Shown: in pieces, positions 1 to 64,000 of the stretch
How positions within the stretch are numbered: position 1 is the first letter of the stretch
How the letters are laid out: each line of letters starts with the position of its first letter
From: Lepisosteus oculatus
Lineage: Eukaryota; Chordata; Actinopteri; Semionotiformes; Lepisosteidae
Direction of reading: 5' to 3'
Length of the DNA stretch: 64,000 bases
NCBI RefSeq assembly: GCF_040954835.1
Contig: NC_090707.1
Coordinates: forward strand, 25,996,570 to 26,060,569
Program-made: the position numbers and the translations under genes
Notes under the pieces: generated by a model
Told to the model about the DNA's origin: nothing
Seen by the model: the letters and a program-made list of their open reading frames with translations, nothing else
Database searches by the model: none

Positions 1-880
1 AGAAATGGGATGGATGACAGACGAGATAATAAAGAGTTTTAGTCATTATTTTGCATTCTTACATTTTATCTATACTGAGGCTCTGTTTAATACAATTTAT
101 GTTAATCAGTTAAAGTGGATTGATGTGTATAGTTTTAATAATCCAGTTACCCTGGTATCAGTTCACCTGTAGGCTTCAAAGCATTCTCTTCACACTGTAC
201 ATTTGTTTTCACAGTAAGGAAGACACGTGTAATAGACTGATGAACACGGCTTTTGGGCATTCCAGGATTTCTTCGTGCTTAACTCGGTGTCTTTTCTCAC
301 AGTGTTGTGCACTTCATATGACAACAACTCCACTCAGTAAACGTTTTAGTATTTTTTTATGTTTTGCTAATCAATTAAAAGCTCCACTATACACAAGGGA
401 CTTCTATTGGAGTTTACATAGCCTCATGCACAGTAGCATTAGTTATGTATAGACACTTCTCTGATTTTCAAAATAAGGATTTTCTGATTTTAAAAGGACT
501 AAGAGTTCATGGGAATTTCTAAAATAAGGATTTAAGGGTCGCAGTATTAATTTTCAGCTGATACAACAAATTATTTGCACAAAAAGGACATTTTCAGGAC
601 ATTGTGACTTAACTGTTCATCAAACTTGTGAATCTTTGCATTCAGGGTTTTTTTCCACATTTTACTGGTATCAATGACTTCAGCTATCTTTTAGTTTTCC
701 CATTTAAGTCTAGTTTAGTCAGTTACACAATGCAAAGATGAGAAATCTAGATAAATTCTCATTGTAGTTTCTTTTTTAGTCACAATTTGCCATAATCATT
801 ATAGAAGTCACTTCTGTGTACTCTTTATCTTCCCCTTTTATGCAGCCAAACGTAAAAAGCATTTGTTCCTAATCTCTACT
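1..880. other. AT-rich non-coding stretch, nothing recognised
   Basis: No exon with splice sites and no recognisable repeat was seen. The single 110-codon open frame at 120-452 has no recognisable domain or gene-like context. Confidence 0.5.
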
Positions 881-892
881 CGTGTTTTAGTT

Positions 893-1297
893 TAGTGTCA
901 GCTTCAAAATCCTCATGCTCACCTATAAGGCTCTGCATAGCTTGGCACCTTGGTACTCAACTGAGTTACTGTCACCCACCTCACAACCTTTGTTCCTCTA
1001 ATTCTGGTCTCCTTCTGTCCCCCAAGCCCTTCTACACTCCATAAATGAGAGGACCTTCTCCTACTACACCCCAAAGCTTTGGAATTCTATACCTAAGTAT
1101 ATCAGAGAGTCACATTTCCTAAGATCTTTCAAATCAAGATTCAAAACCTTCTTTAGAAGAGCTTTTGTTTAACTGGTTCAGTGTACCCCCTGGCTTTCCT
1201 ACTGTTACTTTTCAATATCCCCATCTACTGTCTCCTCTCAGTTGGTATTTTTTGAGAAGCCACTTTTAAAGGCAATATAAAAAATAAAGTTTATTAT
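893..1297 (+). mobile_element. L2-type LINE, degenerate 3' fragment
   Basis: The frame-broken translation matches the end of the reverse-transcriptase ORF that is well preserved at 14518-15021 (phrases equivalent to KILMLTYKALHGLAP and KLWNSLPKDIRESP). It ends with the tail of that element, including gagaagccacttttaaagg and the AT-rich tail. It carries several stops and indels, so it is an old 5'-truncated copy. Confidence 0.7.
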
Positions 1298-1599
1298 TTT
1301 GTAACATTAGTATTGTCACTGACTTGCATATACCATAATATGAATATGTAATTTGAATGTGTTGTACTATCCATGCTTAATGAACCCAGTTTATTTTTAC
1401 TTTGCAAATGATGATATAAATCACCACCATGAAAGTATTATTGGTTCTGACTCAACAGCTCCTGGTACTAGGTCAGTCGAGAATCCTGGGAGTTCCTTGC
1501 TAAAGTTGGTCAGTATCAGCTGGGGAAAGTTAATTTAATTAATGAGTACATTACAGTTAGAATTTTTATGTAAGGGATTACTTTGTAATATTAGCAAGA

Positions 1600-2010
1600 C
1601 ATTGTATCACGCCCAGAAAGAAAGAGGCTCACATCCCACGGTAATCAGGTAGGAACGCAGTTCTTCCCCGAATGAACGCATTTCTCACGGGAATCCAATT
1701 ACACGCTCGGGTCGTGTACAGATTCGCCCCTTCTTCCATCAAGCCGGGTCCTCATCTAATCAACCCGATCGTCTATGAAAGACCTGAACTGCCATGGAGA
1801 AAACGCTCTGTCATTTGAGCTCTCAGAGTGTTACGCTCTGTCCTTTCATCGTATCTCTCGGTACTTTCGAACGAAGTTTAGAAAAAAAAATGTTCCTGAC
1901 TTCTAAGCCCGAACGCCCGATTCCTGAATTAGCCCTGACCCTGTTCTGCCTGAAATGTACCCGTGGCTCATTTTCCTGCCGGTGTAACTAGCCTTTTCTC
2001 TGCCTGCTTA
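1600..2010. other. GC-richer block of unknown origin
   Basis: Base composition and CpG content exceed those of the flanks. No conserved protein, splice pattern or paired terminal repeat was recognised. It abuts the tail of the minus-strand 5S-SINE at about 2018 and may be a fragment of another repeat into which that SINE inserted. Confidence 0.3.
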
Positions 2011-2017
2011 TTCAGAA

Positions 2018-2605
2018 TAATAATAATAATAATAATTGCTTACACTTATATAGCGCTTTTCTGGACACTCCACTCAAAGCGCTTTACAGGTAATGGGGAC
2101 TCCCCTCCACCACCACCAATGTGCAGCATCCACCTGGATGATGCGACGGCAGCCATAGTGCGCCAGAACGCTCACCACACATCAGCTATCAGTGGGGAGG
2201 AGAGCAGAGTAATGTAGCCAATTCATAGAGGGGGATTATTAGGAGGCCATGATGGGGTAAAGGCCAGGGGGGAAATTTGGCCAGGACACCGGGGTTACAC
2301 CCCTACTCTTTTCGAGAAGCGCCCTGGGATTTTTAATGACCACAGAGAGTCAGGACCTCGGTTTTACGTCTCATCCGAAGGACGGCGCCTGTTTACAGTA
2401 TAGTGTCCCCGTCACTATACTGGGGCATTAGGACCCACATGGACCACAGGGTGAGCGCCCCCTGCTGGCCCCACTAACACCTCTTCCAGCAGCAACCTTA
2501 GTTTTTCCCAGGAGGTCTCCCATCCAGGTACTGACCAGGCTCACACCTGCTTAGCTTCAGTGGGTTGCCAGTTGTGAGTTGCAGGGTGATATGGCTGCTG
2601 GGAAC
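2018..2605 (-). mobile_element. 5S-rRNA-derived SINE (SINE3/DeuSINE-like), near full length
   Basis: Read on the minus strand, the head (about 2605-2510) resembles 5S rRNA, including gaagctaagcagg and a relative of the box C region. A central body and a tail with gcgctatataagtg and an (ATT)n run follow. Flanks share a candidate imperfect target duplication (ctctgcct...ttatt near 2000 and 2612). 5S-derived SINEs are transcribed by RNA polymerase III from internal type 1 promoters and moved by LINEs. Other copies lie at 5178, 20996, 45668 and 63428. Confidence 0.8.
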
Positions 2606-2763
2606 TTCACTCTGCCTTTTTATTTCCCTTCTCTCGGCAACCGAAATCCGGAAATCGCCAATCTGCAGTTGGATTGCCTGCTTGTTTTTAGATGCACGTC
2701 ATAATGCAGTGAGGGAGAATAATTTTTTAAAACTCACGATGTACAGTGATCTATCTGGTGTAT

Positions 2764-2902
2764 TGTAGCGCTCTCGGGTTCACGTGGGTATGCACCCTCG
2801 CCGCTGCCACCTCAGGTCAGCCCCCTCCACCGCTGGGGACTCAAACCCGGGCCTCCAGCATCATTCAACAGTGACCCAAGCAGCTGAGCTAAAGGGAGAT
2901 CT
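2764..2902 (-). mobile_element. tRNA-like short element, 5'-truncated copy
   Basis: On the minus strand it contains a box A-like tagctcagctg and a box B-like gggtttgagtcc, and ends with acgtgaacccgagagcgctaca. The same unit occurs at 3684, 45124 and 47771. Confidence 0.7.
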
Positions 2903-2904
2903 GC

Positions 2905-3680
2905 ATGCTTGTGTTGCTATTCCCAAAATATATTTTTCATGATTATGAACTGAACTAATTTTAACAAATTAACATATGTGATAAAGTATCCTAAATTAAG
3001 TAAAAATTGTGTCATACTGTACATTTCAGTGAAGCACTGAAGCCTGTGCAACTCTTCCATTACCTGAACACCTCCATTACTCTTTCAGCCTTCAGTAATA
3101 TTTTTAAAAACACTTTGTTCAGAAAATGTGACTAAAAAGGCCACAAACACACTCTAGCACTTTACATATGTATTTATTAAAAATACTGCAAAAAAAAACA
3201 TTTTAGATCAATAATAATGCTAGTGTGGATGTGGAGATACTTTTCTTGTATGAATCAGATTTTTAGAATAAAAAAACATTTTATATAGTGGCTTTAAAGT
3301 TATGGAAGCGCATTGCTGCCACTAAGGGGAAAAAAAATTGCCCCCTTATCTCGTAATTACAACATAGCAATGCTTGTGTCAGTGTATGTACAACCTGTTA
3401 CGTTGTGGACTGAACGCATGTAGAAGCTCTGGTGAACTTGGCTGGCACTTTCAGTTTAATGATTGTGTCCAGTGCTGCAGAATTTGTACAGATTTCAACT
3501 GCGATTTAGTCATAATGAAATCTTGCAATTTTTTTTGTAAATATGAACAGAATCATTACAAGCAAGAGGACAAGTTTTGTGGGAGTTAGAGATCAAAGCA
3601 ATGATGGTTCCATTATGAACAGTTACACTTGCAATCACTTTCACTGCTTAAAAAGGTAAGTCCGCACATAGCGATATAGG
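2905..3680. other. AT-rich non-coding stretch, nothing recognised
   Basis: No conserved exon or repeat was seen. The 71-codon frame at 3374-3589 has no recognisable features. Confidence 0.45.
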
Positions 3681-3683
3681 AAT

Positions 3684-3913
3684 TGTAACGGACACGGCCG
3701 ACATTACAGGTTGTGCGAGCCGGTTGCCAGCGCGGTGACGTCACCGCCCTTTCCTGTGAAGGGCAGGGACCTCAGCAACCAGGCTGAGGGGAGATCTCCC
3801 TTAAACTCAGCCGGCTGGTTCCCTGTGGAGTGTCGCCAGAGACTCGGGTTCGAGGGCAGACCTTAGGCGGGAGCCGCGAGGGTGCAAACCCACAAGAACC
3901 CGAAAGTGCTATA
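3684..3913 (+). mobile_element. tRNA-like short element, full-length but diverged
   Basis: It begins with tgtaacgg and ends with gtgctata, matching the termini of the copy at 45124. A tRNA-like core sits in the middle, with a diverged box A region and box B gactcgggttcgag. A Penelope-type terminal repeat follows directly. Confidence 0.7.
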
Positions 3914-3915
3914 GT

Positions 3916-3976
3916 ATTAAAGGTTTATTCCATGCTGAAAAGAAAAGAAACACAATGTTTTGGCTGTGAGGGCTTC
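3916..3976 (-). repeat. Penelope-like terminal repeat fragment
   Basis: It contains aggtttattccatgctgaaa and a degenerate copy of the hammerhead-like segment, in the reverse orientation to the copy at 7171-7240. It joins directly to antisense L2 sequence on its right. Confidence 0.6.
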
Positions 3977-4378
3977 ACGTAGTGGAAGCAAGCATTGTGG
4001 AGAGAATCTGATGCCGGATGTTGTCAATGTTGAGGCTAAAGAGCTCTAAGAATGTATTGCCAAGTTGGGGTTGGAAGGGTAATGTGGTGGGCCAGTTTGG
4101 CTTTAGCAGTTTATTCATGGTGGAAAACAGGTGTCTAGAATTGTTATGGTTGTTCTCAATGACATGGGAGAAATAGCTTGATCTAGCAGACTCTAGTGCA
4201 TCCTTTTATTCAGTCGAGTGCTCCTTTCAAGACTGAAAATGTATGTTTAGGCCAGAAAGACCTAGTTTGCGGGAAACTGCCTTCATTGAGCGCAGCTGGT
4301 CAGCATACCAGTGGGCACAATGAGTAAAGGAGATGCTCTGAGTTTTAAGAGGAGCTAAGGTGTCAAGAATAGTCAAGA
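3977..4378 (-). mobile_element. L2-type LINE, internal fragment (endonuclease-RT linker)
   Basis: Minus-strand translation gives L2-like linker sequence: TILDTLAPLKTQSISFTHCA, then a KDALESARSSYFS-like stretch and ENNHNNSRHLFSTMNKLL, with occasional breaks. This precedes the reverse-transcriptase core in fish L2 ORFs. The right-hand part (4239-4378) recurs at 14321-14480 as part of a larger duplicated segment. Confidence 0.65.
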
Positions 4379-4774
4379 AAAATATTAAACATTTGTACTT
4401 TGTCCTTTACAGAATCGGAATTCAAAAAGCAGGAAAATGAGGACAGAGCAGAATTTGCAAACATTCATTGGTCAACTGATCACCAGCTGCGAAAATACAC
4501 AGAGCACGAGAGTGAAAAGTGTGAAATAGAAAATTCTAAATCAAAAAGAATAGTTAAGTGGTCAGAATCCAAAAATAATTAATTTCAGATATGCACTAAA
4601 AATGCATTATGTGTGTTGTCGTTGTAGAATCTCTAAGGCTTCAACAAAAACGTAGAACCATTTTTCTGGACATTGTTCAAGTGTGGCAAACCCTGGTCCT
4701 GGAGAGCCACAGTCCAGCAAATATTATACATCATCTTTCCATCATTTTCTAAAGACTCAGAAGATGTTAATATT
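4239..4774 (+). repeat. Duplicated segment, copy 1 (empty site for the L2 at 14484)
   Basis: About 536 bp nearly identical to 14321-15643 once the L2 insertion in that copy is removed. The unit joins an antisense L2 fragment to a novel part with a 57-codon open frame. At 4392-4410 the sequence ttgtactttgtcctttac is uninterrupted, which gives the pre-insertion state of the other copy. Confidence 0.85.
4412..4582 (+). other. Conserved open frame in duplicated segment (possible captured terminal exon)
   Basis: A splice-acceptor-like tract, tttgtcctttacag, precedes an open frame beginning ESEFKKQENEDRAEF and ending with KWSESKNN and TAA. The protein is charged and has no recognised domain. The paralogous frame at 15280-15450 differs by two synonymous changes and one replacement (S to L near the end). 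It might be the last exon of an unidentified gene carried by the duplication, or simply a recently duplicated frame. No ATG lies in frame upstream. Confidence 0.3.
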
Positions 4775-4779
4775 AAGTA

Positions 4780-5170
4780 TATCAGTATCTCTCAGGGTTC
4801 AAAGAAAACATAAAAATATAAGAAAAGTTTTTAGGATTTGTAAATCTGAACAGTGAGTATTTATTGTAATATATGCATTTTCTTTAGAACTGAGTTCAGT
4901 TACTTCAATATCTATTTTCTTGTACAATCCAGTGTAGTACATTTTAAGGTTAGTGCTGTTGTATTTAGTTACTAGAAGAACCTTGTTATTCTTAGAATGA
5001 TTGGTCAGGAGTGTATCCCCAATATTTCAGGCTTAATCTTATCTACCGCTGAATATACAGTATGGGGGTACCCCACTCCCTTAGAATACAGCACTACAAG
5101 GATACAAAGATTATGTTGGGAATCAGAAAAGTCACAAACATGGTCAGATGGATAATTTCAGAGTAAAACA
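4780..5170. other. Non-coding stretch, nothing recognised
   Basis: AT-rich sequence between the duplicated segment and the 5S-SINE. No exon or repeat assignment was possible. Confidence 0.4.
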
Positions 5171-5177
5171 ATGTACA

Positions 5178-5560
5178 ACAGCCAACAGCCATATCACCCT
5201 GCAGCTCTCAACTGGCTACCCACTGAAGCTAAGCAGGGTTGAACCTGGTCATTACCTGGATCAGAGACCTCCTGGGAAGCTATGGTTGCGACTGGAAGTG
5301 GTGTTAGTGGGACCAGCGGGGGGCGCCCACCCTGCGGTCTGTGTGGGTCCTAATGCCCCAGTATAGTGGCAGGGACACTATACTGTAGTGAGTGTTGTCT
5401 TTCGGATGAGACGTTAAACCGAGGTCCTGACTCTCAGTGGTCATTAAAGATCCCCCGGCCATTCCTCGATAAGAGTTGGAAATTATCCTGGTGTCCAGGC
5501 CAAATTTCCCCCCCTTGGCCTTTACTGTGTTCCCCCCCTTGGCCTTTACATAACTAGAGT
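5178..5560 (+). mobile_element. 5S-rRNA-derived SINE, diverged, 3'-truncated
   Basis: The 5S-like head includes gaagctaagcagggttgaac and tacctggatcagagacctcc. The central body (tgccccagtatagtgg, ctttcggatgagacg) follows. The usual tail is missing: after about 5560 the sequence switches to a different SINE tail. Confidence 0.8.
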
Positions 5561-5564
5561 TCCC

Positions 5565-5660
5565 ATGTATGATTGGCTTGCACTTGCCCTGCGATGGACT
5601 GGCGCCCTGTCCAGGGTGTACCCTGACTTGTGCTCGTTGCTTGCTGGGTAGGCTCCCACG
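5565..5660 (+). mobile_element. Fragment of tRNA-derived SINE 3' region
   Basis: It contains ctgcgatggactggcgccct and gggtaggctcc, typical of the 3' half of the dispersed SINE seen more completely at 34409-34740. Joined to the 5S-SINE body, it may be a chimeric insertion. Confidence 0.5.
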
Positions 5661-6384
5661 AGACTGTATGGTAAATGACAAAACATGACAATGTACAACA
5701 ACAGAGGGGCTAGTCAATTTGCTTTAGCACATTCTCTGTTGCTTATAACAACCTTGACCAGGAGTGGTAAAGGAACTGAAAGCATTCTCATTCAATAACC
5801 CTTTTTACCAAGAGGTTAGTGGAGTTGCCATGAGCACCAGAATGGGACCCAGCTATGCCAATATTTTTGTCGGCTGGATAGAAGAACGCTTCTTCGCTTC
5901 CTACACTGGCTATGTCCCTGACCTCTACAAGTGATACATTGATGACTGCTTCGGTGCCGCCACATGCTCTAACAACCAGCTTGAGTGCTTTCTGCATCAT
6001 TTCACCAACTTCCACGCATCCCTCAAATATACAGTTAACATATCTTCCACTACTCTTCTGTTTCTAGACATCAACTTCTCCATTAACTATCTCCGACTTT
6101 TTACTTCGGTCTATTACAAACCCACGGATTCACACAGCTATCTCCTGTATAGCTCATTTCACCCCAAACACACTAAAAACTCTCTCCCTTTTTCACAGCT
6201 CCTTAGGCTACAACAATTATGCAGCGATGACACAGATTTCCAGAACCAAGCCCTCAAAATGTACTCCTTTTTCACCAACAGAGGATCCCCTAGCAGTGTT
6301 ATTGACAGGGCCCTTGCCTGAGCCAAAAACACCCCTCGGACCCTCAACACAATAAGGAACTCCCACCGTAACAACCGCATTCCT

Positions 6385-6996
6385 TTGGTGCTTCCCTACC
6401 ACCCCAACACACTTCCAATCCCCAGGACTATTAACGACAACTTTTCCATCCTTCAGGATGATCCCTCCATTGGGGCCCTCTTTTCTATCTACCCCATCAT
6501 CTCATATTGCCGACCACCTAATCTGTGTAACCTTCTTGTTCACAGCTCCCTTGACCGCCCTCAGCAACCATCCACACCAGGCACTTTCCCTTGCAACAGA
6601 GCTCGCTGTATCACCTGCAAGTACACATTTACCACCACACTCATTCAAGGCCCCTCAGGACAATTCTGGATTACCCAGATGGCATCTTGTACATCCAGCA
6701 ACCTTATTTACTGTATCTCTTGCAGTAAATGCCCAGCCATCTTCATTGGAGAAACAGGAAGGAGACTCGGAGACCGCTTCAGAAAACACGTCAGGGCTGT
6801 GAAGATTAAAGATCTCTCTAAGCCCATTGTTTCTCATTTCACCACTGATGGCCATGACCACTCTAATCTCTCCGTCTGTGTTCTCAAAGATGGTTTTCCA
6901 AAGTCATACATCAAAAAGACTACAGAAACCAAAATTATCCTGCAGCTAGGATCACACCTTCCCCCTTCTCTTAATGACAGACTACATTTCTTATAA
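6385..6996 (+). pseudogene. GIY-YIG endonuclease part of Penelope-like ORF
   Basis: This is the open C-terminal 203 codons of the element ORF; its ATG is internal to the original reading frame, so the frame is a remnant and not an independent gene. The stretch PRTINDNFSILQDDPSIG is repeated in the second Penelope copy (40664-40870). The endonuclease signature is Y-C-I-S-C, then C-P-A-I-F-I-G-E-T-G-R-R-L. The family uses this nuclease to nick the target for reverse transcription. Upstream RT sequence is in frame only with stops. Confidence 0.75.
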
Positions 6997-7165
6997 ATTC
7001 TCTCTATTCATTGTAGGTTTAATTTCACACTTCTCTACACCTATTCTGACTTCACACCTCCTGATTGGCCTCTCTTTCTGTTCCCTTGCTCCTGCCCCTC
7101 GCTCCTCCTCTATCCCAGCTTTTGTTCTCCTGCTACGTTACCTTTGCTTACTGCCCTCTTTTTCT

Positions 7166-7201
7166 CCCACCTGAAGAAGGCTCCATGGCCGAAACGTTGT
7201 G
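7166..7201 (+). ncRNA. Minimal hammerhead-ribozyme-like motif at Penelope 3' terminus
   Basis: The core reads CTGAAGA (7171-7177), a short stem II (GGCT/GGCC around CCAT, 7179-7190), GAAA (7191-7194), then CGT and a T at the expected cleavage position (7198). Stem I is CAC (7168-7170) with GTG (7199-7201). Stem III is only the palindrome ACGT (7194-7197), which cannot fold on itself but could pair between two molecules. Minimal hammerheads of this architecture, proposed to act as dimers, are known from animal Penelope-like elements. Confidence 0.65.
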
Positions 7202-7299
7202 TTTTCTTTCTTCTCTTTTCAGCATGGAATAAACCTATTACTTGTTCCTTTGCAGCCTACGCATGCTGATGCAGCTACGCACCTGAACTACAGGAGTGT

Positions 7300-8110
7300 T
7301 GAAGACTATGTAAATTGCCCAGAGCCTAGAGGTTTTAAATTCCACGTGGGATGTTGTCGTTGTACCCTTGTGCAAAGACTTTCAATGAATTGCTCCAGTA
7401 TAAAAGGTCTGCTGTATAAAAGGGTCTTAAGGTTTTCATTGTAATTAAGAATTTGTTTTTATTTTACTTGCCTGGTAATAATTAAAATAATACAATATGA
7501 TTAATAGCATTTTGTTAGCAACATAATCTACTGTATGTCTCATTCATCAGTAAAGTAGTAGTAAATAAAACCCAAAACAGCAAAACCAGTGTGATTTGTC
7601 CATCTCCAAGACAATTAAGAAGAAAATCCACAACATAAAATAGCAGTTAAAATTTAGGATTCAAATACCAGCATCCCAGCAAAATAGAAGTGATGGTCAT
7701 CAGGCATCTCTCTATTCAGAGAAATATGGTACAATGATTGGGTGTGTGGAAGTTTTCCCGAATCTACAACTGTGTGCTTTAAGCTATCTCTCCGTGTTTA
7801 AAGGCTGAAGTGTTACAGGGTCTAAGTACACATAGCAGAATTAAATCTCCAGGACCAGAGACATTTTCACAATTGTTCTAAAAAAATGAGGAATGTTATT
7901 TATAAACTATTACTAATATTGTGTTCTTCAATAAAAGGATGAAATTAGGGGGTTTGGAAGGGAGTGGTCAAAGTATAGCTTTGAGACACTATACACCTCA
8001 GTTATATGCAGAGTTGTGCAAAGGTTTCTCAAAATAAAACTGTTTTTTGAACCTCATAACACAATAAAAATTTAACAAAATCTCAAATTGCTGGTGTATT
8101 TAATGAAATG
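7300..8110. other. Non-coding stretch, nothing recognised
   Basis: AT-rich sequence between two Penelope terminal-repeat copies. No exon was supported. Confidence 0.4.
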
Positions 8111-8112
8111 TA

Positions 8113-8235
8113 AAGGTTTATTCCATGCTTAAAAGAGAAGAAAGGAAGCACCACGTTTCGACTCACACACGAAGAAGGCTCCACAGCCGAAACGTGGTGT
8201 TTCCTTTCTTCTCTTTTCAACATGGAATTAACCTT
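8113..8235. repeat. Penelope terminal-repeat hairpin (48-bp arms)
   Basis: The left arm (8113-8160) and right arm (8188-8235) are reverse complements with about four mismatches, separated by 27 bp. The right arm matches the Penelope 3' terminus at 7191-7240. The spacer retains a hammerhead-like stem II (GGCT-CCAC-AGCC) and GAAA, but the CTGA core reads ACGA, so the motif is broken. Confidence 0.8.
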
Positions 8236-8239
8236 GACT

Positions 8240-9392
8240 TGTTCCTTTAAAACCTAGTATAATCTACGTGTATATTTATGAAAGCAGCATCTCTACTTGT
8301 GAACACTACGTGACAGACAAATTCTCGAAAAATTAACAAGTTTGTCATTATGCTTTGTTGCTTTATGATTTAAAAATGGGGAGGGGAGAAAGCGTAGAAG
8401 CTTATGCTTTTTGTTAGACATAATACGTAACCAGAAATAATAATCTAAAAATAACGAATCGGTTGTTTCAAATGCTGAGATTATAAACGCATTTTATGTT
8501 TCTTCACAGTATGAGCTTTCGTGCTTGCCATAGTTTTAAAGGAATCGTACTGTCGTAGGGGTGAGGACATTGTTTCTTAGTAAAGGTCGTCGAGAAACAG
8601 CATATTCAAGGTTTGTTTTTCCAAAGTGTATTTAAAAAACAGTCGTGGTCACTATTTAACACGGTATAAAACAAAGAACAAAACAGTTTATATTTAAAAT
8701 CTGAGTGAACTAAAAATGTACATTAAGTACATTTTGGTTTAATAAAGCGGCTATTGTAAAAGAAATGGTATTTCTTATTTAGTGTAAAATAATTTATAAT
8801 CTTATCATATTCTCATCATTTCTAATAGTATGTTAATGTGTAAATCGTTTTTTGCAAAATATAATTTTAATATTTCTCTGCAAACAGTCCGTACGGGCAT
8901 GAACTGTGCAGAGGTGCTGAAACAGCGATACATAGGAGAATGTTTTAGTTTGCAATTACACCTAGGTCCTGCTTTATTGCTACAGATCAGCTTGCATAAG
9001 AATAGTTTCTTTGTTACAAAAACATATGAAGGAATCGATGCTTTGTTTGAAAATGTCTTAACGGAGTTTTAAAATAATATCCGCCAATATAACTTTAGAA
9101 CACTGATATTACAAAACAATCATCTGTTCTGCTATGAATAATAATTAAGAATAATGTTTTTAAAATGATCAACTTTTAAACTATTGTGTTGCCGGTATTT
9201 TGTATGAATTTGCGGTCTTTTGTCACAATGTTTTTAATGTAAATTGCCTGTAGATTTTAGTCATCGAAGTCCTCTTATAAAAAAAACACCATGGTAGGAT
9301 ATCAATAGTGTATGTTAATTTGGAATACTTAGATGAAATATTTTACTTTTAAGCGGACGGTGGAGTGTAAATAACACTCAATATTTTTTCAG
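8240..9392. other. Upstream region of NDUFB3
   Basis: AT-rich. The first NDUFB3 coding exon starts just after an acceptor (AG at 9391-9392), so an untranslated first exon and promoter should lie in or upstream of this stretch. I could not place the exon. The 80-codon frame at 8830-9072 has no recognisable features. Confidence 0.35.
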
Positions 9393-9394
9393 GC

Positions 9395-9522
9395 ATGGGT
9401 CACGATCATGGACACGGCAAACTGGAAATGCCAGACTACAGACAGTGGAAAGTTGACGGCACCCCCCTGGAAGAGACACAGAAGAGGCTTGCTCAGCTGG
9501 GGCTGAAAGATCCTTGGGCTCG
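9395..9522 (+). CDS. NDUFB3: NDUFB3 coding exon 1
   Basis: Acceptor AG at 9391-9392, exon from 9393 with ATG at 9395, donor gtatgg at 9523. It ends in phase 2 (CG). Confidence 0.93.
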
Positions 9523-10149
9523 GTATGGAATATTTACTTCTTTTCTGGTGTGAATACATTTTTTAACAAAATTTTGTGATCCACATCCACAGCAAAATAG
9601 CTGAGGATAAGCTCCAAACCAGATACAAAGGCAGACTTTCTAATATTTTTGTAATCATTTTGGAAATTGGATACAGAAAGCTTGTTTAATATTGATGCAT
9701 TTCTGGATCGAAACTAGGTTAGCTGCTTTTTAGCAAAATGACCTGTTAATATTGATACTTTTAAGTCTTTTATTTAAGCAGATACAGGTAAGTCCATGGA
9801 CAACAAATCCTCAATTACAATGACAACCTAGAGATTACTTACATACACACCAGAGGACTTACTGACACAATTTGACCAATGTACTTTGATACAAGCACAG
9901 TATCCTGGGATTTTTACCCACCATGTGCCTTCGGTCATTATATGTAAATAACATTAGGATGTGGAGAAGTATACTAATATATTTCAATTTTTCTGTAGAA
10001 ACGAAGCTTGGAGATTCATGGGTGGCTTTGCTAAACCAGTTACCTTCAGAAATGTCCTCTTCAGAGGCTTCAAGTGGGGCTTTGCAGCATTTGTGGTTGC
10101 GCTCGGAGTGGAGTACGCCTTGTTCCCACCCAAGAAAGGACATCATTAA
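9395..10149 (+). CDS. NDUFB3: NADH dehydrogenase [ubiquinone] 1 beta subcomplex subunit 3
   Basis: NDUFB3 is a small accessory subunit of mitochondrial complex I, in the membrane arm at the inner membrane. Coding exons are 9395-9522 and 9999-10149, joined across a CG|A split arginine codon. The 92-residue product begins [20 protein letters not shown], continues through [20 protein letters not shown], and ends with FPPKKGHH. One membrane segment is visible (about [17 protein letters not shown]). Human NDUFB3 is 98 residues, so the length fits. The ATG is preceded by a splice acceptor, so the 5' leader is on an upstream exon. In mammals CFLAR follows NDUFB3, as here. All family hallmarks are present and the frame is intact. 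Confidence 0.96.
9999..10149 (+). CDS. NDUFB3: NDUFB3 coding exon 2 (terminal)
   Basis: Acceptor tttttctgtag, then A completing the arginine codon. It encodes [13 protein letters not shown] through GHH and TAA at 10147-10149. Confidence 0.95.
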
Positions 10150-10376
10150 TGAGCTTCATGACTACCCTGGACAGTACTTGGCAGCGTGGCAGTTATTTGA
10201 TCATAAGAAATAATAATTTCCACTGAACCTACAGCCATCATTTTCACCGTCTGGTATCACCTTCTGATGATATTTAATTTGCACTCTTCCTTCTTCTTTT
10301 TGTGTTAAACGATACAGAGATTGTGGAAGACAAGCTGAGTAGACCTGTGTAAATGATGAATGCTATTTACTAAAGT

Positions 10377-10382
10377 AATAAA
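10377..10382 (+). other. Candidate NDUFB3 polyadenylation signal
   Basis: AATAAA 228 bp past the stop codon, followed by AT-rich sequence. Confidence 0.6.
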
Positions 10383-10384
10383 TT

Positions 10385-12545
10385 CTACAAATTTAAACAT
10401 ACCACATCTAATTTTATGATTTACATGGTAAGTGAATTCTTAAACAACCTTTGAGATTTCATGTTGAATATGGTGTAAGACAGGTGCTCGATTATTTGTA
10501 AGTGTTGTTAAGGGAAGATCTGTTGCCAATGATCTGGATTCTGGTATAGTTAGCCAGCTGGTCAAGTTATTATTTTCTCAAATAAATTATTATATAAAAA
10601 GAGGAGTAGCAAACATTTGAAAGGCTGCACAGGAAGCTAAAAAAAATAGAAAGAAGTCTAGGAAAACACCCAATATTTAATATAGATAAGTACAGGCTGT
10701 TACAGGGCTCTGCCATTACCAGAACAAGGAAATACTGTTCTACACAAATGTTGAGACAGTAATATAAAAGTAGACAGGCTTTCTTTCCAGAAACAGATGG
10801 TTGTGAATGTAAGAACATCGTGTTTGTGAGAAGAGGCAATTCAATCCACCTAACTCATTTGGATTCTAGAGGCTAATTGATCAAGGATCTCATCCCACTG
10901 TAAAGGGTTTTGACTTCAACAACATGGCTGGATAGCTTATTCTAGATGCAACCCTTTGTGTCAGAAAGTACATACTGTTTTCAATTTAAAGTTTCCCTTG
11001 TATGTGCACATCCTTGTAGATTCCATCTGTGTACTCCTATTCTTGCTTCACTGTTGATTATAAAACCTTAAAAAATACTTTGTGTTCCCTCTTAGTATTA
11101 TCAGTTCAAAACTGAAAACATTTTTTGGTAAGATATACATCTGAATTATCTTGAAACAAATTATGTAGATGTGCTGAATGGCTTCCTCTCATATACAAAT
11201 TGGTCTTTTATCGTGAATGGTTATGTAACAACAGTTATAGATTTCATATAACAATTGGACAAAAGATTGATGCTGCAATTTATCAGATTATTATTTAAGC
11301 AAATATATGAGCAAAATGTACTACTTTGCAACACCATCACTGATTCTAATCTCCACCTTTGACTACAACGAGTGACTTTTTGAAGTTACAAAGACCCCTC
11401 CTTCCTCCTTTTATAATTTAGCATCATCAATGTCTGCTCTCAAACATTTCAATTTTGGACACGAGAGGCTGGGTTAGGTCTCCACCTTCAAATCTCTGGT
11501 CTGCTTCTCTCATACAAAATAGTGCTGTCTCTCTAGAAATAGGGAATTAACTGTCCATAGTGAACAAGTACAATATTCCAATTTGATCACAAGTGATGGC
11601 AAGTGGGAACTGAAGTAGTTTGGACTGGTACAGCGTGGATTCTGCTACTTGATTCTTGTGAGTGTACCTTTCTTAAGCATAACTTATATGCTCTTCATGC
11701 AGCTACATCTAACTTGAAAGTTGTAAATGAAATACTTGTACTGGGATCCTTTTCTTTCCATTAGGTGGTGCTACTCACCACCATATTTCCCAAGACATGC
11801 CTTTTCTGCTGTTTAATTAAAGGCTTATATTGTGTGTCTATCTCTTATGATCATATACACACTTGTCGATTACATTCACAACCACTTCTTAAAGGTTTCT
11901 TTACATTACTGAAAGGTAAGAAATCCATATTTTTATGTTTGTTTGTTTTCCCTACAGTTTTTTCATTGTCCTAGGTAAATCACATCTCCTGATTTAAAAA
12001 CAATCATTAGTATACACATGAATATACATAAAGTACATGTGAGAAATGAATCTGTAATTTTATGGGTGGTCCAAAGGCTAAAGATCCAAAGTAGCTTTCA
12101 GGTTGGCAGTTGGAAAATAATTGCCATGGGTAAAGATAGTATAGTGACCCAAACAGCAGGATACTTGCAGACTATCTGGCCACCTATTAGCTTAAGGGGA
12201 ACCACAACAGGTTCTTGACTCCCAGAACCAACAGTGCACCCACAGACCTGACAAGACAGTTACCCTATCTAATGTCCCTTTATTATATTCTATTAAACTA
12301 GCAGTTATAGTATTGAGCATCACTGCTGACATGACAATTTTTATTCTTACGTCATAAGAATGCACAAGGGGAACACACCATAACACACAAACCCTTGTGA
12401 ACCACAGTTACCCAAAGCCAAATGTCCCAAATGAGAAGTCCAGCATCACTGTTCTCCGAAACAGCCCCAGTGACCTCCTCCATTTTGTTGCGGAGAGGAA
12501 ACTTTGTGCAGTCTTTCAATGGTATTGGGAATCCTCTTTAGTCCA
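10385..12545. other. Intergenic, possible degenerate repeats only
   Basis: No exon was supported. The stretch around 10840-11050 (tgacttcaacaacatggctg) has the look of an old dispersed repeat, but I cannot assign it. Confidence 0.35.
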
Positions 12546-12687
12546 GGAACAAGTAATAGGTTTATTCCATGCTGAAGAGAGAAGAACAAAAACACAACAT
12601 TTCGGCTGTGGAGCCTTCCTCGCGTGTGAGCCAAAATGTTGTGTTTCCTTTCTTCTCTTTTCAGCGTGGAATAAACCTATTGTTCCT
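12546..12687. repeat. Penelope terminal-repeat hairpin
   Basis: The left arm (12546-12603) and right arm (12631-12687) are near reverse complements carrying ggtttattccatgctgaa and its complement. Right-hand flanking sequence cctttgcagcctacgcatgc matches the Penelope 3' end near 7250. On the minus strand the middle holds a degenerate hammerhead-like core. Confidence 0.75.
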
Positions 12688-12739
12688 TTGCAGCCTACGC
12701 ATGCTGACGCAGATGCCCACCTGAACCTCTTTAATCCAG

Positions 12740-14260
12740 GGTGTCATGAACAAAGTGGTCCTTATGCCACCCCCACCCTAATTTCTCTAAGTCCATTATC
12801 GAGTAGGGAGAATGATAGTGATGCCTGAGGCTTCCTCTTCTGCTATCTGTAGTTCTTCTCTGTCAGTTCTCTGCTTGAGTCTTTCTGACAAGGGGTTATA
12901 AAACTCCCTTCCTGGACATCGCTCAGGGCTTACTGTGAGGTATGGGTGGGGTTCTTGTGATATCTAGGGTCAAGGCAGAGCCAACAGCTTGGGGCTAATT
13001 AACAAACTGACTGTATGCAGATAGCCAAATGTCATGGAGCTCTGTCTTTTGTTTTTTTCCTGCCCCCTTGGCTGTCAGAGTCTCCATGTAACCATGCACT
13101 CGCCTACACATTACAACACGCACTGTTCACTGCAATTAATCTATTATCCAATCACTTTTCCCCTTTTCACTGGACTTAAACCTTTCTACTGCACCTTTCC
13201 ATGCTCACTATTGAGTTCTACTCGCTTGAGCTAAATCTTCCTTGCCGCTTGTTTATCTCACCTCTTCAGATTACGGATTTTGCCTTCCTAACGACTATGG
13301 ACCTGCCTTACGGATCCAATCTTGGTTACTTGATACTACTCTTTGCATTATGGATCTTGGCCCTCCTACTGACCACGGACCTGCCTAATGATTTGGACTT
13401 CAGTTAAAGAACACTTTCTCTCTCTTGACCCCTTACACCAACCCCGCACAGGGTCCTAATTTTCCACCTACTGGTCCTTGACATCAGCCCCTGGTCCAGT
13501 CTGCAGTGGCTCAGTACCACAACATACTTCAACATGCTAACCCCTATTGTGCGGTGATTGAGTGGCATCTGAGAAAACTGTCCTTCAATCTTTGCTAACT
13601 AGCACCTGGCTTATTTTTTTGTGTTTGAACACTTTGATTAGAGTGAGGATACACTGGCCACTGTATGCCACCTAAAGTCAGTCTAGTTCCTGACATCTTT
13701 GGTTTTGTCATAATCATAAACGTTTATTTATAATTAACGTTTATATAACTGACAGCTTTTAATTCAAAATTTAATTTTTACTTGGATACAACAAACCACT
13801 AGATTTATTAAGACTAGCAAAACTAAATATGGTATGTTTGTTTTTTCTTTTAGATTTTTGAAAATATGTGCCAATTATATTGGTTCATGGGCTTAATAGG
13901 TACATTTACCCTAACAGTTTTTTTGCATATACATTTTACACAACTTAAAATGCTCCATTCAAGCAATTTGTTGGTATAAAGATTCATTTAAGTAAAGAGC
14001 TAAGCTGTAATGAGAAACTAGCAGGTGTGTGGATCCACAAGATCAGAATTGGTTCCCCAGAATTATATCCACATAGCACACTTGAGAAGCATTTTGGGAC
14101 AGATAGTTACCTGCTCAGCTGTAAAACAGGATGTGACAGATGTTTCTCTTACTGGACAGAAGTGTTCTTCTGTAGCAGGGTGAAGCAGCTGACTTCAGCC
14201 AACAATTCATTCTTGCCCTATAATACACCATTCTCAAAACACTTTAGAAACATGCTGACT
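12740..14260. other. Intergenic, unassigned
   Basis: Frames at 13034-13407 and 14027-14293 lack recognisable domains. The block 13200-13450, with repeated gacctgcct motifs, may be an unidentified repeat. Confidence 0.3.
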
Positions 14261-14483
14261 GTAAGCATTTTCCTGAACATTGTTCAAGCGTAGGAATCCC
14301 CAGTCCTGGAGAGCCACAGAATGTATGTTTAGGCCAGAAAGACCTAGTTTGCGGGAAATTGCCTTCATTGAGCGCAGCTGGTCAGCATACCAGTGGGCAC
14401 AATGAGTAAAGGAGATGCTCTGAGTTTTAAGAGGAGCTAAGGTGTCAAGAATAGTCAAGAAAAATATTAAACATTTGTACTTT

Positions 14484-15225
14484 TTTTCACCTTAGAAATA
14501 TCGCAAGACTACGCCCTATGCTATCATTAACTGTGGCTGAAAAGCTGATCAACATATTTGTATTCTCTCGAATTGACTACTGCAATGCTCTGCTCCCTGG
14601 GGTATCTAAATCTACTCTGAACAAGCTGCAGTATGTCCAAAATTCAGCAGCCAGAATCCTGACCAGATCTAGTGCAAGTGTTCACATTACTCCTATCCTG
14701 GAGTCCTTGCACTGGCTTCCGGTCAAATTCCGCGTAGACTTTAAAATCCTCATGCTCACCTACAAGGCTTTACATGGCTTGGCACCTCAATACCTGTCTG
14801 AACTTTTATCGCCCTACTCCCCACCTCGCAACCTCCGCTCTTCAAATTCTGCCCTCCTTACTGTCCCCCAAGCCCGTCTACATTGTATGGGCGACAGGGC
14901 CTTCTCCTGCTATGCCCCCAAGCTCTGGAACTCCTTGCCCAAGGATATTAGAGAGTCACCTTCTCTAAACTCCTTCAAATCCAGACTCAAAACCCTCCTT
15001 TTCAGAAAAGCCTTTACTTAACTGCTTCCATTCTTCACCCCTCTGCTCTTCTTAATACCATCTTCCACGGTCTCCTCTATTGTTATTGGTGTATTGTTGT
15101 AATTATAATTGTGTCCTGTCTTGTGAAATTTTCTTATTTATTGTTGTAGTCTTCTTATTTATTGTTATTGTCATCCTGTAAAGCGCTTTGAGAAGCCACC
15201 TTTAAAGGCGCTATATAAAATAAAG

Positions 15226-15264
<39 letters not shown>
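14484..15264 (+). mobile_element. L2-type LINE, 5'-truncated, well preserved
   Basis: A 781-bp insertion flanked by ACTTT (14479-14483 and 15265-15269), which is single in copy 1 of the host segment. It carries the C-terminal part of the RT ORF, an L2-like tail with cgctttgagaagccacc and ggcgctatataaaataaag, and a long (ATT)n run. Truncation at the 5' end is usual for target-primed reverse transcription. Confidence 0.9.
14518..15021 (+). pseudogene. L2 reverse transcriptase, C-terminal fragment
   Basis: 167 open codons. Diagnostic L2 phrases are IDYCNALLPGVSKSTLNKLQ, QNSAARILTR, ILESLHWLPV and KLWNSLPKDIRESPSLNSFK. Only the thumb and C-terminal region remains; the catalytic core and endonuclease are lost to 5' truncation, so it cannot move itself. 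The frame is uninterrupted, which suggests a younger insertion than the copy at 893-1297. Confidence 0.85.
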
Positions 15265-15266
<2 letters not shown>

Positions 15267-15279
15267 TTTGTCCTTTACA

Positions 15280-15450
15280 GAATCGGAATTCAAAAAGCAG
15301 GAAAATGAGGACAGAGCAGAATTTGCAAACATTCATTGGTCAACTGATCACCAGCTGCGAAAATACACAGAGCATGAGAGTGAAAAATGTGAAATAGAAA
15401 ATTCTAAATCAAAAAGAATAGTTAAGTGGTTAGAATCCAAAAATAATTAA
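15280..15450 (+). other. Second copy of the 57-codon conserved frame
   Basis: Same frame as 4412-4582 with one replacement (KWLESKNN for KWSESKNN) and two synonymous differences. The acceptor-like tract is preserved (ctttgtcctttacag), although the L2 poly-ATT tail now sits just upstream. Confidence 0.3.
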
Positions 15451-15910
15451 TTTCAGATATGCACTCAAAAATGCATTATGTGTGTTGTCATTGTAGAATC
15501 TCTAAGGCTTCAATGAAAATGTAGAAGCATTTTCCTGGACATTGTTCAAGTGTGGCAAACCCTGGTCCTGGAGAGCCACAGTCCAGCAATTATTATACAT
15601 CATCTTTCCATCATTTTCTAAAGACTCAGAAGATTTTAATATTGATTAATTCAACATGTTTATCGATTCCATTTATATCGGTTGGTTAACTCTTATGTGC
15701 ACATTTCAAGAATTTAAGCAAGGATCGTCCATCAACAGTCATGGAGCGTGTTGCTGTATTAATTTCAAGTGCTCTCCACACTAACTAAACAATTCATCTG
15801 CTGAAGTGAAAACTATTATTTTAAGAGTTCAGAAATGAATTTGACCCATTACCCGGTACCCTTTTGCTGCTTTCAAATGCTATACTGTAGTGTTTTATTT
15901 ATTATCTCAG

Positions 15911-16032
15911 GAGCACTACCCTGCAAAAGGTATTCCACACAACATCTTCAGAATTGAAGCCCTCATTGTCAAGCATGGGAGGTTTTATGTTTGGGATGAT
16001 TTGAGGGACGCTAAAATACCATCATATTACCG
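15911..16032 (+). other. Candidate unassigned exon
   Basis: A pyrimidine-rich acceptor (ttatttattatctcag) precedes 40 open codons beginning EHYPAKGIPHNIFRIEALIV and including GRFYVWDDLRDAKIPSYY, then a donor, gtaattt. Codon use looks protein-like, but I do not recognise the family and cannot place partner exons. It could belong to an unidentified gene between NDUFB3 and CFLAR, to an old transposon, or be chance. Confidence 0.3.
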
Positions 16033-16039
16033 GTAATTT

Positions 16040-17510
16040 TGAGTTTGCTTTAACCTAACTTTCGTAATTTTATTTTAGGGGTCCATTAACTCACCCAAAA
16101 TATCAAGAATGTCACCTGTTCCAAATAGAAGTTTACTTTGAAACACTAGTAATAGGTGTGGCTTAGTTGTGTGTGTTAACTTTCGTTTTGAGTTTAAGGT
16201 GGTCCTTTCCCTGGGTAGGAAGTATAAATACAAGGTGTGGTCCAGTTCGGCTTCGTGAAAAAAATTATACCAGAACACTATTCATTGCTAATAATTTATG
16301 TTGTGAATGTAGAAAAATAAAATCTAAAAATCCCATTGTGTGGTGCTTAATGTCACGATGATCGTAATATCGCACATAACCCAATTAAGACGTTCCCCCT
16401 AAATACAATAGTTTTAGGGTAACACGCCTATTAAAATATTCCTATGTGTGCCCCTAAGATAAAGTATTTACTCGAAATGGCTGTACAGATTATATGTATC
16501 TATTCTTAATATTTCTAAAACGTGGTAAATACAAAAAATGTCTCCGATACACGTCAGTGTTAGTCAAGAGAACATTTCCTCATATCTAAGTTACAATATA
16601 CATTACTAGACTACTAGATTTAAGCTAGTGGTATACTGGATGTGGTTGTTAGACATTTAATTTTACGCATAAATTAAAATGTATACTGTCGAAACTGAGG
16701 ATGTGATTTTTCTTGGGTCCCCAGATATTACCATAACGCTTGGGGAACCTTTTCTGGAATTTCCATTGAAAGGCCGTTATCAGCGGAATTCCACCTTAAT
16801 AAAAATAGTATTTCGCTTTCTTTTCTATTTTGTTCACATCTAAATGGTTACCATCGAACAATGTGGTATGTTCATTGTGATTTACATAGTGTGTAGTCAT
16901 CGATTTGCATTCTACGATTCACGCATTCTGGTCAAGAGACAACATGTAATTACTTTTAAGGTAATCCGAAGTGGAAATCCTGTTTGCTGGGCGGGGTTCT
17001 TCGTTACTCCTCCAGTTTCGCAAGTAATAGAGGAATTAGGAGGTCGCAGTATTTAAGCTTTTTTAATGTTATTTGTACTTTGAATTAAACTAATAAGAAG
17101 CACTTTTTAAATCGATTTTTTCTAGACTTTAACCATAATAACAGCGCAATGTAACCATCTTGAAATACGCTAATACGACAGAGTGCATTTAGGTTTTCTT
17201 TTGTGATTCTTCTGTGTTTGTGTACACCCCGTAGATTTATGGTACTTAATTCCAATTAGAACTATCGTATCATCGTCCAAGTTTAATGTCACGTAGATTA
17301 GCACTATGTGTTGCATAAGTAAACACAACTGTTTGTAAAAAAAACAACGTTCTCTCAGTCCCAGCGTTATTCTTTGTTTCTTTCTGCGTGGGCAATTTAT
17401 TTCATTTTCGATTTCAGTAAAAAATGTACTAGGAATTTTAGTGTCATGGAGACAAAGTGACTCACATCCCTTTTCTTGTGTTTTCTACCACGTATGTCAT
17501 TCACAAATAT
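16040..17510. other. Intergenic, unassigned
   Basis: AT-rich with no recognised repeat. The 70-codon frame at 16844-17056 has no recognised domain. Confidence 0.35.
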
Positions 17511-17513
17511 AAA

Positions 17514-17601
17514 ATGGAAATACCAAGTAAAGTCCTTATTTATATAACCATCAATATTTCATTGTCGGTAAGCGCCACGACCACCGAGTTTACAATTGAA
17601 G
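17514..17601 (+). other. Candidate small exon with signal-peptide-like start
   Basis: An ATG in good context (aaaATGG) opens 29 codons, MEIPSKVLIYITINISLSVS and then ATTTEFTIE, ending at a donor, ggtaaaa. The hydrophobic run resembles a signal peptide. It joins in frame (phase 1) with 17952-18031. A stronger donor-like ggtaagc lies inside at 17571. Alternatively this is an untranslated CFLAR leader exon or chance in AT-rich DNA. Confidence 0.2.
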
Positions 17602-17951
17602 GTAAAATTATGCAGAATATTATGTGACCTTGTTTCGCATTGCTTTGTAAAGATCAGACCAATGGAATGAAAAACGACTCAGTACTTTTTAAACTCTGAG
17701 AATACAATCCATGCCTAGCTACAGATATCGACTTATTTACTATTTTTTTTGTTTTTGATATTCACTGTCGTGTTTTAAATGTTTTTTTAAGTTACATTGA
17801 AGTCGGAGAATGACATTTAATAAGGTGGTTTGTCGAGTCGCAAAAGTATTTGGCAGCTGTTATCTTACAACACGTGAACTTTAAGCTTGCAATTTAATGT
17901 GTCGTGGTCTGACGTAAATCTTCATTTCCATATTCTGTATTTTTGTTTCAG

Positions 17952-18031
17952 GTATATACAAGGTACACTATGTGATATTGAAGGACAGTGTGGACTCCTG
18001 TTTTATTGACAAAATTCATAGAGTCATGAAG
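17952..18031 (+). other. Candidate upstream (5'-leader) exon of CFLAR
   Basis: A strong acceptor (tttttgtttcag) and donor (AAG|gtatg) bound 80 bp. In phase 1 it encodes IYKVHYVILKDSVDSCFIDK and IHRVMK. Splicing to the acceptor at 19223 would put it in the CFLAR 5' leader. Confidence 0.35.
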
Positions 18032-18039
18032 GTATGAAA

Positions 18040-19222
18040 CAATAAATACGTACATTTAATACATGCGCTGAGAGGGAACAGTAGGAGCCCATGAAGAGGA
18101 GAACTACATGTCTACAAGTGCATGTCACACAGTGAACACATGTACTAGGTGAACTATATCACTGAACTGCATTTTTATTTAATAGCTGTTTACTTCTGTG
18201 GGTAGAATTACAGGGTCTGAAGGATGTGGACCACAGTATGAGTTTGAATGTGATCAAATGTTTTCTCAAGCAAAAATGTAGTGTTTCCGTTTTGTTTCTT
18301 CTTTTGAGTCTTATTTTAAGTATATTGTTAATAGACGCTTAAAGCACAGGGATTTCAGTTCTTAACAGGCATTGATGTTCTCTTTGAATCATCAGTAGAT
18401 TGAATGGTGAATTTGGTCAAAATAACATTTCTGCACAGAATTTAATATGTTCATGATTTGAAGAACTGGATTGTCTCTTACAGCCCAGAGGTTGAGAACA
18501 GTGTGCTAGGTCAAAGTGTGTTGTTACTTCTTCAGCCTTATGTATATAAAATATATACGTCAATTTGAATTAATTCAGAACAAGTATTAATTAAATTGTA
18601 AAACAAACTGATTTTTATTCTGAATGAAACAAACTAAGGAGTTTAAATTCAGATTGCAGTGAGTATTACAGTATATAGGCTGTTCCAATCATTTACTAAA
18701 TAATTTATTTTGGTTCACATTGCCTTCCAAAATGGAATGTTGTTCTGTGGCATCTGCGAGTCTCACGTTCAAGAATGAATCTCAAGAATGCAGGCTTTTA
18801 CAAGGACTAAATATATCTGGTATAGAAAAATATACTTACAGTGGCATATTTATTAAAAATAAATAAGATGCATATGGTGACAGTGCAGGGGTGTTTCCTC
18901 ATTTTTTGTTTAAAAAATCCATTATGTAATAACACTGCTTCAGCTATTCTTTTTTCTCTTTCCCTGAAGGTTTTTTAATTTTGACTTTTGATTCTTAAAT
19001 CAGGGCAGAAAAATTGTTTTGGGGGTTGAAAAGAAAACAAAAGTAACTAGTCTCCTGAAAAACTAGTTAGTGGTTGATACAATAATAATTGGAATAATAA
19101 TTAGATTACTGGGTCTCTATTATTTGGTTGGGGGGAGTTTTATATCTTTTCTTAATAAAACCTACTTTTTCTTAACATTTAACATCCCAAAGTCAATATT
19201 TTATTTTTTTCATTTTTTGGCA
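18040..19222. other. Non-coding, probable 5' intron of CFLAR
   Basis: No exon or repeat recognised. It ends at the pyrimidine-rich acceptor ttttttggcag before the exon that carries the CFLAR start codon. Confidence 0.35.
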
Positions 19223-19223
19223 G

Positions 19224-19322
19224 ATGGTATTAAAATGGAAACAGCTGCAGAGATTCGAGGTGGACAATAGGACAGTCGAATAGTCTGTATTTTGATTTCT
19301 AGCATGAGAGCACACAATTGCA
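19224..19322 (+). other. CFLAR 5' untranslated leader with short upstream frame
   Basis: The acceptor at 19222-19223 begins the exon; the CFLAR ATG is at 19323. The leader holds a short ATG frame (MVLKWKQLQRFEVDNRTVE) that stops 40 bp before the CFLAR start, so it may act as an upstream ORF. Confidence 0.5.
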
Positions 19323-19615
19323 ATGGCTGAGGGACATTTATCCCTAACAATTAATCAGATTGCAGATGAGCTCAACTCTGAAGAATGCAAAACATTATTT
19401 TATTTGTGCGGCAACCTGGACAAGTGCAGTTCAAATGAAGATGTCAAGGACATGTTAAAAGCTCTGTTAAAAAGTGGGCAAGTGGACCATCAGTTTTTGT
19501 TGTTGGAACTTACATACAGAATCAAGCGTTTTGACATTTTGAAAAGGGTGCTAATGACAAATAGAAAGGAAGTGGAAAGCATTCTGGGAAGGAAATGCTT
19601 CATTTCTGATTACAG
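19323..19615 (+). CDS. CFLAR: CFLAR coding exon 1 (DED1)
   Basis: Starts [18 protein letters not shown] and covers nearly all of DED1, including [17 protein letters not shown]. It ends SDY plus AG before gtaactt. Confidence 0.93.
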
Positions 19616-20994
19616 GTAACTTTAATTTTATTTATTTGAGTGATGCATTTTGTTCCCTCTTAATCTTTTCAGTTTATTCACCTGTTTAATGTAATAAACC
19701 CCAAGTCCAGATGTTTCATGAACATTCTGTTCTCCATACTTAAAAGGAAAATGAAAGAATGCCCATGTCTGTACATTAGTGTTCATGGTAACTATTTTGT
19801 TAGTAATATACCAAACTACATACTTCATACCATTTATGTTGCATAGTTCTTCCTGTGCTTATTAAATTCCATAGTATTAAAAAATATTACTTTACTGTTT
19901 TTTAGAATGTATGCATTAACCACACTAATGTGTGATTTTACTATTCCAGAGTCTTGATGGCAGATGTAAGTGAAGAATTGGGTAAAGAAGACGTGCGATC
20001 TTTTATATTTCTTCTAAGTGACACACTGCCCAGAATGAGGCTGGAAAAGGCTAAGGTATGATTACTTCACTTTTCATATCAAAGCACAAGGTTGTAACAG
20101 CAGATTGTGAAAAAAGTGACTGCAGTGTTAATGAACACTACCATTGTCAGGGTCTTCAGTATATTTTCTTTGCTGTCACTGACAGCAAATAAAGCACATT
20201 TTATATAAAAATGGAAAGTTTAAGAGATTCCCTACATGATGTTTTAAAGCTTGAAATGAGTCACAGGGTTTAGTGTTAATATTTGTCCATACATTTATTA
20301 GATGGGTGCATTCCATCTATACATTAGTCAGTAGTCAAATTGTAAATACATTTACTTTGAGAGTCACAATGGTTTTGAAGACGCTAGACACCAGTATTGT
20401 AGCAAACACTACTTGTGTAACAAAGTGCAGAATGCAGCACATCATTTTTCTCTGTAACACTGGAGTCTTGAAGAGAAGGTGTTAAAACGTATGGTTGAAA
20501 TTGAGGATCTTGGGTGGTTTTGGGTGGATATTTTTTTATTGTGATTTCTGATTGAACCTCCTGTTTTTCATTAATACATTTAAAGGGCAAAGATGAATTG
20601 AATGTTTTGAAGTATGCATTCTTTTCCCACTGGCTAAAAGACAAGCATCGACTTTCACATGGAAACAACATTTATGATATTGTGCTAAATGTTTTTGAAA
20701 AATATCCATAGGCAGTTGTTTCTTAATGGTTTGTAGTATAACTCAGCATTAAAACCTGTGCTGGAGATTCTAGTAGTTTTATCTTTGTTTTTTAAGCTGC
20801 ATTTGCACAGGAACTTTAGTGAAAGGTGATTTTCATTTTATGGGTTTATTTATATTCAAATGTTGTAAAGTACCTTGCATAGAAGGTTCATTTTTCTCTT
20901 TGTGAATAATCTGTGGCACATTCCTATGTTTTAGAAGAATATTGCCATAGACCAGACAGGAAAAACAAATAGTGAAGTGTGATATGTACAATAG

Positions 20995-21036
<42 letters not shown>

Positions 21037-24000
21037 TGCATACACTTATATAGCGCTTTACAGGTAATGGGGATCCCCTCCACCACCACCAATGTTCAGC
21101 ATCCACCTTGTATTAGTATACAATTAGTATATCATCCTAATTTTGGCTATGGGTAACTGCGACAGTGAATATCCAGCCAAGAGACAAACATATATTTCTT
21201 AAAAATAAACTTGTTTTTTCTTAAAGAGACACAGAGGTCAGGAGAGCAGTGCGAGGTGAACATGAAGGAAAGCTAAGGATCAGTACAGGAGAAAAAAAGA
21301 CAATAATATGGCAATAGGCATTGCAGGGTATGAAATCCTTGGCTAATATATGTCAGAAAGGTAATGGTAATACCATTCCTTGTGTTAAATGGGATGGATG
21401 TGCAACAAATGTCAAATTCTTTAAACGTGTTTTATAGCCGTTTTGATTAAAAGCCCACACCCTCTTCAGCTAACACTTCTTATCTCCCAGAATCCAGAGA
21501 GTTTATAAAAACTGATACAGCAGAGATGTGTAGGCAGTTTAGGAGAATTAGTGTAAGGAAACGTGCATGTCGAGATAATGTGTGAGGAAGAATTCTGCAA
21601 TCATGTGCAGATCAGTTATGTGATAATAAATAGTGAAGCAACACAACACAAAGAACACACAGAATCTTACTTGCAGCAGGAGAGAGTAGACAATCCAATG
21701 CTCAGTTTGTTAATTTGGTTGGTTTATCAGCAAAGACATTTGTAAGGATCTTATTTGTTGATTTTATCTCTACTTTTAATATAATACAATCATGTTGCTT
21801 GCACAGAAACTCTTGAAGAACTTTTAACAGTAACGTGATAAAATGGGTCTAAGACCTCTTAACAAACAGGTCCCAACAGGTCAGATTGGAGAAATGGTTA
21901 TCTGACATTCCCTACACTTCCACAGGATCACCACCAGCATGTGTCTTGTCCCCCCTACTGTAAATATTTTACACTAATGATTGTAAGAGCAAACACACAG
22001 ATAGATATGTCATTGAGTTTGCTGATGACATATCCCTGGTCAAAATATAAAAATACCCAGAAAAGCATCATGGTCCCATTTTTGGGTCCCATGGTGCCAT
22101 TCCAAATGATTTTACTGGAGTTCTCTTTCACGATTGAAAACAAAGGAACTTCTTTGATTTTAGGAAAAATGTAACCAACCTACTGTAATTAATGGTCAGA
22201 CTGTAGAAATTGTAGAAATTGTCTGTGACTACGAGTACTTGGGACTGGTCATAGACAAAATGATGGGACAAATGTTGTGACGCCATTTATAAAACTTTTT
22301 TTTCTTAGGAAACTCAGCTATTTCAAAGTAGATATAACTATTTTAGGAGTTTTCTATAAGTAGTTTATTGAAAGTGAACAGTGTGCCACTCTCTATCAGT
22401 GTCTGATGCTTAGTGCCTGATTCACGTATTTATAATATCAGGGCTTGATTTCTGCACTCCTTACTCTCTGGGCCCTCAGACACTCTTCTTAATATGTTGC
22501 AAAACTCTGCAGCTAGACTTTGTTCACTCCAGACATTGGCAGCATATCACTTCTAATAAAGCTTGAAAAGGGATAGAGACTGTTGCTACATTCAAATCTT
22601 AAAGAGTGGGATAAATCAGAGCAGTCAGATCTATTCTGGAAAAGTTGACAAGCAGATTATTCAAGACCACTGTATTGTCCCCTAACTGTTACTATTGTCT
22701 TGTAAAGATTGGGAAAATAATGAAACCTTGACTTCAGATCTTTGCTTAACATCCGTGTACAATTTCACTTATGTACCAGGTAAAAGGATATATACTGGTT
22801 GAAGAATATGAGTTCCTGGTCAACTAATTCAGTATGACAGAGGGTGTTTATATATGTTTAGCTGCATCTAGGTCTTGCCCAAGACTGTGTTAATGTGAAA
22901 CCCATGCTTTAGCCAAGTGTCATCATGAAGTTTGAAATTAAAGTGGGTTTACTTATAGGTAAGATCTGTTTGGGGAAAAAAATACCTAGACTTCTTTAAA
23001 TAAATGCTAAATAAATACACATGTACATGTATTCAAGGAAGTTTAATGCATGCTGTTTATTTGTATTTGTATTTATTTTTAATGGGCCTTTTTGAGGAAT
23101 GATAGAAATTCATACTGGTCATATCTCAGTCAGACATATTTTGACAGTTTCCAAAATCTGTCGTTTAGTCCATAAATAATTAATAATTATGTGTGCAAAG
23201 TGTATAAAAGTTCAAGTTTGTCAGTCCAACCATATACAAGTATACAGAGGAGTGAGATATCCTTCTCCAGGTCTACAGTGCGAATACAGACAGACACTGA
23301 TAAGACAATGCTATAGACAATGTAGACATAGACATTTCTGACAGGGTTCATGGTACATAAAGTGCAATGTACATAGTGCATTTTACTTTACAGGATTGTG
23401 CAAAGAATACTTTAGACAGTATGCCTGATATTAGGCAAAAAAGAACTAGGTTTCCAGATTTGGAGTAGGTGCAGTAGGTACCAGGGTGTTGTGAGCCTGA
23501 CAGCCTATGAAAAAAGGTGTTGGAGCTGGCCCGTATACTGTGATACCTTTTACCAGATGGTAGGAGGGCAAAGAGGTAGCAGGAGGGGTGGGAGGGATCT
23601 TCCACAATACTGGAGGCATGTGTGTAGCATTTGTGGTAGATGTCCTGAATGGACGGAAGGGATGCTCCAGTGATGTTTTCTGCTGTATTGCTAATTCATT
23701 GCAGGGAGTTGCACTTGGAGACGTTGTTGTGCTTTTTTAGCTAGGGAGGTGGTGTTGATGGTCCAAGTGAGGTCATCTGTGATATGCACACCAAGAAACT
23801 TAGTACTTCTAGCTGTCTCCACAGGGGAGCTGTTGATGTGCAGTGGAGAGTGATCAGCGTGGCCCCTCCTGAAGTCAATTATCATCTCTTTTGTCTTATT
23901 GACATTCAGAGACAGATTGTTGTTGAAACACCAGTCCGCTAGTTGCTCCACCTCCTCTGTGTGGTGCATAATCATTGTTACTAATGAGGCCCACCACTGT

Positions 24001-27000
24001 CATGTCATCAGCAAACTTGATGATGTGATTTGCACTGTGCTTAGCAGTGCAGTCATGAGTCATCAGCATGAACAGGAGTGGGCTAAATACACAGCTCTGG
24101 GGGGTTCCGGTGTTCAGAATCATGGTACTAGAGACATTGTTTCCAATCCGGACTGTCTGAGGTCTCTTGGTCAGAAAGTCCAGAATACAGTTACAGAGGG
24201 AGGTGTTAAGGTTCAGCAAGCTCAGTTTTTCTATCAGTTTCTGGGGGATGTTTGTGTTAAATGCTGAACTGAAGTCAATGAACAGCATTCTTACATAAGT
24301 GTCCCTCTTATCCAGATGGGACAGGGCAAGGTGAAGGGCGAGGGATACAGCATCATCGGTAGACCGGTTGGGACGATACACAGACTGGAGGGGGCCCAGA
24401 GAGGTGGGGAGTCTGGACTTAATTATGCCCATGACTAGCATTTTGAAGCACAATTGCTGTGGGTGACACAGGGCAATAGTCATTGAGACAGGACACAGTA
24501 GACTTCTTCGGCACTGGTATAATCATGGTGGTCTTGAAACATAGAGGGATGACAGCCTGGCACAGGGAGATATTAAAAATGTCTGTAAAAATATCAGCTA
24601 ACTGTGCTGCACATTCCTTGAGCACGCCACCAGGTATATTGCCAGGTCCAGGTTAACTTTTGCTAATGTCTTCCTCTCAGCTGCAGACAGGCAAAGCACC
24701 TGATCATTGGGAGGAGGTATGGTCTTTCTCAAAGGCACTGTATTTAGTGCTTCAAATTGTGAATAAAAGTCACTCAGCGCATCCGGAAGGGAGGACTCTC
24801 CGTCACTGGCGCGTGGAGTAGTCCTGTAATCAGTAATGGCCTGGGTACGCTGCCACATGTGCCGCGTGTCTCTGGTGACCATGAATCTTCCATGCATAGT
24901 TGCGCTTTGCCTCCCTGATGGCACGAGACAGGTTGGCCCTCGCAGTCCAAAGGGCTTCCTTGTCACCTGATCTAAGTGCTACATTGCGAGTTGTTAGTAG
25001 TGCGCGGACCTCTGCAGTCAGCCATGGCTTCTGGTTGGCCTGTGTGATAATAGATTTAGAGACAGTGACATCATCTATGCACTTGCTGATGTAGCTAGTC
25101 AAAGTTGCTGCATACTCCTCTAGATTGACATAGTTTTCATAGGTAGCGGCCTCCCTGAAAATATTCCAGTCTGTGTGCTCAAGGCAGCCCCTGTAATGCT
25201 GAAGTGGCTCCCTCTGGCCATACCCTGAACTGTTTCAAAACTGGTTTGGCATGTTTGAGCACTGGTCTGTGTGCTGGAATAAGCATCACAGAAGTGTTGT
25301 CAGAGTAGCCCAGGTGGGGCGGGGGGCAGCTTTGTATGCATCGTGGATATTTGTAAAAGCTTAGTCCAGTATGTTCGCCACTCTGGTTGCAAAGTTAACA
25401 TATTGGTAGAATTTAGGGAGGACTGCCTTAAAATCTGCGTGGTTGAAATCGCCAGCAACAATAACACAGCCATCAGGGTGAGCAGTTTGTAAATTGCTGA
25501 TGGCCCCGTAAAGGACACACGGTGCCTCTTTTGACTCAGAAGGTTTTACGTTTAAGTATTGTATAGGTTTTATGTGGTTTTGAAGTTTGTTGGACTGAAC
25601 GTTTCTTGGATAGAAAATAAAACTTCCGACTGAATTGTACTTCGACTGATGTGAAGTCATATGCATCAATCCTTCGGATTTTTGTGTTTTTGTTGTGAGG
25701 TAGTTTAAACAAAATGCTGGTACTGTAAATAAGATGCCTACACACTTATTTTGGTATTGCTGAAAGTCCAGGGCTTATGTGAAACTGAATAAATTAATGG
25801 GTACAGTCTGGAGTATACAGGTGGTATTCAGGCTGTAAACATCCTAAAAATTGAGGTGGATATTTTATTTCTCCTTTGCAAGCAGGCTCATTGTCAACCC
25901 TCATAAGATACCTCTTGTTTTGTCATAATAACTCAACATTACAAACAAGAGGAAGCCATTTGATCTTTCTAGATTATATACAGTAGCTGTATGTACAGTA
26001 TGTAACCTTTTCTGGAATGGTCCCAGGGAATATGCTTTAACATTATGCTTGAGTGGATTGTCCTTGACACCAACAACACTATTATTACTATTTTCATTTA
26101 TCTGTCTTTCTCAGTAGGGTGCAGGATTTAAAATTTTGTATCATATCCCCACATTGTCTCCTCTGTTCAAGACCTTGAATCTTTTGCTTTTCTCTGTCAC
26201 ATTGCCTAAAGGCCTCAAATATATCTTATCTCACTTCATTTAACTTATTTCAGAAGGTTTCTATATACCTTTTGTAATGTGGATCAAAGCTGTCAAAGCT
26301 GTTATAAATTATTAGTAGAAAGTGTGGATTACATCATAATGTAAAACAGATTTTTAGGTGTTCTTTCTGTCTACTAAGAACAGTGACAATGATCAAATGA
26401 AACCTGTAATTAAGCCAGTTAAGTATTCTGTTATGTAGCTGAAAGTTTGGCTGAGAACAAAAATCTGCCGTTGCATCGTCCTCCAAGACCTGGTTTGGGA
26501 ACTGCTGAGTACAAGAGTGGTACTCATTCCTGGTCCTAGATTACCCCTGCACCTACTGCTTTGTGTTTTAGCTGCACCCTTAATTACCAGTATATTTCGT
26601 GCCTGTAGTTGATGTGCTTGCTAGTTTAGACTTTTTTCTACACACCATCTTTGATATTAAAAAAAGGTTCAAAGTACATTCCCAATAACTTCAGCACACA
26701 GAACACTGTGATCTTACTGTCTTCGGAAATTCAGATACAGCTGCATTGTGTATTTGTGAAGTCAGAATGTTTTTTAAAGGGTTCTGCTTCAACATATCTC
26801 TGAAAAATACAGCATAGCATTAATTGATAATAAACCAAAATGATAAACTGTCCACTGAAAATTGGGGACTTTCTCTGAATAAAAAAAAATTGTAGTTGTG
26901 TAAATCATGACCTTAAAAATATTGTAATTGTTTGAAGATAAAGTTTTGGGGATGTCCTTAAAGTTTAACTTAATTTCCTGTATTTACTTGAGTTCAGCTG

Positions 27001-30000
27001 GGGATTTCAGAAGCCTGATATATCCAGGTTAGCTGGGATAAAGCTGAAATTGTTTGGATAGTTTGATGTTCAACTTGATGATCCTGTAGTATTACAAGAT
27101 TATACATAGTATTGAAATTATAAAAAAAAGTGATGCTTACAGATGGGTGAAAGTGTAGCCTATGCTCTTAACTAGATGTAAGTCGGATTGCAAAGCTCAG
27201 AGGAAAACTATGTATGTGATCTACATCTTCCATAGTATAAGTGTTGTACATAAAGTACACTTGATTCACAATTTCTGGTTGCAATGAACAAGAGTTAAAA
27301 TTGAACACTTGTGGAAAGTGACAAAAAGCAGCGCTTAACTTTGCTCTTCTAACACTTTTTGCAGAGTTTTCTCGATGTCATAGTGGAGCTGGAAAAGGTG
27401 GACATGGTCTCTCATGAGAATCTGGATTTGATAGAGCAGTGCTTACGAGGCATTCACAGAATAGACTTAGCCAAGAAGATTAATGTGTTTCAGCGGAAAG
27501 GTAAGAAGGGGGAACTTACAACTATTCATATTCCATTAGTTTGAAAAATTCTTCTACCAGGAGTCTTGAAATTAGAACAGAAGTGAGATTATAAATGAGA
27601 GGAGATAAATCACCAAATTCCTTGCTCTCAATCACGTTTCTCAAAAAATGAAGTTTATTTAGCTTAGACAGAAATGGAAAGTTTATACATTTTTAGCTAT
27701 CTTAAGTTTTATGGCAGTAGGTCACTGGGCACATGCATAATGTTTCTAAATAACAGACAGACTCTTTGTATATTTAAATGTTATTATTCTTTTGTATAAT
27801 AAAACTATTGAGGTTAATTTATTTGATGTCTTAAAATGCCAGAAAAATGTTTGTGTAGTATTAAATCTGCCAAAATCTGCCTAATGACGCCTAAAGCCTA
27901 ATAACACCATCCTGCATTATCAAAATGACCTGTCTGCAAAATTGTTTTCAAGTGCAGACGCTGCAACGTGATGCATTCCAGACATATATATTGTAATATA
28001 TATTACTATAATATATATATATATCACAGAGTGACTGTAGCTCATCGTCAGCTTGTAAATGATCTGTAAGATGAGAGGCTATTCCAGTGGAGTGTTGTCG
28101 TGTTTTATTTTCCAATGAATTTTTCCTTGATAGATTTGATTGAAAATGAATTAATTAGGAGAAAGTGTGTGCATACATTGTGATGAGCATTAAGCCTTTT
28201 CAGCATTTTTCTTTAACATAAAGATAGTCTCCTTGGATATTTTACATAATCTCCTATTGTGCAGATTAAGGGAAAAAATAACTGTTTAGCAGTATACTCA
28301 ATTTAATTAATTTAATTTAAGTTCTCATCCAATATTTTGTGTGTTCTGGCAAGCCTGTCCGGAAGTGTCAATTTTTTCAGTAGGGTCAGACAAGCTCAAA
28401 ATGCTAGGAATAAAGTGGCATTACAGAAAACTGTATCAAAATCTTGCCATAGCCAGATTTTTTCCTGATCTGCGTCCAGTGTAACATCTGTGCAACCATT
28501 TCACCAAAGCCAATGAATATCAATAGGGATAATTGTTACCATCCAGCCTTCACTACAGGAAGAGTGGTGTATCCCAGAGACAGCTTTTGTGTCAATGCTG
28601 CTGAGAACTGTTAACGTTCAGGGAGGGTCCTGATGCACTAAGAATTCAGAATTCCACCACCTTGAAATTTACTCTCCATCCTTCCATTTTCTAACTGCTT
28701 CTTCAGGCTCTTGGGGGAGCTGGAGCCTATCACAGCAAGCAATGGGTGCAAGGCAGGGAAGTTTATTATCAATATTGGTTAAATGCTAATTCAAATTTAC
28801 AATCTTGAATTTTATTTTTTGGGGGGAATTGGGATTTCACTCCTTGACCATTTTTAATTCCATTTCTATTCTAAAACACTGTACACAACTCAAAAAAAAG
28901 AAGAGTTCCAACTGATTCGTGTACATTGCATGTCAGAATAAAACAAATACATTTGTAATGTTGACATGCTAGACTTTCTAGTTTTGACTATTATTGAAAG
29001 GCAAAGTGCTGTAAAACTTAAGTATTTTTGTTATTGGAATAAAAAAACACATATTCAGCTATAAAATAAAACCAGTACAAAACCTAAGAGGCCAAATGTT
29101 TAGGCCCATACGGAGGTGGTATGACACATATAGCAAAATATCTAGGTTTTGAGTGCTAACTTAATTTTTTGTTTTGACAGTGTGCCACCTTTCTAGGACA
29201 CAGGAAGCTTATCCTGATTTGTATTTTTGATTTTGTTTGGTATCTGCATTTAAAATAGTTGAATACATCTAGAAGATATCAAGTGTTGAAGAAGTCTTGT
29301 GGTTCTTTTGTGCATCAGAATAATTGAACTTGGACAACTTTGTTCCAGATTTTTCTTGTGATGAAATAATTTATCAAAAGAAACTCAGAAGGATTGAATA
29401 TCATATACAGTAAATGCTCAGTTTATAAGAATCTCTGTAGTTTGGTTTCAGTTTTCTTCTTTTATGAAAGGTCAAAATATTTATGTTTTTCTGTTAAGAA
29501 GGTAACTTCATGACCAAATATGGTGAACATCCAGAAAAGCACTTTATCCCGAAGCTTAAAATACATAGACTGACTGTGATGTCATTAATGGCATTTGTCC
29601 AAGGCATTAGTTGATTTGAGTTCTGACAAGCCCTGACTTTGAGCTGAATGATTTAATGATTATTTCAGTTCTTGTGTTGTCGCTTGTGTGAGCCTTATTA
29701 AAAGACTGAAGAGCAGTTGTGTACTTTCATTTTTTTGCTCATTTGTTGGTATATGTACAGATAGAAATTAGAAATGAAAAATGAGAGAAAATGGAAAAGG
29801 TTACCTAAACTGTGCACTTTCAAAGAGAAACATACATATATAAAAATGTAGTATTTTGGGAATTTGCATTTTTGCCAATTTGGATTTTAACTTGTTTTTC
29901 CATGTACAGCTGAAATGTGGTTTACTCTACCTCCTCCTCTCTGTACTGTAGTTGTTACTACCACATGCTTCTACCACTAGTGACAAGTCGGCTGCTATAG

Positions 30001-33000
30001 CAGTCCCTTCATTTGCTAGTTTGAATTTGGCAGTTAGATAATGCGATTGCTGTAACAGTTGACATAGTAATCAATGTGAATTTGACTAGTGAAAATTGCT
30101 AGTGTTTATATTGTCACATGGGGTTTAGTTGATCGTGTGTTTGAAATAAAAAAGGCTCATATGATGCTAGTGTTTTTTCGGTTTGGTAGCAGTTACGGTT
30201 TGTGTCTTTGTTGTCTTGAAAAACTCCACAATAAACCTTCATGTAGTCATCATGAGTTCTTATGTGTGGATATTACTGGAACTGCCCTATACAAAGAATG
30301 GTGGTTGTCACATAGTTGTTGTAGAGTAAGTGTATTATTATAGAATTTCTCAGCCTTTTCCATCTCACAACCCATTTTCCTTTATTTTATCCATATATAA
30401 TGCATATATACCTGTAATATAGAAATATTATAGCACACCACTACCTTTCCCAGACATATACTCACTTGCCCAACAGTATTGTTATTAACATTGTTTCAAA
30501 TTGGGGGTTACGAAAATAGTGAAAATCAGAGATTGACAGAGCTATTTAGTCAATAAGTAAAATAAATATTCATAACCCCACAACTTGTAAGTGATTTCAC
30601 TATAACATACCCGAACGACTAGTATAATTAGAGGCACATTAATTCTTTATTCTCTTGCACAGTTTTAGTGAGAGGAATTATAATTCAGTCACCTAAAGCT
30701 GTAACAATATTATAAATGAAATTTATTTCAGTGTTTAGTTTGAGTTTGCCTCCAAATGAGTAGTCACCTTATCCTGGCAGGAACTGATTACAGTGAAACA
30801 CAAAGCTTTTGCTCAGCTGCTCTCGGAGATGCTGTTTTTATGCCTGTGAAATGTTCTATATTATTATAAAGAGCTCTTCTGTTTAAATTACAGGTGCAAA
30901 GTCAACTGCTGATTTGCAGATTGAAAGGGAGAAAAGGCAGTGCTTCAGACCTGTAAGTACATTATGAATTGCTATCACTATAAAAAGACTTATCTACCAG
31001 GAAGTTTGCATTGAACCAGACTATGTTCTGAAATGGAAATAAGGCTATAATTAATTTTAAAAATGATATTTTTCTGAACCTCTGAGCATGAAACAAAAGT
31101 CTGTATTCCCAAGTACAGAGATAGCTGTCTCAGCTATCATCTCTTGAGAAGATCAGAAAGGTCTGCCAACGAGAGCTGGTCATTCTGTTCATTAAGCTTA
31201 TTTGGTAGTTCATTAGCTATGTGAAACTAAAATTTCATCAGACTGTTTTGCTCAGAGTTTGGATCTAAGTGGCCTATCTGGGATGCCTGTTCAAGGATTG
31301 TTCAAATCAGGGCAGAAATGTTTAGTATTCTACAACCTTAATAAATCTTTTTTTCTATGTTTCATAGAGTTAAGATAGTCACCTGGTTTGATACTGTCTG
31401 CACCCTGTCACAGTGTGGTGTTCGGGTGGAGCTGCGGTTATCACTGGTCCAAATCAATACCTCTTTGAGGGAGATAGAAAACTGACGTGAGGTCATTGCG
31501 AGTAAAAAATCAGTTATTTTTTACTATTTATTTTTTAAATAAATAGTAATAGTAAAAAATAGTATTTTTTACAGTTATTTTTCACCACAAGCAAGCTTGT
31601 GGTGCTCAAAGTGCAGATATATTCTGTTTTGCTCTCTGGACAGGAGAAGAAAAATGATGTCCTGGCTTGGAAGCCGTAGAAATGACTCTGGAATGAATCA
31701 AGAGACATCTGCTGCTTTAAAACACCTTAGGAGTTTATGTACTTGAACACAATCCTTCCCTCACTCTTCTTTGTTCTAGATTTCAGAGTGTTATCTCTTT
31801 TAACCTATCTATATATAACAGTCCCCTGAGACCAGGAATCATTCTTGGTTATTGTCACTTCTTTTTAAGGCAGTAATATTTTTTTTGTGGTATAGTGATT
31901 AAAAGTGGACATAATCCTTACTAGTGGGTTGTAAAGTTTGAACATAACTTCCCTAAAATTAAATTATACATTTTTGCTATATATTAAAGTATTGCATTTA
32001 TCTTTTTACTACTTCCCATTATTTGCTTGATGAAGATCTAGAAAATGTGCCCAGATTGCTTTCATGCGTGTCTTGAAGAAGACCTTTAAACTTGCCCTTG
32101 TGTTTGCTCTCCTGCAGTCTCCAGAGGCGAGTAGCTCTCAAGCTGTCCCACAAACTGTGTTTCAGAAATCTTCCACAGCTCATGGTGAGTTACAAGCTGA
32201 GGCCTTTTTGAGCATCTTGGTTGTATCCCAGCAGTGCAGCTTCTTATGTTATCAGCAAAATACAGCTAATTTATAACTGATTGTCTTCTAATGTTGGTAC
32301 TTTGCTCTTCTTTAATAAATGCATTTGTGTATTTCAGCTCCAGAGAAAATCAAAACGGGAGTGCCTGAAACAGGAATGCAGTACAGTCAGGTGATCTGAG
32401 TGATCCTTTTGAGATTATGCACTTCAGTGTTCATGTAGTACAGAAAGCTCGGTGAATTAACATGTGGTATAGGATGATGACAGTAGAAGAGGAGTGATTT
32501 CCATCAGATTGTCTTATGTGACTATCTCTTCCACATTTAATTTTATCTGGGCAAAGCCCATAAGCTTTGTGGAGTGGTCTCTCTTAAAATCCTTATGAAA
32601 AAGTACCTTTACCAAGATTCCCATGTTATAACTTTACCTTGCTTTAATTTGTGCTTCTCTATGTTTTTTGACATTGCAATGAGTCAATCATCACAATTGT
32701 AAGGTCCTCATTCCCAAAAGGATGGTGTAGCACCCCCTGGTGCAGGGTTTCATAAATTTGATCCTTTCACCAAAAACATAAAGTAGCTGTAAGTTAAAGA
32801 AAAGTGCTTTTATTTACAGTGCAAAAATAAAAAAAACAACCACAAACCAAACACCAAAACAAAAGCCTAAGCTACTTTTTGAACTACTGTCTAGACTTGT
32901 TCAGTTCCTGACTATCACAGCCAGGAAGCTAAGCTGCTTAACGGCCTTTAACTTCAGTATCATTCTAAGCCACTTCATAAAACTCTGTTTCTTCCCGACA

Positions 33001-36000
33001 TTCTTCATAGTGACTTCCAAAACTCATACACATTCAGTCAGTCTGTGGTTTCATTGTCTCACTCCCTCCGGTACAGCTTGCATAACAGAGGATCTGCACT
33101 CTGTCCCCAGACTGCAGATAGTGACTGATGATTCAAAGCCTCAGCTTTCTGCTTTTTAAATTGTCACCTGACCAATTGTCTCGCACCAACCACACAGGTG
33201 ACTGAAGGTAGCTTCTCATTTCTGACAGCATTCTGGTAAATATGGTGCAGATACAAATCGACATTTTACCTGAAGTCAAAGTCCTCACAGCTGGTATTAC
33301 ATTGTAGGGGTAGCAAGTACTCTTAACACTAGGTGGTGAGTATGCTTTCAGTATTTATTAATAGCAGCACTGATACTCTAACATGTGGAACACAGCTCAA
33401 AGAATGATTCCAGCATGATTCCATGTTTGACATTCATTATATGCAATGTTAATGTTCCCAGTGTGTGCAAATGACATCATCGAACACTAGATGTGTTAAA
33501 CACTGTCCAGTATTGGTAAAGCATGCTAAAGGAATACTGAAACCAAACAGTCTTTCTAAATTTACAGTGCATGTGAGAACGATGTAAGTGATATCTTCAT
33601 AGAATGAGGAGAAGAGTGCAGAAGTGCAAAGTGTTGCTTGGCAAAATGTTTTGAAGTGTAAAAACTAAAAAAAAATTGAAAGTTCAGTATACTGTTTCAG
33701 TATACTGATCCAGCAGTAAATGCATAACACTAACAGTTCTGGAATGTCCTCCTCTGATTTGTAACTGTTACTCAGGTGTGTGTTCCTTTCATGTGCCTTT
33801 AAGTATCTTTGCTGTCTGTAAACCCCATGATGTATTCCAGCTCGTGGTTCTTTGCAAACTATATGTTTAGTATTTTTAAGTATTGTATAAAATTGTATAA
33901 TGTTGTTATGGGAGTTTTAACAGGAAACTATGTGGAAGAACATTTATAATTGAAAAGGAGAGGCACTTTTGACCCAAAGGGCAGCAGGAGTCTGGAACAA
34001 GCTATCCAGCCATATTGTTGAAGTTGATACCATGGCTTCTTTCAAGAAAAAGCAAGAAGAGATCTTTGTATCAATTAGTTACTAAGATGGCAAATTAATT
34101 GATCCAAATATGTTCTAGATGGCACAAATGTCTTTTTCTTATTTGTAACCATTTATATGATCTCTCTACTAAAGTTAGTGTAGATTGAAATGCCTTTTAA
34201 AACTAAGCTGTTTGTCTCTTTTTGTGCTAAAGCAGCTTGAGGATGTGTACAGAATGCAGACGGACCCTCGGGGAATTTGCCTGATCATAGACTGTGTTGG
34301 TAATGATGGAGGTAAGTGTATCTCTGACTCAGAAAATGTTGCAATAGTTACAGTTCGACGTGATAAAAGAGAAAAATATAACAAGTAAATTAGGAGTAAA
34401 AATTAATGTAGTGCAGCATGGTTGTGCAGTGGTTAGCATTGCTGCCTTGCAGTGCTGGGCCCTGTGTCAGTTCCAGACCTGGGGTGCTGTTTGTGTGGAT
34501 TACGTTCTCCCCTTCCTTGTGTGGGTTTCCCTGGGATGCCTTGGTTTCCTCACACAGTCCAAAAACATACAGGTAGGTTAATTGGTGTCTGGGAAAAGTG
34601 GCCGTGATATGAATATGTGCGTGTCTGTGTCTGCCCTGGGATGGACTGGTGTTCCATCCAGGGCGGATACTGCCTTTCACCCTCTACTTGCCAGAATAGG
34701 GTCTGGTTCCCCTACAGTGGTTAGAAAATGGATGGATTGATAATACTGTACTGTATATAAGTACATATTCTTTCTTTCCATCTGTACTTCTATTTCCTAA
34801 AATTTAAGTTTAGATGAAATGTGTAATTTAAATGTATCAAAAACAATCAGTATTGTTTTAAAAACAAATGTTTTTTGTTTGAAGTGAGTTTTAAAGGTGT
34901 TCTGTTTTACTGAAATTGGTAAGGCATAGGTTCATCCAACAATAGATTTCTTTAAAAAATGAATTTACTTTAATGTAAACATTTCTTTCTTGAAAAGAAC
35001 ACTTTATAACCATAAATATAATTGCTGATGCAGTTGTTACATCTTAAACTTAGATTAATTTGTCATACATTTCAGTCTGTCACGGCATACCTGGACATCC
35101 TGGATGTTTAATCTTTATACACAGCAAAACTACACCAAATATTTGGTGGCCAAATAGTAGCCATAAAGATTTCTTGAAAAACAACAAATAAAATACAAAA
35201 TATTTCACAGCAATGCCTGTTGTACTCTATGTGAGCCGTGTTGGTGATTTTTTTCCCAATCCTTTATACTTTTTTTACAAGACATGCTTCATGAAACCTT
35301 CACCAAACTGCGCTTCAAAGTCATCCTGTATAAGTGGTTGAGCCTGAATGACACCCTGGCCTTTCTGAAGGAGACGGCCAGGATGACTGACCACCAAAGA
35401 CTGGACTGCTTTGTTTGCTGCATCATTAGTCGTGGCACTGCCACTGGAATGCTGGGCACTGAGACACAGGGCCCTGGGTTGCTGTTTGATAACATCAGGC
35501 AGCTTTTCACTCCGGAGCACTGTCCTGGCCTCCTGGGCAAACCCAAACTATTCTTCATTCAGAACTACGTGCTGTCAGAGCCTGTGCCATACTATGATGA
35601 CAGTGATGACATAGAAGCGGACATGCCTGTGGTTGTACACAGAGTGGAGTCAATCCCAACTGAAGCTGACCTTTTTTGGAGCTACTGTGAAACAGAGGCC
35701 GGTCACCTAGAAAAAGTACACCATAGTTCTGTTTATTTTCAGGCGCTCTCAGCTGGTTTAATAAAGGGACAGAAAAGGTAAGGGAATTTCTTTTTTTTAA
35801 ATTAGATTCTAAATATTAGCATTCTCAACTGTTTTTTCCCTCATAATCAATTTGGAATTGCTATTAGTTTAAAACGTGGTATTATGCCTCCAGTTCCTGT
35901 ACATCATAAGGAATATAAAGACTAGCTCCTCTAAAGGGCACATCTTTCACACTTTTTAGTCATTGGATCATAAGCTCCACTGCGCCTTACAGGAGAGTGC

Positions 36001-37423
36001 TGATTGGAGAAGAGGCATCTTGATGTCACTGTAAATTTGCAGGAGCTGGTTTTAGACCAAAAGTGAAGATATTGGCTAACAAATGACTCAGCTAATTGCA
36101 CGTTTATGCTTTGTGATCTTGGCTATAATACGATAATGACTGAAGTTCCAAGTCTGGGATGATTTTTAGTAATGTACCTTTAGGAGCTCCTGAATGGCTC
36201 AACGGATAAAATTCAATGCATGGACCACAATTTGGGCCCTGCAATCAAAGTATAAGTTGTTATAACCTGTCTTTATTTCATTATCATACTGTTCATCCAG
36301 TGGCAAAAAACAGTTGGCTTACCAAAGCACAAAGTCTGATTTGAAATTTGCTAATTTTCTTTCTGTATGTGCAACATTGGTGTCTCCACCTTGTTAGGTG
36401 CCCATGAACTTAGTGTCTTATCAGGAGAGTGCTGAGTCAACCTTGCATCAGATGCTTATGTCTGGTGGGGAGTCTGATTTCTGCGAGGTCCAGCTTGCAG
36501 AACAAGTGCAAGGACTACTACACTGATGTTTCAGTGTTCAAATAGAACGTAGAAAATGGCATTCCACACTTCATCTTTAAATGCTTTAGATTGGGATTTG
36601 CAATGGTGGCCTAATTTATGTAATCCCACAATGTAAAGGCTTATAAAACATTAGTAATTTCAATTTTTTCTATTTTTTGTCCTTTATAAATTAAATTTTA
36701 TTAATTTGTCCACCTGCTGAATTTGAACTGTTGTCAGAACTGTGGTTCTGGGTGTAAAGTAAGCACTGTACATCTCAGAATAACTGGATGCCTCACATCT
36801 GAAAACAATATTATATATGTACTGTAGATTAGTATAATTATTTAACAATATTATAGTGATATTAAAATAAAATAAGTAATACTAAGTAACCAATATTATA
36901 TATGTAAATCTGTATAATTACATAATTGAGAACTGTGCTGTAAATATAGAATAGCTTACTGCTTTTAGTCTGATATCTCTTCCAAAAGTTTAGTGAAAGT
37001 AAAGCACAGTCCTGCTACAATAAAATAATTATTGTTCTACTATAACTATAATTGTAGTTGTAATATAACAGAGGTAGAGCACAAATCTGCTGGATTTGCT
37101 TATGGCACACGGTCTGATGCTTATTCTACTGGTGTAGAAATAGTTTATAGTTGTTAGTTATACTTACATCTAACTTGCTATGTTAGTAAATAAATATACA
37201 TATTTTATATATAAATATTTAGGTTCTGAATATTTTTGAAATACTCATTGAAATTCTAAAGTCTCTTAATTAATTTAATCTGATTTGTTAAAGGAAAATG
37301 GATCTGATTGATGTCCACACAGAAGTCAATGGCATGATCTACGATCACAACCAGAGGAACCCTACTAATAAGTACTGCATCAGTCTCCGTTTCACTCTGA
37401 GAAAGAATTTCATACTATCCTAG
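19323..37423 (+). CDS. CFLAR: CASP8 and FADD-like apoptosis regulator (c-FLIP long form)
   Basis: c-FLIP is a catalytically dead caspase-8 homologue that joins the FADD/caspase-8 death-inducing complex and controls apoptosis and necroptosis. Nine coding exons (19323-19615, 19950-20055, 27365-27500, 30894-30952, 32118-32184, 32338-32390, 34236-34311, 35282-35777, 37294-37423) keep frame and sum to 1416 bp, or 471 residues (human 480). Two death-effector domains carry RxDL-type motifs (RFDIL; RIDL). A linker precedes the caspase-like domain (RGICLIIDC onward). The catalytic His site reads SRG (R314) and the Cys site reads IQNYV (Y359), as in mammalian c-FLIP. IEAD at 374-377 sits where the human caspase-8 cleavage site LEVD lies. 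NDUFB3 upstream matches tetrapod synteny. Confidence 0.95.
19950..20055 (+). CDS. CFLAR: CFLAR coding exon 2 (DED1 end, DED2 start)
   Basis: Acceptor tactattccag. Encodes (R)[20 protein letters not shown] through RMRLEKAK, then donor gtatgat. It ends in phase 0. Confidence 0.93.
20586..20711 (+). other. Candidate alternative CFLAR exon with early stop
   Basis: After an AG at 20584-20585, 41 codons stay open in the phase left by exon 2 ([20 protein letters not shown] and on to VFEKYP), then TAG. Inclusion would truncate the protein in DED2. The acceptor is weak (A before AG), and no donor is needed because it would be terminal. Chance is possible. Confidence 0.2.
20996..21110 (-). mobile_element. 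5S-SINE tail fragment
   Basis: An (AAT)n run followed by cacttatatagcgctttaca and the caccaccaccaatg block: the minus-strand 3' end of the 5S-SINE. It is strongly 5'-truncated and lies in CFLAR intron 2. Confidence 0.8.
21860..22640 (+). mobile_element. Non-LTR retrotransposon relic (L2/CR1-like RT)
   Basis: Broken translation retains [11 protein letters not shown] (the FADD catalytic box region, about 22005-22040), a [12 protein letters not shown] stretch and LCS/LQ-rich C-terminal sequence resembling L2. Many stops. It lies in CFLAR intron 2. Confidence 0.6.
23170..25535 (-). mobile_element. CR1/Rex1-like LINE, 5'-truncated, inactive
   Basis: Minus-strand fragments in order: the endonuclease with CVIVAGDFN (about 25420-25470), the linker ([20 protein letters not shown]), the RT core ([12 protein letters not shown]-like, [23 protein letters not shown]), the C-terminal [16 protein letters not shown] and [13 protein letters not shown], and the 3' UTR. 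Frameshifts and stops separate them. A second copy of the family is at 45298-47469. It sits antisense in CFLAR intron 2. Confidence 0.85.
25540..27364. other. Rest of CFLAR intron 2
   Basis: Mostly unassigned. Around 26470-26600 inverted copies of a ctggtcct-type motif resemble ends of a small hAT-like element, but this is not secure. Confidence 0.35.
27365..27500 (+). CDS. CFLAR: CFLAR coding exon 3 (DED2)
   Basis: Acceptor cactttttgcag. Encodes [20 protein letters not shown] through [14 protein letters not shown] plus G. The donor is gtaagaa. Confidence 0.94.
27501..27544 (+). other. In-frame read-through of CFLAR intron 3
   Basis: If the donor after exon 3 is not used, translation continues as [14 protein letters not shown] and stops at TGA 27542-27544. 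The product would be a two-DED protein of about 192 residues, like short c-FLIP forms. An AATAAA lies downstream at 27798-27803. Confidence 0.4.
27798..27803 (+). other. Intronic AATAAA, possible short-isoform poly(A) signal
   Basis: AATAAA about 250 bp after the read-through stop, inside CFLAR intron 3. Chance occurrence is likely enough in AT-rich sequence. Confidence 0.25.
27810..30893. other. CFLAR intron 3, mainly unassigned
   Basis: It contains a short (AT)n tract near 27990-28022 and a SINE tail fragment at 28673. No exon was seen. Confidence 0.4.
28673..28763 (-). mobile_element. tRNA-derived SINE tail fragment
   Basis: On the minus strand it reads gcacccattgcttgctgtga, then ataggctccag and a run ending in ggatgga, matching the 3' end of the SINE at 34409-34740. 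Confidence 0.6.
30894..30952 (+). CDS. CFLAR: CFLAR coding exon 4 (linker)
   Basis: Acceptor tttaaattacag. Encodes (G)[19 protein letters not shown], donor gtaagta. Phase 1 to 0. Confidence 0.85.
30960..32117. other. CFLAR intron 4
   Basis: Unassigned, apart from an AT-rich imperfect palindrome at about 31510-31580. Confidence 0.4.
32118..32184 (+). CDS. CFLAR: CFLAR coding exon 5 (linker)
   Basis: Acceptor gctctcctgcag. Encodes [20 protein letters not shown] and AH plus G, donor gtgagtt. Confidence 0.8.
32338..32390 (+). CDS. CFLAR: CFLAR coding exon 6 (linker)
   Basis: Acceptor tgtgtatttcag. Encodes (A)[17 protein letters not shown], donor gtgatct. Phase-compatible with exons 5 and 7. 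Confidence 0.8.
32726..33301 (-). mobile_element. Candidate solo LTR
   Basis: On the minus strand the block starts tgtaataccagctgtgagg and ends caccagggggtgctaca, with AATAAA inside (in gtaaataaaagcac). These TG...CA limits and the signal suggest a solo LTR. No target duplication was found, so this remains tentative. It lies in CFLAR intron 6. Confidence 0.35.
33310..34235. other. Rest of CFLAR intron 6
   Basis: A block at 33960-34080 (gtctggaacaagctatccag) looks like the tail of an old LINE. Otherwise nothing was recognised. Confidence 0.35.
34236..34311 (+). CDS. CFLAR: CFLAR coding exon 7 (start of caspase-like domain)
   Basis: Acceptor tgctaaagcag (an alternative AG three bases earlier would add Gln). 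Encodes [20 protein letters not shown] and VGNDG, donor gtaagtg. Confidence 0.93.
34409..34741 (+). mobile_element. tRNA-derived SINE, near full length
   Basis: It starts with tgcagtggttagcattgctg, continues with acagtccaaaaacatacagg and gggatggactggtgttccat, and ends in gaaaatggatgga. This is the widely dispersed fish SINE with a tRNA-like head. It lies in CFLAR intron 7; fragments occur at 5565, 28673 and 57585. Confidence 0.8.
35282..35777 (+). CDS. CFLAR: CFLAR coding exon 8 (p20/p12-like core)
   Basis: Acceptor actttttttacaag. Encodes (D)[20 protein letters not shown] through [11 protein letters not shown] plus AG. It contains the dead active-site positions ([12 protein letters not shown]) and the IEAD site. 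Donor gtaaggg. Confidence 0.96.
35785..37293. other. CFLAR intron 8
   Basis: AT-rich. A weak tRNA-like patch near 36185-36250 was not convincing. No exon seen. Confidence 0.4.
37294..37423 (+). CDS. CFLAR: CFLAR terminal coding exon 9
   Basis: Acceptor gatttgttaaag. Encodes (R)[20 protein letters not shown] through [11 protein letters not shown] and TAG at 37421-37423. The C-terminus matches the human LRKKLILS region. Confidence 0.94.
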
Positions 37424-40400
37424 AGGAGAAGGTTGCTGGCTCCCACTAACATTTTCTATACTTTTTTGCCTACTTATTCTTCCAATTGTTTTGTATTGGA
37501 GCCCTCTAGTGATTTTACAGAATAAGTGCATTATTTTAAATTCAAGAGTAAATGTGTTATAAATGTTGTATTAGTTGTTTTTGGTTTATCTCTTTCTCTT
37601 ATTTTTCTGTTACAGTAAAACTGTTCTTAATTCACATTTAAAAATGCCCAATTGCTGTAATTAAATCAAAGATTAGTACAGTAATTTAAAACAGTAATGT
37701 TCAGTTATTTGTCAAAAAGTAAAATTACTGTGTTAGTAAATGAATATGATCCTAATTGTTATTTTAAGAAATCTTAATTCTATTAGTAAAGAGGCAGTTT
37801 ATTTTGCACTTCTTGAGAAATTGTATAGAACCTTCCTACCAAACCAGTCAAATCAAATAATTTTTTGTGGCTGTGCTTGAGATGCATAGATATGTCTTTA
37901 TAGAAAATAAGATGTACTAATGTTTTTTGTTGAAGTCTGAATCTGAGACCAAAAATAATTTTGATCCTTGTATTGTTTTATCTAACTAAGTGTGTCAGGA
38001 TGGCAGCTGTGTGTTTTGGTTGAGCAGCTCATTGTAGAAACTATTAGTGAAGAACGTAAAAAGTATTACACTTCACAGCCCTCAGCCAACGTTCCTTTCT
38101 CCCAGAAGACTACCATGTTCTCCCTGGGAATATTTATTTTTGTGAAACAGGCATTATTTATTAACTAATTAAGCATTAAAAAGCTTGTAAAGTAAAAACT
38201 TATTTGCATAACAGAGTGTAAGAGATAGTCATTGTCTTTGGTATGACTAGTAACCAAATGAGATAACTGAAGTGTACATTACTTTTTAAGGGTGATTGTG
38301 CCTGCAAATGTTGGGATAATTTATTATTATTATTATTATTATTTTCATTATTATTATTATTATTAATAAGAATAAGAATACGAATAATATAAAAAATAAC
38401 TGAAATCTTTTTGACAGTAAAGTGTCCGTGAAAGTTAAAATTTTAAGAGTTTTACTCTACTTTCCTGTGTTATTTGTATCTAAACAATAGAAAGCATCTA
38501 AGATACTTAAGATAAATGTGAATTGCAAAACCTTCCTATTGTCCCTCATATCTCTGTCTATATATAAAGACAATTATACACTTCTACTGCATTTATGTTT
38601 TGTTAACTATATTAATTATATTGTTTAACTATACATAATTAATTGAACACTTTTGCATCCCTCCAAGTAGTGTTCTTGTGAATTAACTAAAATATAGGGT
38701 AGCATTACTTCAGTCTGCTGAAGTAATTCAGTCTGCTACTCCATATAACACAATATACTGTATATGTACACTGATCTGCATTGTGAAATCCACTTTAGTC
38801 ACAATGTTTGAAATTACAAATAATTTTAGTCAATTAACTTAATTTTAAATTGTCTATAACCAGAATGTTATATTATTATGTTTTCTGTACATTGGAAATG
38901 TTCTGTTTTTTTGTTCATTTGAGAATAATACTGAATATGATTGTGTATTATTTAAACAATTTTTATAATGTCTAATTTTTTTTATTTTGGTTTAAAATGT
39001 ATTTCATTAGAAGAACATCAACAAAAAGACTATCAGTACACTGATACTGTAAACTTATTAATTGATATATTGCTTCACAATTCATTTGTCTAACTTTTCA
39101 CTTATTTACCGATATTTGTGTTCTATTATAATATGGTTTGGAATTGCCAATTGCCTTTTAGGTCTCTACTTTCAGCAGTGACCCATTACATTGTTCTGTG
39201 CCTGTGTAATTGATACATACTAAATTCGGATATACATTATGAATACTATGTATCTGTTGTAACATGATACTGTGCTACATTATTCCAATATGCAGCTATT
39301 TCTCAACTAACATGGTTTTGACCAACATGATATAATAAGGCTAGTTCCTGAGCTCAATTCAACATGATTTCTACCCAATTGGTCTGTTCTAGAAAGGAAA
39401 ATAAGACTCAACCACCCAGCCTGTGAAACAGTAATCTGTGGTTGTCTTTAGTATCACATAGAATAGCAAGAATTATGAGGTTTTGCTTCTAAATATTTTG
39501 GCCAGTAGGAGGAACGCTTGGATTGTTAACCTTGGAAGATTTATACATCTGTGCAGCTTTTCTGGCAGCAGCACAACCCTTCTGCTTTACGTGTCTGGAA
39601 GCTTTATATGTACATTTAAATCACCATCCCTTTAAACCTGGCAGCAGTGTTTAGAATTTTCAATCGGTCATATAATTGATAAAATTAAGTCATTTAGAAC
39701 TTTGATAGAATAAAAAACAGAAAACATGGTCTCCGTAGAGGACTAGGCTGTTTATGAACCAAGTCAATGGTTTCTCAACTAAAACAACAAATTCTGGTGA
39801 GGTAGTAATATCCAGTCCATATAATCACAGTTGTGTCAATGGTTAAAAATACCCTATATCTGGGCTAATATAACCCAGTAATGGGATCAAATATCTAATT
39901 GATGATTTGGTTCTGAATGAAAACCCAATAAGCTACAGTATCAGTAGAGCATGGGATTGTTATTCAAACCAAATATATAAACTATCTAATTTATATACTT
40001 TAATCTTTCCTTTTACGTTCGCTCCATCGTTAAGTAAACATTAAAGAGCTCTGTGAAGTTGGACCCCTACAAACCACACAAACCCCAAAGCCCACCACGT
40101 TCGTTAGTGCTGAGTTTGTGCTGTTGAAAGTAACGTTTGTGCTGCTTTCCTTCCCTAGTTATAGTGCTTTCGTTTTTGGGGTGTGACACCTTCTGCAACA
40201 GCACAGGAGAACCAAAATGGTCTCCTTAGTGCTCCATTTGTGCTTGTTTGTACCATTGAAAGTATGTGTCCCATGTGCTTTCCTTCCCGATATATAGCAC
40301 CTTTTTTTTCAGTAAACACGTGACCAGGCCAGGTACCGTGAACTTCAATAGTAGTAACTGTCTAGGCAGTTCAAGTACTGAATTACTGGATGCAAGGATG

Positions 40401-40650
40401 TCTGCAATTTTGTTTCTCTATTTAGCCGGTGGGGGAAAGGGAGTGGTTCATTTTGCATTTACTACTAGTATACTAGTATTTTCTGTATGTTCGCGTGAAC
40501 AGGACTTTAATATCATAATGTAATCATGAGAGTTGCCATTTTGGCCTTAAAAAGTGAACATTAGAAAACAATTGTATTTTCTTAAAAAGCTCTTTAATAA
40601 GCATGTCTTAATACTTAATAGCTGTGTCAATATTTTTTTAAAAATTGAAG
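37424..40650. other. CFLAR 3' UTR and intergenic region
   Basis: AT-rich, with an (ATT)n tract at about 38322-38366. The clearest AATAAA is at 39709-39714, but the 3' end is not resolved. No caspase exon was seen. Confidence 0.4.
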
Positions 40651-40875
40651 AAGTAATCTTCAAATGATGGGACGGTGCTTCCCTAACACCCTTTCTGTCG
40701 TCAGGACCATTAACGACAACTACCCCATCTTACAGGATGATCCCTCCACTGGTAACCTTTTCTCTGACTGCCCCATCATCTCATATCGCGGACCATGTGG
40801 TCTGCATAACCTTCACAGCTCCCACACCAGGCACTTTCTGCTGCAGCAGAACTCACTGCATCACCTGTAAATATA

Positions 40876-42505
40876 CAGTGCCTTGCGAAAGTATTCGGCC
40901 CCCTTGAACTTTTCAACCTTTTGCCACATTTCAGGCTTCAAACATAAAGATATAAATTTTTTATTTTATGTGAAGAATCACCAACAAGTGGGACACAATT
41001 GTGAAGTGGAACGAAATCTATTGGATTTTTGAAACTTTTTTAACTAATAAAAAAATGAAAAGTGGGGCGTGCAAAATTATTCGGCCCCCTTGCGTTAATA
41101 CTTTGTAGAGCCACCTTTTGCTGCGATTACAGCTGCAAGTCGCTTGGGGTATGTCTCTATCAGTTTTGCACATCGAGAGACTGAAATTCTTGCCCATTCT
41201 TCCTTGCAAAACAGCTCGAGCTCAGTGAGGTTGGATGGAGAGCGTTTGTGAACAGCAGTTTTCAGCTCTTTCCACAGATTCTCGATTGGATTCAGGTCTG
41301 GACTTTGACTTGGCCATTCAAACACCTGGATACGTTTATTTGTGAACCATTCCTTTGTAGATTTTGCTGTATGTTTGGGATCATTGTCTTGTTGGAAGAT
41401 AAATCTCCGTCCCAGTTTCAGGTCTTTTGCAGACTCCAACAGGTTTTCATCCAGAATGGTCCTGTATTTGGCTGCATCCATCTTCCCCTCAATTTTAACC
41501 ATCTTCCCTGTCCCTGCTGAAGAAAAGCAGGCCCAAACCATGATGCTGCCACCACCATGTTTGACAGTGGGGATGGTGTGTTGAGGGTGATGAGCTGTGT
41601 TGCTTTTACGCCAAACATATCGTTTTGCATTGTTGCCAAAAAGTTCGATTTTGGTTTCATCTGACCAGAGCACCTTCTTCCACATGTTTGGGGTGTCTCC
41701 CAGGTGGCTTGTGGCAAACTTTAGACGAGACTTTTTATGGATATCTTTGAGAAATGGCTTTCTTCTTGCCACTCTTCCATAAAGGCCAGATTTGTGCAGT
41801 GTAAGACTGATTGTTGCCCTATGGACAGACTCTCCCACCTCAGCTGTAGTTCTCTGCAGTTCATCCAGAGTGATCATGGGCCTCTTGGCTGCATCTCTGA
41901 TCAGTCTTCTCCTTGTCTGAGCTGAAAGTTTAGAGGGACGGCCAGGTCTTGGTAGATTTGCAGTGGTCTGATACTCCTTCCATTTCAAGATGATCGCTTG
42001 CACAGTGCTCCTTGGGATGTTTGAAGCTTGGGAAATCTTTTTGTATCCAAATCCGGCTTTAAACTTCTCCACAACAGTATTACGGACCTGCCTGGTGTGT
42101 TCCTTGGTCTTCATGATGCTCTCTGCGCTTTCAACAGAACCTTGAGACTATCACAGAGCAGGTGCATTTATACAGAGACTTGATTACACACAGGTGGATT
42201 CTATTTATCACCATCAGTCATTTAGGACAACATTGGATCATTCAGAGATCCTCGCTGAACTTCTGGAGTGAGTTTGCTGCACTGAAAGTAAAGGGGCCGA
42301 ATAATTTTGCACGCCCCACTTTTCATTTTTTTATTAGTTAAAAAAGTTTCAAAAATCCAATAGATTTCGTTCCACTTCACAATTGTGTCCCACTTGTTGG
42401 TGATTCTTCACATAAAATAAAAAATTTATATCTTTATGTTTGAAGCCTGAAATGTGGCAAAAGGTTGAAAAGTTCAAGGGGGCCGAATACTTTCGCAAGG
42501 CACTG
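40876..42505 (-). mobile_element. Tc1-like DNA transposon, complete, copy 1
   Basis: 1630 bp bounded by inverted repeats of about 210 bp (cagtgccttgcgaaagtatt inward from each end) and by TA (40874-40875 and 42506-42507). The single gene runs on the minus strand. Copy 2 at 53316-54945 has the same length and differs at about six positions by eye. Confidence 0.95.
41095..42114 (-). CDS. Tc1-like transposase, intact
   Basis: 339 residues, the usual length for the family; cut-and-paste transposase that binds the terminal inverted repeats and inserts at TA. The N-terminal half is a paired-type helix-turn-helix DNA-binding region (MKTKEHTRQVRNTVVEKFKA through NIPRSTVQAII) with a GRPR-like PRPGRPSK linker (55-62). 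The catalytic DD34E triad is D152 (WSDETK), D243 (QQDNDPKHTA) and E278 (PDLNPIENLW). A glycine-rich box (KHGGGSIMVWACFS) is present. No stop or frameshift was seen. It differs from copy 2 at residues 100 (A/T) and 161 (N/H). Activity is possible but not shown. Confidence 0.95.
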   Translation of the reverse strand: MKTKEHTRQVRNTVVEKFKAGFGYKKISQASNIPRSTVQAIILKWKEYQTTANLPRPGRPSKLSAQTRRRLIRDAAKRPMITLDELQRTTAEVGESVHRATISLTLHKSGLYGRVARRKPFLKDIHKKSRLKFATSHLGDTPNMWKKVLWSDETKIELFGNNAKRYVWRKSNTAHHPQHTIPTVKHGGGSIMVWACFSSAGTGKMVKIEGKMDAAKYRTILDENLLESAKDLKLGRRFIFQQDNDPKHTAKSTKEWFTNKRIQVFEWPSQSPDLNPIENLWKELKTAVHKRSPSNLTELELFCKEEWARISVSRCAKLIETYPKRLAAVIAAKGGSTKY

Positions 42506-43029
42506 TATATCCAATACCACGCTCATTCAAGTCCCCTCTGAACCATTCCAGATTACTCAGATGACATCATGTACCTCCAGCACTCTTATTTACTGCATCT
42601 CCTGCAGAAAATTCCCAGCTATCTACATTGGAGAAACAGGAAGGGGACTGGGAGACTGCTTCAGAGAATGTCAGGGCTGTGAGGATCAAAGATCTCTCCA
42701 AGTCCATAGTTTATCATTTCACCTCTAACGGACATGATCATACAGATCTCTACGTCTGCTTTCTGAAAGAGGGGTTTCTCAACTCCTATTGCAGAAAGAC
42801 ATCTGAAACCAAAATTATCCTGAAACTAGGATCTCGCCTTCCCCTTCTCTCAACGCCAGACTCGTTCCCTTCTAATCCTCTCTTTTCATTTACACACTTC
42901 ACAGCTCTCTTCACCTCTCTCTACTTCATACCACCTAAGTGCTTAATCTGCCTCTCCCCTGTTCCCGCCTCCTCTCCACTTCCAGCTTTTGTTCTATCTT
43001 GCTTTATAAACCTACAGTATATTTGAAAA

Positions 43030-44159
43030 TATTTTTTTAGATAAAATAATTGAAAATACATACATGAGTTCTTAAAAACGGTCATTATCCAAGTCTTTGA
43101 TATTACAATGCTCTTACATTCAAACATAACACAATTAGGTCTCTGTCCCTTTCTTTTTCCTTTGTGGTCAATCCTTAGTGTACGATACAGTGTGGGGTAC
43201 ACCTAGATGTGCTGTATGAAGACACAGATAAGACTGCCTTTGTTAAATCATCATATTACTCCGAGGTGAAATCGTGTCTTTTGTTTCAGACAGAGAAAAC
43301 AAATTGCACTTGTATTTTTCCTCACATCCAGTAAATAGAAGCACTGTACCAAGTGTGTTGTTACATGTAAACTTCCTTGTAGACAGTCATGTGGTTCCCC
43401 GAGAAAACAAGGTGCTATATCTCGGAAATGAAAGCAGCACAAACTGCGGTCACACAAGTACTTACTTAAATAAGTCTGAAGAGGCAGCTGTAAGTGCTTG
43501 TCCTTATGACCTATATGAAACACATGCTTAGCACACTTCAGAGCAAAAAATTAATGATTCAAGCAGCCACATACTGTTTTCCTTTTTTCCAAGCACGTTG
43601 AGGTGTGAAGAGAAAATCTTATTCTCTGTTGTCAGACCAACCAATAATCGAAACACTGGTCAATGCTGAGCATAAAAACAATCGATCCACTGATTTGATT
43701 GCTCTTTTTGTTCACGTTCACAATAGTGATAGTTGTTTATTTTTCTCTATTAGGTTCAAGCATTAATAGGCTAGTGTAGTGAGATGATTTTTACCACTGG
43801 TTTTGACTTCTAACCAGATGCTATGCAGACCACACCTAACTTTGATCGTATGCATTTGCAAGGGATAGTTACGGACATTTTTCTTATTTATATACTTTAA
43901 TATTGTCTTCACATTCGCCACACTATTAAGAAAAAATAACTGGTGTGAACAAATCTTTAAGGAGATCTTGGGAGTCAACGTCCATTTTTAAATCACTTTT
44001 ATTGTTAAAAGTATCTGGAGAATTATCTGTGATTCTGAGAGTGTATTATGAGGTAATGTTTTAACTTCGTCATTCTGAGCTTTTTGAGATCTGCGTTATC
44101 TTTTTTAAACATTAGCTTAAGGTACTACATTATATGCACAAAACTGCATTACATTATAC
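43030..44159. other. Intergenic, unassigned
   Basis: Frames at 43251-43531 lack recognisable domains. No repeat recognised. Confidence 0.35.
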
Positions 44160-44429
44160 TGTAGTGCCACATGGGACGCTTAAGCCATGTGCACAGAGTG
44201 CGGGCTGAGAACAGCACCTGGGGGCATGACTACTAGACTGTATATATTGGGACAGAGGCTGGGAGACAGTTTCTTCCCTTCCGTGTCTGTATAAGTGTAG
44301 ATGCAGCACTGTAATCCCTGTACCTGCATGTGTACCTTTCCCCGGTTCTGGTTAATAAATGTGTTGTTTAACCCCTTTTCCTGAGTCCTACACTTGCTCC
44401 ATTCCATGCCGAACCCCACAGTCGTTACA
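44160..44429 (+). repeat. Left LTR of miniature element
   Basis: Starts TGTAGTGCCAC and ends GTTACA, with AATAAA inside ggttaataaatg. It aligns with 44691-44938, with visible substitutions and a small insertion. Confidence 0.8.
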
Positions 44430-44690
44430 TTGGTGTCAAAAGCGGGACTTAGTGGAGCGGTCAGAGGCCCAGCGTGCAGAGAGAGAGCCCTAGCTGAGAC
44501 GGAGGGCCTACCCAGACGGAGAGTCCTGGCCTGGACAGAGGGCCTACTCAGACGGAGGTCCCTGGCCTAGACGGAGAGCCTACCCAGATGGAGGTCCCTG
44601 GACAGACGGAGAGGCTAACAGGAGGTGTGTGTGCAGCCTGGAGGGACGGTTTGGATTCGCCGGGATGCTCAACTCTTCAGGCGGAGGCAA

Positions 44691-44938
44691 TGGAGCGCCA
44701 CGTGGGGCGCTTTAGCCAATCGCACGCAAGGCGGGCTGAGAACAGTGCCTGGGGGTGGGACGGAGGCTGATAGACAGTCTCTTCCCTTCTTAGTCTGTAT
44801 TAGTGTAGGTGGAACGGTGTGTAATCCCTGTCCGTGTGTCTGTACCATTCCCTGGTTCTGGTTAATAAATGTATTGTTTAACCCCTTTTCCTGGTCCTTC
44901 CCCTGCTCCATTCCGTGCCGAACCCCACGTTCGTTACA
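44691..44938 (+). repeat. Right LTR of miniature element
   Basis: Starts TGGAGCGCCAC and ends GTTACA. AATAAA is conserved. Divergence from the left LTR suggests an old insertion. Confidence 0.8.
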
Positions 44939-45297
44939 ATACGTTACAAATTTGATAAACTGAAGGAAAAGCAAATATTTATTTTTGTATCTCGATTTTT
45001 TGCTAGGATGTAGTTTTTAGTATGCATTTAAAATACCGTCTCAGCCGTATGTGAGCTATAACGCAACTAAGACAAAATGGAAGAAAGCTGATGCAGATTC
45101 ACATTTCTGTAGAAATTAAAAACTGTAACGCGTATGGCCAACATTACAGGTTGTGCGAGCCCTTCCCTGTGAATAGCAGGGACCTCAGCCATCGGGCTAA
45201 GGGGAGATGTCCTTTTAGCTCAGCTGGCTGGTTCCCTGTCAAGTGATGCTGGGGGCCTGGGTTCGAGTCCCCATCGGTGGGGGGGGCGCATACCCAC

Positions 45298-47469
45298 ATC
45301 AAATCAAATCAAATCAAAGTTTATTTATTAAACGCACAACAATACAGCATGCAGCAGTAGTTGCTGGCAATTAAATGTCTTTTCTGCGAGCTCACAAAAA
45401 TCACAAAATTGAGGTTATGAAAATAAGGTTACATAATAATAGTAATTGAATAAAACTCAATATGAGTAGAGCTGCTATGTGTCCATGGTGCATGCAATAT
45501 ATACAAGTAGTGCAGTTATGCTTAATACAGTGAAAACTGTGTGTCCATGTAACCATTATAGGTGATTTGCTAAAGGAGCTGCAGGTTGGCTATTTAGCAG
45601 TCTTATTGCCTGGAGGTAGAAGCTGTTCCGTAGTCTGTTGGACTTGGACCGAATGCTTCAGTACTGTTTAGGTGTTAGTGGGGCCAGCAGGGGGTGCTCA
45701 CCCTGTGGTCCATGTGGGTCCTAATGCCCCAGTATAGTGACGGGGACACTATACTGTGAACAGGCGTCGTCCTTCAGATGAGACAAAAAATGAGGTCCTG
45801 AATCTCTGTGGTCATTAAAAATCCCAGGGCGAGTCTCGAAAAGAGTAGGGGTGTAACCCCAGTGTCCTGGCCAAAATTTCCAATTGGCCCTTACCAATCA
45901 TGGCCTCCTAATAATGGCCCTCTATGAATTGGCTACATTACTCTGCTCTCCTCCCCACTGATAGCTGATGTGTGGTGAGCGTTCTGGCGCACTATGGCTG
46001 CCGTCGCATCATCCAGGTGGATGCTCCACATTGGTGGTGGTGGAGGAGAGTCCCCATTACCTGTAAAGCGCTTTGAGTGGAGTGTCCAGAAAAGCGCTAT
46101 ATAAGTTTAAGCAATTATTAATTATAATTATTACCTGAAGGTAGGAGGGAAAACAGTTTGTGACTGGGATGACTGGGGTCCTTGAGAATGGACCTGGTCT
46201 TCTTCAGACATCTAGCTGAGTAGATCTCCTGGATGTTTGGTAGCTCACAGCCGGTAATGAGCTGCGCTGACTTCACCACCCTCTGCAGAACTTTGCGATC
46301 CCGGGTGGAGCAGTTCCCATACCAGGCAGTGATGCAACCAGTCAGGATACTCTCAATAGTGCACCTGTAGAAGTTGGCCTGGATATGTGATGGTATGCCG
46401 AACTTCTTTAGCCTATGGAGAAAGAATAGGCGCTGCCGTGCTCTTTTGACCACGGTGTTGGTGTGGTGGGTCCAGGTTAAGTCCTCTGAAATGTTAACTC
46501 CCAGGAACTTAAAACTGCTGACCAGCTCAACTGCAGTCCAATTGATGTGATCTCCTCCCTGGTGTTTCCTATATTCCACAATCATCTCCTTAGTCTTGCT
46601 GATGTTCAGAGAGAGGTTGTTCTCCTGCCACCATACCGCCAGGGTTTCAACCTCCTCCCTGTTTGCAGACTCTTAACCATCTTTGAGCAGGCTGATGACT
46701 GTTGTATCATCCGCAAACTTAATGATGGAGTTTGAGTTATGCCTGGCAACACAATCATGGGTAGATAAGGAGTAGAGGACAGGGCTAAGAACACAGCCTT
46801 GGGGAGCTCCAAGTTTAGAGTCAGGGTAGAGGATATGTTGGTGCCCACCCTCACCACCTGCGGACGTTCCGTCAAGAAGTCCAGGATCCAATTACAGAGG
46901 GAGGTGTTCAGTCCCAGGTCCTGGAGCTTGATGACAAGCTTTGAGGGCACTATGATATTGAATGTTGAGCTGTAATCAACAAACAGCATTCTCACATATG
47001 TTCCTTTCTTATCCAGGTGTGAGAGGGCAGTATGAAGGGCAATGGCAGTAGCATCTTCTGTTGACCTGTTCTAGCTATACTAGGGTCTAGGGTGATAGGC
47101 AGTGAAGAGGTGATGTATGCTTTGACCAACCGCTCAAACCACTTCATGATAACTGATGTGAGTTCAACAGGCCGGTAGTCATTTAGGCAGCTACCTCTGG
47201 GTTTCTTAGGTATAGGGACAATGGCGGTTTTCTTAAAGCAGGAAGGAACTACAGACTGAGCTAGAGAGAGACTGAATATGTCCGAGAAGACATCTGCCAG
47301 CTGGTCTGCACATGCCTTCAGAACGCTGCCAGGGATAGCATCAGGGCCAGGAGACTTGCGTGGATTGGTCTTTTTAAAAACTTTATACACATCCGCTCTG
47401 GATATGATCAGTGGGTTTCAATCTTGGATTTCTGGAATCTTCCTGACTGGATCTGCATTACTGCGTGAG
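45298..47469 (-). mobile_element. CR1/Rex1-like LINE, 5'-truncated, with nested SINE
   Basis: The minus-strand 3' end carries (TTTGA)n-type repeats at 45298-45320. Coding fragments are [52 protein letters not shown] and FKFLGVNISEDLTWTHHTNT, with frame changes. Same family as 23170-25535. A 5S-SINE interrupts it at 45668-46127. Confidence 0.85.
45668..46127 (+). mobile_element. 5S-SINE, 5'-truncated, nested in LINE
   Basis: The body starts at ggtgttagtggggccagcag and runs to gcgctatataagt and an AT-rich tail; the 5S head is absent. LINE sequence resumes with ctgaaggtaggaggg, which continues the interrupted phrase (gaatgcttcagtactgttta) on the left. Confidence 0.85.
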
Positions 47470-47770
47470 CATGAACCCGAGAGTGCTACAGAACTTTCAA
47501 CATTCAAAAGTCAAAATGTAAACATTTGAGAAACTGCTCAAAACCGTTTAAACAGCATAAAAGCGACAGAGCTACATTTTTATAATCAGAGTTGTAAAAA
47601 ATGTGAAAATAACGCTATTGATATGTAATTGTAACAGAACAGATCAATTCGTCTCAGGCAAAAGGTTGTAACATTGAATATCTGATATTGTTACCTTTTA
47701 TTTACGATTAAAAATGATCCCTATCATTTTATTTAGGAAGAATGCTTCTTTCTTCTTCGGATTTGAGATT

Positions 47771-47955
47771 GGAACGTCACCGCCCTTCTCTGTCAATAGC
47801 AGGGATCGCAGCCGCTGGGCTGAGGACAGATTTCCCTTTAGCTCAACTGGCTGGGTCCCTGTTGAGTGACGCCGGAGGCCCGGGTTTGAGTTCCCAGCGG
47901 TGGGGGGCCGACCCGAGACGAGGGCACAGACCCACGTGAACCCGAGAGCGCTACA
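47771..47955 (+). mobile_element. tRNA-like short element, 5'-truncated
   Basis: Contains tttagctcaactggctgg (box A), gggtttgagttcc (box B-like) and ends gaacccgagagcgctaca. It shares its structure with 45124 and 3684. Confidence 0.75.
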
Positions 47956-47959
47956 AGAT

Positions 47960-48580
47960 GAACCTCAGGAAAAAAATCCATTCTGTTTACTTACAACTGC
48001 TGAGCAATGCACGATGAGTTGGAAAGCTGTTCAGTCTTCATTATTTACATGCACATCAGGTAGAAATGATTACAAATGACTTCTTTTCTGCATTTTGGAG
48101 CAAAGTTATTTAATAGTTGTTAATCATTTTCATATTAACATTTTTGATCCTAGTATTACGTTTTATCTGTACCGATAGGATTGATTAATTACCCGATGAA
48201 AGTATTGTCATTAAAATAATCGATTTAATTATTCTTCATTCTCGATTTAGGCATATTGTCATCAATATGAGCCTACACAAATGATAAGACCATATTTGTA
48301 ATAATATTTTTGTAAATTATGTTTGCTGTATTATTGTACATTTTCTCTTAATTATTTCTCAATATAAATAACGATTAGGTTTTATTAAACGGCTATTTTC
48401 AAATAAACCAATGCGTTCATTATGGGTACGGGTATCCAAATTATTGATTTGAAAAAAAAATGCCCCAAAAACTTTCTGTGATAGGAGTACCTGCTGTTCC
48501 AAGTAAATTGAATTGCATTGCATTCTTTTCAGATTTATTTTGTTTAAAATCTTCCTCTTCTAGATATCTCGGTTTTCATA
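47960..48580. other. Intergenic, AT-rich
   Basis: Nothing recognised between the tRNA-like element and the DIP2 promoter region. Confidence 0.4.
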
Positions 48581-48589
48581 TAGTTCCAG

Positions 48590-49006
48590 CCAGAGGCGCC
48601 TGGCCCATCACGAGCGAGCTTGTTGTGCACGCGCACAGTTCTCAGTGCTGCTGCTGCTGCAATGGCGGCACTGTAAGCGAAAGGTGGAAGAAGGTGGCTT
48701 GACTTGAATGACTTTTTAAAAATCTTTGTACGGAGCCAGAAAGTAAAAGGTGATACAGGAAAGGAGCTAAACGCTTAAGATTGTGGGTAAAAAGGCAAGT
48801 CACTGGCAGGGCGATACGAGCGGTATTTGTCTCTCTATTTTTTGATTAGTCGGAAACGCATTTGCAATTTGCAGTTCGCCAGTTTGACTTGCATCTGTAT
48901 GAAATAACCACCACCCACCACTCGCTCACATACAACTAAGCGAGGAGGTGATTTCATTTTTAGCCTGTTACCGTATTGTCTCGAACCGAATCGGACGCGC
49001 TCCGCC
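48590..49006 (+). promoter_or_regulatory. Promoter / 5' UTR region of DIP2 gene
   Basis: GC and CpG rise sharply compared with the flanks (ggcgcctggcccatcacgag, cacgcgcacag), ending at the DIP2 start codon in a good context (cgccATGG). Transcription start is not resolved. Confidence 0.5.
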
Positions 49007-49130
49007 ATGGCTGAGAGAAGTTCCACTGGATTACTAATGATGATGTTTGAGCCCACAGCTGCGGCAGCTATGACTCTCCCAGCGGAGGTTAGGGAGAAAC
49101 TGGCAGAGCTGGAGCTAGAGCTATCCGAAG
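49007..49130 (+). CDS. DIP2-family protein, first coding exon (partial gene)
   Basis: DIP2 (disco-interacting protein 2) proteins are large, with an N-terminal DMAP1-binding domain and two AMP-dependent synthetase-like domains. This exon encodes MAERSSTGLLMMMFEPTAAA followed by LPAEVREKLAELELELSEG, ending in phase 1 before gtaagc. All vertebrate DIP2 paralogues have this N-terminal LAELELELSEG block at an exon end. The LPAEVRE wording is closest, from memory, to DIP2A, but the paralogue is uncertain. No later exon was found, so the remaining 15 kb is probably intron 1, which is long in this family. Confidence 0.85.
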
Positions 49131-52100
49131 GTAAGCATCGGTCTTTGGGCAGTATCAGCGTGAAGAAGGACAATCGGGTTGTACGCCGTGCAGTTATTTT
49201 GTGTAGCCAATAATAGTTATGTTGCTGTTTCAGTAAGGATTGCTGGCGTAATAGGTGTAAATCGATGTCATTTACACGGTAACCGATTTGTGTGCAAAAG
49301 CAGCACATTGGAAGCGTCTTCATTACCCATATGAAGTAATCTCTTCTATACTTAATCTTGAGTGCCAGTTATTAACTAAAAAATGATTTACCAATCCTGT
49401 AAACAGTTATTGTATAAATGGAAGCCAGCACCTCGGTTTGTCTCCCTTCTTTTCCAGTGGGATTGTTTTGCTTTGACAGTGTTACTGATCTTTGAGCAAC
49501 GATGTATTTTTCCTTCGGTTTGGATTTTTTTTTTAGTCATGTAAGAATAGTCTTGGCATTTGTGGAGAAGACATAACATTTGGATCTCAAACAGGCTGTA
49601 TACGATGAGGAGGAACTAATTATTCCACAAACTGCATTTTAATGAAGACAGTTCTGAATCAAGGTGGCGTAAGAGATGCACATTTGTGAATTCCAGCTTG
49701 GTACTGTTCGTAGTCCGACGTAGGGGGGCGACTTGTTAGTCATTGACAAAGCTCCCATCATTACGAATGTCTCTACACACGTAATTCTATTTTGGCACTC
49801 GTTTGGACTCTTTTTTTGGTCTTCTATCAGTTCTCAAAAATAGGAGCCTTGCTTTCTGTTCCGCTGTGAAATTATCTCAATTCGTACTAGGTCTTGAAAT
49901 CTTATACTTTAGATTTGAATTGTAGTAGATTGTATTAAAATGTGAATCCATGCGCTTTTGAAAGTTTTTAGTTTTTTGGAAAGCGCCTTGAGATCACAAT
50001 TGGTCATGAAAGACGCTGTATAAAATACATGCTAATTTTGCCTGTGGTCAGCAGCAACCTTCAGGCGTTACCGCCACCTCAAAGGGAGCCATTTACTTTC
50101 GGTGCTGTTCTTTTAAATAAATAAAGGGGGAAAAAGCTATTAACATACGAAGGACAACTGAGCGATTTTCCAGCTGTCTTGATAGTGCAACATTAATAAT
50201 TAAAACATCAAATATTTTATCATTGGCAAAATTATTCTTGCGTCACCCTGGGATAGAAAGTGAAGTAGTCACCATACAGTACGTCGTTACCCTACTTGTT
50301 CTTTCTCTATTTGTTTTCCTTCACCCGTCTTGGAGGCGTCCGAAAAGACACATCCTATTGTATGGAAAGGGGGGACTGAGTTGGAGAGGTCCCCAGCGAG
50401 TACCGCCAGCGTTTCACAATCTGTTTCCGCTGGCTGACAGAGCTCACCATCCTCAGAGTACAAGCCGCTCTCTGTTCCAAAAACAACCTCGGTACTTTCT
50501 AGCCCATTTCTTTAACAAAAATGGTGGTTCGTTATATTCCATCTGTGATTTTTTTAGAAACATACAGTACAAGGAGCGCGGGGAAACTTAATTGACAGAA
50601 ATTTGATTTTGAAGATCGCAGTCTCGCAAGAAAGAATATGGTTGTCTATTACTTGTTGCACAGATGAAACAATAGCCATCTCCGGTTCACTGATGTTGAG
50701 TGTTTTGTTACAGCGATATAGCTGCTTATTATAAATATAATTATGAGCACATTCGTCTAGTTGTCATGTAATTATGATTAATGCTTATTTGAAACTTATG
50801 TCTGCTATGTGTAAAATACTGTGGGGCGTCTCGACAACGAACACAAATAAATGCGCAACCATACACAGAGATCAGTTGGGGAACTGGAGTACAAAATACG
50901 AATTTAAAATAGGTTTTGAGTAGGACTACTGAACAGCATCACCTATGAAATTGTTCAAGGATTGATGAGGCAAAACTTTAAGTGTAATTAGGCCATATTC
51001 TATGTTTTAAATTGGGAAACCAAATCTACCAAATGTGAGGTTAAAGTGGCGTCAAATAACTCCGAAATAAAATGTCAAAATGAATACTAAAAACATGGGA
51101 ACAGCGTAACCGAAAGCTACCGATCTCTGTAGGTGTGGATTGCCCATACCAACATCTTGACAGTGCAGTTGTTGACTAAACAATGCATGCTGTTACCCAC
51201 AAATACATGTCGTTACATACGTAATCAGAAAAGTAAAGTACATTTCTATGTGAATTGCATCGTTTAACACTAAATCATTAAATGACTTGTGCATTTAAAT
51301 ACAGACTGCTATCAGAATTATATTGGTTTATATAAATTGTTAATTATTAATATAAACATATACAGAAACTTAAAGCTCAGTCGATGTACTATCCCAAAGA
51401 ACACTATGGAGTTGCTAATTCCTAAGTGCCAGTACTAATGTGAAGCTGATAATGACGTTTTTGATGATGATATAACTTGATAATGTCTTATAATCAAAAT
51501 TTTTCAATTTGTAAAAAATAATAAAGAGAATGAAAACAGCAACAAAAATCAGAAATTAAATAAAAATGTCCTTATTTTGTGGAGTCATTAAAGCAGAAAA
51601 GAGGTACTTGTATCATAGAGATTAGATTTAGAGTATCTAAATACATAAATACAAAGATAATCACTGATAGTACTACTACTGAAGTGATAAACTCTGCTTA
51701 TTATGGTGTTGTTTTTTACTTAGTCATTTTAAATGTCCATCTTTTTTTGTTGTTGAAAAACTGCAAAACTCTAGTTCAACCTTTTAGATTGAAAATGAAG
51801 AAAACCTGCTATAGAAATCAACACTGCTATAGGATTTTATGTGGTTCATTTTTGCCGAGTATTTCTTGTGTGCTTGGGTGAGGTGATGAGGTCATGTTGG
51901 GTTATTTGTTCTTAAAGTCTGGAAGATGTTTTGGCCTCATGAGATGTCTGGGAGAATTTGGAGAATGTTTTTATTTTGGAAAGTGAAACTGGGTTACAGA
52001 ATGAAAAATTTTAGTAAGAGAAGTTCAAATGATAAAAGGGGGTTTTCTAGAATGTACAAAAGTTATGTTTCATGGGAACTGAAAATTGTAATCAAAACAT

Positions 52101-52500
52101 TCCCAGCACTCACTAGAAGTACGCTTAAAATTAAAAAAAAATGTAATGGAAAAGGACCTGGTAGGTTCGGGAACTTAATTTATCAGAGCGCATTCATTTG
52201 TCATTATGGCCCTTTGAATAAAGAAGATCATATTTGTGTTCCAAACCTAAGCACTATTCCCACCTCTTTATTTTGCGTACTATAAGTGATAAAGTAATTA
52301 ATTGAATCTCTTCACTAGGGTTTGTAGTGTGGGACACATGCTATACACACAACCTAAAAACTACATCATTCATTATGTATGTCAGATTGACACTTTTTGC
52401 CGTGTGCTAAATGAATATAATGTCTGAGATGATAAAGACACTGAAGTGTAAATACAAACTTCCAGCATGCTACCTGTGTAGTGCTTCTGTAAATGTGCTG
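49131..52500. other. Probable DIP2 intron 1, proximal part
   Basis: Mostly unassigned. A LINE-tail-like fragment (gaaagcgccttgagatcaca) sits at 49970-50035. A fragment at 51625-51708 is an inverted copy of 58734-58817. No exon found. Confidence 0.45.
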
Positions 52501-53315
52501 TTCCAGTGGCTATCAAAAATATTTACCCCCTCTACTTTTTTGCGTTTTATTGTGTTGCAATATGGAAATAAGAAAATAACAGATTACATAAGTATTGACC
52601 ACCCTTGTGTCAGTATTAGGTAGAGGCTCCTTGGCAAAAAATACAGCTTAGGTCTTCTTGGCTCTAACAGTTTTGTTATTTTGACATGTGGAGACTGTCA
52701 TGTGACATGTGGAGACATGTGGAGTTATTTTTGTCCATTTACAAAATTGTTTTTAGTAAACAAAAAACAAGTTTCTTCAAGTTGGATGGGGACTGCTGGT
52801 GAAGAGCAATTTTTAGCTCCAACAAATGCAGCAAATACCCCATAACATGATGCTGCCACCACCATGTGTCACATTAGGGATGGTGTTTTCAGGCTGATGT
52901 GTGGTGTTATGCTTGCACCAAACATAGGGCTTAGTGTTCAGGCCAAAAAGGTCAGCTTTGGTTTCATCAGATTGTAGAATCTTTTTCCATTTGGTGTCCA
53001 AGTCTCCCACATATCTGCTGGCATACTGTAGTTGAGATTTGATGTAAGTGTTTTCAACAATGTCTTTCATTTTGCATTCTCACATGAAGCCCAAATTTGT
53101 GAATCATTAGGCAATTGTTGATGTTTGCACAGTTTCTTCCATCTCAGTTGGGGAAAAAAACTATAATAACTTTACAGTTGTCCTAAGTTTCTTAATGGTC
53201 TCCCAGTCAAATACCCTCTATCACCCAGATACTCAGTTTTTGAAGATGCCCCATTCTATAGAGATTCACAGTTATGCCATATCTTCTCCATTTCTTTATA
53301 GTGCAAATTCTTATA

Positions 53316-54945
53316 CAGTGCCTTGCGAAAGTATTCGGCCCCCTTGAACTTTTCAACCTTTTGCCACATTTCAGGCTTCAAACAAAAAGATATAAATTTT
53401 TTATTTTATGTGAAGAATCACCAACAAGTGGGACACAATTGTGAAGTGGAACGAAATCTATTGGATTTTTGAAACTTTTTTAACTAATAAAAAAATGAAA
53501 AGTGGGGCGTGCAAAATTATTCGGCCCCCTTGCGTTAATACTTTGTAGAGCCACCTTTTGCTGCGATTACAGCTGCAAGTCGCTTGGGGTATGTCTCTAT
53601 CAGTTTTGCACATCGAGAGACTGAAATTCTTGCCCATTCTTCCTTGCAAAACAGCTCGAGCTCAGTGAGGTTGGATGGAGAGCGTTTGTGAACAGCAGTT
53701 TTCAGCTCTTTCCACAGATTCTCGATTGGATTCAGGTCTGGACTTTGACTTGGCCATTCAAACACCTGGATACGTTTATTTGTGAACCATTCCTTTGTAG
53801 ATTTTGCTGTATGTTTGGGATCATTGTCTTGTTGGAAGATAAATCTCCGTCCCAGTTTCAGGTCTTTTGCAGACTCCAACAGGTTTTCATCCAGAATGGT
53901 CCTGTATTTGGCTGCATCCATCTTCCCCTCAATTTTAACCATCTTCCCTGTCCCTGCTGAAGAAAAGCAGGCCCAAACCATGATGCTGCCACCACCATGT
54001 TTGACAGTGGGGATGGTGTGTTGAGGGTGATGAGCTGTGTTGCTTTTACGCCAAACATATCGTTTTGCATTGTGGCCAAAAAGTTCGATTTTGGTTTCAT
54101 CTGACCAGAGCACCTTCTTCCACATGTTTGGGGTGTCTCCCAGGTGGCTTGTGGCAAACTTTAGACGAGACTTTTTATGGATATCTTTGAGAAATGGCTT
54201 TCTTCTTGCCACTCTTCCATAAAGGCCAGATTTGTGCAGTGTAAGACTGATTGTTGTCCTATGGACAGACTCTCCCACCTCAGCTGTAGTTCTCTGCAGT
54301 TCATCCAGAGTGATCATGGGCCTCTTGGCTGCATCTCTGATCAGTCTTCTCCTTGTCTGAGCTGAAAGTTTAGAGGGACGGCCAGGTCTTGGTAGATTTG
54401 CAGTGGTCTGATACTCCTTCCATTTCAAGATGATCGCTTGCACAGTGCTCCTTGGGATGTTTGAAGCTTGGGAAATCTTTTTGTATCCAAATCCGGCTTT
54501 AAACTTCTCCACAACAGTATTACGGACCTGCCTGGTGTGTTCCTTGGTCTTCATGATGCTCTCTGCGCTTTCAACAGAACCTTGAGACTATCACAGAGCA
54601 GGTGCATTTATACAGAGGCTTGATTACACACAGGTGGATCCTATTTATCACCATCAGTCATTTAGGACAACTTTGGATCATTCAGAGATCCTCGCTGAAC
54701 TTCTGGAGTGAGTTTGCTGCACTGAAAGTAAAGGGGCCGAATAATTTTGCACGCCCCACTTTTCATTTTTTTATTAGTTAAAAAAGTTTCAAAAATCCAA
54801 TAGATTTCGTTCCACTTCACAATTGTGTCCCACTTGTTGGTGATTCTTCACATAAAATAAAAAATTTATATCTTTATGTTTGAAGCCTGAAATGTGGCAA
54901 AAGGTTGAAAAGTTCAAGGGGGCCGAATACTTTCGCAAGGCACTG
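53316..54945 (-). mobile_element. Tc1-like DNA transposon, complete, copy 2
   Basis: 1630 bp with the same inverted ends and TA target (53314-53315 and 54946-54947) as copy 1. It is inserted in an older Tc1. Confidence 0.95.
53535..54554 (-). CDS. Tc1-like transposase, intact (second copy)
   Basis: 339 residues with the same DD34E triad (D152, D243, E278) and the same paired-like DNA-binding region as the copy at 41095-42114. Residue 100 is T and residue 161 is H here (A and N in copy 1); neither is a catalytic position. The uninterrupted frame and near identity indicate recent amplification. Its transcription direction opposes the presumed DIP2 transcript. Confidence 0.95.
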   Translation of the reverse strand: MKTKEHTRQVRNTVVEKFKAGFGYKKISQASNIPRSTVQAIILKWKEYQTTANLPRPGRPSKLSAQTRRRLIRDAAKRPMITLDELQRTTAEVGESVHRTTISLTLHKSGLYGRVARRKPFLKDIHKKSRLKFATSHLGDTPNMWKKVLWSDETKIELFGHNAKRYVWRKSNTAHHPQHTIPTVKHGGGSIMVWACFSSAGTGKMVKIEGKMDAAKYRTILDENLLESAKDLKLGRRFIFQQDNDPKHTAKSTKEWFTNKRIQVFEWPSQSPDLNPIENLWKELKTAVHKRSPSNLTELELFCKEEWARISVSRCAKLIETYPKRLAAVIAAKGGSTKY

Positions 54946-55199
54946 TATCTTTCCCATTTGGTGCTTTTAAGCTACCTTATCACACATTTGCCTCTCTTGT
55001 TTTCATGATGTAGGTTTTATTGGGAGCTGTACTACTGACTGTGGGACCTCAAACAGATAGGTGTATCTAACCTGAACGCACATGAAGCGCCACAGGTGGA
55101 CTCCATTCCACTAGTTAAGTGACTTCTAAACACAGTTGGTCACACCAAAGTATGTCTGGAAGTGTCTTATCAAAGAGGGTAAATAATTATGCAGAAAGT

Positions 55200-55345
55200 T
55201 TTATATCTTTATATAATATATGATAAATATATAAAATATATAATATTTTTAAACGTATTATAATATGTATATATATTATAAATATAATATTTTATATATA
55301 TAATATAATGTAATATTTATATATTTTTATTGTATTTATAATTAA
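55200..55345. repeat. AT-rich low-complexity tract
   Basis: Repeated tatataatat-type sequence within the right part of the old Tc1. Confidence 0.7.
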
Positions 55346-55509
55346 TTTAGATGAATTGTAGAATGTTGTTTTCACTTTTTCATTATAGAGTGTTTCATGT
55401 TGATCACTGGCAAAACATCCAAATTATATACAGTACATTATAATTCCATATTGTAGCACAATAAAATGTTAAAAAGTCCAAGTGGGTGAATACTTGATAA
55501 CCACTGTGT

Positions 55510-57145
55510 ATTAATATCTGCTGCTGTGTATTTTTACTTCATTTTTCATGTGGAATTTCACTTTCCACAAGTTCTGTGCTACATGCTTTGCTCATGTGTT
55601 CAGAGTTCTTTAAAATTAAAGATCGAGTCCTTTGCATGAATGGTTGTTGACTTTCCACTGAAGCAAAGTGTTGCTGCAGTGCAGATTAAACTCAGATTAA
55701 ATGGCTGTGTCATAGCTTTCAAGAGTGCAACAGTCTTGATATAATTTAACACTTACCTGCTTTTTGTCTGTCCCTGTGCTGAGGCAAAACAATAATCTTT
55801 AAGAAAGTGCTGCATCACTGATTTAAAGCATCTTTGTCATCATTAACATCTCCTAGACAATTTGGGGAATAAATTATTAGGGCAAACAAAATGTGACAAT
55901 ATACATTATATAGCAAACAAAATTATAGGATGTATAGTAAAAAGGATAGAATATTCAATTAAAGGATGTTATGTTAAAACTATAATGCACTAGTAAGGCC
56001 TTGTTCAATATATTGAGTACTATTTTGATTACCATCTTAGAAAAGATACTGCTGCTTTTGAATCTATTTAGAGAAGAGCAACTAATTACGTTCTAGGGCT
56101 TAAGGGAGTGTCCTACTTTGACACTCTGAAGAAACAGTTTAACAGAGAAAACTGCGACTGGACCTAATATAAGTATTTAAAATATTCAAGTATTCAAAAT
56201 TCAAAATGTGCTTCTAAGTGCAGTTATTGGGTTATCATTATACAGATGATCTCACTTTCACATGGTGTTCTTCAATGAATAAAGTGGTAAATGAATTCCT
56301 TTCATCTGTTTTTAAATTCTTCTGCATTAATCATTTTTACTGTTAACATGAAATTAGCTGCAGTACCTCAAATTACCAAATGCAAATTTTGGGACCTAAT
56401 CTTTATGGGAAGCTAACAAATTAATTTTAGAGAAAATATGAGCCTTTGAAGATAGCATGTTTGTTGAGCCATGAAATTGCTTTCAGGACATGTAGACTTG
56501 CAGCAACAGTTGTCAGGCAATGTTCAGTTGGTAAAGTAAATGGAGATGTGTGAAATGTTCTTTTTCACTTGGGGCTTTTGACCAAGAAAAGAGAATTAGG
56601 GGAGGTTTTGGCTGAGAATATTATCTATGTGAGAGAAGCTTTAATGGGCAACAGTGAGTTAAAACTGAGGAGTTAACAAATACCTATTTAAATAATTATC
56701 TAAATCTTAAACATGCACTGTGAAAGAAGTAGGTGTTTTAATTGCTGTTCACTCACTACATGACTCAGAAAGCAGTATTTAATGATTGTAACATAGGCTG
56801 TATATTTTTGTTTGCTGCTTTCTGTAGTTTGGAAATGACAGCATTCTTGCAAGAGTTATTTTAAGGCATGGGAGCAGCTTGCAGCTGTTAGTTACTGCAT
56901 TTTGTGAAGCCACAGAAATTTCGCCCAAATCTCCTCTGAATAACAGCACTGTCATTTAATCCTGGGTTGCAAGGTAATATAAATGTTATATATACAGTTG
57001 TAAGAAAAAGTTTGTGAACCCTTTGGAATTATCTGGATTTCATGAATGGCTCCTAAAATGTGATCTGATCTTCATGTAAGTCATAATAATAAATAATGAC
57101 AGTCTTATTTAACAAACAATACACACAACATTTTACATTGTCATA
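55510..57145. other. DIP2 intron 1, unassigned
   Basis: The block at 55860-56200 (ttctagggcttaagggag) looks like the tail of an old non-LTR element. Otherwise nothing recognised. Confidence 0.35.
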
Positions 57146-57147
57146 TG

Positions 57148-57553
57148 ATTAGGGCTGTTACTGCACAGTGTTAAAGAGCAGTGGTTCTCAAACTTTTTGG
57201 ACCAAGTACCACCCCTGAACAAACCAAAGCATCCAAGTACCACCTACAAGTCATCATCTCGTAGGAACCCCAGAAATTCTCCAAGACCAACATGAGCGCA
57301 CGTGTGCACACACACTCACATACACATATAATAAATATTATAATTATAACTTAACTAAGTTAATTATAACTTAACTTAAATTATAATAAACTTTATTTGA
57401 TATAATGCTTTTAAAGGTGGCTTCTCAAAGCGCTTTACAGAAAAAAAACAGGAACAACAACAATTAAAAATAATTAAAAAGCAGGGGTGAGCCTGTTTAG
57501 TTGAGCAAAGTAGATGTGAATTCATTTTTCGAACCTTGATACAAATTACAACA
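57148..57553 (-). mobile_element. hAT end fragment, inverted copy of 59925-60295
   Basis: The TIR cagtggttctcaaact begins at 57179. The sequence then follows the reverse complement of the hAT 3' end, including an L2-like tail (tttaaaggtggcttctcaaa) and the same transposase-end segment (ggggtgagcc through gaaccttgat). Even about 31 bp outside the TIR is shared. Confidence 0.8.
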
Positions 57554-57584
57554 TTGATACAATTTGAATCCCTCATCCAAAGAC

Positions 57585-57780
57585 ATACTGTAGGTTAATT
57601 GGCTCGGGGAAAACTGTCCCTGGTGTGAGTGTGTGCGTGTCTGTGTTTCTGTGTGTGCTCTACAATGGACTGGTCAGGGTGTATCTTGCCTTGCTCCTGT
57701 TGCTTGCCGAGATAAGTTCCATCTCTCACACGACACTGTATTGGGTGAAATAGTTAGAAAACTGATGGATGTATTTAGTG
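57585..57780 (+). mobile_element. tRNA-derived SINE 3' fragment
   Basis: Contains gtaggttaattggctcgggg, gtgtgtgcgtgtctgtg, caatggactgg and a final actgatggatg, as in the SINE at 34409. Confidence 0.65.
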
Positions 57781-57807
57781 CTAGTTGTTATTATTACAGT
57801 AGTGATT

Positions 57808-58205
57808 TGACTAATTACACTTATATAGCACTTTTCATACCAGAGGATAACAGAGCAGTTTACATTTAGGTGGATACACATTTTATCCACAACTGGAATA
57901 CATCACACAACTGCATGATGCATAGTAGACACTATGTGCCAAAATTCCTATTAAAACAGCACATCCATTAGAGAAAAGAGAAATTGCTTTACCACTTAAT
58001 TTAGTAGGGAGGAACATCGAGAAGACCAGGTTTTTCAAATCCACAGGAGAAATTAGTCAGTACACTGGGGTTAACCCCCTTATTTTCTTATGAACAGTTC
58101 CACTTGAATGACCAACTAGCCAGGACCTTAGTTTAATGTTTCATCGGAATGAAGACACCATTACTGCATAGTGCCTCCAGTTACGATGCTGGATTTTGGA
58201 AAGTA
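57808..58205 (-). mobile_element. Highly degenerate 5S-SINE body
   Basis: acttatatagcacttttc, a ggggttaacccc segment and a caggacc...ttcatcggaatgaag segment keep the order of the minus-strand 5S-SINE at 2018-2605. Confidence 0.5.
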
Positions 58206-58341
58206 TAGGCTAGAGGGAAGACCATTAACTGGTGACCAATACCACTTAACAGCAGTAAATAGTCTTTTAGACAGACCAGAGGTTTATGTAATAAATCACA
58301 ACAATGAGTAGAGAGCTGCGTCATCATGCGTAGGCTGCAAA

Positions 58342-58456
58342 GGAACAGGTAAAGGTTAATTCCTTGCTGAAAGGTAAAGAAAATAAACTGTCTTTTGCTG
58401 TGGAGCTTTCTTGAGGTGTGATACCTTTCAGCATGGAGTAAACATTTACCTTTTCC
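58342..58456. repeat. Penelope terminal-repeat hairpin, old
   Basis: 34-bp arms (58342-58375 and 58423-58456) are near reverse complements; the outer flank gcgtaggctgcaaaggaaca matches the complement of the Penelope 3' end at about 7240-7265. Confidence 0.65.
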
Positions 58457-58701
58457 TTTGCAAATCGGAACTAGAATATTTTAAATACTTTTTCATCTTA
58501 AAGACTGTCTGAGACTGTCAGTGGCCATACTTTCATTAGCTTCTTGACTATATCGGTTTGTGAGTTCCCTTGCCTGTGGGGTTAACAAGCAGAAGAAGTA
58601 GGAAATATATCAAGGGCGTCTTCACACACAGTTCAGGAAAACAGTTCACATTGCTTTCATGTAGAATTCCTAATCCATTCTTTACAACCATTTTAATACT
58701 C

Positions 58702-58817
58702 TATAACAGTGGTTCTCAAACTGTGGTACGCGTACACCATAATAAGCCGAGTGTATCACTTCAGTAGTAGTACTACCAGTGATTATCTTTGTATTTATGT
58801 ATTTAGATACTCTAAAT
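58702..58817 (+). mobile_element. hAT-like end fragment
   Basis: Starts with acagtggttctcaaactgtg and gtacgcgtac, almost identical to the start of the adjacent hAT. Its downstream part is repeated inverted at 51625-51708. Confidence 0.6.
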
Positions 58818-60264
58818 CAGTGGTTCTCAAACTGTGGTACGCGTACCTGCGGTGGTACGCAGAGTGCCGCCAGGTGGTACGCCAAATGACCCTGGAACTG
58901 TGTTGTGTGTGCTGAAAAATCGGGACGGGTTTTCATATTTTGTATTTTAATACCTGTCGAATACGCAGCAGTAGAAGTACTACGATACAGTGCGCGCTAA
59001 TACTTCAGTGGACACAAGAGATACTCTGTAATTCTATACCACTCTGTAGGAATGCTTGCTACGGACACAAGTGACCAATTGTATTTAAAAAAAAGCTACT
59101 GTATCTCCAGCAAATAGGGAGGTAGGAGAATGTGTGTGATTTTGGAACAATGCCAACGTTGTAAACACAGGAATGCATAGAAATATGTGCTACGAACGCT
59201 GGTAATCTTGTGAGCACAGGAAAGCTTGATAGATAACAGAAAAATATTTAAGAACTGTTCTAAGTTAATTTGAGAAAAATACACCGAGCGTATCTGTTTC
59301 GCTACCATGTGCATGAAATAAAAACTTAAAATAAATATGGAAATAAAAACGGAAAAGCCGAAAAATGCAAGCTTGCGGATTGCTAAAGCGCTATTTTTGA
59401 AGAACCTTATTTGCCGTTGGCAAAAGAGCTGACACGTATTGTGTGGAGAAAAAGCTGCTAAACAGCTCGACCTGCTGCCCCCTCTGAAAGACATTCACTC
59501 ACAGAATTATTGAAATAGCGGATGATGTCAAAAGTACGCTGATAGAGCGCATTCAGATGAGCCGATGCTTCTCACTGCAATTAGATGAGTCTGTAGTTGA
59601 TTTGGCCGGTTCGGTTGCTTACGTTAGATATGAGTTTGAGGGCACGTCCCGTTAGGACTTTCTGTTCTGTAAACCGCTACCAATAGGAACTACAGGAGAG
59701 CACATATTTCAGGTTCTGAATGAATTTATTGAAGAGAATGGCATCGACTGGATAAAATGTGTCGGATTTTGTACAGATGGTGCTAGAGCGATGACAAGCC
59801 GCCACAGTGGTGAAGTTGCACTAATTAGAGAGGTTGCTCCAGAAATGAATGGACACATTGCAACATCCACTGCGAGACCTTTGCCGTCAAGAAAATGCCT
59901 GATGATTTAAAATCTGTTAGACTCTGTTGTGAATTGTATCAAGGCTCGAAAAATTAATTCACATCTGCTTTGGTCGACTAAATAGGCTCACCCCTCTCAC
60001 TGAAATGGTGCTTTTTAAATTATTTTTATTTGTTGTTACTGTTTTTTTTCTTTAAAACACTTTGAGAAGCCACCTTTAAAGTGCTATATCAAACAAAGTG
60101 TATTAATATAATATTTATTATATGTATGTGTGTGTGTGCATGCACACTCATGTTGGTCATTGAGAATTTCTGGGGTTCCTATGAGATGATGACTTGTAGA
60201 TGGTACTTGGATGCTTTGGTTGGATTAGGGGTGGTACTTGGTCCAAAAAGTTTGAGAACCACTG
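58818..60264 (+). mobile_element. hAT transposon (ZBED5/SCAND3-like), degenerate
   Basis: Left TIR cagtggttctcaaact (58818) and right inverted agtttgagaaccactg (ends 60264). Flanking 8-mers ctctaaat and ctctttaa are a plausible diverged target duplication. Transposase remnants fill 59400-59990. An L2-like tail lies at 60053-60108. Confidence 0.8.
59503..59985 (+). pseudogene. hAT transposase remnant
   Basis: Translation retains RIIEIADDVKSTLIERIQMS, FSLQLDESVVD, KCVGFCTDGARAMTSRHSGE and, after a frameshift near 59865, MPDDLKSV and NCIKARKINSHLL. The LDES and CTDGA phrases hold two expected catalytic Asp positions of hAT enzymes of the ZBED5/SCAND3 type. An in-frame TAG at 59653 and the frameshift show it is dead. 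Confidence 0.8.
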
Positions 60265-60299
60265 CTCTTTAACACTGTGCAGTAACAGCCCTAATGAAT

Positions 60300-63225
60300 A
60301 GTGTACAAAGGCTGATTTAAAGCATCGCAGCTACATTTCTAGGTAAGGAAGTAGAAACTGGTATTGGTTTTAGCAATAACATATGCATTAAAACCCAGCT
60401 TTTAATTGGTATGTGATTGAATCTCGAGTAGTCACAGTTTAGACAGGCTATTTAACTAATGACTAAAATTTGTGAGGTACAGATAAGTTTCTCTCCTGAG
60501 ATCTTCTATTTGCTGTGGGACTGAATAGTGTGCGGTGATGTGTCTGGTGTTCCTCAAGTCTTAAGTGCTCTTGTTTTGATTCAAGAAGATGCATAGAGTC
60601 AGCAATGTTGTTTAGGAAAGATAATTCTTATCTCTGCACTTCTCTGTTTTTCTTAACTCTATGTTCCAAAAGATATTCTGATGTTAGCCACATCATTAAA
60701 ATAATAAACAACATTCATTATTTTTTTCGCTTGACCCTTTGTCAAATGTAGAGCTAGGTAGAAAAGGAATTCCACTAATATTAGTTCAATTAAATTACCA
60801 AAGCTAAGAAACAACTGTGTGTAAGAAAATCTATAAAACGTCTACTGGAAAACAAAAGACAAACTTTGGTTTCAAATATTTGTCTTTCATTTTCTACCAG
60901 TTAATAGCAAATGTAGGAAGTCTGCCTGCTGCCTGAGAATTACACTTAAGACTTAGTTTAAACACTCTGTTTAGTTTTTAAAAGTGTTTAATGCACCATT
61001 TTTGGATAAAAATTATAAGGGTCAGTTGATAACAAAATTGTCTTGTGGAGATATAAGACGTTACAGAAATACACTTTATACAACATGATATGAATGCTTA
61101 ATGGTTTTTGAACATGCTTTATTACAGTGACTTTAGAGATGTCTTTCAGTTTAAAAAAAATATTTTTTAAATATTTGGATATTTGAGATATCCAAGGATT
61201 AGAGCATTAGGATGATAGAAGCTGTTTGTTAGAGATGTGCTGTCACTCTTCAGACTTTTAGAGAGGTAAAAGAAGAGTACAGTCTAAAAATAGCTGAACA
61301 GGTAAACATTGTTTGACCTATATATTATACAAATTAGATTAGGGAATGATTGGCACCATCTTAAAAGTTCTAGTTTTCTAAACCAGCATGGGAACTGAAC
61401 AATATTAGTAGGTGAATTCTAAAGGGAAAAGAGCAGAAATAGTAACTAAATCAGATCATGAGATGTTTCAGTGACCCCCTTCATTGGAGCAAAAATGCCC
61501 TTACATCAACTGTCTCAAGTTTAATATTCTAAAAAGCAAATACATAAAATCACAGATTCCGATTTTTTCCTCAAAATTTTGACGTTATTCTTCTTTGGTT
61601 TTAGGTCTGTGTGTTGAATGACTAGTATTTTTTTTCTGCTTTGATCTTTCGAATATCAACGGGGCACCAAAGATTATAGAGACGCAGACAAGCTGCCCAC
61701 TTGGACATGCGCATTGTGTGTTTTTATGTTGCAAACTCTTGGCCGGCACAAACACATTTTAACAGTTTCCATTGCAAAGAAGATCTATAGTAGGAAACCC
61801 ACTTAATCTATTAATGGTTTTTATACTTGATAGCAAGCATTTCTTTCTTGCATTTATAATAGAGCTGTCCTGGCCATGAAGATGCTTACACTGGTGCACT
61901 GTGATTTCCCTGACTGTTTCTGCCCAGTTTCCTGTTCCTGCTGTTTTTGTCACATTCTGGCCTGTTTCTGAACTGGTATGTTGCACCTGTCTACCTGCCT
62001 GCTTTCCTATCACTCTAGTATGTACTGACACTGTCACTCACACAACTTAAACCTGAAAAATACTGATATGTATTTTTATGTTGTCCACAATATTATTGCC
62101 AAAATCTACTTAAGTCATAAATGTCTACTGTGTATGAGCTGTGTGTAAGTTTGCATTTATCTATCACTGCCTGGTAATATAGACTAAATGTTAAAAGTTT
62201 AATAAAAGCTTTGGCCTACAGGTCAAGGATGATCTATTTAAGAAAATGTGTGAATAAGTATACAATAAAAACTCTTGTGCTCCATGTAAATATATATGAA
62301 AGAACTGACACCGCATTAAATAAAGTATAAAGTGGCTTTCTATTCATCTTGCCTGTCCTTTATTTTTTTTAAAGACAAAAATATTGTAGGAGTTATTGCA
62401 AATTTACATTTAATTTACATATAATACAAATTCAGACTTTATGTACTTTTATGAATCACATACAACATCAGTTTATTCCTAGCTAGTTTGATATAATTAG
62501 CAGATTCCTGACATTTATCATCATAAAATAATATACAGAAATCTTTTCATGATATTAAAGTATGAAGAAAACATGAAAATGAACATTGTATCGCAAATAA
62601 ATATGTTAAATTTTAAAGCCATTAGTATCACATATCATTGACTTGGAGAGCAAAGCAAAGGAGTATTCAAAACAGATAATGCCATAAACATTAGATCAGT
62701 CGTTTGTGGAAGTAATCATTATTCTTTACCTGATTATATAATGTTGCTAACATTGCACAAAAGGCTGCCAGGAACCATTTGTAACCAGGAACAACCTGTT
62801 AAAGATTGCTACATTCTGTGTTTACAAATCCACAAAATGAAAACCCAGGCCATTTTATGGCACATGCATTTCATGCATGTCCTGTTATGTATGGCCATTT
62901 ACTCGTCTAATAATTAATATTGTCTGTAATCCTGGATGCAGTACTGGTGTCCAATGTAGGTAACCTTTTAGACACATCTAAAATGCTCTTAATATACAAG
63001 AAAGGAGTTTCATTTCAGATATAACGTAAACATTTTAATTTGTAATGCTTTGGAAATTACCTTTTACACACGTCTGTATTTTTAGTGCCAATAAGCGAGT
63101 CTAATGTCCCTGTCTAAAAAGTCATTGATTGTCTGTATTGCCTTTGGCTATTCAAGATTTGATTTTCTATTTTATCAAGACCTTTCATCAAGATTTATTT
63201 TGGTTTGTGAGCAGCTGAAATCCAG
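60300..63225. other. DIP2 intron 1, unassigned
   Basis: AT-rich. No repeat or exon recognised; frames such as 61759-62037 (minus) have no known domain. Confidence 0.4.
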
Positions 63226-63365
63226 CTAGGTTTTGGCGGTCAGAGGAGAGCACAAACAGAACAGCCCACACCCCCTCGATGGCTGTTCCCAGTGAGCCAT
63301 GTTTCTCCTCCCCTGAGCTGCAGACAGCTATGAGAGTGCAGCCCTTTGCGATGCGCTGTATGAGA
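63226..63365. other. GC-richer intronic block
   Basis: Composition differs from the AT-rich flanks (cccacaccccctcgatggct, gagctgcagacagc). It matches none of the repeats in this window, so it is a candidate conserved intronic element; conservation was not tested. Confidence 0.25.
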
Positions 63366-63427
63366 CTGAGGGCTTTTGTTACATTTTTAATGGAAGCTCG
63401 TTATGCTTTTGTACCACTTAAATGATA

Positions 63428-63980
63428 GTAGTTGACCGCAGCCATATTACCCTGCAACTCACAACTGGCAACCCCTGACTGAAGTTAAGCAGATATGGGC
63501 CTGGCCAGTACCTGGATGGGAGACCTCCTGGGAAAAGCTAAGGTTGCCAGTAGGGGGCGTTCACGCTGTGGTCTGTGTGGGTCCTGTGTGGGTCTACGAC
63601 AGGGACACGATACTGTAAAAAGGCTAGTCCTTTGGATGAGATGTAAAACTCGGGTCCCGTCTCTCTGTGGTCGTTAAAAATCCCAGGGCATTTCTCAAAA
63701 AGAGTAGGGGTGTTACCCCAGCGTCCTGGCCAAACTTCCCATTGGCCTTACCAATCATGGCCTCCTAATACTTCCCATCTGTGAACTGGCTTCATCACTC
63801 TTTTCTCCTCCCCACTGAGAGCTGGTATGTGTTGAGTGTACTGCCACACTATGGCACACATCATCCAGGTGGGGTACTTCACACTGGTGGTGGTGGAGGG
63901 GAGTCCCCATTACCTGCAAAGTGCTTTAAGTGGAGTGTCCAGAAAAGCACTATGTAAGTGTAAGGAATTATATTTATTTT
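63428..63980 (+). mobile_element. 5S-rRNA-derived SINE, full length
   Basis: The 5S-like head (63433-63545) has gaagttaagcag, then ggcctggccagtacctggat and gggagacctcctggga, corresponding to the 5S internal promoter. The body, the caccactggtggtggtgg-like block and the tail (aaagcactatgtaagtg) follow. Confidence 0.88.
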
Positions 63981-64000
63981 TATAGATGCCAATAGGATAA

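Follow-up and report, generated by a model that had tools for sequence, protein, structure and literature searches.

A minimal hammerhead-like motif in the pseudo-LTR of an abundant Penelope-like family of Lepisosteus oculatus, with clustering of sampled copies' 5' ends at its first stem

Minimal type I hammerheads of Penelope-like elements were reportedly described by Cervera & de la Pena in 2014 and by Lunse, Weinberg & Breaker in 2017. As presented in later accounts, these hammerheads keep the order of the core, have a very short or absent, palindromic helix III, and lie in the pseudo-LTRs of elements whose tandem copies may allow them to act as dimers (PMC7761336, PMC6155905, PMC6466107; also PMC7229834). 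A review describes the role of the hammerhead in Penelope elements as unknown (PMC7761336). In PAc, the Poseidon element of Anolis carolinensis, the hammerhead is described as lying at the junction of pseudo-LTR and ORF, and as having only stems I and II; stem II is where the ORF begins, and cleavage was shown, 26 nt downstream of the start codon (PMC11167929). According to the same account, cutting is assisted by the element's protein and was not seen without it, the hammerhead is dispensable for insertion, reverse transcription begins inside the RNA with uncut RNA as the main template in vitro, and the enzyme cuts and extends both strands (PMC11167929). For bdelloid Penelope elements, inverted pseudo-LTRs, palindromic junctions and short target-site duplications are described, and self-priming is favoured (PMC3846280). 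The plus-strand hammerhead of CChMVd, a viroid, is described as carrying an additional A, A10, between A9 and G10.1; the natural A10 moderately decreases the trans-cleaving rate, and C or G at that place decreases it strongly (PMC3705267). The RNA of a plant retrozyme is reported to start upstream of its hammerhead cut (PMC12029980).

We examined a minimal hammerhead-like motif at 7168-7201 on the plus strand of a 64,000-nt stretch of Lepisosteus oculatus DNA (the whole stretch analysed, hereafter the window), and followed it by checking its letters, by a descriptor scan and through family copies. Read 5' to 3', it consists of CAC (7168-7170), the core CTGAAGA (7171-7177), an A (7178), GGCT (7179-7182), a CCAT loop, GGCC (7187-7190), GAA (7191-7193; G12A13A14), the palindrome ACGT (7194-7197), T7198 as residue 17, and GTG (7199-7201). 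CAC pairs with GTG in a stem I of 3 bp and GGCT with GGCC in a stem II of 4, giving 3 + 4 pairs; the family form, which has CACGG where the window reads CATGG, has 4 + 4. The CUGANGA ... GAA core is present, with A15.1-U16.1 and H at position 17; helix III is reduced to the palindrome, and the cut is predicted to fall after 7198. A sequence-only reading of this DNA had recognised the core, stem II, GAA, the CAC/GTG stem I and the ACGT stem III, all of which we confirmed, but had overlooked A7178 (plus strand), which lies between A9 and 10.1, where the canonical CUGANGA-stem II-GAA layout has no base. Since the CChMVd plus-strand hammerhead has the identical insertion (PMC3705267), a gap-free junction between A9 and stem II is not strictly defining; the likeness to this viroid, which is not a retrotransposon, concerns the extra A. 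The extra A may also distinguish the gar family from the minimal type I Penelope hammerheads.

Using a descriptor composed only after the motif had been seen, and allowing 0 or 1 extra base, we recovered from the window the motif and one other site, on the minus strand. One hundred Markov control sequences contained on average 0.36 sites of all forms and 0.01 of the form with a 4-nt stem III. The Rfam hammerhead families, proposed earlier as a check, gave no match at the gathering score in the whole window, and none at E up to 10 within 6900-8400. We regard this as neutral, because for a motif that lacks a closed stem III a match would hardly be expected. Fifteen other Rfam matches within 6900-8400, mostly microRNA families on the palindrome at 8110-8238 and all below the gathering score, were set aside. 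Choice of the descriptor after the fact and the missing Rfam match would both suit a chance resemblance within a repeat; with 0.01 sites expected per 64 kb, a location in a Penelope pseudo-LTR as in the known cases, and presence across the family (see below), we consider such a coincidence very improbable. Beyond the host, pattern and protein scans of viral contigs returned 0, 1, 0 and 19 places and no lead to follow, none of the 19 having more than three stem II pairs; a scan of prokaryote genomes returned 0 places, plasmids gave three short matches only (E 1 to 5), and solved structures gave one unrelated match (E 0.92).

The motif lies inside the 3' pseudo-LTR (6997-7288, plus strand) of a 5'-truncated, stop-containing Penelope-like element. 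This pseudo-LTR ends near CACCTGAAC (7280-7288), a marker that begins 109 nt after the motif start, and over most of 7100-7300 it is 92-100% identical to the 40 genome matches that were scored, the window itself included. Positions 5935-6996 (plus strand) hold the C-terminal part of the ORF, in which an RT block with YIDD, assigned by eye, is followed by a GIY-YIG-like endonuclease domain (Pfam GIY-YIG, E 0.0087, below its cut-off); the RT block has an in-frame stop at 6319-6321. An RT with YIDD and GIY-YIG in one ORF, together with pseudo-LTRs, identify the element as Penelope-like, the RT again by eye. Just downstream of the motif on the plus strand are a splice-acceptor-like pyrimidine tract ending in CAG (7202-7222) and an AATAAA (7228-7233), both with putative functions. 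The window copy has a single direct motif. Its truncation, that single motif, the stops in its ORF and its 3-bp stem I suggest that it is probably inactive.

Four further pseudo-LTR pieces are present in the window, and by eye none (0/4) has a complete core. At 3918-3990 (minus strand) is a fragment of the same pseudo-LTR with a decayed motif. The other three are head-to-head, palindromic insertions: one at 8110-8238 (plus strand); one at 12545-12726 (minus strand, ends approximate) with a degenerate motif copy, flanked by a 15-bp direct repeat (12533-12547 and 12726-12740, one mismatch); and a diverged one at 58314-58462 (minus strand) with the changed core CTCAAGA...GCAAAAG. Inverted pseudo-LTRs, palindromic junctions and short target-site duplications are shared with the bdelloid elements. 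The copy at 8113-8235 had been put forward as a relative of the motif. The similarity is real (88% over 73 nt at 8162-8234), but the core reads ACGAAGA, with C3 and U4 lost, and we rejected it as a functional relative. A copy at position 923 of locus L052 and the piece at 58314-58462 both bear the motif next to another downstream stretch (TTTTCCTTTCAGC... and TTTACCTTTCAGC...), and perhaps represent other Penelope subfamilies.

We then consider the host genome (1.2 Gb, 813 contigs). The family form occurs exactly at 4,712 places and with up to 3 mismatches at 15,517 (reversed control, 0), and the 27-nt stretch downstream of the motif, also with up to 3 mismatches, at 23,568 (control, 0). A search with the endonuclease part (6322-6993) gave 7,310 candidates. 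The 150 that were scored are, the window itself aside, 90-92% identical to the window, and open frames among them run, stop to stop, for up to 1,028 aa. In 30 loci chosen by ORF, the window copy included, the motif was found every time (30/30, up to 5 mismatches), about 175 nt past the ORF end; 24 motifs are exact, and 27 have the complete 11-base core with A15.1-U16.1 and H17. Because these copies are young, we read this as regular presence in ORF-linked loci and not as selection. The motif is a regular part of the element across its genomic copies, in agreement with the suggested match to the minimal, possibly dimeric hammerheads of animal Penelope elements. Hammerhead-like motifs of this minimal form, whose stem III is palindromic and lacks a loop, have been published from Penelope-like termini, and we conclude that the gar motif is a further member of that kind.

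Direct tandem copies of the pseudo-LTR occur in the family (one tandem was checked for both motifs), and not at the window copy. The tandem L076/L077 contains two identical motifs at a distance of 3,037 bp, and the 300 nt around them are identical as well; by eye, at least five same-strand ORF pairs spaced 3,036-3,038 bp are present among the 150 matches listed. Since the two motifs are identical and 3,037 bp apart, an RNA with two hammerheads is possible at this tandem; it is not at the truncated window copy. With PAc the gar family shares a hammerhead at the border of pseudo-LTR and ORF that has only stems I and II, and probably also an internal start of reverse transcription and a template left uncut. 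In L076 no stop interrupts the reading frame across the hammerhead, which precedes the first in-frame ATG, seen about 150 nt after the motif start; this differs from PAc, where the ORF begins at stem II. A further difference is that the gar cut is predicted from sequence, whereas cleavage of PAc was demonstrated. The surrounding region, L075-L077 (G000:C1:47257555-47265394), combines head-to-head and tandem Penelope units, with exact motifs at a spacing of about 3,037 bp. A separate array of same-strand exact motifs, mostly about 6.44 kb apart (G000:C1:6509724-6566275), is probably a larger duplicated unit containing a pseudo-LTR.

Sequence comparison of copies addresses a claim that a stem II change between the motif and its relative preserves pairing (U-G to U-A). 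We compared 52 different 36-mers, all ungapped, taken from the window and some of the loci. The pairs of stem II are intact in 49-52 of them and those of stem I in 39-48. At the pair in question there are 34 U-G, 17 U-A and 1 C-G, a one-sided change; a single double change, not convincing as compensation, was seen at one pair in one decayed copy, and the other changes are almost all one-sided. Most sampled copies read CACGG at the site that is CATGG in the window and CACAG in the 8162 relative. As decay of an ancestral CACGG would yield both forms, the change is better read as CpG decay, and the claim of stem II covariation fails. Exact motifs are present at the expected place for 43 of the first 100 exact places of the 27-nt tail. 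For 43 of the remaining 57 places, contained in 40 regions, together with one exact neighbour (in L149), we obtained 44 distinct tail-chosen copies, 31 of which reach C3 and 13 of which, the exact neighbour included, keep the complete core. Among the 31 copies that reach C3, 40 of 67 substitutions fall on 6 CpG positions out of 31.

Predicted folding energies reveal strong competitors of the hammerhead. Taken alone, the 34-nt window motif is most stable with stems I and II formed (-5.5 kcal/mol); embedded in 50 nt (7161-7210), it adopts a different fold, and the minimum of the family-form monomer (-7.7 kcal/mol) is another fold. With two strands, the double hammerhead has -9.3 kcal/mol versus a minimum of -14.9 for the window copy, and -12.9 versus -17.8 for the family form, placing it 4.9-5.6 kcal/mol above the two-strand minimum. 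This competition, the extra A and the weak stems would be natural in a hammerhead fossil at the level of the whole family, copied as part of the pseudo-LTR beside the RNA start and not cutting even in intact tandems; the changed cores of head-to-head copies in the window fit as well, as does the scarcity of copies that start at the cut site (2/44 within 2 nt). Such a fossil is nonetheless unlikely in our view. Between 7 window-like pseudo-LTRs (window included) and 9 young ones, the 35-nt motif has 0 fixed differences, against 15 of 168 columns upstream; downstream, 10 of 104 columns differ, 7 of which we read as lying beyond the element end. The identical extra A occurs in a viroid hammerhead that is described as cutting (PMC3705267). 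The full core in 27 of 30 ORF-linked copies speaks against a fossil too, weakly, as the copies are young.

We examined where genomic copies end at their 5' side, in a sample from contig C1 only that comprises 30 loci and 40 regions chosen from 100 listed exact-motif places, and that left out several array copies and places beyond 14.3 Mb. Removal of identical flanks reduced 79 exact-motif occurrences to 57, which were aligned with tolerance for mismatches. Forty-six of the 57 keep 1-11 nt before C3, and 26 keep 3-5 nt, with a mode of 4, at ACAC (n = 14); 3 keep 12-21 nt, and 8 continue for 59 nt or more. Exceptions are L139, which keeps 21 nt, L043 and L124, which score 12 and 14, and an inexact copy in L051, which keeps about 26 nt. 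The 44 tail-chosen copies gave a similar picture: 21 stop 1-11 nt before C3, 0 stop at 12-32, 10 continue for 33 nt or more, 8 end within the motif and 5 beyond the cut. With only the two junctions already mentioned within 2 nt of the cleavage site, we rejected the idea that most copies start there. By a string filter, 30 of 49 stopped copies are flanked by inverted pseudo-LTR sequence; of the remaining 19, at least two look inverted by eye, and 14 end at 3-5 nt. Every head-to-head pair of neighbours has the minus copy before the plus copy: 70 of the listed exact-motif places include 7 such pairs, separated by 39-50 bp, and the 100 tail places include 10, separated by 111-150 bp.

The 5' ends of sampled copies concentrate at ACAC, the first bases of stem I. 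This is a new observation in that our literature search found no report placing the 5' ends of Penelope insertions at the first base of the hammerhead, although such a report may exist elsewhere. A template RNA that ends at the first base of stem I explains the clustering. Because the ends cluster around ACAC and rarely at the cleavage site, an uncut RNA that begins with the hammerhead was probably reverse transcribed; a cut template is disfavoured, as it would give ends at GTGT, which are seen rarely. If the folded ribozyme blocked the enzyme, stops would be expected at the 3' side of the motif, where the enzyme arrives first, unlike the ends observed. The tendency of gar arms to end near the same base also differs from the bdelloid elements, for which self-priming is favoured (PMC3846280).

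Something other than transcription initiation could also produce the shared end. Alternatively, the motif could be mainly a DNA or RNA start element made up of an initiator (CTCACACC) and a downstream core promoter or protein-binding site, its hammerhead likeness being secondary. The initiator consensus is YYANWYY. Clustering of 5' ends at CTC|ACACC fits an initiator, and, being 32 nt upstream of where the cut is predicted, these ends are not a ribozyme product. Against this reading, eleven core bases, two stems, H17 and the palindrome all stand in hammerhead order, and minimal hammerheads are described at the equivalent place in other Penelope elements (PMC11167929, PMC7761336); we judge a motif that is mainly a start element to be distinctly unlikely.

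We think it likely that 7168-7201 is a decayed minimal, stem-III-less hammerhead of an abundant Penelope-like family, possibly dimeric in tandem RNA, situated near the RNA 5' end, whose template is copied uncut. In tandem elements the motif recurs once per unit of about 3,037 bp (one tandem), so that a two-unit RNA would carry two motifs. Their ACGU palindromes could pair and complete two hammerheads that would cut after U17; completion would require a pair of motifs, either within one tandem RNA or on separate RNAs, and the element's protein may assist cutting, as in the anole element. RNA would most likely start at, or a few bases from, the first base of stem I (5'-ACACCUGAAG). If it does, the hammerhead is the transcript's 5' terminus, and a leader of about 32 nt would be lost on cutting. 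Since genomic copies tend to end at the uncut 5' base, the uncut RNA is the probable template of reverse transcription, and cutting would therefore serve another step; candidates are splitting of tandem transcripts, removal of a cap, and production of linear or circular RNA. Head-to-head copies might form if both sides of a break were extended as far as the RNA 5' end and the products then joined, with both-strand copying of the kind described for the anole enzyme as a conceivable source. More tentatively, and with rather more doubt than confidence, we propose the specific combination in which RNA starts at the first base of stem I, uncut RNA is the template, and reverse transcription from both sides joins 5' ends head to head. 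If so, RNA 5' ends should lie at ACACCTGAAG, and the ribozyme would not generate transposition templates but would serve as a 5' leader that can be removed, switching the RNA between a capped messenger and an uncapped genomic form that can be ligated. With its thousands of copies, of which many are young and some tandem, the genome preserves a natural record of RNA ends. The part sampled here speaks for an RNA that has the hammerhead at its start and is copied without being cut, and so makes the role of the ribozyme directly testable.

Two other features of the window are recorded here. Positions 2484-2602 (minus strand) and 5182-5387 are 5S rRNA-like (Rfam, 56.9 bits), with an inverted, 88-90% similar copy nearby, which suggests a putative 5S-derived SINE. 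At about 9395-9525 (plus strand), an exon-like stretch that points to a vertebrate host reads, by eye, as what we take to be the start of an NDUFB3-like protein.
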